Position numbers and translations under genes: made by a program
In this document: positions 1 to 39,913 of the stretch, one piece after another
Layout: each line of letters opens with the position of its first letter
How positions within the stretch are numbered: position 1 is the first letter of the stretch
The notes under the pieces: model-generated
The model's input: the letters and a program-made list of their open reading frames with translations, nothing else
What the model was told of the DNA's origin: nothing
The model's database searches: none
Assembly: GCA_913031305.1 (NCBI GenBank)
Contig: CAJWEF010000004.1
Span: forward strand, 1-39,913
Origin: an uncultured Acidiferrobacteraceae bacterium
Lineage (GTDB): Bacteria; Pseudomonadota; Gammaproteobacteria; Arenicellales; UBA868
Direction: 5' to 3'
DNA length: 39,913 nucleotides

Positions 1-1508
1 ACATCCAGCGGGGGGGCTTCGAAGTCTTTTAAAATATCCTGCCAGATATCAGTCGCTCGTTCGGTCGCATCAGCCGCACCGGCCGCAACCCAGCTTTCAC
101 TGTTTTGCCAGTCACTCAAAAAGGGTTCATAAAAGGCATTCTCATAACGCGCCATAGTGTGTTCAGTGCCAAAAAAGTGCCCCCCCGGCGAGACAGCGGC
201 GATCGCTTCTATTCCAAGCTCGCTCTCTGACGTATCGATGGGCTCGAGCAAATGCACTAAATGCTGAATAAGCTCGATATCGAGCACGAGCTTTTCAAAG
301 GAGGCTACAAGCCCCCCCTCGAGCCACCCCGCCGCATGATAAACAAGGTTGCCATGTCCCATCACGGCACCCCATAACGCCATCTGGGTCTCATATACCC
401 CTTGGGCGTCAGCAGCGTTGGAGGCGTTGCAGGCACTGGTTCGGTACGGCAACCCATAACGTCGCGCCAACTGGCCTCCCGCAAGATTGGCCTTTGCGTT
501 CTCAGGGGTGCCAAACGCCGGTGCCCCAGAGCGCATGTCCACGTTCGAGGTAAAGCCGCCGTAGACCACTGGATTACCGGGATAAAATAACTGAATCATC
601 GCCAATCCCATAAGGGCTTCGGCATTTTGTTGCACCAGACCCGCGGCCAACGTCACCGGGGTCATTGCACCCAGCAAAGTGAACGGTGTCACGATGACCG
701 CCTGACCATGGGCCGCAAGCGCCAAGGCCCCATCCGACATCGCCTCATCAAGTTTACGCGGCGAATTAACATTGATATTTCCGATCAAACTCGGGCTTTG
801 GTGCAGGTCGTCAACGCTGATACCGCGCGCCAATGCCAGCATCTGAACGGCATCGTCCACCCGGGCGCGCCCTATCGGGATAGCAGAAAATACCTTGTCG
901 GCCAGGGTCAGATTGGCCCGGTAACTGTCGAGGTGGCGGGTTCCCGTTGGCAAATCGATCGGTGCTACCGTCTGGTTACCAAAAACGCTGATGGCGTTGA
1001 AGTATTGGCCCAGGCTGATCAGCCGCTGATAGTCGGTAAAATTTCCGGGGCGCCGGCCATTGACCCGGTCATGCACATTGGGCGGGCCTGAAACCAACCC
1101 GAAATGCACGTGGTTACCCCCGAGGGTTATTGCATGCGCCGGGTTGCGGGGCATCAGCGTAAACTCAGCCGGGGCCTGACCCACCAACTCGAGGATCATC
1201 TGCGGGTCTGCACAGACGATACCGGAATCTTGGTCAACCTTGGCACCTTGGCGGGCAAAAGCCTGACGCACGGACTCGCTCATGATCTCTATCCCAAGAT
1301 CACGGATCACCTTAAGCGAAGCCTGATGAATCGCCTCAACCTGGTCTTCGGACAGAGGCTCCATTGGTGGGTAGCGGTTCCGCAATGGGCCAAAGCCCAG
1401 TTGCGCCACCCGTGTTGCTGCACCGCGCTCAGCCTTGCGCTGCGCGCGTGCCCGCTTTCGCGTTTTCCGGGTTGCCCCTTTTTCCACTGGCTCCTTTATT
1501 GCGCCCAT
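1..1508 (-). CDS. MttB-family (trimethylamine methyltransferase-like) protein, non-pyrrolysine type, 3' end cut by window
   Basis: This frame is open from an ATG at 1508 to the left edge (502 codons visible), close to the usual length of about 500 residues, so little is missing. The Lys/Arg-rich N-terminus is followed by typical MttB-family segments such as GPPNVHDRVNGRRPG, VVYGGFTSNVDMRSGAPAFG, a GGQLARRYGLPYR stretch and GAGW-like HAAGWLEGG. The true MttB carries pyrrolysine encoded by an in-frame UAG. None occurs here, so the protein belongs to the larger non-Pyl branch that includes glycine betaine methyltransferase MtgB. Its substrate cannot be read from sequence; a methylated amine is the family-level guess. 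A TGA seven codons upstream in frame fixes the ATG as the first start, preceded by GGGAG. It follows the aminotransferase on the same strand by 106 bases, across an imperfect hairpin. No corrinoid protein gene is visible next to it. Confidence 0.85.
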   Translation of the reverse strand, partial: MGAIKEPVEKGATRKTRKRARAQRKAERGAATRVAQLGFGPLRNRYPPMEPLSEDQVEAIHQASLKVIRDLGIEIMSESVRQAFARQGAKVDQDSGIVCADPQMILELVGQAPAEFTLMPRNPAHAITLGGNHVHFGLVSGPPNVHDRVNGRRPGNFTDYQRLISLGQYFNAISVFGNQTVAPIDLPTGTRHLDSYRANLTLADKVFSAIPIGRARVDDAVQMLALARGISVDDLHQSPSLIGNINVNSPRKLDEAMSDGALALAAHGQAVIVTPFTLLGAMTPVTLAAGLVQQNAEALMGLAMIQLFYPGNPVVYGGFTSNVDMRSGAPAFGTPENAKANLAGGQLARRYGLPYRTSACNASNAADAQGVYETQMALWGAVMGHGNLVYHAAGWLEGGLVASFEKLVLDIELIQHLVHLLEPIDTSESELGIEAIAAVSPGGHFFGTEHTMARYENAFYEPFLSDWQNSESWVAAGAADATERATDIWQDILKDFEAPPLD

Positions 1509-1553
1509 ACTCCCAAGCCTAACAACTCAGATATGCACTGGGATTCGGCCATG

Positions 1554-1601
1554 GGTCTTTTGGTGATCTAGCCGCGACAGCAATCACCTGCCCAAAGAAC
1601 C
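1554..1601 (-). other. imperfect intergenic hairpin between aminotransferase and MttB-family gene
   Basis: The arms GGTGAT (1562-1567) and ATCACC (1583-1588) pair around a 15-base loop. After a 5-base bulge the pairing resumes outward, TTTT against CAAAG and GGT against ACC, to 1554 and 1601. On the transcribed minus strand there is no clear T-run, so an intrinsic terminator is not convincing. It could be an mRNA processing or stabilising element separating the pyrimidine operon from the methyltransferase gene. Confidence 0.35.
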
Positions 1602-1614
1602 GTAAATGGAGGTT

Positions 1615-2961
1615 TCATCCCAGCACTGCTACCGTTGCTTCGGCCAGAATCTCAGCAATCTGATCCAGTGTCTGCTCATCGGTGACAATGGGTGGCGCTA
1701 TGCAATAGGCATCCCCGCGAACTCGTGAAAACATTCCACGCTCGACAGTTTCTGCATGAATTCGCGGCCCAACTGCATCGCTTGGTGCAAAAGGTTCCTT
1801 GGTTCCCTTGTCTTTTACGTACTCCACCGCGCACATCAAACCCAATCCGCGGACCTCGCCCACATGCGGGTGATCGGCCAGGGCGTCTTTCAACTTGACC
1901 AGAAGGCGTTGACCTTTCTGCCGGGCCTGATCGACAAAATTCTCCTTCTCAATGATATCCAACATTGCCAGAGCGACTGCGCAACCGACAGGATGGGAAC
2001 TATAGGTATAAGCGTGCATCCATGGTGATCCGCTCTCATTCATTACCGTGGCTATCTCGTCGCTGATACCAATACCGCCCAGCGGGAAATACCCTGAAGT
2101 GACCGCCTTGGCAAACTGCATAAGATCCGGCTCGACTCCCCAGTGCTCCAGCCCGAACATACGGCCGGTGCGGCCAAAACCAGTGATAACCTCATCGGAC
2201 ACCAGCAGCACATCGTATTCGTCGCATATCTGGCGAATACGAGGGAAGTAATCATCCTGCGGTACGAGCACACCACCAGCGCCCTGGACCGGCTCTGCAA
2301 TAAACATCGCTACTGTTTCGGGACCTTCTTCGAGAATCTTCTTTTCCAGTTCGTTGGCAGCGGCTATACCCTGGCTCGGGGCATCATCGGGCGCCTGATA
2401 CAAGTAAGGGTACGGACTGGGAATATGGACGAATCCTGGAATTCTCGGTTCAAACATTTCCCAATACGGCGCAATCCCGGTCGCACACATCGCGGCAAAA
2501 GTAACACCATGGTATCCCCAGATACGCGAAATCACCTTGGTTTTCTCAGGCTTACCTTTAAGTTTCCAGTAGTAACGCGCCAGTTTGATGTTGCTATCGG
2601 TTGCCTCCCCGCCACCGGAGGTGAGGTAAAAATGATTAATATTCGGGTAGGTGAGGCTCGCCAGACGTTCCGCTAATTCAATAGCTCTCGGGTTGGTGCT
2701 GCCGACATAGCCAGAGGCAAACCCCATTTGCCGCATCTGACCCGCTGCTGCGTCAGCAAGCTCAGTGCGGCCGTTGCCCGCGGTATTGCACCAAAGGCCT
2801 GACAGGCAATCGATAAAACGATTGCCGTCCGCATCCACGAGATAAGCGCCTTCACCACCCACCCAAACCCGGGCTGATGCGTGAGCGGCGGGATTATGCA
2901 AAGGATGGACCAGGTGTGCCGCATCTCGGCTGACCATGGCTTGCTGTTTCTGTGCAGTCAT
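1615..2961 (-). CDS. class III aminotransferase, probably beta-alanine / 3-aminoisobutyrate:pyruvate transaminase
   Basis: This is a PLP-dependent omega-aminotransferase of 448 residues. The Schiff-base lysine is K285 in FAKAVTSGYFPLGG, the pyridine-nitrogen aspartate is D256 in LLVSDEVITGFGRTG, and the phosphate-binding segment is TSGGGEATDSNIKLAR (114-129). Class III enzymes of this length include beta-alanine:pyruvate, taurine:pyruvate and other omega-amine transaminases. Its position as last gene of a reductive pyrimidine operon argues for beta-alanine (from uracil) or 3-aminoisobutyrate (from thymine) as substrate, giving malonate or methylmalonate semialdehyde. This is inference from context. 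The ATG is preceded by GGAGG five bases upstream, and the gene follows preA by 62 bases. No semialdehyde dehydrogenase is visible in the window. Confidence 0.88.
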   Translation of the reverse strand: MTAQKQQAMVSRDAAHLVHPLHNPAAHASARVWVGGEGAYLVDADGNRFIDCLSGLWCNTAGNGRTELADAAAGQMRQMGFASGYVGSTNPRAIELAERLASLTYPNINHFYLTSGGGEATDSNIKLARYYWKLKGKPEKTKVISRIWGYHGVTFAAMCATGIAPYWEMFEPRIPGFVHIPSPYPYLYQAPDDAPSQGIAAANELEKKILEEGPETVAMFIAEPVQGAGGVLVPQDDYFPRIRQICDEYDVLLVSDEVITGFGRTGRMFGLEHWGVEPDLMQFAKAVTSGYFPLGGIGISDEIATVMNESGSPWMHAYTYSSHPVGCAVALAMLDIIEKENFVDQARQKGQRLLVKLKDALADHPHVGEVRGLGLMCAVEYVKDKGTKEPFAPSDAVGPRIHAETVERGMFSRVRGDAYCIAPPIVTDEQTLDQIAEILAEATVAVLG

Positions 2962-3023
2962 ATCGCCTCCTTCAATTGTTTGCGATCTTTGGAGAACCCT
3001 CGATACATCACCGGTGCTCGGAT

Positions 3024-4334
3024 TTATTTCCCGGGGGTCGCCATTGGATTATTGGGATGAGCCGTCCAGTTGATCTTGTCATCTGAGCGGATCATCTGGT
3101 TTGTTCTTTGGTCAACTTCATTGTCTAGAGTTCTCAACGTCAGACAATTTTCTACCGGACATACTGTCACACACAGATTGCAGCCTACACATTCTTTTTC
3201 TATTACCTCGTAGTGACGGCTCCCATTCCGGGCTGCGCTGATTGCCTGATGCGAGGCATCTTCGCAGGCTATATGGCAACGCCCACACTGAATACAAAGA
3301 TCCTGGTCGATCTGCGCCTTGGCGGTGTAGTTCAGATTAAGGTATTGCCAGTCTGTGAGTGAAGGCACCGCTTTGCCGATCGCCTGCTCAACTGACTCTA
3401 TCTGACGAGCGTCAAGATAACGGGTCAAGCCATCGACCATATCATCGATGATCTTAAAGCCGTGGGTCATTGCAGCGGTACAAACCTGCACATTCCCAGC
3501 CCCTAGTAGAATAAATTCGGCAGCATCGCGCCAGTTACTGATACCGCCTATCGCCGAAATCGGCAAACCCGCACAATCGGGATCACGGGCAAGATCCGAG
3601 ACCATGTGCAACGCAATCGGTTTGACTGCCGGCCCACAATAGCCGCCATGGGTTCCATTGTGATCTATGGTTGGCACGACGCTGAAGGAATCCAAATCAA
3701 CCGACATCACAGAATTGATGGTATTGATCAACGATACCGCGTCTGCCCCCCCTTTTTTCGCAGCGCGGGCAGACTGGCGGATACTGGCCACATTGGGTGT
3801 CAGTTTTACAATCACGGGAAGTTCAGAAAAATCCTTGCACCATGCGGTAACCATCTCGACATACTCGGGGACCTGCCCTACGGCAGCGCCCATACCCCTC
3901 TCGGACATGCCGTGAGGACAACCAAAGTTAAGTTCAACACCATCAGCGCCGGTATCCGCAACCCGGGTTAGAACCGTCTTCCAGGCTTCCTCAGTGCAGG
4001 GCACCATGAGAGAGACAACCAGGCCTCGATCCGGCCAGTCTTTTTTGACTTGTGTAATCTCCTTGAGATTGAGCTGCAACGGGCGATCAGTAATCAGTTC
4101 AATATTGTTAAAACCAATGACACTGCGATCCTTTCCATGTAATGCCGCGTAACGTGGTCCGTTGACATTAACGATAGGCGGGCCATCTTCACCCAGGGTT
4201 TTCCAGACGACGCCACCCCACCCCGCCTCAAAGGCGCGATTCACGTTATAGGCTTTGTCGGTCGGTGGTGCGGATGCCAGCCAGAACGGATTCGGCGACT
4301 CGATACCAACAAAAGTGGTTTTCAGCTCAGGCAT
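3024..4334 (-). CDS. preA: NAD-dependent dihydropyrimidine dehydrogenase, catalytic/Fe-S subunit PreA (PydA)
   Basis: This 436-residue FMN enzyme has a dihydroorotate dehydrogenase-like TIM barrel (about 5-310) and a C-terminal ferredoxin domain. Two 4Fe-4S motifs are visible: C347-x2-C350-x2-C353-x3-C357 and C382-x2-C385-x2-C388-x3-C392. The substrate loop reads NFGCPHGMSERGMGAAVGQ (136-154), close to the mammalian enzyme's loop. It should reduce uracil and thymine to their 5,6-dihydro forms with electrons from PreT. At the position of the mammalian catalytic loop cysteine (in GLACGQ) this protein appears to have V152; from memory E. coli PreA also has a valine there. The ATG has GGAGGG upstream. 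The gene lies 30 bases after preT, so the two subunits are surely co-transcribed. Confidence 0.95.
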   Translation of the reverse strand: MPELKTTFVGIESPNPFWLASAPPTDKAYNVNRAFEAGWGGVVWKTLGEDGPPIVNVNGPRYAALHGKDRSVIGFNNIELITDRPLQLNLKEITQVKKDWPDRGLVVSLMVPCTEEAWKTVLTRVADTGADGVELNFGCPHGMSERGMGAAVGQVPEYVEMVTAWCKDFSELPVIVKLTPNVASIRQSARAAKKGGADAVSLINTINSVMSVDLDSFSVVPTIDHNGTHGGYCGPAVKPIALHMVSDLARDPDCAGLPISAIGGISNWRDAAEFILLGAGNVQVCTAAMTHGFKIIDDMVDGLTRYLDARQIESVEQAIGKAVPSLTDWQYLNLNYTAKAQIDQDLCIQCGRCHIACEDASHQAISAARNGSRHYEVIEKECVGCNLCVTVCPVENCLTLRTLDNEVDQRTNQMIRSDDKINWTAHPNNPMATPGK

Positions 4335-4364
4335 TGTTCCCTCCTTACTTCCATTGAACAGGCA

Positions 4365-5735
4365 TCAGGACTCACCTGCCTCGCTTTTTGACAGGAATTG
4401 ATCAATAGAGATTGCGGCTAGTTTACCGTCCTGTACTGCACTGACTGTCAGATCTTCGCCACCCGCTATGCAATCCCCGCCGGCCCAGACACCGGCCCGG
4501 GAAGTCCGTCGCTCTTTATCGACAATAAACCGGCCACCTTCCAGTATGAAGTCCGCCGGATCACCGTCGAGTGACTGGGGCATCTGGCCGATCGCCTTAA
4601 ACACCATATCTGCCGCAATCGAAAAACTGTCGGCCTCATCGGAGTGTAAAGTCCTGTCGGTTGGGCTGAACTCAACGCCGGTAACCCTGCCGTCTGTATG
4701 CTGAACACAGGTCGGCTGCCCCCAGAACCGTATTGCCACCCCGCGAATTTTGGCGAACTCCTGTTCCTCAATACTGGCCTTCATCTGCTGTGGACCACGC
4801 CGATACACCATTGTCACCTCTTCCGCGCCCAACAACCGCGCTTGAACTGCAATGTCGATTGCGGTCATTCCACCACCAATTACTACAATGCGCTTGCCGA
4901 GGGCCAGCGACGACAACTGATCTGCCTGACGAAGCCTGCTGATAAAATCCACTGCGTCCTCAACCCCAGGAAGTTCTTCGCCGGGTATACCCAGCATCCT
5001 GGTTAAACCCAGCCCCACTGAAAGAAAGACAGCGTCATGGCGACCTTCGATATCGGCTAGGTGAACATCACAGCCAAATAACTTCCCGTGTTGTATCTCG
5101 ATTCCACCAATCGATGTAATAAATTGGACCTCCCTCTGGGCGAAGTTATCCAGCATCTTGTAGGCCGCGAGCCCGTACTCATTCAAACCCCCGGATTTAG
5201 GGCGATCCTCATAGATGCACGCCGAATGCCCAAGCACCGCGAGCCTGTGGGCGCAAGCCAGGCCCGCCGGACCGGCGCCAACCACAGCAACGGACTTTTC
5301 CGACGGTGCAGCGCGGATAAAGAACGAAGCATTCTGGTCCATAGCCTCATCAACGGCATAACGCTGCAGCAGGCCTATGGTCACGGGTCGATCATCTGCC
5401 TGGTTACGTACGCATGCATGCTCGCACAGAGTCTCAACCGGGCAGGCTCTGGCGCAAGTACCACCCATAATATTCTCTTGCAATATAAGGCCCGCCGCAC
5501 CCACAGGATTGTGATTACCAATCATGCGGATAAAACCGGGAATATCTATTTCCGTCGGACAAGCTTGCGTGCAAGGTGCATCGAAGCAGAAATAACACCG
5601 CTCGGCCTCGACCCGCGCGCCGTTAGGTTCCAGGGGTGAATGGATTTCACAAAAATTGCGCCGACAATCCTCCTCAGGCAGTCGGCCAGACACAACTCCG
5701 GACGCCCCATTGGTCACGGTTGCAATAATATCCAC
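4365..5735 (-). CDS. preT: NAD-dependent dihydropyrimidine dehydrogenase, FAD/NAD(P) subunit PreT (PydX)
   Basis: This is the electron-input subunit of bacterial dihydropyrimidine dehydrogenase, related to the glutamate synthase small subunit. An N-terminal Fe-S region holds cysteines C47, C50, C55, C59 and C94, C98, C104, C108. The FAD-binding fingerprint VVGAGPAGLA is at 151-160 and a second dinucleotide site IVVIGGGMTAID starts near 283. At 456 residues it is somewhat longer than E. coli PreT (about 410), mostly at the N-terminus. The start codon is GTG at 5735, supported by a strong AAGGAGG 6-7 bases upstream. It follows the dihydropyrimidinase gene after a 92-base gap that contains a strong hairpin, and precedes preA by 30 bases. 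It passes electrons from a nicotinamide cofactor to PreA. Confidence 0.94.
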   Translation of the reverse strand: MDIIATVTNGASGVVSGRLPEEDCRRNFCEIHSPLEPNGARVEAERCYFCFDAPCTQACPTEIDIPGFIRMIGNHNPVGAAGLILQENIMGGTCARACPVETLCEHACVRNQADDRPVTIGLLQRYAVDEAMDQNASFFIRAAPSEKSVAVVGAGPAGLACAHRLAVLGHSACIYEDRPKSGGLNEYGLAAYKMLDNFAQREVQFITSIGGIEIQHGKLFGCDVHLADIEGRHDAVFLSVGLGLTRMLGIPGEELPGVEDAVDFISRLRQADQLSSLALGKRIVVIGGGMTAIDIAVQARLLGAEEVTMVYRRGPQQMKASIEEQEFAKIRGVAIRFWGQPTCVQHTDGRVTGVEFSPTDRTLHSDEADSFSIAADMVFKAIGQMPQSLDGDPADFILEGGRFIVDKERRTSRAGVWAGGDCIAGGEDLTVSAVQDGKLAAISIDQFLSKSEAGES

Positions 5736-5765
5736 GTACTCCTCCTTGAATGCCCGGATGCGCCA

Positions 5766-5803
5766 GAACTGACCTGTCGCAGGCTCGGGTGACAGGCCAG
5801 TTC
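5766..5803 (-). other. strong hairpin between dihydropyrimidinase gene and preT
   Basis: Arms GAACTGACCTGTC (5766-5778) and GACAGGCCAGTTC (5791-5803) are inverted repeats of 13 bases around a 12-base loop. The only mismatch is A-C on the plus strand, which becomes a U-G wobble in RNA transcribed from the minus strand, so the stem is fully paired in the operon mRNA. No T-run follows on the minus strand, so termination is doubtful. A role in mRNA stability, or in setting hydA versus preTA levels, is more plausible. Confidence 0.6.
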
Positions 5804-5827
5804 CGATCTGTGGGTAAGCGAGACTAT

Positions 5828-7285
<1,458 letters not shown>

Positions 7286-7302
7286 TTACTGTATCAACCC
7301 GG

Positions 7303-8289
7303 CTAAAACGCCGCGTCCCAAATTGCATGACTCCAGGCTCCCGAAGGCGCCTTGGAAATCACAGGATCAGAACCACCGCTCATCAAAGTTGCAACGGTAC
7401 GCTCATAGTCGACCTCATCCAATTTGCCGCCACCTGCAGTGAGTTTGTTGATTTCACCCATCATGCGGCGCTGGTGATTTTCGGTCTGAGCTCCGGTTTC
7501 GTCATTTTCAAGCACGATGTCAGCAGCCGCATCCGAATTCTCTCTTGCCCAGGCCCAACCCTTCATCGACGCGCGCACAAAACGAGCCATTTTGTCGACA
7601 AACGCTGGGTCAGCCAGATTCTTTTCAAGGACATAGAGTCCATCTTCCAGTGTCGCAACGCCCTGATCTTCATATTTGAAGGTCACCAGTTCGTCTGACC
7701 CCAAGCCGGCATCAATGATCTGCCAGTACTCGTTGTAAGTCATGGTTGAGACGCAGTCCGCCTGCTTTTGCAGAATCGGGTCAACATTAAACCCTTGCTT
7801 AAGCACCGTCACGCCGCCACTGCTGCCATCAGTTGGAATATTTAGCCGTCCCATCCAGCTCAGGAAGGGGTACTCATTCCCATAAAACCAAACACCCAAA
7901 GTACGGCCTGGAAAATCCTGTGGCGTCTTTACGCCGCTATCCTTGCGGCAAGTCAGCATCATCCCGGACCGTTTGAAAGGCTGGGCAATATTCACCAATG
8001 GCAAGCCTTTTTCCCGTGAAGCCAACGCTGACGGCATCCAATCGATAATGACATCTGCACCGCCACCCGCAATCACCTGCGGCGGAGCCACGTCAGGCCC
8101 ACCTGGTTTGATCGTCACGTCGAGATTTTCATCCTTATAAAAGCCCTTATCTTTCGCGACAAAATACCCTGCGAACTGGGCCTGGGTAACCCACTTCAAC
8201 TGCAAGGTCACCTGGTCAGCTGCGACTGCGGACATGCTGACCAACCCTAAAGCTAGAGCCGCTACAAGGGTGCTAATTTTTCTTTTCAT
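7303..8289 (-). CDS. ABC transporter substrate-binding protein, NMT1/THI5-like (pyrimidine import suggested)
   Basis: A 328-residue secreted protein with a clear Sec signal peptide (MKRK, a hydrophobic core, cleavage after AVA near residue 23). The mature N-terminus VTLQLKWVTQAQFAGYFVAKDKGFY is typical of the NMT1/THI5-like family, which binds pyrimidine moieties such as thiamine precursors and also riboflavin, nitrate or sulfonates. The operon places it with two permeases, an ATPase and pyrimidine catabolic enzymes, so uracil, thymine or a hydantoin/dihydropyrimidine is the likely ligand. That is inference; the ligand residues cannot be read directly. The ATG has AAGGAG eight bases upstream. 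Confidence 0.88.
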   Translation of the reverse strand: MKRKISTLVAALALGLVSMSAVAADQVTLQLKWVTQAQFAGYFVAKDKGFYKDENLDVTIKPGGPDVAPPQVIAGGGADVIIDWMPSALASREKGLPLVNIAQPFKRSGMMLTCRKDSGVKTPQDFPGRTLGVWFYGNEYPFLSWMGRLNIPTDGSSGGVTVLKQGFNVDPILQKQADCVSTMTYNEYWQIIDAGLGSDELVTFKYEDQGVATLEDGLYVLEKNLADPAFVDKMARFVRASMKGWAWARENSDAAADIVLENDETGAQTENHQRRMMGEINKLTAGGGKLDEVDYERTVATLMSGGSDPVISKAPSGAWSHAIWDAAF

Positions 8290-8324
8290 AGTGAATACTC
8301 CTTCGGTAGTTTAAAAGTGCCCTG

Positions 8325-9476
8325 TTACAGGCGTTTTGCGGACAGTTGACGAAAAGACGGATGCCAGAAGGTTGCCCGTCTTTCCACAACAGCCAGTAAA
8401 CCATAAAACAAGGACCCAGACACCGCTGATAGCGCTATCGATGCCCAGACCATCTCCATGTTCATTCTGCCAGCCTCAGTCGAGATACGAAACCCAATGC
8501 CGACAATTGGGGTACCAAAAAATTCAGCCACGATCGCGCCAATCAAAGCCAGTGCCGAGTTTATTTTAAGCGCGTTAAAAATGAACGGTAGCGCATTGGG
8601 CAATCGCACCCGGGTAAACGTTTGCCAGTGACTCGCACCGATGGAGCGCATCAGATCAAGTTCTATTGCGCTCGATCCACCAAGTCCTGCAACCGTATTT
8701 ACCAGCATTGGGAAAAAAGTCATGATGACAACCACTGCCGCCTTGGACTGCCAGTCAAATCCAAACCACATGACCATGATCGGGGCAATACCGACAATAG
8801 GAATTGCACTGACCAGATTTCCAACAGGCAACAAACCGCGACGCAAAAATGGCACCCGATCTGCCCATAACGCAATTGCGAACCCCGCAAGATTGCCCAT
8901 CACAAACCCTGGAAGCACTGCTCGAATTATCGTCTGGCGGAAGTCTGCCGCAAGCACGCCGAGCGACGAGGCGATTGCCTCTCCTACCAGGCTGGGGGGA
9001 GGTAAGAGTACCCGGGGGATGCCCAGTCCAACGGTAATAAGCTCCCATAGTACGATCAGCCAGACTCCAAAAAGACCCGGTACAAGAAATTGATACAGGA
9101 ACGCGCCGATTCCCGGGTTTAAAGTGATGGCGGCAAACCGACTCATAGTGGCCCAAATGGCAAAAGCCAGGGCAATGACAAAACACCAGTAGCCGCCGCT
9201 GGCCTGCCCGATGATGGATTCCGCGTGGGCGAGGCTAACTACCACCCACAGAGCCGCCAGCACAAACGCCAACGAGATAGTACGGCTGGTTGATGAGCAC
9301 TTTGTCGTCAGACCAGACACGCTCAAGGCGCCGGCTACGCAACCCAGACCCGCGAGTCCTATAGGCATATGGCCCCACGCCACAGTCGGACTCAATTCCC
9401 CAAATAATCCGAGCACAATGAAAAGTCCGCCCGCCAATGAGGTGTTACTGATTCGAGTGCTTGAAAAAAGATTCAC
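8325..9476 (-). CDS. ABC transporter permease with N-terminal membrane extension
   Basis: The C-terminal about 260 residues form a normal BPD-type permease (TauC/SsuC/ThiX-like), with the cytoplasmic EAA-type loop around GASHWQTFTRVRLPNALPF. The protein has 383 residues, about 100-130 more than typical family members. The extra N-terminal part contains several hydrophobic segments (about 15-35, 38-55, 66-85, 92-112) before the conserved core. It starts with GTG at 9476, overlapping the preceding permease stop in a GTGA junction, so the two genes are translationally coupled. With the partner permease it forms the channel of the operon's importer. Confidence 0.88.
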   Translation of the reverse strand: MNLFSSTRISNTSLAGGLFIVLGLFGELSPTVAWGHMPIGLAGLGCVAGALSVSGLTTKCSSTSRTISLAFVLAALWVVVSLAHAESIIGQASGGYWCFVIALAFAIWATMSRFAAITLNPGIGAFLYQFLVPGLFGVWLIVLWELITVGLGIPRVLLPPPSLVGEAIASSLGVLAADFRQTIIRAVLPGFVMGNLAGFAIALWADRVPFLRRGLLPVGNLVSAIPIVGIAPIMVMWFGFDWQSKAAVVVIMTFFPMLVNTVAGLGGSSAIELDLMRSIGASHWQTFTRVRLPNALPFIFNALKINSALALIGAIVAEFFGTPIVGIGFRISTEAGRMNMEMVWASIALSAVSGSLFYGLLAVVERRATFWHPSFRQLSAKRL

Positions 9477-10369
9477 GAGCGCGCTACCTGGCCACCATCG
9501 AGTCGACGCAACATGGTCCGCTCACCCAGAGCTACGATAGATACCAGCGTAGCTGAGACGACAGAAGCGGTGATCAACGCTGCCCAGATCATAGTGGTCT
9601 GGCCATAATACGAGCCTGTGAGCAGGCGCGCGCCGAGACCACCCTGACCCCCCGTGGGTAGCTCAGCAACAATAGCGCCCACGATACTCAATGCAATTGC
9701 CACCTTAAGAGACGCGAACAGAAATGGGATCGATGAGGGCAGACGCAACCTGAAAAAAACCTGTGCACGGCTCGCATAATAAGTATGCATCTGGTCCAAA
9801 AGCATGGGTTCAGGCGAGCGCAGTCCCTTTACCATTCCCACCACGACCGGGAAAAAGCAAAGGTACATCGAGATAACCGACTTAGGGAAAAGACCGGTAA
9901 TACCGACAGAACCCAGCACCACAATAATCATTGGTGCCAACGCAAGGATCGGCACCGTTTGTGATGCAATGATCCACGGCATCAGACTTCGATCCAAGGT
10001 TGTCACATAAACGATTCCAATCGCCAGTCCAATGCCCAGCACCGTACCCAGAACGAACCCGAGCAGTGCCGATGACAGGGTCACACCCGCGTGATAGATC
10101 AAGCTTCGCTTGGAAGTGACTTTCTGATCCAAGACGGTCTTTTTGAGCTCGCGGACAACCTGGTGAGGCGCGGGTAATACGGGTCGCTTCATGCTCCAGG
10201 CATCTGCGGCCAACTGGGTGATATCCCACTGGACGCTGCGTTTGTTGTAGCGATCGATCAACTGGCCACTGTTGAGGTACACCGCGCCGGCATACCAGAT
10301 AACCGTCAGGACAACGATAACTACCGACAGCGGAAAAATCCGCCCCTGACTATGGGTCGCGTCATTCAT
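9473..10369 (-). CDS. ABC transporter permease (second subunit)
   Basis: A BPD-type permease of 298 residues from the ATG at 10369. The frame stays open upstream to 10480, but that extension would lie almost wholly inside the ATPase gene. The chosen ATG overlaps the ATPase stop by 8 bases, a normal coupled junction. Several membrane helices and the EAA-type loop (SRAQVFFRLRLPSSIPFLF) are visible. A long periplasmic or linker segment (about 30-75) follows the first helix. It probably pairs with the other permease as a heterodimer served by the single ATPase. Confidence 0.87.
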   Translation of the reverse strand: MNDATHSQGRIFPLSVVIVVLTVIWYAGAVYLNSGQLIDRYNKRSVQWDITQLAADAWSMKRPVLPAPHQVVRELKKTVLDQKVTSKRSLIYHAGVTLSSALLGFVLGTVLGIGLAIGIVYVTTLDRSLMPWIIASQTVPILALAPMIIVVLGSVGITGLFPKSVISMYLCFFPVVVGMVKGLRSPEPMLLDQMHTYYASRAQVFFRLRLPSSIPFLFASLKVAIALSIVGAIVAELPTGGQGGLGARLLTGSYYGQTTMIWAALITASVVSATLVSIVALGERTMLRRLDGGQVARS

Positions 10370-11165
10370 CGTCGTAACTATGGCCCGCCTTGAGGCCTTG
10401 TCGAACTCGATGCGCCAGAGAAAGAAAATCGGGGGTCTCACGTATATCAAGCGTTCGCTCGGAGGGCAAATTGCATTCAATCACATCCATCACCCGCCCA
10501 GGCCTGGGGGACATAACCACGACCCGGCTCGAAAGGAATACCGCCTCGGGAATGGAGTGGGTAACAAAGACTACTGTCTTGCGCGTCTTGCGCCACAATT
10601 CAAGAAGCTGCTCGTTGAGGTGATCCCGTGTAATTTCGTCAAGCGCCCCAAACGGCTCATCCATTAACAACAACTGCGGCTCAACACTTAATGCCCGCGC
10701 AATGGAGACGCGCTGCTGCATTCCCCCGGATAATTGCCAGGGGTATTTATTCTCAAAACCACTGAGGTTAACAAGATCAAGATATTTCTTCGCTCGCGTT
10801 TGCTGCTGAGAGCGAGTCAATCCCATGATCTCAAGGGGCAGTACGACATTCTTTGTGACAGTTCGCCAGGGGTAAAGTGCGGGAGCCTGAAACACATAGC
10901 CATAGGAGCGATCCTGGCGGGCCTGATCCGGGCTCACGCCGTTCACAAGAATCTTTCCACTGGAATGCTTCTCCAGGTCAGCAATCACCCTCAGCAAGGT
11001 CGTCTTGCCGCAGCCAGATGGGCCAATCAATGATACGAATTCACCTTCTCTAATCGCTAGATCAATGCCACTAAGCGCATGCACCGGTCCATCGACAGTA
11101 TCGAAGTCCAGGGACAACTGGTCAATTTGAACCACGGTGTCAGAAGATGATGCGTTATCGCTCAA
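10362..11165 (-). CDS. ABC transporter ATP-binding protein (nitrate/sulfonate/pyrimidine type)
   Basis: A 267-residue ATPase with Walker A GPSGCGKTT (48-56), Q-loop in GYVFQAPALYPW (89-100), signature LSGGMQQRVSIARAL (145-159), Walker B LLLMDEPFGALD (165-176) and an H-loop in FVTHSIPEAVFL. It resembles the SsuB/TauB/ThiZ group that energises importers with NMT1-type binding proteins. The start is TTG at 11165, the only plausible start with a strong AAGGAG upstream. It sits 28 bases after the M20 hydrolase gene and overlaps the following permease by 8 bases. Confidence 0.92.
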   Translation of the reverse strand: MSDNASSSDTVVQIDQLSLDFDTVDGPVHALSGIDLAIREGEFVSLIGPSGCGKTTLLRVIADLEKHSSGKILVNGVSPDQARQDRSYGYVFQAPALYPWRTVTKNVVLPLEIMGLTRSQQQTRAKKYLDLVNLSGFENKYPWQLSGGMQQRVSIARALSVEPQLLLMDEPFGALDEITRDHLNEQLLELWRKTRKTVVFVTHSIPEAVFLSSRVVVMSPRPGRVMDVIECNLPSERTLDIRETPDFLSLAHRVRQGLKAGHSYDDE

Positions 11166-11193
11166 CGGAAAACTCCTTACACACTGCTTGCTT

Positions 11194-12435
11194 TCAAAGA
11201 CTTTCAGCCTTTGTCAAAACAGCCTGGAGCATGACATTGGCGCCGGCTGTCGACCATTCAGGTTCGATATCTTCTACTTCGTTATGACTAATACCGTCAA
11301 CGCAGGGGATAAAAATCATCGATGTCGGTGCCGCGTGTGCAATAAAACAAGCGTCATGCCCAGCCCCAGCGACAATCTGGCGCGAACTGTAGCCACAAGT
11401 TTCGGCACCGGACTGAACTGCTGCGACACAACCACTATCAAAGGGGACCGGGGCGTAATAAAAAATCTCCTCAAGCGAGTGTGCTACGCCGGCTTGGTCA
11501 GAAATTCTGGTGACGCCATCACCGATGGCCTTGCCCATCTCCAGCAAGACGGTATCATCGGGATGCCGAATATCTATGGTCAAAAAGACCCGTCCTGGGA
11601 TAACGTTACGCGAATTGGGGTGCACGTTGAGCATGCCCACCGTGGCACAAGCGAGTGGCGCATAGGTCAAGCCAATTTCATTCACCAGGCAGGTGATCCG
11701 TGCAGCACACAGTAATGCATCATGGCGCCGGTCCATTGGCGTTGGCCCCGCATGCGATTCCATGCCGGTCAGTTCAAGTTCATACCAGCGCTGGCCTTGA
11801 GCATCGGTAACCACGCCAATGTTAGTGCCTTCTTCAACCAGTATCGGACCCTGTTCGATATGGGCTTCAAAATAGGCGTGCAGTGGACGCCCCATGGGCT
11901 CATCTCCCGCGTAACCGATGCGTTCGAGTTCCTGCCCCATGGTTCGGCCCTCGGTATCCGCTCGCGCCAGGCCGTAGTCGAGGTCATAGATTCCCGCGAA
12001 CACGCCGGACGCCACCATTGCAGGTGCAAAACGGCTGCCTTCCTCGTTGGTCCAGCAGACCGCTTCCACTGGGTGGCGCGTCTGGATATTTTGATCATTA
12101 AGGGCGCGTATAACCTCCAGGCCGGTTAAAACGCCGTAAACCCCATCAAAACGACCTCCGGTAGGCTGGGTATCAAGATGACTGCCAACCACAACCGACG
12201 GTAACTGTGGGTCGGCGCCGTCGCGGCGGGCAAAAATATTTCCCATCTGATCAACAGATATTGTGCAACCGGCCTCGCGACACCAATTCACGAAAAGATC
12301 GCGGGCCTGTCGATCAAGGTCGGTCAGAGCAAGTCGGCAACAACCCCCTTTTTCGGTTGCCCCAATTTTTGCCATCTCCATCAGCGAGTCCCACAAGCGC
12401 TCACCGTTAATCGCCAAAGCATCGTCGCGTGTCAT
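11194..12435 (-). CDS. hyuC: M20-family Zn-dependent carbamoyl-amide hydrolase (HyuC / allantoate amidohydrolase-like)
   Basis: This metal-dependent amidase hydrolyses N-carbamoyl amino acids, beta-ureidopropionate or allantoate in characterised relatives. Visible motifs are VVVGSHLDTQPTGGRFDGVYG with metal ligands H86 and D97, E131/E132 in WTNEEGSRFAPA, H192 in AHIEQGP, and a C-terminal GISHNEVE histidine. From the ATG at 12435 it has 413 residues, the family norm. A GTG 33 bases upstream is also in frame, but AGGGAAGA lies at the right distance from the 12435 ATG. It is the second enzyme in the operon able to act on N-carbamoyl-beta-alanine, beside the nitrilase-family gene just upstream. 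One may handle another ureido compound. Confidence 0.87.
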   Translation of the reverse strand: MTRDDALAINGERLWDSLMEMAKIGATEKGGCCRLALTDLDRQARDLFVNWCREAGCTISVDQMGNIFARRDGADPQLPSVVVGSHLDTQPTGGRFDGVYGVLTGLEVIRALNDQNIQTRHPVEAVCWTNEEGSRFAPAMVASGVFAGIYDLDYGLARADTEGRTMGQELERIGYAGDEPMGRPLHAYFEAHIEQGPILVEEGTNIGVVTDAQGQRWYELELTGMESHAGPTPMDRRHDALLCAARITCLVNEIGLTYAPLACATVGMLNVHPNSRNVIPGRVFLTIDIRHPDDTVLLEMGKAIGDGVTRISDQAGVAHSLEEIFYYAPVPFDSGCVAAVQSGAETCGYSSRQIVAGAGHDACFIAHAAPTSMIFIPCVDGISHNEVEDIEPEWSTAGANVMLQAVLTKAESL

Positions 12436-12496
12436 TGGTTTTTCTTCCCTGTCAGTCTTCACCAACACTCATGATTAATAGTTATCCCTTACTCGC

Positions 12497-13363
12497 CTAA
12501 TTCAGATCGGTCAGAACACCGTAAGTTTCAGGCCGGCGGTCACGGTAGAACTGCCAGGTATCTCTGACCTCGCGAACCATGTCCATATCGACCTCGTGGA
12601 TCAGAAGCTCATCTTGATCGGCGCTGGCCTGCGCTTCGATCTGACCACGCGGATTGACGAAATAACTCGAGCCGTAAAACTCCCCGATATTCCAGGGGGC
12701 CTCAGTTCCCACTCGATTAATTGCCGCAATAAAAACGCCGTTAGCAGCTGCTGAAGCTGGTTGTTCAAGTTCCCACAAGTACTGCGACAGCCCAGCCACT
12801 GTTGCGGATGGGTTGTAGATGATTTCAGCCCCGTTTAATGCCAAGGCGCGCCAACCCTCAGGAAAATGGCGGTCGTAACAGATATAAACGCCGATTTTGC
12901 CGTAGGCCGTATTAAAAACCGGCCAGCCCGAGGCTCCAGGCTTGAAGAAGAATTTCTCCCAGAAGCCGGCAACATGAGGTAGATGGCTCTTGCGATATTT
13001 ACCCATGTAACTGCCATCGGCATCGATTACCGCAGCCGTGTTGTAGTACACCCCAGTCATGGCTTCTTCATAAATCGGCACAATGATGACCATGTTGTAC
13101 TTCTTGGCGTATTCGCGCATCAGACGGATTGTGTGGCCATCTGGGATCGCCTCTGCCGCAGCATACCAACGGGCATCCTGGCTCGGGCAAAAATAGGGTT
13201 GGGTAAACACTTCCTGAAAACAAAGTACCTGGACACCGGCTGCGCCCGCCTGGTCAATGAACGGGATGTGCGCTTCTAACATCGCATCACGAATCTCCTC
13301 GGGAGACCAATCCGTGCTCGCCTTCAAACTCATCTGGATGAGTCCGGATTTCAGTTTACTCAT
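12497..13363 (-). CDS. beta-ureidopropionase / N-carbamoyl amidase, nitrilase superfamily
   Basis: The carbon-nitrogen hydrolase triad is complete: E51 (FQEVFTQPYF), K125 (GKYRKSHLPH) and C162 (VYICYDRHFPEGWRAL), counted from the ATG at 13363. The protein has 288 residues. The close match around CYDRHFPEGWR and SHLPHV fits the beta-ureidopropionase / N-carbamoylputrescine amidase branch. With dihydropyrimidinase in the operon, the expected reaction is N-carbamoyl-beta-alanine to beta-alanine, CO2 and NH3. A GTG two codons upstream is in frame, but AAGGGGG is placed for the ATG. It is the first gene of the catabolic operon, downstream of a RutR-like operator. Confidence 0.9.
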   Translation of the reverse strand: MSKLKSGLIQMSLKASTDWSPEEIRDAMLEAHIPFIDQAGAAGVQVLCFQEVFTQPYFCPSQDARWYAAAEAIPDGHTIRLMREYAKKYNMVIIVPIYEEAMTGVYYNTAAVIDADGSYMGKYRKSHLPHVAGFWEKFFFKPGASGWPVFNTAYGKIGVYICYDRHFPEGWRALALNGAEIIYNPSATVAGLSQYLWELEQPASAAANGVFIAAINRVGTEAPWNIGEFYGSSYFVNPRGQIEAQASADQDELLIHEVDMDMVREVRDTWQFYRDRRPETYGVLTDLN

Positions 13364-13460
13364 GTGCACCCCCTTGTGATGTGATTGGCATGTTGTTTTT
13401 GGGATTGATATCGCCGCTTGGCAAAGAACTGGAAATCGACCAGATTCGGCCTTCCCGATG

Positions 13461-13489
13461 CTTGTAACAGTTCTTTACCATTTGGTCAA
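13461..13489 (-). promoter_or_regulatory. candidate promoter of the pyrimidine degradation operon
   Basis: On the minus strand TTGACC (13489-13484) is followed, after 17 bases, by TACAAG (13466-13461), a four-of-six match to a -10 box. The -35 element is inside the RutR-like operator. The leader to the first gene would be about 90 bases. The assignment rests on consensus and spacing only. Confidence 0.45.
13474..13489. promoter_or_regulatory. RutR-like operator upstream of the pyrimidine operon
   Basis: TTTACCATTTGGTCAA matches the E. coli RutR consensus TTGACCAnnTGGTCAA at all but one fixed position. It lies between the regulator's stop codon (13491) and the first catabolic gene, 111 bases before the start at 13363. 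Its minus-strand half TTGACC can also serve as a -35 box (13489-13484), so a bound repressor would occlude RNA polymerase. It is the second such site within 750 bases. Confidence 0.75.
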
Positions 13490-13490
13490 T

Positions 13491-14177
13491 TTATCGCAAA
13501 GGCTGCTTCTTACTTGACAGGCCCAATCCACGAACCAGTGCCGCGGTGACGCCTGGCGCGCCTTTTTCATACACCTCAGCATCGTAATCTGCCGGCGAGA
13601 TCACAGCTTCGATCTGGGCTTGAAAATCCGCATAGGTCTGGGTCACTGCCCAGATCATAAAGAAAGCATGTGCAGGGTCTATCGGAGCCATCCGGCCCTC
13701 TTGCTGCCAAGCGTGAAAGATAGCGCCTTTTTGTGCCACCCAGTCCCGCAAGCGTCCCCTCAGATGCTCCCCAATCACCGGCGCTCCACCGATAATCTCG
13801 ATCGCAAAAAGGCGTGAAGCTTCAGGATAATGCCTGGACAGATCTAGTTTGCGGCGAATGTACTTGCTTATTGCATCACACGGATCATCATCTGCCGAGA
13901 TATCTCCCAGCGCTTCCAGCCACAGTGACAGCACTTGCTCGATAACGACCCGATACAGGTTCTTCTTGGTCTTGTAGTAATAAAGGACATTGCCTTTGGG
14001 CAAACCGGCACGCTGTGCAATCTCTTCTACACGCGCGCCGTCGTAGCCCTTCTGGGAAAACACACCGGTCGCGGCGCGGATGATCTTCTCTCGCTGGCGA
14101 AAACCAACGCTTTGGGGTTCGGTGCCTGAGACTTCAGATGGTGGAGTCGTTTTCTCTATCTGACTGATGCGGGCCAT
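13491..14177 (-). CDS. rutR: TetR-family regulator, RutR-like (uracil/thymine-responsive)
   Basis: A 228-residue TetR repressor with an N-terminal helix-turn-helix domain (about 28-75, KIIRAATGVFSQKGYDGARVEEIAQRAG) followed by LPKGNVLYYYKTKKNLY. The C-terminal domain closely recalls E. coli RutR, for example RKLDLSRHYPEASRLFAIEI, a GGAPVIGEHLRGRL segment and MIWAVTQTYADFQAQIEAV. RutR binds uracil and thymine and controls pyrimidine use. Here it sits at the head of a reductive pyrimidine pathway instead of the oxidative Rut operon, with matching operators before itself and the operon. The N-terminal 25 residues are an unstructured extension compared with E. coli. Orthology is inferred from remembered sequence features. 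Confidence 0.88.
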   Translation of the reverse strand: MARISQIEKTTPPSEVSGTEPQSVGFRQREKIIRAATGVFSQKGYDGARVEEIAQRAGLPKGNVLYYYKTKKNLYRVVIEQVLSLWLEALGDISADDDPCDAISKYIRRKLDLSRHYPEASRLFAIEIIGGAPVIGEHLRGRLRDWVAQKGAIFHAWQQEGRMAPIDPAHAFFMIWAVTQTYADFQAQIEAVISPADYDAEVYEKGAPGVTAALVRGLGLSSKKQPLR

Positions 14178-14187
14178 AAGGCGATCG

Positions 14188-14217
14188 ATTGTGGCTCACT
14201 TTTGACCGAATGGTCAA
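14188..14217 (-). promoter_or_regulatory. candidate rutR promoter overlapping the operator
   Basis: Minus-strand TTGACC (14217-14212) with an 18-base spacer to CACAAT (14193-14188) forms a sigma70-like promoter whose -35 box is part of the palindrome. The -10 box ends only 10 bases before the ATG, so the transcript would have a very short leader. Evidence is consensus and spacing only. Confidence 0.35.
14202..14217. promoter_or_regulatory. RutR-like operator upstream of the regulator gene
   Basis: TTGACCGAATGGTCAA contains both half-sites, TTGACC and GGTCAA, in the palindromic spacing of the RutR consensus TTGACCAnnTGGTCAA, with only the seventh position differing. It lies 25-40 bases upstream of the regulator ATG, between it and the end of the EamA transporter gene. 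This predicts autoregulation. Confidence 0.8.
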
Positions 14218-14255
14218 CTTTCGGGTCACCGCACGACCTAAACTCTTTTGAACAA

Positions 14256-15128
14256 TCACCGGGATACCTGGCGCCCCTCCGAACGCAATCTAACTGCCGA
14301 GTGAGCCATCAGCACCACAATAACGACGCTGCCCCCGGCAATGGTCTGCCACCCAGGGTTCTCCCCGATCACCCACCAAACCCATAACGGACCCAACACC
14401 GCTTCCAGCAAACTGATCATCGCTACTTCAGGCGCCGGCAAATAGCGTGGGCCCAAAGTCATTAAAACCAACGCCAATGGCAACACGACCAACCCTGCAA
14501 GAACAAGCGACGCCCATTGGACTGAATCCATCACTGGAAATTTCGCAAACATCAATGCGACCACGGCTGTCAGAAGTAAGCCGATTCCCGCCGCAGGGAC
14601 CATGTTAATTCCGCGGTGTCCGCGAAGGATCGTGTACAACAGCGCCAGCATAGCCGCGTTCAGTAATGCCAATGAGTCACCGAACCACTGGATGCTGTCC
14701 AAACTTCCACTGGCGACAACCATCAGACCTAACGCCGCTCCCACAATGGCCCAACGTGTGGCGTTCGAGATCCCTTCATTAAAGATCATTTTTGACAACA
14801 CCGCAGCAATGAGTGGCGTGCAGGCAAATATCACCAACACGTTAGCAACACTGGTGTAAGAAAAGGCTGCGTAAAACGCTATCGCGCACGCTGCTTGCAA
14901 AACACAGACCAGTGCGCCCCAACCACCCAGGTTACGAACAGCACCGAAGAATTCGCTGCGCGCGTACAGCGCAAAGCCCAAAAGAATCACAGTGCCTCCG
15001 AGAATGCCCCGACCGAAAGCCAGCGTAAACGAATCAACTGCCGTCAGTCGGATCAGTAGTGAGTCTGGGGTGAATACCAGGACCCCACCAAGGGTTAACC
15101 AGAAACCCTTTCGATGTTCTCCACCCAT
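14256..15128 (-). CDS. EamA/DMT-family transporter
   Basis: A 290-residue membrane protein with about ten hydrophobic segments in two repeats, the drug/metabolite transporter pattern. The first repeat starts GVLVFTPDSLLIRLTAVDSFTLAFGRG and the second includes LLEAVLGPLWVWWVIGEN, the usual EamA helix-loop signature. These proteins export or import small metabolites such as amino acids; the substrate cannot be read from sequence. The ATG has GAGGGTAGAG upstream. It lies directly before the rutR-like gene on the same strand with a 78-base gap holding the rutR promoter, so it is probably a separate unit. Confidence 0.87.
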   Translation of the reverse strand: MGGEHRKGFWLTLGGVLVFTPDSLLIRLTAVDSFTLAFGRGILGGTVILLGFALYARSEFFGAVRNLGGWGALVCVLQAACAIAFYAAFSYTSVANVLVIFACTPLIAAVLSKMIFNEGISNATRWAIVGAALGLMVVASGSLDSIQWFGDSLALLNAAMLALLYTILRGHRGINMVPAAGIGLLLTAVVALMFAKFPVMDSVQWASLVLAGLVVLPLALVLMTLGPRYLPAPEVAMISLLEAVLGPLWVWWVIGENPGWQTIAGGSVVIVVLMAHSAVRLRSEGRQVSR

Positions 15129-15192
15129 GCTCTACCCTCTATTATCTAGGCCCTGATTCACGCCTTTTAACAAACGGCCGGGCAGGTACTTT

Positions 15193-15708
15193 TCAATCCG
15201 CTCCATGCTCCTGATCGTAGATAAATGCCTCGATTGCCTCGGGCGGCACTGCGCCGGCCTGCACTGCTTTCAACGTTCCGCCTGGCGCGTAAATGAGGAA
15301 TGTCGGCGTCCCTCTAAAAGACCGGCCCGTTTGATCCGAAAAAAAACGCGTCACGTCCCCAGGCTCTCCAAGTAGATTAGAAAAGCCCACCTCCCGCTCT
15401 TCAATAAAAGCCCATGCCTCAAGCGCCGCATCGGCACCGTCGAGCGAGATACCCAGAACTTTCAGGCGTCCGTCCCGATGCCGCTCGTGCAAATCCGCCT
15501 GCTCTTGCATCTCCTTGGCACAAACGGGACAACTGTACGACCAAATCATGACCACCAGCCATCGATCGGCAGGAAGCACATCGGTAAAACTGACAGGTCG
15601 CCCGTCAAAATCAGAAAACACCGCTGTCGCGGCTGCCGATGAAGGCTCCATTGCCACCCCAAGCATTAACACAGCGCCGATCAGCCACCGAGTGGTGTAT
15701 TTCTTCAA
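15193..15708 (-). CDS. secreted TlpA/ResA-like thioredoxin-fold protein
   Basis: A 171-residue protein with a signal peptide or N-terminal anchor (about 1-26, hydrophobic core IGAVLMLGVAM) and a thioredoxin fold of the AhpC/TlpA type. The redox motif is C60-P-V-C63 in WSYSCPVCAKEM, and a cis-proline is visible in RGTPTF. It probably acts as a periplasmic thiol oxidoreductase. The start is TTG at 15708, with GGAGGG six bases upstream and a 4-base overlap with the preceding EamA gene, so the two are coupled. The partner is not evident; no cytochrome c maturation genes are adjacent. Confidence 0.82.
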   Translation of the reverse strand: MKKYTTRWLIGAVLMLGVAMEPSSAAATAVFSDFDGRPVSFTDVLPADRWLVVMIWSYSCPVCAKEMQEQADLHERHRDGRLKVLGISLDGADAALEAWAFIEEREVGFSNLLGEPGDVTRFFSDQTGRSFRGTPTFLIYAPGGTLKAVQAGAVPPEAIEAFIYDQEHGAD

Positions 15709-16619
15709 ATCGCCCTCCGGCGGCGAACCGCGTTATTTCCGTAACTGACTAAAAGCACCCCGCTAACGACAAGAATCATCCCGAGTGCCGACTTATAGCT
15801 AAAGGTTTCGCCAAATAGCGGCCAGGCGATCAGCGCCGTGACCGGCGGCACCAGGAAAAATAAGCTCGCCACCCGGGTTGCTGCCTGATGACGCACCAGC
15901 ATCCAAAGGAGGGTCATAGCCCCCAGCGACAGAACTACGACCAACCAGGCGAGGGCAAACACAAACTCCCCGCTCCATTGTACGTCTTGAGCATCAAACA
16001 CCAAGGACGCGATGCCCATCATCAACGCCGCTGCCAGAAATTGTAAAAAAGAGCCACTCAAAAGATTCATCTCGCTGCAAAACCGCTTCTGGTACAAGGT
16101 GCCCACACTCATTCCGGTCACTGCTGCGACACATAGGATTACTCCAATCACCGAGCTATCAAACAATCCAAGATAGCGCGAGGAAACCAGTGCGACGCCT
16201 ATGGTCCCGAGAAGAAACCCGACCCATTGGCGCGCTCGGACCGGCTCCGAAAGCATTGGACCCGCCAGCACTGCTGTCAGCATCGGCTGCAGGCCGACAA
16301 TCAGCGCACTGTCTCCAGCCGATACCCCAAGACTGATGCCAAGGTAAATTCCACCCAGATATACACCATGGACCAGTATCCCGACTGTCATGATGTGCAT
16401 GGCATTTTTCCAGGTACCGGGGCCCTCGGCGCCGGTGAGCCAGGTTATCGCCCCCAGGATTAAACAAACCAGGGCGAATCGCAACGCTAAGAACGTCGCC
16501 GGCTCTGCGTACGGTAAACCGAGTTTTGCACCGATGAAACCGGTACTCCATAAGATCACAAACACCGCCGGAGCGGCGGCAAATAGAAGCGAGGAGCCGG
16601 TTGGTCTTTCCGTTATCAT
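15705..16619 (-). CDS. EamA/DMT-family transporter
   Basis: A 304-residue protein with about ten hydrophobic helices in two EamA repeats (VILWSTGFIGAKLGLPYAEP in the first, a C-terminal LVPPVTALIAWPLFGE segment in the second). It is not an obvious close paralogue of the EamA gene 600 bases downstream; the shared motifs are family-level. The ATG at 16619 is the first start and has no strong ribosome site. Its stop overlaps the TTG of the TlpA-like gene. A divergent 131-base region separates it from cnoX. Substrate unknown. Confidence 0.87.
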   Translation of the reverse strand: MITERPTGSSLLFAAAPAVFVILWSTGFIGAKLGLPYAEPATFLALRFALVCLILGAITWLTGAEGPGTWKNAMHIMTVGILVHGVYLGGIYLGISLGVSAGDSALIVGLQPMLTAVLAGPMLSEPVRARQWVGFLLGTIGVALVSSRYLGLFDSSVIGVILCVAAVTGMSVGTLYQKRFCSEMNLLSGSFLQFLAAALMMGIASLVFDAQDVQWSGEFVFALAWLVVVLSLGAMTLLWMLVRHQAATRVASLFFLVPPVTALIAWPLFGETFSYKSALGMILVVSGVLLVSYGNNAVRRRRAI

Positions 16620-16691
16620 TAGCTGATCAGCGTTAAGCGAAGAGGCGTAGTCTATGAGATTAAGGGTAGGCTCACCTACTCCAATTTCGAC

Positions 16692-16719
16692 TTGAAATCC
16701 AGAGGTTCAACCCTATTTA
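16692..16719 (+). promoter_or_regulatory. candidate cnoX promoter
   Basis: TTGAAA (16692-16697), a 16-base spacer and TATTTA (16714-16719) lie 32-59 bases upstream of the cnoX ATG. The -35 region is part of a small inverted repeat, TTGAA (16692-16696) with TTCAA (16706-16710). The matches are moderate, so this is tentative. Confidence 0.3.
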
Positions 16720-16750
16720 AATGTTGGTTTGAATTGCAGCATCTATTGAA

Positions 16751-17620
16751 ATGAGCGACAACCCTTTTGTCACAGTGGTAACCCAGGAGAGTTTCCCAAC
16801 CGAGGTGACTCAACGTTCGGCGGCCGTGCCTGTGCTGGTAGATTTTTGGGCCGACTGGTGCGCGCCATGCAAGATGCTCGCACCCGTTCTGGAAAAGCTT
16901 GCTCTCGAATACGAAGGCAAATTTTTGATGGCCAAAATTAACACCGAGGTTGAACGCGATCTAGCTGCTCAATACGCAGTACGCAGCCTTCCTACAGTGA
17001 AAGTATTTCGCCACGGTGCGCCGGTTGACGAATTCATGGGCGCGCTACCGGAAAGCGCGGTACGGGAAGTCATTGAGCGCCATATTGAACGGCCTGCCGA
17101 TCTCGATATAGCCGAAGCGGCGGACTTGGCCGACAGTGGTAATGTCGAGGCCGCTCTCACACTGCTTAAAGAGTCTTTGACTGATGATCCGGGGTACAGT
17201 CCGCTCCGGGTCGCCCTCGCCCAGCAGCAATTAAATACTAAAGACGCCCAGGGTGCGCTAGAAACCCTGGCAGAGCTGCCTCTTGTGGCAAAGCAGGAAG
17301 AAGAAACCAAGACATTGCAAGCTCGGATCGAACTGGCCCTTAGCGCCGGTGAAACATGCGATACCGACGGATTAGCCCAGAGGATCGCTCAGAATCCCAA
17401 TGACCTGTCTGCACGTATCCGCTTGGCCGGCGGCCTCTTCCATCAGCCAGGACAGGTGGAGCCCGCAATGACCCAATTGCTCGAAGTAATCAAGCGTGGC
17501 CGGGGCGCTAGCGAAGCCGACCAGGCTCGCCAGACCCTGCTACAGATATTCGCCAGCCTGGGTAACCAGGACCAACGGGTCGGCCGTTACCGTCGACTGT
17601 TGGCGCAGGCATTGAATTGA
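16751..17620 (+). CDS. cnoX: CnoX/YbbN-type co-chaperone: thioredoxin domain fused to TPR region
   Basis: A 289-residue protein with an N-terminal thioredoxin domain (about 5-110, redox motif WADWCAPCK with C37 and C40) and a C-terminal alpha-helical TPR-like region (about 115-289). This domain order and length are those of CnoX (YbbN), a chaperedoxin that protects substrates from oxidation and hands them to GroEL. Both active-site cysteines are kept here, unlike E. coli YbbN, which is reported to lack the canonical pair. This protein may therefore retain disulfide reductase activity. It is convergent with xerD, only 23 bases away, with no visible terminator. Confidence 0.9.
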   Translation: MSDNPFVTVVTQESFPTEVTQRSAAVPVLVDFWADWCAPCKMLAPVLEKLALEYEGKFLMAKINTEVERDLAAQYAVRSLPTVKVFRHGAPVDEFMGALPESAVREVIERHIERPADLDIAEAADLADSGNVEAALTLLKESLTDDPGYSPLRVALAQQQLNTKDAQGALETLAELPLVAKQEEETKTLQARIELALSAGETCDTDGLAQRIAQNPNDLSARIRLAGGLFHQPGQVEPAMTQLLEVIKRGRGASEADQARQTLLQIFASLGNQDQRVGRYRRLLAQALN

Positions 17621-17643
17621 CCGCAATGTCCGTGCCACAAGGA

Positions 17644-18540
17644 TCAACCGCGTGGGTGGTGCGTGCCGTGTAGCGACTGCAATCTTGCCCGGGCGACATG
17701 GGTATAGATCTGAGTTGTCGAAAGATCTGTGTGTCCTAGCAACATCTGTACGCTGCGTAAATCGGCGCCATGGTTCAGTAGATGGGTTGCGAAAGCATGC
17801 CGCAACGAATGCGGTGAGAATTCTGCACCAATGCCCGCTTGTTGAGCATAACGCTTGATGAGCTGCCAAAATGCCTGGCGAGTCATCGGCCCTCCCCGAC
17901 GTGTCACAAAAACGGCATCGGTCAATTGCGCCTTCAGGAGGTCTGAACGAGCCTGTCCGAGGTACTCGCCCAGGCTCTCAGACGCCTCCTCCCCCAATGG
18001 CACGATCCGCTCTCGCCCGCCCTTTCCTACCACCCTGACCAGTCCGGTAGTCAGATCAAGCTCGTTGAGTGTCAGGCCTACCAACTCGGATACGCGTAGG
18101 CCGCTGGCATACATGGTTTCGAGCATGGCGCGGTCTCGGCTTCCCAGGGCGGTATCCCTGGGAGGCGTTGACAATAGTTTTTCAACGCCTTGTTCGCTTA
18201 TATTTTTTGGAAGGGGTCGGCCGATGACAGGAGAACGGACATCTGCTGTTGGGTCTGCCTGAGTACGGCCTTGTATCAAAAGATAACGGTAGAAACGGCG
18301 CAGAGTCGATAAGTGTCTCGCGGAGGATCTCGGGCTCAGTCCCGCCCGTACATTAGCGGCGAGGTAGGCCAACAGATCCGCGCGGGTCGCCTGCTCAAGG
18401 GCCAGTCCTTTTTTTGCCAGCCAGCTTTGAAAAGCACGAAGGTCTGCCCGGTAAGCCGCCAAGGTATTGGCACTGAGCCCCGATTCGAGCCAGATTCCGT
18501 CAAGAAACTGATCCAGTAGTTGCGAATCTGGGGAACCCAC
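17644..18540 (-). CDS. xerD: site-specific tyrosine recombinase XerD
   Basis: A 298-residue tyrosine recombinase with an N-terminal SAM-like DNA-binding domain (about 8-90) and a C-terminal catalytic domain. Catalytic residues are visible: R in YASGLRVSELVGL, the HSLRHAFATHLLNHGADLR box (H and R), the histidine in LLGHTDLSTTQ and the nucleophile Y in QIYTHVA. The C-terminal box is the XerD rather than XerC type. It resolves chromosome dimers at dif with XerC and FtsK. The start is GTG at 18540, which gives the usual XerD N-terminus. It is separated from the upstream TPR-like gene by 2 bases. Confidence 0.94.
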   Translation of the reverse strand: MGSPDSQLLDQFLDGIWLESGLSANTLAAYRADLRAFQSWLAKKGLALEQATRADLLAYLAANVRAGLSPRSSARHLSTLRRFYRYLLIQGRTQADPTADVRSPVIGRPLPKNISEQGVEKLLSTPPRDTALGSRDRAMLETMYASGLRVSELVGLTLNELDLTTGLVRVVGKGGRERIVPLGEEASESLGEYLGQARSDLLKAQLTDAVFVTRRGGPMTRQAFWQLIKRYAQQAGIGAEFSPHSLRHAFATHLLNHGADLRSVQMLLGHTDLSTTQIYTHVARARLQSLHGTHHPRG

Positions 18541-18542
18541 AC

Positions 18543-20522
18543 TCAGTTACCTTCTTGAGCGCGCAGACGCCCCAGCTGCAGTTGGGCGAGTCGATATCGC
18601 AACTTGGCCTGCAATTTCGGGTCGGTCGTGTCGCCCAGAAGCTGATGATAGATGACGCCGGCATCATCATACAGAGCGCCAGATTCCAATTCCTGGCCGG
18701 CCCGATACAGTGCACTTCGGCTCCAAGGATCAGCGGTCGCGCCAGCCCAAGCGGCCGATTCAACAAAATAGGCCGCACTACGTATATGGTCATCCAACTC
18801 GGCCCACGACTGCGCAACCCAGTACAGCAACTCGCGTTTCTGGCCAGGGGTCTGAACCAGAGGTGTCACCACTTGGAACAGTTCCAATGCGAGGCGATGT
18901 TTCCCCAGAAATTGCAGGTCAAACATTACTTGCATCACCTGATCAAGGCTCGCGGGCGCCATTGCCTGAAGTTGGGTGAGCCAAACCTTCAGCTCGGCGG
19001 CTCCACCGCCTGCGTTACCCCCCAGGATTTGAAGCCGTGCCGAGCGCAAAACCCAGGCCCCGTGATTAACCCCTTGCGGTGGTCCGTCAATCATCGATTG
19101 CAGATCCGCCGCACGCCCAAAATCGGACTCGGCCAACGCCTGATCCACCAGTAATAGCAGAGTCTCATCTTCTAAGTCGGAATAACGCCCAAGTAGCCCG
19201 TTCTGGCCATAAAACGAACCGAGCAATCCCGCGTATCCCTGATCCAGCAACTGACGCACTAACCATGAATGGGCCAGTTGTTGTTCGCGCCGTGGCAGAG
19301 CCAGTGTTAATAGATAAACGCAAAGCGATCTTGCCGCGACGGCGTCAAGATTACCGCCGGTGGCAAGCGTTTTCCACGCGGTGATTGCCTGGTCATCCAG
19401 TAATGAAAGGTCCTTAAGAACGGTTTGGCCAAGCGCCCGGTAAGATTTGATGAGCGAGTCACTATCTTGCTTTGGCAAAAGCGGATCTGCCTTGGCCTTA
19501 TGCAATAAAAGATACTCAATCGCAGCAACGTGCAATCGCGCATAACCCACTTCGGAGGCTACTTCTGCCAACATCGCGTGCCGAGTAGATTCGAGCCGAA
19601 CAAGTTCTGCCGGAATGAGCACGGCATCGAGCCGTGTCAGGGCGAGATCGATGGGTAAAGTACCGCTGCGCCATTCGGCATAGGCCCGCCACAGCTGTGC
19701 CTCATAGGACTGGACTCCGATCAACTGGAAAACAGCGTCCTTCGGGCGCTGCCCCGCTAAGGCAATGCGTGCCCTCAGTAATTGCCAGGAGGTTTCATCA
19801 GGGGCATATTCCAACTGGTAGCGCTGCGCTGCGATCTCGGCATCAGCTACGAGTCCTTGGGCAATATAAGCCTTGATGATATTGCGCCGTATTTCCTGAA
19901 CCGCACCAGGGTCGAATTGACCTTCAGCGAGAAGTGCCCGAGAAACCGCTTGAGCACGACTCCCTTTCGCCACCATCAATAAAGCACTACTGAGTCTGAG
20001 CCCTACTTCAAGAAACTCAGAGCCGGGCTGTTCCTCAAACCGCCGAGTCAGTTCAGTGATCAGCGTGTCCCAGCGACCCTGCTCTTCGAGAAGCTCCCAG
20101 CGCTCACGCGCTCGCGTCAGCATCGCCTCCTCATCCGTCGCCGGCAGAGCCCCCAGCACGCGCAACGCCAGCTGCCTCAAGCCGCGGTCCTTAAAACCGT
20201 GAATAGACGCGCTACCCAGTGCGAGCGAAAAAGGAGTTGAGGCAAGAGCGGGTTCCTGCGCCCAAAGGGCAGATGCTATTGAGCGAGGTGCAGAACGATC
20301 CCCTTTGATCTCCGTTTGAAATTGAACATTGAGATCAAGGCCGCCAATTGGCGCAGGCCGAGCGGTGAAAAGGGGTACCGCGCCCTCCTGGCCAAAGGCG
20401 GGAGTACCAGTAATAAGGGAAATACCCGCCACCAAGGTGGATACCATGGCAACAACGACAGCCACGTCGAACCGGCAACAGCACGATGCAACGCCTGCCA
20501 TGCGGTGGGTTGCGGGTCTCAT
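18543..20522 (-). CDS. large secreted TPR-like protein of unknown function
   Basis: A protein of 659 residues from the ATG at 20522, with a signal peptide (hydrophobic core FDVAVVVAMVSTLVAGISLI, likely cleavage near TPAFG/Q). The remainder is alpha-helical with TPR/HEAT-like repeating patterns, for example AALLMVAKGSRAQ, AYIAQGLVADAEIAAQRYQLEYAP and LRYRLAQLQLG at the end. No catalytic motif is visible. The frame continues upstream to 20687, but that would overlap the end of rplS; ATGs at 20522 (AGG upstream) or 20501 avoid this. It lies between rplS and xerD with 2 bases to xerD, so it is co-transcribed with a housekeeping gene. I do not recognise a named family. A periplasmic scaffold role is a guess. 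Confidence 0.75.
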   Translation of the reverse strand: MRPATHRMAGVASCCCRFDVAVVVAMVSTLVAGISLITGTPAFGQEGAVPLFTARPAPIGGLDLNVQFQTEIKGDRSAPRSIASALWAQEPALASTPFSLALGSASIHGFKDRGLRQLALRVLGALPATDEEAMLTRARERWELLEEQGRWDTLITELTRRFEEQPGSEFLEVGLRLSSALLMVAKGSRAQAVSRALLAEGQFDPGAVQEIRRNIIKAYIAQGLVADAEIAAQRYQLEYAPDETSWQLLRARIALAGQRPKDAVFQLIGVQSYEAQLWRAYAEWRSGTLPIDLALTRLDAVLIPAELVRLESTRHAMLAEVASEVGYARLHVAAIEYLLLHKAKADPLLPKQDSDSLIKSYRALGQTVLKDLSLLDDQAITAWKTLATGGNLDAVAARSLCVYLLTLALPRREQQLAHSWLVRQLLDQGYAGLLGSFYGQNGLLGRYSDLEDETLLLLVDQALAESDFGRAADLQSMIDGPPQGVNHGAWVLRSARLQILGGNAGGGAAELKVWLTQLQAMAPASLDQVMQVMFDLQFLGKHRLALELFQVVTPLVQTPGQKRELLYWVAQSWAELDDHIRSAAYFVESAAWAGATADPWSRSALYRAGQELESGALYDDAGVIYHQLLGDTTDPKLQAKLRYRLAQLQLGRLRAQEGN

Positions 20523-20589
20523 CCGACCTGCCAACTGGAAGATTAGTGGGCGCGAAACACCGCCAATCACCGGGATCCGCTCACCGCAG

Positions 20590-20937
20590 TCAGGAAATTT
20601 TCTCGCGAATCCGTGCTGATTTCCCGGTGCGCCCACGCAGGTAGTACAGTTTTGCCCGTCGGACTGCGCCGCGCCTGCGGACCTCAATGCTGGCCACTAA
20701 CGGGCTGTGTGTCTGGAAAACCCGTTCGACCCCTTCACCGTAAGAAATCTTACGTACGGTGAATGATGAATTGAGGCCACGATTCTTACGGGCAATAACC
20801 ACACCCTCGAATGCCTGAAGGCGCTCCCGGGCACCCTCCTTCACCTTGACTTGGACACGAACAGTGTCACCTGGGCGGAACTCCGGCAGGTCTGTTTTAA
20901 CCTGTTCGCTTTCCAACTGCTCAATAATGTTCGTCAT
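20590..20937 (-). CDS. rplS: 50S ribosomal protein L19
   Basis: A 115-residue protein with the L19 hallmarks [33 protein letters not shown] (split across the N-terminal third) and a basic C-terminus ending [18 protein letters not shown]. Length equals the bacterial norm. L19 lies at the 30S-50S interface. It is the last gene of the rpsP-rimM-trmD-rplS cluster, 11 bases after trmD, with GGAGAG upstream of the ATG. No terminator is apparent before the next gene. Confidence 0.97.
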
Positions 20938-20948
20938 CTGGAACTCTC

Positions 20949-21683
20949 CTATTTTTCGTATTGCTGCCTGAACGATTCCAGTAACGAGCGCTCTTCATCG
21001 TTCAACTCTCTTTGCGCCAGTAAATCTGGCCGTCTCAGCCATGTCTGGCCCAAGGCCTGTTTTAATCGCCAACGCCGAATTTCTTCATGGTTTCCCGTCA
21101 GTAACGGGGCCGGTACCTCTACACCTTCAAACACTTCAGGCCGCGTGTACTGCGACCAATCCAGTAACCCTGCGCTGAATGATTCAGTCTTAACCGAATC
21201 ATCGTTACCCAGTACACCAGGCAGGTATCTTACCAGTGCTTCAATCAGCACCATCGCCGGCAGCTCTCCACCAGGGAGCACATAATCGCCGATGGATAAC
21301 TCCTCGTCCACCTCGCGCTCCAGCAAACGCTGATCGACGCCCTCATAACGCCCCGCCAACAGCACCAGGGCAGGCTCCGTCGCGAGGATCCGCACCCGTT
21401 CCTGGGTTAATCGAGGCCCCTGCGGGCTAAGGTAGATCACCTTACCTCCACCGGCAGAGCGAGCCGACCGGATAGCCCCAGCCAGTGGCGGCGCCATCAT
21501 CACCATGCCAGGCCCACCACCATAGGGCCGGCCATCCACCCGGCGGTACCTGTCATGACAGAAATCCCGCGGATCCCATAACTCGAGTCGCAACTTCTCG
21601 TTCTCAAGTGCGACCCGGGTCATTCCAAAGTCCCGTACCGCATCAAACATCTGCGGAAAAATGCTAACTACGTCTATGCGCAT
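20949..21683 (-). CDS. trmD: tRNA (guanine-37-N1)-methyltransferase TrmD
   Basis: A SPOUT-class methyltransferase of 244 residues. The SAM-binding trefoil knot is visible in [28 protein letters not shown] and [19 protein letters not shown]. It forms m1G37 in tRNAs reading CNN codons, which prevents +1 frameshifting. The neighbours rimM upstream (41-base gap) and rplS downstream (11-base gap) are the standard gammaproteobacterial order. The ATG at 21683 gives the usual N-terminus, beginning with a beta strand ([12 protein letters not shown]). Confidence 0.97.
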
Positions 21684-21724
21684 ACTTAAAATTGCGCCCC
21701 CAACGTCACAACTGCCCCGAGCGC

Positions 21725-22234
21725 TCAGAAACTTTTATCCCAGTCCACCTCGATCTGCCCGGCTTCTAAGTCGACTTGCCGAATCACGTCCGGGCCGTAA
21801 GGGATTAACCGCTCACGGTCTCCAGCCAGTACCAGCACGTCATTGGCACCGGTCTCCATCAGGTGATCCACCCGACCCAGCGACTCACCGGCCAAATTAA
21901 TGACTTCCAATCCTTCCAGCTGATACCAAAAATATTCCCCAGCCTGGGGCGATTCCAGCCACTTCGGATCTACCGCAACATCCATTCCGATCAGTGTGAG
22001 CGCCTGGTCCCGGTCGTCGCAGCCCTTCAGGTGCGCCACCACGCCCTTACCTTGCCGCCGCCCATCTAGCACGGCTACTTCTTTCCACATTTCGCCTTGC
22101 CGCAAGAGCCAGCGCGGATGAGCGAGTATCGCGCCGCGCTCACGCGAGTAATCAAAAACACGCACCCATCCCTTAATTCCAAAAACACCACTCACTTGAC
22201 CGACAATGAGCGGTTGGGCTGCCAGTGCTGGCAT
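21725..22234 (-). CDS. rimM: ribosome maturation factor RimM
   Basis: A 169-residue 16S rRNA processing protein that binds S19 and helps 30S head maturation. The N-terminal RimM domain (VGQVSGVFGIKGWVRVFDYS) and C-terminal PRC-barrel (GEYFWYQLEGLEVINLAGESLGRVDHLMETGANDVL, in parts) are clear. The frame is open upstream to 22348, but that would run into rpsP. The ATG at 22234 gives the expected start and follows the rpsP stop by 38 bases. Confidence 0.96.
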   Translation of the reverse strand: MPALAAQPLIVGQVSGVFGIKGWVRVFDYSRERGAILAHPRWLLRQGEMWKEVAVLDGRRQGKGVVAHLKGCDDRDQALTLIGMDVAVDPKWLESPQAGEYFWYQLEGLEVINLAGESLGRVDHLMETGANDVLVLAGDRERLIPYGPDVIRQVDLEAGQIEVDWDKSF

Positions 22235-22272
22235 CGATTTTGAAGTCCGCCGCCCCCGGCAAACGCAATGGG

Positions 22273-22524
22273 TCAGGCGGCTTTCGTGTCGGCCTGTTTC
22301 AAAAAGGTGGCAACCCGTTCCGAGGGTTGGGCGCCATGGCCTATCCAATATTGCGCACGTTCCCGATCGAGCCGTAATGTTTCTTCGCCGGCGGTTGCCA
22401 TTGGATTAAAGAAACCGATGCGTTCAATGAATCGTCCACGCGGTTGCCGCTTGCGATCTGAAACCACAATCGAATAAAACGGGCGCTTTTTGGAGCCGCC
22501 ACGGGCGAGCCGTATGGTCACCAT
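22273..22524 (-). CDS. rpsP: 30S ribosomal protein S16
   Basis: An 83-residue protein with the S16 pattern [38 protein letters not shown] and a C-terminal [13 protein letters not shown] segment. Size is normal. It is the first gene of the rpsP-rimM-trmD-rplS cluster, 85 bases downstream of ffh, with AGAGGA upstream of the ATG. Confidence 0.97.
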
Positions 22525-22552
22525 TTAATAATTCCTCTTAAAAAATCCGTTA

Positions 22553-22589
22553 AACCAGTCAATTTTAACATAGTTTGTATCCTTTGAAA
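22553..22589 (-). promoter_or_regulatory. AT-rich candidate promoter region of rpsP
   Basis: Between ffh and rpsP the minus strand carries TAAAAT and, just after it, TTGACT, within an AT-rich stretch unlike the flanking genes. TAAAAT could be a -10 box with a weak -35 (GTTTCA) 17 bases upstream. The exact elements are uncertain; the rpsP cluster may also be read from the ffh promoter. Confidence 0.25.
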
Positions 22590-22609
22590 CCCAAAACCCG
22601 TAGCCAACT

Positions 22610-23974
22610 TTAACGGGCAAACGGATTACCTGTGCCCGGCATAGCACCTTTCATCTGCCCCATCATCCGTGCCAGCCCCCCTTTCCCTTTAGCCTTTTTC
22701 ATCATCTTTTGCATCTGGGTAAACTGTTTGAGCAGGCGGTTGACCTCCTGCACCTGAGTGCCCGACCCAGCAGCGATGCGTCGTTTACGTGATCCTTTTA
22801 TCACCGCTGGAAAAGTACGCTCCCCGGGTGTCATTGAATTAATGATTGCAATCAATCGGCCAGTCTCGCCACCGCCAGCCTGAGCCCGGGCTGCTGCAGG
22901 CAGCTCGGATGCGCCAGGCAATTTCTCTATTAAACCCCCCAGGCCGCCCATCTGTTCAACCTGAACCAATTGGTCGCGAAAGTCTTCAAAATCAAAGCCT
23001 TTGCCCTTTCTCAGCTTGCGAGCCATTTTCTGAGCCTGACCCTCGTCAACGCTACGCTGCACTTCCTCAACCAGGCCGACAACGTCTCCCATTCCCAGAA
23101 TCCGGGAGGCAACCCGATCGGGGTGGAAGGCTTCCAGTGCATCGCTTGCCTCACCTACGCCGAGGAACTTGATCGGCTTTGATGTGACCTCACGAATTGA
23201 CAACGCTGCGCCGCCGCGCGCATCGCCGTCGGCTTTGGTCAGGATAATGCCTGTAAGCGTCAGCGCCTCGTTAAAGGCGCGCGCACTATTGACGGCGTCC
23301 TGGCCAATCATGCTGTCAACGACAAACAAGGTCTCAACCGGATCGACGGCCGCATGAATCTGGGCAATCTCGGCCATCATTTCGTCATCCACATGCAAAC
23401 GTCCTGCCGTATCCACAATCAGAACGTCATCGGCGCCAACCCGGGCCTGAGCCAGGGCATCGGTCGCAATCGCGACTGGATCATGCCCTTTTGCATGAAA
23501 ACGGGCACCGACCTGATCTGCCAGTTGACGAAGCTGCTCCATAGCCGCGGGCCGATAGACATCGACGCTGGTCAGCAACACCTGCTTTTTTTCCCGCTCT
23601 TGTAAAAACCGCGCGAGCTTTGCCGCACTGGTGGTCTTTCCTGCGCCCTGCAGTCCCGCCAGCAGTATTACTGCCGGGGGGCGAGATACAAGATTAAGGC
23701 TTTCGTTTCGCTCGCCCATCAAAGTGACCAGTTCGTCATGAACCACTTTGATCACCGCCTGGCCTGGGCTGAGACTCTCGAGCACTTCTGTCCCCGCGGC
23801 CCGTGCGCGAACCCGCTCGAGGAAAGTCCGAACCACTGGAAGCGCCACATCAGCCTCGAGCAATGCAATACGCACCTCGCGGATGGCATCGCGAATATTG
23901 TCGTCATTCAGGCGGCCGCGGCCCGTTAGGCCCTTAAAAGTCGCTTTAAGCCTGTCGCTGAGTTGGGGGAACAT
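22610..23974 (-). CDS. ffh: signal recognition particle protein Ffh (SRP54)
   Basis: A 454-residue GTPase that, with 4.5S RNA, targets nascent membrane proteins to FtsY. An N domain (1-90) is followed by the G domain with LAGLQGAGKTTSAAKLARF (G1), DVYRPAAMEQLRQLA, VDTAGRLHVD (G3) and TKADGDARGGAAL (G4/G5 region), and a Met-rich C-terminal M domain (FTQMQKMMKKAKGKGG, ARMMGQMKGAMPG). Length is normal. It is divergent from the ypjD-like gene and followed by rpsP, the typical gammaproteobacterial arrangement. Confidence 0.97.
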   Translation of the reverse strand: MFPQLSDRLKATFKGLTGRGRLNDDNIRDAIREVRIALLEADVALPVVRTFLERVRARAAGTEVLESLSPGQAVIKVVHDELVTLMGERNESLNLVSRPPAVILLAGLQGAGKTTSAAKLARFLQEREKKQVLLTSVDVYRPAAMEQLRQLADQVGARFHAKGHDPVAIATDALAQARVGADDVLIVDTAGRLHVDDEMMAEIAQIHAAVDPVETLFVVDSMIGQDAVNSARAFNEALTLTGIILTKADGDARGGAALSIREVTSKPIKFLGVGEASDALEAFHPDRVASRILGMGDVVGLVEEVQRSVDEGQAQKMARKLRKGKGFDFEDFRDQLVQVEQMGGLGGLIEKLPGASELPAAARAQAGGGETGRLIAIINSMTPGERTFPAVIKGSRKRRIAAGSGTQVQEVNRLLKQFTQMQKMMKKAKGKGGLARMMGQMKGAMPGTGNPFAR

Positions 23975-24169
23975 ATCTGTTGTCCAGGATTGCTGCGTGG
24001 TCCAACGCCTGCTAAGACGCCAAACAGCAATGAAACCTTACGCAGTTGGGATAAAATCAGGAAATCATAAATCTTAAGAGCATCTATTTTACATGGTCAT
24101 TGAATCTGATCAGCAACTCAAAGTCCCCGTTGGAAGAATCATCTGGCCGGCCAATGGCATCACAGACCC

Positions 24170-24979
24170 ATGACAGAATTGTTTAGCCTCACCGCCGCGC
24201 TGTTTTACCTTACTGCGACCGTTGTCATTCTTCGTCAGAATAGCGGACCTGCAGACTCGCCTCGCAACCGATCATTTGCAGCCCTGCTCGCTTACCTCGC
24301 CGCCGGCGCTCATGGCTTCAGTTTGGTGCCATTGGGGCTGTCTACCGAAGGGATAAACCTCGCCCTGGGCACTACGCTGTCCTTGATCGGTTTTGTCGTG
24401 GTTATCCTTTACTTGATTGCTCGATTACTCCAGCCCGTCCATATTCTTGGCGTATTGGTGTTTCCCGCTGCCACCCTGGGAGTCACAATAGGCTGGCTTT
24501 TCCCGGGGGATACTTACGCGATTCACTTACAAGGCACGACCGGGCTGGCTCATATCCTCGGCGCGGGCCTTGCCTATGCCCTTCTCAGTCTTGCGCTGGC
24601 TCAGGCACTGCTCCTCAGCGCCCAGGACTGGACCCTCAAACACAAGCACTCCAAGGGGATTTTCTCCGCGCTTCCCCCGATCCAGACCATGGAAACCATT
24701 TTATTCCAACTGGTGTATATCGGATTTACACTCCTGAGTATTACCCTGGTAAGCGGTGCGCTCTCGTCTGGACAGATGTTCGGCAATGCCTTTTTGCTTA
24801 ACCACCACACGCTGCTGGCACTGCTGGCGTGGATCAGCCTTGTAATCCTTATATCCGGCCGGCTTATTTTTGGCTGGCGCGGGCGCATCGCTGTCCTTTG
24901 GACGGGCGCCGGATTCGCTCTTCTGGCATTGGGCTATTTCGGAACCAGGTTTGTCCTGGAGGTCATGCTAAGCCCCTAA
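24170..24979 (+). CDS. ypjD: CcsA-like inner membrane protein YpjD
   Basis: A polytopic membrane protein of 269 residues with about eight hydrophobic helices and a cytochrome c assembly (CcsA)-type region around HLQGTTGLAHILGAGLAYALLSL and LLNHHTLLALLAWISLVILI, including conserved-looking histidines. In gammaproteobacteria the ypjD gene lies divergent from ffh exactly as here, which supports the call. The role of YpjD is poorly defined; the family relationship suggests heme handling. A 195-base divergent region separates it from ffh, in which I see no clear promoter. Confidence 0.88.
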   Translation: MTELFSLTAALFYLTATVVILRQNSGPADSPRNRSFAALLAYLAAGAHGFSLVPLGLSTEGINLALGTTLSLIGFVVVILYLIARLLQPVHILGVLVFPAATLGVTIGWLFPGDTYAIHLQGTTGLAHILGAGLAYALLSLALAQALLLSAQDWTLKHKHSKGIFSALPPIQTMETILFQLVYIGFTLLSITLVSGALSSGQMFGNAFLLNHHTLLALLAWISLVILISGRLIFGWRGRIAVLWTGAGFALLALGYFGTRFVLEVMLSP

Positions 24980-25037
24980 AAATAACGCCACGCTGGGCTT
25001 TTAAGGATAATGGACTTTCGAGCCTGATCAAAAACGT

Positions 25038-25649
25038 TCAGATCACCTGAAAATGACAGTCCTTGGGTGGAGCACCCCCCTCGCCGTGAATGGGTAGGAT
25101 GTCCTGTGGGCAGCTCGAAAAAGCAAGGTAACAGTCCATCTCAGCCTGCAGCACGACAAACTGGCCCGGTTTGCACTGAGTGGGCCGAAAATCGACACTG
25201 TTGCGATCGTCCAGTACCGGAATATTCATAAAAATGTTCCACGAACCGGCGATCCTGAACGGCAATGTCACGCCGAGTTCGTGCAGTCCTTCAATCAAGT
25301 TATCCTGACAATTGCGGTGGTAACCCTCAAAACCCAGCAGCCCGTACCGATACCGGTCGCAGGCAGCAATAAAGGTATCGTGGACACCGGGTGTTGTATC
25401 CTCGATCAAGGTAATAATCCCACGCCGTTGATTGGTAACGAAAGTGTCACCGAGCACGGGATTGAGTCGCACATTCGTCGCCCGTGTCGATTCCATCGAC
25501 ATGAACTCATTCAGATCGTAGGCATTTAACGCCCAGCAATCGACAACCTGGGTGCCATAGGTATTGATAAGTTTTACTTTCGCACCCGCCCCAAGGCGTA
25601 CAGCCTTTCCGTGACCTGCCGGAATCCTGACCGGTTCCAATTGACTCAT
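25038..25649 (-). CDS. DUF1989 / urea carboxylase-associated family protein
   Basis: A 203-residue protein with DUF1989 features: an N-terminal IPAGHGKAVRLGAGAKVKLINTYG stretch, QVVDCWALNA, SMESTRATNVRLNPVLGDTF, and a C-terminal PGQFVVLQAEMDCYLAFSSCPQDILP with paired cysteines. Proteins of this family accompany urea carboxylase or amino acid/amine catabolic genes; the function is not settled. The ATG at 25649 has AGGAGG seven bases upstream, which rules out an in-frame ATG 30 bases earlier. It is the last gene of a unit with an FAD oxidoreductase (gap 60 bases) and an enolase-superfamily enzyme. No urea carboxylase gene is in the window. Confidence 0.82.
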   Translation of the reverse strand: MSQLEPVRIPAGHGKAVRLGAGAKVKLINTYGTQVVDCWALNAYDLNEFMSMESTRATNVRLNPVLGDTFVTNQRRGIITLIEDTTPGVHDTFIAACDRYRYGLLGFEGYHRNCQDNLIEGLHELGVTLPFRIAGSWNIFMNIPVLDDRNSVDFRPTQCKPGQFVVLQAEMDCYLAFSSCPQDILPIHGEGGAPPKDCHFQVI

Positions 25650-25709
25650 CTCGTTCCTCCTATAAAACACATGTTTCAACTAACAGCACCGCGTTGCTTG
25701 GGCAAAAAC

Positions 25710-27023
25710 TTATATGCCAAGCCGATCCAAAAAGCCGTACCAGCCCACAGACGCAGAGAGGAACCAGGGCTTACCGTAGTACAGCGGGCGTGTCCGAAAC
25801 GGCAGATCTGACAGAACGCTGCGCCCCTCCTCCATACCCAGCACCTGCTGTCCCAGCCGGGTGCCAAAATAACCGGCGAGCGCAACACCCGACCCGCAAT
25901 ACCCCATGGCATACCAGATACCGTCGTGCCGCCCCAGATGAGGCATATGCTGAAAGGTCCAGCCGACGAAACCCATCCAGGAATGGGTTATGCGTGCCTG
26001 GTCCAACTGCGGGAAAATGGTCGCTAAATGCCTATGCAGTCGCGGCCCGCTCACTATGGGATCGGTCTCGTTTAGAGAAACCCGGCCGCCGAACAGAATC
26101 CGGCGTCCGTCCGGGGACAGCCGATAATAAACAATGATCCGGCGTGTATCGACGATCATCCGTTCGCCGGGGATGAGCGCACGTGCCACATCGCGTCCCA
26201 AATCTTCGGTGGCCAGCATATAGGTACCGATTGGGAAAACCCTGCGCTGCTGCCAAGGTGTGAGCCCCGACGTGTAGCCGCTGGTGGCGATTACCACATC
26301 GCCAGCACGGATTGGACCCCGGTTGGTCTCGACCACGAACCCTGCGCCATCGCGGGCGCGGCTTAACGCTGTTGCCGAAGTCCCCCCCACTACCGTCACG
26401 CCGCTCTTTACTGCACGATCCAGAATCCCCTGATGATAGGCGGCAGGGTCTACACTGGCATGGCGGGTCTGCACCAGCCCTCCGTGATAAAAATCTGTTG
26501 CAATTTCACTATGTTGCTCAGCGCGCGGCACCATGAATGCCTCCATCTCAAGGCCTGGCGGTTGGGTTGTTAGTTTTTGGGCCAATTTGTCGTAGTGCGC
26601 CGGCGTGTGCGCCCCATAAAATCTCCCGCAAACCTGGTAATCGCAATCAATTTGTTCTTTAGCAATAAAGTCTCCGATCCAGGCCAGTGCGCGCTGACCT
26701 TCCCGATGTACCTCCATAGCGGTCGTGCTGCCATGGGCTTTTTCAAGCGCGGCAAAATCTGGCTTGATGCCGGTAGACACCTGGCCACCATTGCGCGAGC
26801 TGCAGCCCCAACCTGGCTCATGCGTATCGATCACCAAGGTGCTGCGCCCGCCCCGCGCAGTTTCAAGAGCAGCGCAAAGGCCCGTATAACCAGAGCCAAC
26901 CACCAGCACATCTACCGAGGCAGGCAGGTCCGACGGCAACGAGCGTATCCGCGGGGTACGCTCCCACCAGTAGGGAGATTCTTTGAAATCAGGGGCAAAT
27001 AGGGCTGTGGAATCGCTCGACAT
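25710..27023 (-). CDS. FAD-dependent amine oxidoreductase, DAO family (PuuB-like)
   Basis: A 437-residue flavoprotein with the FAD-binding Rossmann motif VDVLVVGSGYTGLCAALETARGG (about 38-60, split) and the WGCSSRNGGQVSTG segment typical of gamma-glutamylputrescine oxidase-like enzymes. The C-terminal SWMGFVGWTFQHMPHLG and GYCGSGVALAGYFG pieces belong to the same DAO fold. It likely oxidises a secondary amine or an N-substituted amino acid with H2O2 or quinone reduction. It is encoded 11 bases after the enolase-superfamily gene and 60 bases before the DUF1989 gene. A PuuA-like synthetase is encoded 2.7 kb away, so gamma-glutamyl amine is one candidate substrate, but not proven. Confidence 0.85.
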   Translation of the reverse strand: MSSDSTALFAPDFKESPYWWERTPRIRSLPSDLPASVDVLVVGSGYTGLCAALETARGGRSTLVIDTHEPGWGCSSRNGGQVSTGIKPDFAALEKAHGSTTAMEVHREGQRALAWIGDFIAKEQIDCDYQVCGRFYGAHTPAHYDKLAQKLTTQPPGLEMEAFMVPRAEQHSEIATDFYHGGLVQTRHASVDPAAYHQGILDRAVKSGVTVVGGTSATALSRARDGAGFVVETNRGPIRAGDVVIATSGYTSGLTPWQQRRVFPIGTYMLATEDLGRDVARALIPGERMIVDTRRIIVYYRLSPDGRRILFGGRVSLNETDPIVSGPRLHRHLATIFPQLDQARITHSWMGFVGWTFQHMPHLGRHDGIWYAMGYCGSGVALAGYFGTRLGQQVLGMEEGRSVLSDLPFRTRPLYYGKPWFLSASVGWYGFLDRLGI

Positions 27024-27034
27024 GAAATGCGCCC

Positions 27035-28195
27035 TCAGTGCGGCAACTCGCTGACCTGGTAGGTGGTATCAGCCAACCAGTCAGGATGAATCTCAACGCC
27101 CCACCCCGGTTTGTCACTGACCGTAACCTGGCCTTCGTTGACCGTAAAAGGAGATTCGACAAAAAGACCCTCTTGCCAGGGATAGTACTCAGGGCCTTCA
27201 ATCGAGAATTCCAGGTATTTCCCGGCATTCGGAATGGCACGCAACAGGTGCATCGTAAAAAGCGTCACCATGGACAGATTGGCGCAGTGTGGGGTGCATG
27301 GCAATCCCTGCAATTGCGCCATCTTGGCAACTTTCATCGCCCGGAGCATCCCGCCAACGTAGCACACGTCTGGCTGGACGATGTCGACTGCGGGCATCTC
27401 AACCATTCGCCGCCAGGTGGCAAGATCACAATCCTGCTCTCCCCCGGTTACATCCAGCGATAACGCCTGGGTTACCTCCCGGGTTTGTTCCAATTCCCAG
27501 TACAGACAAGGCTCCTCGAAATGTTCAACACCTTCATCTTCAAGCATTTGTCCCAATGTTATCGCCCGGGAGGGTGAAAATCCTCCGTTGCCATCTACCA
27601 GAAGCGAAACATCAGGCCCTAATGCGCGCCGTACCTTGGGTACGATCTCCTCGCTACGTCCTGGCCACTGGTCCACATCGTGGCCGCACTCAGCACCGAC
27701 CCGGAACTTAAAAGCATCGAAACCGAATTGCTGGCGCAGTGCAACCAGACGCTCTGCCTCTGCTTGCGCGGTGATGTCTCGACGCATGCTGGATCCGTAA
27801 GCCCTAATCGGGCCCGGGGTCCCGCCCAGTAACTCGCACACGCTTTTTTGCTGAATCTTTCCCGCTCGGTCCCACAGTGCCGTCTCCAGGCCAGCAAGTG
27901 CCCGACGCAGGTAGGACCCGGGAAACTTGTGTTCATGCTCGGGTATTGAGCTGACCAGCGCAGCGATATCGCTTGCGGGCTGGCCCAACGCCCAGGGCAC
28001 AACCTGTCGATGCAGCACCTGCGCGCTGATGTCCGCGTGGTAGGGGGAAACCTGACCCCAACCGCCGGTTCCATCACTTGCGCTGACCCGCACGAAGGCA
28101 ACGAACTCCCGACTAAAGGTCTCGACACGGTTAATGACCGGCGCCTGATCAAAAGCGCTCACCGCACCGCACCCAGACCAGCCAGGTGGTGCCAT
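27035..28195 (-). CDS. mandelate racemase/muconate lactonizing (enolase superfamily) enzyme
   Basis: A protein of 386 residues from the ATG at 28195, which has AAAGGA five bases upstream. The frame is open to 28351, but upstream starts lack ribosome sites. Enolase-superfamily features are visible: a KxR motif in AFKFRVGAECG, metal ligands in LLVDGNGGFS (Asp), HFEEPCLYW (Glu) and TGGEQDCDL (Glu), and a late histidine in CTPHCANLSM. Family members abstract a proton alpha to a carboxylate (racemases, dehydratases, cycloisomerases). The substrate is unknown. As first gene of a unit with an FAD amine oxidase and DUF1989 protein, it may racemise or dehydrate an N-substituted or hydroxy acid. Confidence 0.85.
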   Translation of the reverse strand: MAPPGWSGCGAVSAFDQAPVINRVETFSREFVAFVRVSASDGTGGWGQVSPYHADISAQVLHRQVVPWALGQPASDIAALVSSIPEHEHKFPGSYLRRALAGLETALWDRAGKIQQKSVCELLGGTPGPIRAYGSSMRRDITAQAEAERLVALRQQFGFDAFKFRVGAECGHDVDQWPGRSEEIVPKVRRALGPDVSLLVDGNGGFSPSRAITLGQMLEDEGVEHFEEPCLYWELEQTREVTQALSLDVTGGEQDCDLATWRRMVEMPAVDIVQPDVCYVGGMLRAMKVAKMAQLQGLPCTPHCANLSMVTLFTMHLLRAIPNAGKYLEFSIEGPEYYPWQEGLFVESPFTVNEGQVTVSDKPGWGVEIHPDWLADTTYQVSELPH

Positions 28196-28410
28196 TGAGT
28201 CCTTTGTGACATCCCTTGCCTCCATTTCATGGTGACAGAACATTGTCGGGTGATCGCTGTGGTCGTCCACACCCCGTAGCGCCGAATCTAACCGACTTTT
28301 AAGAACACCTACAATAGAGCCTGCATGCAATCCGTTTACCCGGCTCAACACCTGACCCGGTCACCTTGTGCCAGCGTAGTTCGAGCGCGCCACTGTCGAG
28401 TTAATCCGCT

Positions 28411-29721
28411 TTGAAACTGTCCACACGTCATATCCGACAACAGCGCATTGCGGGCAAGTTACTGCTGGTCATGATTCTGGCAACAACCCTGGCCGGCTTT
28501 GGCTTAAGTGATTTTCTCTGGCTTTCGGGAGGATGCGCACTGACAGCATTGATGATGCTATGGCGACGAACCCGGCGAATTCAGAGAATTCAGTGTGTCA
28601 TCTTTATTGCTGTTGGTTTTGGCGCTCTGGGCTGGGCTTACCTAATCGGATATCGCAGCCTCCCACTGCTACAACTCATAACCCAGAATCACCTGCTGAT
28701 CAGTTTGTTGTCTGCGGTCAGCTTTCTGCGCCTGATCACCGACACAGGCCAGCAAAGACATGAATCGATGGCGCCGGGCTTAAAAGCCTTTTTTAAAACG
28801 CTCGCAGGACTGCACCTTTTTGCTGCGATGATCAACCTGTCGGCGCTGATGATTTATGGAGACCGACTTGCCCGAAACGGACGTCTTGAGCGCACCACGG
28901 CCACTTCGATCCAGCGAAGTTTTGCCCTGGCCACGCTGTGGTCACCTTTTTTCGCCGCGATGGGTACGTGCCTGCTTTACGCACCGGGCGCTCGACTGGC
29001 TGAACTGTGGATGCTGTCCGCACCATTGTGCCTGTTTGGTTTCGTTTTTACCTTTGCCGAACATCGCTTCCGTGCGGGTGGAGGGCTGGAATCTTTTGCA
29101 GGCTTCCCGGTAAATTTTGGCGCGCTATGGGTGCCATCGATCATGGTGATCTGCGTGTTAGCGCTGCATCATGTGCTGCCCACGGTCTCAGTTCTGGTAC
29201 TGGTATCTGCCTTGTCTATTGGCGTGACCACAGCAGTGCTGACCCGACGCCGATCACTCTCCCAGGCTTTAAGCACTATTGGAAACTTCAGCTCGGAGCG
29301 CCTGCCGGACATGTATGGTGAACTGGCATTGTTTTTTAGTGCCGGCATCATGGCGACTGGCCTTGCGGCACTGATATCGCAAACAGCGCCAACGCTGGAT
29401 GTCGGCGCTTTCACTCCTGAAGTGGCTGTTGCCGTGCTGGCCGTATTACTGGCGTTAGCGATTGCGGGTGTCCACGCCCTGGTTAGTATCGTAACGGCAT
29501 CAGCGATTCTGCTACCGCTTAATCCAGAACCGGCTCTGCTCGCATTCGTTTTTCTTGTGACCTGGTCGGTAGGTGCTACTGGTGGACCGATGTCTGGCCT
29601 GAACCTCGCTATGCAAAGCCGCTACCGCATAAGCGCGCGAGAATGCTTTTCCTGGAATATTGGCTACTCTCTGGCAATGTTCGGTGCGGCCAGCGCGATC
29701 ATCATAGCCTTTTTTAGTTGA
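28411..29721 (+). CDS. polytopic membrane protein of unknown function
   Basis: A 436-residue protein with about 10-12 hydrophobic helices and a short basic N-terminus. Features include ALMIYGDRLARNGRLE, SFALATLWSPFFAAMGT, TIGNFSSERLPDMYGELALFFSAGI and GATGGPMSGLNLAMQSRY. The WSPF and ...GGPMSG-type loops recall ion-transporter-superfamily permeases (for example ArsB/NhaD or DUF401-like), but I do not recognise the family. The start is TTG at 28411; the ribosome site is poor and an internal ATG (28471) is possible, though it would cut into the first helix. It is divergent from the enolase-superfamily unit and convergent with the GS-like gene. A transport role for an amine or acid is inference. 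Confidence 0.72.
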   Translation: MKLSTRHIRQQRIAGKLLLVMILATTLAGFGLSDFLWLSGGCALTALMMLWRRTRRIQRIQCVIFIAVGFGALGWAYLIGYRSLPLLQLITQNHLLISLLSAVSFLRLITDTGQQRHESMAPGLKAFFKTLAGLHLFAAMINLSALMIYGDRLARNGRLERTTATSIQRSFALATLWSPFFAAMGTCLLYAPGARLAELWMLSAPLCLFGFVFTFAEHRFRAGGGLESFAGFPVNFGALWVPSIMVICVLALHHVLPTVSVLVLVSALSIGVTTAVLTRRRSLSQALSTIGNFSSERLPDMYGELALFFSAGIMATGLAALISQTAPTLDVGAFTPEVAVAVLAVLLALAIAGVHALVSIVTASAILLPLNPEPALLAFVFLVTWSVGATGGPMSGLNLAMQSRYRISARECFSWNIGYSLAMFGAASAIIIAFFS

Positions 29722-29727
29722 TGTCTT

Positions 29728-29756
29728 GCGCTTGAAAAGCGCTACTCGGGCGCAAG
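29728..29756. other. hairpin at the convergent gene ends (possible bidirectional terminator)
   Basis: GCGCTT (29728-29733), a GAA loop and AAGCGC (29737-29742) form a perfect short hairpin between the membrane-protein gene and the GS-like gene. An alternative pairing uses CTTGCGC (29725-29731) with GCGCAAG (29750-29756). No strong T-run follows on either strand, so termination is plausible from position but not shown. Confidence 0.4.
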
Positions 29757-31097
29757 GTACCAGCGGTATTCCAGTGGCGTAAACTCCCTGGCATAGGTGT
29801 CAAGCTCAAACTGTTTGCACTGGCGATACAGCGACAAATATTCCGCCCCCAGATATTCATCAAGCGCCGAGGGCTTTGCCAACTGATCTAACGCCCCTTG
29901 CCAGGTAAATGGGACTGCACCATCAAGCTGGGTGCCGGCATTGTCGGCGCGGGGCTCGGGCGGGACCAAGCCGTGACTGATACCATGATGAAGGCCGGCC
30001 AGCACCGCGGCAAGTGTCAGGTACGGGTTGGCATCTGCGCCAGCCATGCGATGCTCAATGCGCCGTGCCGTGTTATCTCCCGCAGGGATCCGGACGGCGA
30101 CCGATCGATTGTTATACCCCCAGGTTGGTCCGGTGGGTACGTACAGGTTCGGCGCGAAGCGCCGGTATGAATTCACATTAGGGGCAAAAACTGCCATCGA
30201 CTGAGGTAGTAAATCCAACATACCAGCCACGGCCTGGCGCAGTTGAATACTGCCCTCGCTAGTGCCGTTATCAAATACATTGTGTCCCTTGTCATCCATT
30301 AGGCTGACGTGGACGTGCAGGCCATTACCGGCATCTTCAGGATAGGGTTTGGCCATAAAAGTAGCCACGGCGTCATGCGCTCGAGCCAGCCCCTGCACTG
30401 CTCTGCGCAGTAGAATCGCGTGATCGGCGGCGCGCAGCGGATCCGCTACATGTTGCAGATTAATCTCGTACTGACCCACTGCATATTCTGCGGTGGTGGC
30501 GCCTAGCGGCACCCCCTGCGCCTGACAGGTCGCCTCGACTTCACTGAGAAATCGAGTAAAACCCTCAAGATCGGCAAGGCTGTACACCTGGGTCGCCGAG
30601 GCTCGCCGACCAGTGTCGGGCAATACCGGCGGACACGGCCTACCTTCATCGGCACTCGCTGCATCAATCAGGTAAAACTCCAACTCCAGTGCCACCACCG
30701 GATGCAGGCCTGATTCGTGTAACCGCTCGATCACACCTGCAAGCACGTGGCGTGGATCCACCGGGCACACAGAGTCATCCAGTTCATACAAACTGCCAAG
30801 CACCTGCCCTGCCCCTGGAGGGCCCCACGGGACTAAGCTCAGCGATCCGGGAACCGGGCGCACCTTGACATCAGGGTCACCGTCTGAGAAACCGCGCCCA
30901 CCTGCATCGGTACAACCACCGTTAACATCGAGCAGATAAATAGAACTGGGTATCTGCAAGCCATCGGCATATACCTTGGCAATGTCGTCCCGTGGAATCC
31001 GTTTACCACGCACAATACTGCAAAGGTCAGGCAACAGGACGTCGAGAAACCGCAACTCGGGATTATTGTTCAGAAATCTTTCAAGTTCCTCATTCAT
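29742..31097 (-). CDS. glutamine synthetase-family ligase, gamma-glutamylpolyamine synthetase (PuuA)-like
   Basis: A 451-residue GS-fold ligase with the N-terminal beta-grasp domain (about 15-110) and catalytic domain. Active-site segments are ALELEFYLID, NGLHVHVSLMDDKGHN, GPTWGYNNRSVAVRIPAG and RRIEHRMAGADANPYL. The N-terminus (LRFLDVLLPDLCSIVRGKRIP) is the pattern of PuuA-like gamma-glutamylputrescine synthetases rather than of GlnA. It would join glutamate to an amine using ATP. A related alternative is gamma-glutamylmethylamide synthetase, worth considering because soxBDAG homologues lie 1.5 kb away. It follows the MFS transporter gene by 20 bases, so transporter and ligase are likely one unit. 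Confidence 0.85.
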   Translation of the reverse strand: MNEELERFLNNNPELRFLDVLLPDLCSIVRGKRIPRDDIAKVYADGLQIPSSIYLLDVNGGCTDAGGRGFSDGDPDVKVRPVPGSLSLVPWGPPGAGQVLGSLYELDDSVCPVDPRHVLAGVIERLHESGLHPVVALELEFYLIDAASADEGRPCPPVLPDTGRRASATQVYSLADLEGFTRFLSEVEATCQAQGVPLGATTAEYAVGQYEINLQHVADPLRAADHAILLRRAVQGLARAHDAVATFMAKPYPEDAGNGLHVHVSLMDDKGHNVFDNGTSEGSIQLRQAVAGMLDLLPQSMAVFAPNVNSYRRFAPNLYVPTGPTWGYNNRSVAVRIPAGDNTARRIEHRMAGADANPYLTLAAVLAGLHHGISHGLVPPEPRADNAGTQLDGAVPFTWQGALDQLAKPSALDEYLGAEYLSLYRQCKQFELDTYAREFTPLEYRWYLAPE

Positions 31098-31117
31098 TTA
31101 GTTATGTATCCCTTTGC

Positions 31118-32449
31118 TCAGCGTTCTAACGGTGGCCGCAGACGATCAGTGCTGCCCATTTGCTCACAGCGGGTCTCACGAGTGAGCGCAATACTCACTA
31201 CCGCAATTGCCAGCCACGCCAGCATCAACAAAAAGCTAACGCGGTAGTTTTCAAAATGATACACCCGCAGACCGTCGGTCCCTGTCATACCGCGCCAGAA
31301 ACGGTCCAGCAACCAACCAACCAACGGTTGTAACAGCATCGGTCCACACATAACACCCATATTAACGACCCCGGATACCGTTCCCGCCAACACCAGAGGC
31401 ACCGACTCTTTTGCCTGGGTAAACCCCAGAATCATCGCCCCGGAAAAAAACCCCGCACTCACGAGCGCGCTCACCAGAAGCCACAATGGCAGATCTGGCA
31501 CCAACAAAGCAACCGCCCAGCTGCAAAGGGCAAGTACTGTGCTGACGAGGTATGGGGTTCGCCGTCGGGCAACCTTTTCTGACAACAGTGCAAACAGTGG
31601 GCCACTGAAAGCCATAGCCAACATTAAAACCGAACAAAGCGTGGCTGCCGCCGCAGGTGACAGACCATAAACATCAGTCAGAAATGGCATCCCCCACAAA
31701 CCTGCAAAAGTCAGAACGGATCCTACGATCCCGCCAGGGGCAATTGCCAGAAGAGGGGTATTTCGGTACCCAAAAACCGCTGTGAGTTTTTGCCACTCGG
31801 CAGACCAGCGCCCACTTTGAACGTGGACATTCACATAACTATCGTAATTTCGCTCTGCCGGATCATCCCGAACCATCAGCCACACCACCAGGCCCAGCAA
31901 TAAGCCCACCCCCGCTGCCACAATAGTCACCGCTCGCCAGCCAAACATGCCACTTGCAAACTGCAGGGGTACTCCGGCAAAAACTGCGCCCGACACTCCG
32001 GCAACCAACAGCAGACCGATTGCCATCGAAAATCGGTGCGCCGGCAGCCAATGTGTAGCCAATTTCAATGTGCAGACAAAGGCCACAGACACCGATCCGC
32101 CAATTAAAAAACGACCGATGCCGGCCCAGATCAGATCGGGTGCAAAAGCGAAAATCAGCGCCCCCAGCGTACTCACCAGCAAGCCTCCCAAAAGAAGGCG
32201 GCGCGGCCCTAAGCGGTCGACAAGAAGCCCCGTGGGCACCTGCATTGCTGCATAGGAATAAAAATAAAGGGCCGACAGGCTTCCCAGGGTGGCTGCGCTC
32301 AGACCAAAATCCAGGCTGAGTTCGCGATGCAGTACGGCCGGCGCGACCCGATGAAAAAAGCCCAGAAGGAAAAACCCAGCTCCCAAACCCCAAATAACCC
32401 AAGCAACGCTTGCGGGCGGGTAGCGCGGCTGTGGGTCAGGCTTTAACAT
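31118..32449 (-). CDS. MFS transporter
   Basis: A 443-residue protein with about 12 hydrophobic helices. The first half has an MFS signature loop VDRLGPRRLLLGG after helix 2 and an ALYFYSYAAMQVPTGLL helix. A basic and acidic central loop (about 195-215) separates the two halves. The family pattern (GFFLLGFFHRVAPAVL at the start) is shared with organic-acid or amine importers; the substrate is not readable. It is first in a unit with the GS-like ligase, which suggests an amine or amino acid. It is divergent from soxB across a 191-base region with repeat elements. Confidence 0.87.
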   Translation of the reverse strand: MLKPDPQPRYPPASVAWVIWGLGAGFFLLGFFHRVAPAVLHRELSLDFGLSAATLGSLSALYFYSYAAMQVPTGLLVDRLGPRRLLLGGLLVSTLGALIFAFAPDLIWAGIGRFLIGGSVSVAFVCTLKLATHWLPAHRFSMAIGLLLVAGVSGAVFAGVPLQFASGMFGWRAVTIVAAGVGLLLGLVVWLMVRDDPAERNYDSYVNVHVQSGRWSAEWQKLTAVFGYRNTPLLAIAPGGIVGSVLTFAGLWGMPFLTDVYGLSPAAAATLCSVLMLAMAFSGPLFALLSEKVARRRTPYLVSTVLALCSWAVALLVPDLPLWLLVSALVSAGFFSGAMILGFTQAKESVPLVLAGTVSGVVNMGVMCGPMLLQPLVGWLLDRFWRGMTGTDGLRVYHFENYRVSFLLMLAWLAIAVVSIALTRETRCEQMGSTDRLRPPLER

Positions 32450-32486
32450 AGGATTGGCGTGTAAACGATCAACTTTACATCACCTT

Positions 32487-32520
32487 CGGTTTAACATTGG
32501 CTCTGTCCAATCGGTGTAAC
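32487..32520. promoter_or_regulatory. repeat elements in the MFS/soxB divergent region, candidate operator
   Basis: A near-perfect 9-base direct repeat, CGGTTTAAC (32487-32495) and CGGTGTAAC (32512-32520), flanks an inverted repeat ATTGG (32496-32500) / CCAAT (32507-32511). The cluster sits 38-71 bases upstream of the MFS gene start and about 120 bases before soxB. Such symmetry suggests a regulator binding site controlling one or both units; no regulator gene is adjacent. Confidence 0.35.
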
Positions 32521-32640
32521 TCACACTAACATCCGGCATTGAGTAACGACAGAGGTCGCACAATGGATAGGTTGTCCTAATCTGCCCAATTATTATCGTA
32601 ACCTGCTGATAACCACTTTAATCTGGCCACAACAGAATCC

Positions 32641-33909
32641 ATGAAACCTTATTCCGCCTGGAACGTCTTTCGCAACGGCCTGTCGAGGCAGAAAGGCTGG
32701 GAGCGTGCCTGGCGGGACCCCGAGCCCAAAACCGAATACGACGTCGTCATCGTTGGTGCTGGCCTTCACGGCCTGGCAAGTGCGTATTATCTTGCCAAGA
32801 ACCACGGTATCACAAATGTCGCCGTCTTGGACAAGGGCTGGCTTGGCAGCGGTAACGCCGGGCGCAATACCACGATTGTCCGATCCAACTACATGATGCC
32901 CGGCAATCGGGAATTTTACGAGCACTCGCTCAAGCTGTGGGAAAATCTAAGCCACGAACTGAACTACAACGTCATGTTCAGCCAGCGGGCGCACGTCTCG
33001 CTGCTACATAGCCCCGCCGCACGTGATGGCGCGGCACGACGCTACAACACCATGCGCCTGACCGGTGCTGATGGCGAACTGTGGGATCTGCCAACACTGA
33101 AACGCAAAATACCACACCTGAATTACAGCGCCGATTCCCGATTTCCAATCATCGGAGCCACAGTACAACCTCGCGCAGGCACTGCGCGCCACGACGCTGT
33201 TGCCTGGGGTTACGCTCGAGGCGCTGACCAACGTGGCGTTGACATCATTCAAAATTGTGAAGTCACGGGCGTTGAACGTACAGCCAACCAGGTGACCGGC
33301 TTAAAAACCAGCCGCGGCATTATCCGGGGGAAGAAAGTCGGTTTCGCCGTTGCCGGCAACACCTCAAGACTGTGGCGAATGGCTGAGCTTGGAAAACTGC
33401 CGATTGAATCACACAAACTGCAGGCCTTTGTTTCTGAACCGCTCAAACCTCTACTCGACCAAGTCGTCGTCTTCGGGGTCGGTGGGGCTCACTTCTACAT
33501 TTCTCAGTCGGACAAAGGCGGCATGGTCTTTGGCGGCGATCTGGACTGGTACAAATCCTACGCGCAACGCGGTAATCTGCCAATCGTGCAGGATGTCGCC
33601 GAATGCGCCACCTCTATTTTGCCCTGCCTGGGTCGGGTGCGACTTTTGCGGCATTGGTCGGGCGTTATGGATATGTCTATGGACGGGTCTGCGTTTCTGT
33701 GTAAAACGCCGCTCAGCAACTTATACCTGAATGCCGGTTGGAACTATGGCGGCTTCAAGGCAAGCCCGGCGTCGGGTTGGTATTTTGCCGATCTGATCGC
33801 TAACGACCGGCCCGACCCGGTGATCTTGAACCACACCCTGTCTCGTTTTGAGCGCGGTATCAATATCGACGAACGCGGTGCGGGCCCAGACCCGAAACTG
33901 CACGGATAA
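32641..33909 (+). CDS. soxB: heterotetrameric sarcosine oxidase beta subunit (SoxB) or paralogue
   Basis: A 422-residue flavoprotein subunit with the FAD-binding motif DVVIVGAGLHGLASAYYLAK (about 34-53) and the SoxB hallmark GWLGSGNAGRNTTIVRSNY (66-84). H184 in TARHDAVAWGYARGAD is a candidate for the covalent FMN histidine known from the Corynebacterium enzymes. The complex demethylates sarcosine to glycine, giving formaldehyde or methylene-tetrahydrofolate and H2O2. It is first in the soxBDAG order, with soxD 9 bases downstream. The homologous MgdA subunit of N-methylglutamate dehydrogenase cannot be excluded by inspection. Confidence 0.9.
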   Translation: MKPYSAWNVFRNGLSRQKGWERAWRDPEPKTEYDVVIVGAGLHGLASAYYLAKNHGITNVAVLDKGWLGSGNAGRNTTIVRSNYMMPGNREFYEHSLKLWENLSHELNYNVMFSQRAHVSLLHSPAARDGAARRYNTMRLTGADGELWDLPTLKRKIPHLNYSADSRFPIIGATVQPRAGTARHDAVAWGYARGADQRGVDIIQNCEVTGVERTANQVTGLKTSRGIIRGKKVGFAVAGNTSRLWRMAELGKLPIESHKLQAFVSEPLKPLLDQVVVFGVGGAHFYISQSDKGGMVFGGDLDWYKSYAQRGNLPIVQDVAECATSILPCLGRVRLLRHWSGVMDMSMDGSAFLCKTPLSNLYLNAGWNYGGFKASPASGWYFADLIANDRPDPVILNHTLSRFERGINIDERGAGPDPKLHG

Positions 33910-33918
33910 ATCACGACC

Positions 33919-34221
33919 ATGCTGAGAATTCCCTGCCCGTTCTGCGGCACACGCGACCACAGCGAGTTCAGTTACGGTGGCGATGCATCTGTTGAGTATC
34001 CGGCGCTCGAGGCACCGGCCGAGGCGTGGCTCGAGGCAGTATTCCAACGCGACAATATAGACGGTGTCCAACTCGAAACCTGGCAACACCTGCACGGATG
34101 TCGTATGTGGATCGTAGTTGAACGAGATACCCGTAGCCATGAAATTCATTCTGTCCGCCCGGCTCACGAGGGCCTGGCGAGCGCCTTGGCGCAAAGCGCT
34201 GACCCGGTAAACGAGTCATGA
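33919..34221 (+). CDS. soxD: sarcosine oxidase delta subunit (SoxD)
   Basis: A small 100-residue zinc-binding subunit. The N-terminus IPCPFCGTRDHSEFSYGG carries C6, C9 and H14, and the HLHGCRMWIVVERD segment adds H59 and C61, consistent with the zinc site of SoxD. It links the alpha and beta subunits. The stop overlaps the soxA ATG by 4 bases (ATGA), so translation is coupled. The tail past residue 85 is low in recognisable motifs, which is usual. Confidence 0.93.
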   Translation: MLRIPCPFCGTRDHSEFSYGGDASVEYPALEAPAEAWLEAVFQRDNIDGVQLETWQHLHGCRMWIVVERDTRSHEIHSVRPAHEGLASALAQSADPVNES

Positions 34222-37202
34222 CGGCTACACGGCTTGCCAAAGGCGGTTACATCGACCGTGACCAATTGTTGAATTTCACCTGGGACGGTCGAACCCTGCA
34301 CGGCCACGCGGGCGACTCATTGGCCTCTGCCTTACTGGCGAGCAACCAACAAGTACTGGGCCGTAGTTTCAAATACCATCGACCCCGTGGATTAATGTCC
34401 GCCGGAGTCGAGGAATCCGGGGCGCTGGTGACCATCGGGCGGGGTGATCGGCGTGACGCTAATGTCCGCGCCACCACCCAGGAACTCTATGCGGGCCTGG
34501 TCGCACAAGGCCAAAACGCATGGCCCAGTGTACGCTTTGATGCTGGCTCAATAAGCAACCTCTTCGGGCGCTTCCTGGCCGCTGGGTTTTACTACAAGAC
34601 CTTCATGGGTTTACCCCCCTTCGAGTGGGGCTCGGGGACCGGCATGTGGATGCGCTATGAAAAGATCATCCGCAAAGCAGCCGGGATGGGTGAAGCGTCT
34701 CGCTCGCCAGACCCGGATCACTACGAGCATGCCCATGGTTACTGTGATGTGCTTGTGGTCGGCAGCGGCCCCGCCGGTCGCGGCGCCGCCTTAACCGCTG
34801 CGAAAGCCGGCCTCGATGTGATCCTGGTTGAGCAAGAAGCAATACTGGGTGGAGATACACTGGCTCAACCGCAAGCAGCAGACAATCTTGCAGACCAGAT
34901 CAAAGCGCTCAAAGGTGCGGGTGTACGCATCATGGCTCGTACCACAGCGTTCGGCCTTTACGATGGAGGTGTTGCCGGCCTGCTGGAGCGTGTAACCGAC
35001 CACCTGGCTGAACCGCCGATGTGGATGCCACGGCAACGCTGCTGGACACTGCGCGCCAGATACACCGTGCTCGCGACCGGGGCGCTGGAGCGTCACGTGG
35101 CTTTTGGTAACAACGACCGACCGGGCATCATGACGGCAAATGCAGCTCGCATTTACCTTAATCGTTTTGCAGTTCGGGCGGGTGAGAACATCGTGATCGC
35201 CACCAATAACGATTCTGCCTATGCTGGCGCGTTTGAGCTCGCCCAAGCTGGCGCTTCAGTCCAGATCCTGGATGCCCGCAAGAGTATACCGGACGCTATC
35301 CGCGCCCAGGCCGCGGATGCTCATGCAGTATTGCGTACGGGCGCGGCTCCACTGATGGCGCATGGGGCAAAAGGCATCACAGCGCTCGACATTGCCGGAC
35401 AGCATGCGGCCAACTGGCGAGAGGCCGGCAAAACCGACTGTGACTTACTCCTTGTTTCCGGTGGCTGGTCCCCTGTGGTCAACCTTCTGTCACACCGCGG
35501 GGTAAAGCCGGTGTGGGATGCCGATCTCGCCTGTTTTGTCCCTGGACAAACCAACGAGCCTTTATCGATGGCAGGTAGCGCCGCAGGGATCTGGAACGAT
35601 AACGCGTGTCTGTTATCTGGACAGGCAGCCGCAGAGCGTGCAGTGGCGCATCTGGGAGGCGCTCAAGGCTCTAGCGCCGCCCCTGCACCCGGAGGCTGGC
35701 AAGGGGCAATAACACCTCTTTACGAGGTTAAGGTGCCTGGGCGTCAGTTGAAATCTTTTGTCGACCCGCAGCATGACGTCACCACGGAAGACATCCGACT
35801 GGCTCATCGCGAAGGCTATGTTTCCGTTGAACACCTTAAACGCTATACCACACTGGGAATGGCAACCGACCAGGGCAAGATGGGTAATATCATTGGCCTT
35901 GCGTTAATGGCTGAAGCTCTGGGTAAGGAGATTCCCCAAGTCGGCACCACCACCTTCCGACCGCCCTACACTCCTGTCAGCCTGGGCGCGCTTAAGGGCC
36001 GTAATGTCGGCAACCATTTTCGCGCCTTGCGGCGCACGCCCCTGCACGAATGGAACCTCGAGCACGGCGGCACAATGACCATGGCCGGGCTTTGGCACAG
36101 ACCCTGGTACTTTGCCCACTCAGGTGAAACGATCGGCGATGCCTATGTGCGTGAGGCGCAAACGGTTCGTCGCACCGTTGGTCTTTGTGATGTGACCTCG
36201 CTCGGCAAAATTGCAATCCAGGGGCCCGATTCGACCGAGCTATTGAACCGTATCTATAGTAATCCGTTCGCCAAACTCCCGATCGGCAAGGCCCGTTACG
36301 GCATCATGCTGCGTGACGACGGCTTCGTTATGGATGATGGCACCACCTGGCACCTTCGCGAGTCAGAGTACTTCATGACCACGACAACGGCTCACGCCGG
36401 CAAGGTTATGGCTTTTCTGGAAGAGCTACTGCAAACCCGCTGGACCGATCTGCGAGTCCATGTGACCTCGGTTTCCGAACAATGGGCCGGTGTCGCAGTG
36501 GCAGGTCCCAAGTCGCGGCAAGTACTCGAATCCTGTGTCGAGAACCCCGCTGCCGTATCAGATACCAACCTTCCTTTTATGGGAGTGCTGGAAACAACCT
36601 TAAAAGGCAAGGTCCCTTGTCGAATCGCACGCATCAGCTTTTCTGGTGAGCGCGCCTTTGAGGTTTACCTACCCTCTGATTTTTGCCCGGACATAATGGA
36701 CGCTCTGTGGGAGAGTGCCCGCTCAATGAACGGTTGCCTGTACGGCCTCGAAGCGCTGGGCGCGCTACGCATTGAAAAAGGCCATGTGACTGGAGCCGAA
36801 CTCGATGGTCGGGTCACTATTGAAGACGCAGGGCTCGGCCGCATGGCATCTGACAAGAAACCTTACATTGGTAGCGCTCTTCGCAAACGCCCGGACATGG
36901 CTCGCGATAATCGGCCACGACTGGTGGGAATTTTTCCCCGCGACCGCCGTGAGATCTTCAACGCAGGGTCACTGTTATGTGCCCCGGATCATATCGAAGG
37001 TTATGGTGAAGGCTGGATTACTGCCGTCACTCACTCGCCAGCGCTAGGCCATTGGATTGGCCTGGGCTTTATCTCAGGTGGGCACAGCCAGTGGCATGAC
37101 AAGGCTGTGGTGTGCGCCGATCCGATTCGTAAAGGTAATACCGCAGTCGAGATTGTCTCTCCCCATATGTTCGATCCTGACGGGGAGCGCATGTATGGCT
37201 GA
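34218..37202 (+). CDS. soxA: sarcosine oxidase alpha subunit (SoxA)
   Basis: A 994-residue subunit with the expected domain order: an N-terminal ferredoxin-like region (about 15-95, ALLASNQQVLGRSFKYHRPRG), a NAD-binding Rossmann domain (DVLVVGSGPAGRGAALTAAKAG, 177-198), and a C-terminal GcvT-like folate-binding domain (about 605-990). The GcvT part is marked by CDVTSLGKIAIQGPDS and GLEALGALRIEKGHVTGAELDG. The GcvT domain transfers the released one-carbon unit to tetrahydrofolate. It overlaps soxD by 4 bases and soxG by 8 bases. Length is normal for the family. Confidence 0.95.
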   Translation: MTATRLAKGGYIDRDQLLNFTWDGRTLHGHAGDSLASALLASNQQVLGRSFKYHRPRGLMSAGVEESGALVTIGRGDRRDANVRATTQELYAGLVAQGQNAWPSVRFDAGSISNLFGRFLAAGFYYKTFMGLPPFEWGSGTGMWMRYEKIIRKAAGMGEASRSPDPDHYEHAHGYCDVLVVGSGPAGRGAALTAAKAGLDVILVEQEAILGGDTLAQPQAADNLADQIKALKGAGVRIMARTTAFGLYDGGVAGLLERVTDHLAEPPMWMPRQRCWTLRARYTVLATGALERHVAFGNNDRPGIMTANAARIYLNRFAVRAGENIVIATNNDSAYAGAFELAQAGASVQILDARKSIPDAIRAQAADAHAVLRTGAAPLMAHGAKGITALDIAGQHAANWREAGKTDCDLLLVSGGWSPVVNLLSHRGVKPVWDADLACFVPGQTNEPLSMAGSAAGIWNDNACLLSGQAAAERAVAHLGGAQGSSAAPAPGGWQGAITPLYEVKVPGRQLKSFVDPQHDVTTEDIRLAHREGYVSVEHLKRYTTLGMATDQGKMGNIIGLALMAEALGKEIPQVGTTTFRPPYTPVSLGALKGRNVGNHFRALRRTPLHEWNLEHGGTMTMAGLWHRPWYFAHSGETIGDAYVREAQTVRRTVGLCDVTSLGKIAIQGPDSTELLNRIYSNPFAKLPIGKARYGIMLRDDGFVMDDGTTWHLRESEYFMTTTTAHAGKVMAFLEELLQTRWTDLRVHVTSVSEQWAGVAVAGPKSRQVLESCVENPAAVSDTNLPFMGVLETTLKGKVPCRIARISFSGERAFEVYLPSDFCPDIMDALWESARSMNGCLYGLEALGALRIEKGHVTGAELDGRVTIEDAGLGRMASDKKPYIGSALRKRPDMARDNRPRLVGIFPRDRREIFNAGSLLCAPDHIEGYGEGWITAVTHSPALGHWIGLGFISGGHSQWHDKAVVCADPIRKGNTAVEIVSPHMFDPDGERMYG

Positions 37203-37755
37203 ACGACACTCCGCTCTAGGCGCAGGCTATACGCGTGGCCCGCACGGTAAGCCAGGTGAACCTGGTGTGCGCCTGCAGGAAATCACAGGCCTGGTACTAC
37301 ATCAGGTGGCTGCATGGCCGCAAACTGTGGCCCAGGTCGGCGATCAACTGGCGCAGGCTATTGGTTGCACATCAGCACCACAGCCCGGCCATTCGGCCAC
37401 CGGCTCTTACGGCATCGCTTTACGCGTCGAGCCATTAAAGTGGTGGCTGCTTAATACCGAGCCGCCTCAATTATCTGTTGATAGTGGGGCCACACTGGAT
37501 CTATCCCACTCCCGCACTCATATCCGGATCAGTGGCCCTGAGGCATCGACCTGCCTCAACCGTCTGATTCCAATTGATCTTCGCGAATCACACTTCACGG
37601 ACGGACAAGTTGCCTCCAGCGGCTTTCATCACGTCGGGGTAACGCTGTGGCGCTCCCCAACCGGATTCGATCTTTTTGTCCCCCGCGGCTTTGCCCTTTC
37701 ATTGTGGGAGATACTGCTGGAGACCGCCGAGCAGTTCGGGCTGGATATCTGCTAA
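37195..37755 (+). CDS. soxG: sarcosine oxidase gamma subunit (SoxG)
   Basis: A 186-residue subunit from the ATG at 37195, which overlaps the soxA stop by 8 bases. The frame stays open upstream to 37057, but that part lies inside soxA. Family features are the C-terminal DLSHSRTHIRISGPEASTCL, PIDLRESHFTDGQVASSGFHHVGVTLWR and FDLFVPRGFALSLWEIL segments, which are GcvT-related. It completes the soxBDAG set and is convergent with an FAD oxidoreductase gene. Confidence 0.9.
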   Translation: MAERHSALGAGYTRGPHGKPGEPGVRLQEITGLVLHQVAAWPQTVAQVGDQLAQAIGCTSAPQPGHSATGSYGIALRVEPLKWWLLNTEPPQLSVDSGATLDLSHSRTHIRISGPEASTCLNRLIPIDLRESHFTDGQVASSGFHHVGVTLWRSPTGFDLFVPRGFALSLWEILLETAEQFGLDIC

Positions 37756-37765
37756 AACCGCCCCA

Positions 37766-37780
37766 CTCCCAAGTCGGGAG
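37766..37780. other. short hairpin between convergent soxG and FAD oxidoreductase genes
   Basis: CTCCC (37766-37770), loop AAGTC and GGGAG (37776-37780) form a 5-bp GC-rich hairpin in the 29-base gap between two stop codons. On the minus strand it is followed, after TGGGGCGG, by TTTT, so it could act as a weak terminator for the FAD oxidoreductase gene. No T-run follows on the plus strand. Confidence 0.4.
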
Positions 37781-37784
37781 CAGC

Positions 37785-39095
37785 TTAACCCAACACTGAG
37801 AAACTGCTGTCGGGATTGACCTTACGAAGGCGTGACATAGTCGCCGTATCAAGTACAAAATCAATGTGCGCCAGGCCAAACTGAAGCGGATGGCGATCAT
37901 GATCATTACCCGCCTCACAGTAATCTATCAGGCCCGCCATCAACCGCCCTGCCGCCGGGGCATTTTTAAACTGGTTGCCGCTGGATCCGCAGGCCATATA
38001 AAAGCCGTCAACCGCTGACCGGTCGTAGATGGGCAGCCAATCTTCGGTCACATCGTAAAGATCTACCACGCCACGCATGCGAGTCGGTACTTTCAGTCCT
38101 GACATCCGCTGAGCGAGCCGCAACGCCTGGGTAGTCGCCTGCTCGGTGAAATCACGGCTGAAATCATCCGGATCGACCCACTCGCGCAGGTCACACTCAG
38201 GGTCCTCACTGCCGGCGAGCACGAAATTTCCTGTTTCCGGGCGGCAATACACCCCGATATCATTATCCGATATCACCAATTTAGAGCTCTCAAAATCAAA
38301 ACCTTGCGGCGCGGGCACATGCGCAACCTCCTGGCGCAGAGCCCGCGTGGTGATTTTCATATCTACATCGGCCCCGATCATCCGGTTCACTTTGGACGAG
38401 TGCGGGCCGGCCACATTAACCACAACGGGAGCGCTAATCGTAGTGCCGTCGTCAAGAGTCACACCCCCCACCCGGTTGGCGCTCACCGGTATTGCCGTTA
38501 CCTCGCGGTTAAACAAAAACTGGGCGCCTCGCGCCGCTGCTGCGGCTTGAATATTTTGCGCGGCCAACTGGGGGTCACTGACAAAACCTGCGGTTGGGAA
38601 AAAAACACCCCCTTCGATACGCCCCTTGCCTGGCTCGCCAAAACCGGGGTCGCCTATGCGCCGAGCAGGGGCGAAAGACTGTAAGTCATAGCCCGGCAGG
38701 CGTTTTACAATCTGGCGCGCATCCCAATGCTCATAGGGTATGGATAATTTTTCAACATTGGCTACAATTTTTTCAAGGTGACCATTGCCCTTGGTTTTCA
38801 TCACCAGACATCCGCTTTCCTGGAATCTGGCAGTTTCGATATCGACAGGAGAATCGAGAAACGCTTTCCAATACTTCCAGTCAAAATAGCCGTCATAGGC
38901 AAACGCGGTACCTTCCAGAGTCGAATAATGAACTCGGATGATGGCGCAGGAACTGGACGTTGAGCCGTAACCGGCAGCCGGCAGACGGTCGACACTGATA
39001 GTTTTGCGTCCGCCACGGGTAAGCTCAAGCGCTACAGCGGCTCCGATCACCCCGGCACCGATGACAACTGCGTCGGCGCAATAGTGATCGCTCAA
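37785..39095 (-). CDS. FAD-dependent oxidoreductase, DAO family (sarcosine/glycine oxidase-like)
   Basis: A 436-residue flavoprotein with a FAD-binding motif ADAVVIGAGVIGAAVALELTRGG split near 8-30 and the usual DAO pattern further on (VVNVAGPHSSKVNRMIG, YCRPETGNFVLAGSEDPEC, FYMACGSSGNQFKNAPAAG). Expected substrates are N-methyl or other secondary amino acids. The start is TTG at 39095, supported by GGAGGT seven bases upstream, and no ATG with a better site is near. It is convergent with soxBDAG and is not an obvious SoxB copy. The GSSGNQFK segment near the C-terminus is the flavin-contacting region of the family. Confidence 0.85.
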   Translation of the reverse strand: MSDHYCADAVVIGAGVIGAAVALELTRGGRKTISVDRLPAAGYGSTSSSCAIIRVHYSTLEGTAFAYDGYFDWKYWKAFLDSPVDIETARFQESGCLVMKTKGNGHLEKIVANVEKLSIPYEHWDARQIVKRLPGYDLQSFAPARRIGDPGFGEPGKGRIEGGVFFPTAGFVSDPQLAAQNIQAAAAARGAQFLFNREVTAIPVSANRVGGVTLDDGTTISAPVVVNVAGPHSSKVNRMIGADVDMKITTRALRQEVAHVPAPQGFDFESSKLVISDNDIGVYCRPETGNFVLAGSEDPECDLREWVDPDDFSRDFTEQATTQALRLAQRMSGLKVPTRMRGVVDLYDVTEDWLPIYDRSAVDGFYMACGSSGNQFKNAPAAGRLMAGLIDYCEAGNDHDRHPLQFGLAHIDFVLDTATMSRLRKVNPDSSFSVLG

Positions 39096-39170
39096 ATTGA
39101 GACCTCCAAACCGGGCTCCACGGTTAACGGATTCAGACCTGTTTTTTGGTTTTTCAAGGAACGGTATTAA

Positions 39171-39913
39171 TCAGTTGGCAATGGTGCCAATTGTAGTAAT
39201 GATTCCCGTCACGTAGTGATGGTACTTGAGGTAACCGGCCGGGGTGCCAAGGTATCCATCGACACCCCATGTGTTATTCATTGCCAGGTCCATTATCGAG
39301 AAGTGTTCACTATCGTAAATGGGATCGAAAGCAGCGTGCGTGTGATAAGACGCCGTAGTGGTGGTTCCAGAAGGCACATTCAACGGCGAACCCAGATTGA
39401 CTTTATCCACGGTACCTTTTTTAGGCTCGGCAGCGCTGAAAGTGGAATCTGCGTTGCGATACACCCAGCCTCCATATTCGAGGTTCTGGGCAACTGACGT
39501 CGGGTTGATGCCGTTCACTACATTGTAGGCTGCATCGTGTTGTGTGGAGTAACGTAACCGCGAATCGGTGCTATCGCTACCGGAACTGGCAACCAGAGCG
39601 ATTCCAACTGCCGCCGCTGCCAGCAACGCGGTGTGGGCAATGCGCGCTTGATCTTCATCGCCCTGGTCCGCAAGCATTCCCCCGGGGTGTCCAAAACGTC
39701 CAGACAGACTTACCATCCAGCGTTGATAAGCGCCATCCACATAGCGCGTGCTCTCGCCCTGACGAAATTGCACCGCCAATTGTGCCAAGGGACCTAGCCC
39801 CATTTGCCAGCCTATTATGCTGAGTCCCGCATGGTCAGGAGCAGTCACATGAGTCGCGTGTAATTGCCCCAGGGGTAAATTCAGATTCAGCGCCAGGGCG
39901 TGAGCCGCTACGC
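39171..39913 (-). CDS. C-terminal part of a DUF4329-like protein with a JAMM-type motif, 5' end outside the window
   Basis: The minus frame is open from the right edge to 39171, 246 residues visible. A GTG at 39848 could be a start, but the reading frame continues upstream without a stop, so the gene is probably cut by the edge. The N-terminal part (GLSIIGWQMGLGPLAQLAVQF...WMVSLSGRFG) shows alternating hydrophobic strands. A hydrophobic segment (HTALLAAAAVGIALVASSG) follows. The C-terminal domain (from YNVVNGINP) recalls DUF4329 and contains YHTHAAFDPIYDS then FSIMD, an H-x-H plus S-x-x-D arrangement of JAMM/MPN+ metalloproteases, with an upstream Glu in NLEYGGWVY. Function unknown; a zinc peptidase fold is a hypothesis. 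Confidence 0.6.
   Translation of the reverse strand, partial: VAAHALALNLNLPLGQLHATHVTAPDHAGLSIIGWQMGLGPLAQLAVQFRQGESTRYVDGAYQRWMVSLSGRFGHPGGMLADQGDEDQARIAHTALLAAAAVGIALVASSGSDSTDSRLRYSTQHDAAYNVVNGINPTSVAQNLEYGGWVYRNADSTFSAAEPKKGTVDKVNLGSPLNVPSGTTTTASYHTHAAFDPIYDSEHFSIMDLAMNNTWGVDGYLGTPAGYLKYHHYVTGIITTIGTIAN

Follow-up and report, generated by a model that had tools for sequence, protein, structure and literature searches.

Predicted RutR-type operators at a reductive pyrimidine catabolism locus of an uncultured gammaproteobacterium

Introduction

The RutR protein of E. coli recognizes a 16-bp palindrome and controls both its own gene and the catabolic operon of the rutR/rutA-G region, that is, the Rut (oxidative ring-opening) pathway, in addition to carAB (PMC10891134). 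In P. putida, PydR, a RutR-like TetR regulator, was described as repressing the gene for dihydropyrimidine dehydrogenase (Hidese et al. 2012, by its title as cited in PMC7332683), and it is assigned to the reductive pathway of pyrimidine breakdown. Leyn et al. 2016 (PMC5343134) comparatively predicted RutR regulons for pyrimidine catabolism in 68 proteobacterial genomes, with taxon-specific substitutions in the motif. RutR-type control of the reductive pathway is already known in principle, from P. putida PydR and the RutR regulogs.

The locus described here resembles the E. coli system in its 16-bp palindromes, in the predicted autoregulation combined with control of a catabolic operon, and in the residues of the uracil pocket (PMC10891134). 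E. coli RutR governs the Rut pathway and carAB; in the genome studied here RutA is missing, and the operon encodes the reductive route. The likeness to P. putida PydR is drawn from its description. Since PydR already controls the reductive pathway in P. putida, the wiring is not new in kind; a known logic, that of a RutR-type repressor on the reductive pathway, is extended to gammaproteobacteria of a lineage represented in this analysis by metagenome-assembled genomes alone, and operators are predicted at the level of individual letters. This lineage, of the Arenicellales/Acidiferrobacteraceae type, was probably not among the genomes of Leyn et al. (PMC5343134), and a literature search found no paper combining RutR and beta-ureidopropionase.

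Results and discussion

A reductive pyrimidine operon beside a RutR-like gene

The window, meaning the whole stretch of 39,913 nucleotides that was analyzed, carries a regulator gene and a pyrimidine operon, both on the minus strand, which encode the following products:

13491..14177, minus strand: RutR/PydR-like TetR-family regulator, 228 aa (Pfam TetR_C_3, E 6.7e-46, and TetR_N; E. coli RutR 3loc, E 2.7e-49)
12497..13363, minus strand: carbon-nitrogen hydrolase, candidate beta-ureidopropionase (PF00795, E 1e-63)
11194..12468, minus strand: M20 hydantoinase/carbamoylase family amidase, second candidate beta-ureidopropionase (TIGR01879, 418 bits, cut-off 204)
10362..11165, minus strand: ABC importer ATPase (PF00005)
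9473..10480, minus strand: ABC importer permease (PF00528)
8325..9476, minus strand: ABC importer permease (PF00528)
7303..8289, minus strand: ABC importer substrate-binding protein, NMT1/THI5-like (PF09084, E 6.6e-37)
5828..7267, minus strand: dihydropyrimidinase (TIGR02033, 605.7 bits, cut-off 393)
4365..5735, minus strand: PreT-like NAD(P)H/FAD subunit of dihydropyrimidine dehydrogenase (Fer4_20 and Pyr_redox_2)
3024..4334, minus strand: PreA, dihydropyrimidine dehydrogenase subunit (NF006183, 694.5 bits, cut-off 335)
1615..2961, minus strand: class-III omega-aminotransferase, probable beta-alanine transaminase (PF00202; NF005682, 483 bits)

The start of the carbon-nitrogen hydrolase was moved from the GTG at 13369, given in the list of open reading frames, to the ATG at 13363, because this ATG and its ribosome-binding site are preserved in relatives. 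Dihydropyrimidine dehydrogenase, dihydropyrimidinase and the beta-ureidopropionase candidates, which define the reductive (Pyd) pathway, all lie in one operon, for which we infer a single transcript. No protein of the genome reached the RutA cut-off (best 45 bits, versus 498), and no linkage to a Rut operon was detected. The locus therefore has the reductive, non-Rut pathway with an importer that was originally predicted, as PreTA, dihydropyrimidinase, carbamoyl-hydrolases and an ABC importer were all found. Judged by its gene content, the operon would cover the route from uracil to beta-alanine and the next transamination, together with a putative pyrimidine importer.

The two adjacent candidate beta-ureidopropionases (window 11194-13363) are unrelated to each other and were kept together throughout the genus.

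Two palindromes overlap candidate -35 boxes

One RutR-like palindrome had been predicted before the regulator gene and another before the operon, each overlapping a candidate -35 box. Both sites, designated O1 and O2, were recovered at these places together with two predicted promoters:

14202..14217, minus strand: predicted autoregulatory operator O1, TTGACCATTCGGTCAA on the minus strand, one mismatch to the consensus
13474..13489, minus strand: predicted operon operator O2, TTGACCAAATGGTAAA on the minus strand, one mismatch to the consensus
14188..14217, minus strand: rutR promoter, TTGACC, 18-nt spacer, CACAAT (promoter scan)
13461..13489, minus strand: candidate operon promoter, TTGACC, 17-nt spacer, TACAAG, with TG ahead of it (sequence reading)

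O2 reads TTTACCATTTGGTCAA and O1 reads TTGACCGAATGGTCAA, each with a single mismatch to TTGACCAnnTGGTCAA over its 14 fixed positions. The end of O1 lies 24 bp upstream of the ATG (14177) of the RutR-like gene, and O2 starts one base past the regulator stop codon, 110 bp upstream of the first ATG of the operon (13363). A -35-like TTGACC is overlapped by both sites, and O1 contains the -35 box and most of the spacer of the rutR promoter, which is sigma-70-like. The operon promoter at O2 was not called by the promoter scan, which demands a T at position 6 of the -10 hexamer; the AAGAACTGTTACAAGC block that follows O2 is preserved in relatives.

O1 and O2 are very probably the operators of a RutR/PydR-like repressor that is encoded between them and released by uracil or thymine, and that would block access to the -35 region at two promoters. 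Without pyrimidine, a dimer would sit on each of these -35 regions, keeping its own gene low from O1 and the operon for reductive catabolism and import low from O2. Uracil or thymine would enter the C-terminal pocket and the dimer would leave the DNA, upon which the importer, PreTA, dihydropyrimidinase, the carbamoyl-hydrolases and the aminotransferase would be made; together they would convert uracil to beta-alanine, with release of carbon dioxide and ammonia, and go on to malonate semialdehyde. Binding, repression instead of activation, and the uracil/thymine effector are proposed by analogy with E. coli RutR and P. putida PydR. The originally proposed repressor gains support from the fact that the regulator is the sole RutR-type protein in the genome, from the conservation of the operators and from their recurrence in other families.

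In the genus loci, the -10 hexamer of the rutR promoter (window 14177-14193) ends about 9-12 nt before the ATG and a ribosome-binding site is lacking, which probably leaves the regulator mRNA with little or no leader.

A 13-bp inverted repeat (TGGTAAAGAACTG and CAGTTCTTTGCCA; window 13410-13480) lies on both sides of the predicted operon start, and is weaker in close relatives. An attenuator between O2 and the first operon gene was considered for this repeat and rejected, as it overlaps the promoter and is lost in the genome G101, and as shuffled sequences fold just as well as this segment (z -0.64).

The effector pocket and the affinities of the regulator

Both the TetR_N and the TetR_C_3 (YcdC-like) domains are present in the regulator, whose closest solved relative is E. 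coli RutR, with 42% identity over 199 residues, close enough to settle its fold and pocket. Its scores fall below the cut-offs of the NCBIfam RutR equivalogs TIGR03613 (207 bits versus 368) and NF011584 (191 versus 230), and hence it is properly called "RutR-like" or "PydR-like". The alignment of the effector pocket with E. coli RutR, proposed with the original prediction as a check, showed that all five uracil-contact residues (W77, Y97, W167, Q171 and Q179) are identical; K52 and K62 are also retained (roles of the E. coli residues from PMC10891134). The five pocket positions were nearly invariant in the relatives compared, with one L for W77 and several F for Y97.

Regulators adjoining allantoicase, urate oxidase and adenosine deaminase genes also preserve these pocket residues, so the ligand is not proved by them, and pocket conservation was discarded as a proof of uracil sensing. 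The same near-invariance across the family, purine-linked regulators included, would fit a protein that binds both sites and answers to a different nucleobase or a pathway intermediate (dihydrouracil, N-carbamoyl-beta-alanine or xanthine) instead of uracil or thymine. We consider this unlikely, given that the gene content is pyrimidine-specific and that the tree puts the regulator with E. coli RutR, not with the purine-linked group. In that tree, the window clade, E. coli RutR, and rut-linked and pyd-linked regulators were separated from a group with the purine-linked ones (97/95). Some pyd-linked regulators (G052 and G027) were placed in the purine-containing group, and linkage to the reductive pathway thus seems to have arisen more than once. 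Uracil or thymine is retained as the proposed effector.

Conservation of the operators within and beyond the genus

An O1-anchored comparison was performed for 14 genus loci, with regulators 60-93% identical to that of the window. The 16 bases of O1 showed 96.6% mean pairwise identity, compared with 30.6% over the 55 upstream bases from -60 to -6 and about 50% just downstream; O1 was letter-identical in 10 of the loci, and the remaining four differed at one base. Besides the operator, the only conserved blocks in its vicinity were a short AAAG directly ahead of it and CAnAAT, the latter invariant at the 18-nt spacing from TTGACC (n = 14/14).

O2 was preserved with its own TTGACC-17-TACAAG in four genomes (G100, G101, G106 and G107). 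One or two mismatches separate it from its counterparts in G096 and G076, the latter a genome of another family. O2 was missing in half of the genus, where the operon is without dihydropyrimidinase (L055, L056, L061 and L063-L065, wherever the contig reaches that far), and no degenerate O2 was found in this half when sought by eye. Most of these O2-less genomes have a more distant dihydropyrimidinase elsewhere (45% identical, one 71%), and their operon presumably depends on the O1 promoter.

Two genomes carry a damaged rutR. The gene is interrupted in G101 (L054) by an early stop and a frame break, next to a degraded O1; G100 (L097, remnant 4312-4482) lacks most of the gene, with O1 either degraded or lost. 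Both retain an intact O2 and operon and, on their sequences, are candidate constitutive lineages. Reading frame and operator were lost at the same place, which argues for real decay rather than assembly error, although error is possible in metagenome-assembled genomes. A tentative reading, which we regard as possible but not as the likelier outcome, is that operator layout follows operon content, with O2 confined to genomes whose operon includes dihydropyrimidinase and lacking from those that encode the enzyme elsewhere, and that the repressor decays in at least two lineages with operon and O2 intact, giving a series from two-operator through single-operator to constitutive pyrimidine use. The genus would in that case preserve naturally occurring stages in the loss of regulator and operators.

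G277 (L119) and G412 (L120) belong to other families of the class, and their regulators are 34-40% identical to that of the window. In both, the RutR-like gene lies amid the same importer, dihydropyrimidinase, M20 and PreTA genes. A consensus-perfect TTGACCATATGGTCAA was found in G277, 93 bp before PreT, together with CTGACCAAATGGTCAA between rutR and the M20-dihydropyrimidinase-importer operon, and a consensus-perfect TTGACCATCTGGTCAA precedes rutR in G412. This recurrence is the strongest evidence for linking box, regulator and reductive pathway.

Two of the above facts cut against O2 as an operator, namely its absence in half of the genus and its persistence in G100 and G101 despite a broken or deleted rutR. 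Both would fit an O2 that is a conserved promoter only, whose TTGACC and neighbors happen to resemble an operator, with read-through from the O1 promoter as the sole control of the operon; part of the conservation of O2 may indeed reflect the promoter that it overlaps. However, the second half-site (TGGTAAA, TGGTTAG) is unneeded for a promoter, yet it is preserved in G076; perfect sites stand before PreT in relatives from other families; and, of the genome sites examined, O2 and just one other fall outside reading frames. This explanation is accordingly very unlikely, and O2 is kept as the predicted operator of the operon.

Distribution of the RutR box in the genome

The original prediction would have lost its basis if the same palindromes were scattered at chance frequency over the genome. 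A scan of the 2.77 Mb assembly (295 contigs, 91% complete), with a reversed-pattern control as the chance level, found background elsewhere and a strong local concentration at rutR. The pattern occurred at four places with at most one mismatch and at 16 with at most two. Among the 15 of these 16 sites that were examined, only O1 and O2 fell outside a long reading frame; the others (13 of 14 examined) were all inside reading frames of at least 150 codons, including the other two one-mismatch sites, one within murE and one within the gene of an FCD-type regulator. For this reason no further target is proposed, and a wider regulon was rejected.

Over 20 genus genomes, 41 sites with at most one mismatch were counted versus 46 for the reversed control, without overall enrichment; 15 of the 41 fell in the ~1-kb rutR region, where about 0.01-0.02 were expected. 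That both palindromes are chance matches, as the missing genome-wide enrichment might suggest, has a negligible probability and is already refuted by the conservation data, in view of this local concentration, of O1 standing out from its diverged flanks, and of the recurrence in other families.

Other genomes of the same order (L068, L069, L070 and L074) carry RutR-like genes that have purine genes as neighbors (allantoicase, urate oxidase, adenosine deaminase and a PnrA-like importer). Near-consensus RutR boxes were observed in L068 (1509-1524) and in L074 (1868-1916), the latter with two boxes about 33 bp apart ahead of an importer operon that contains the regulator.
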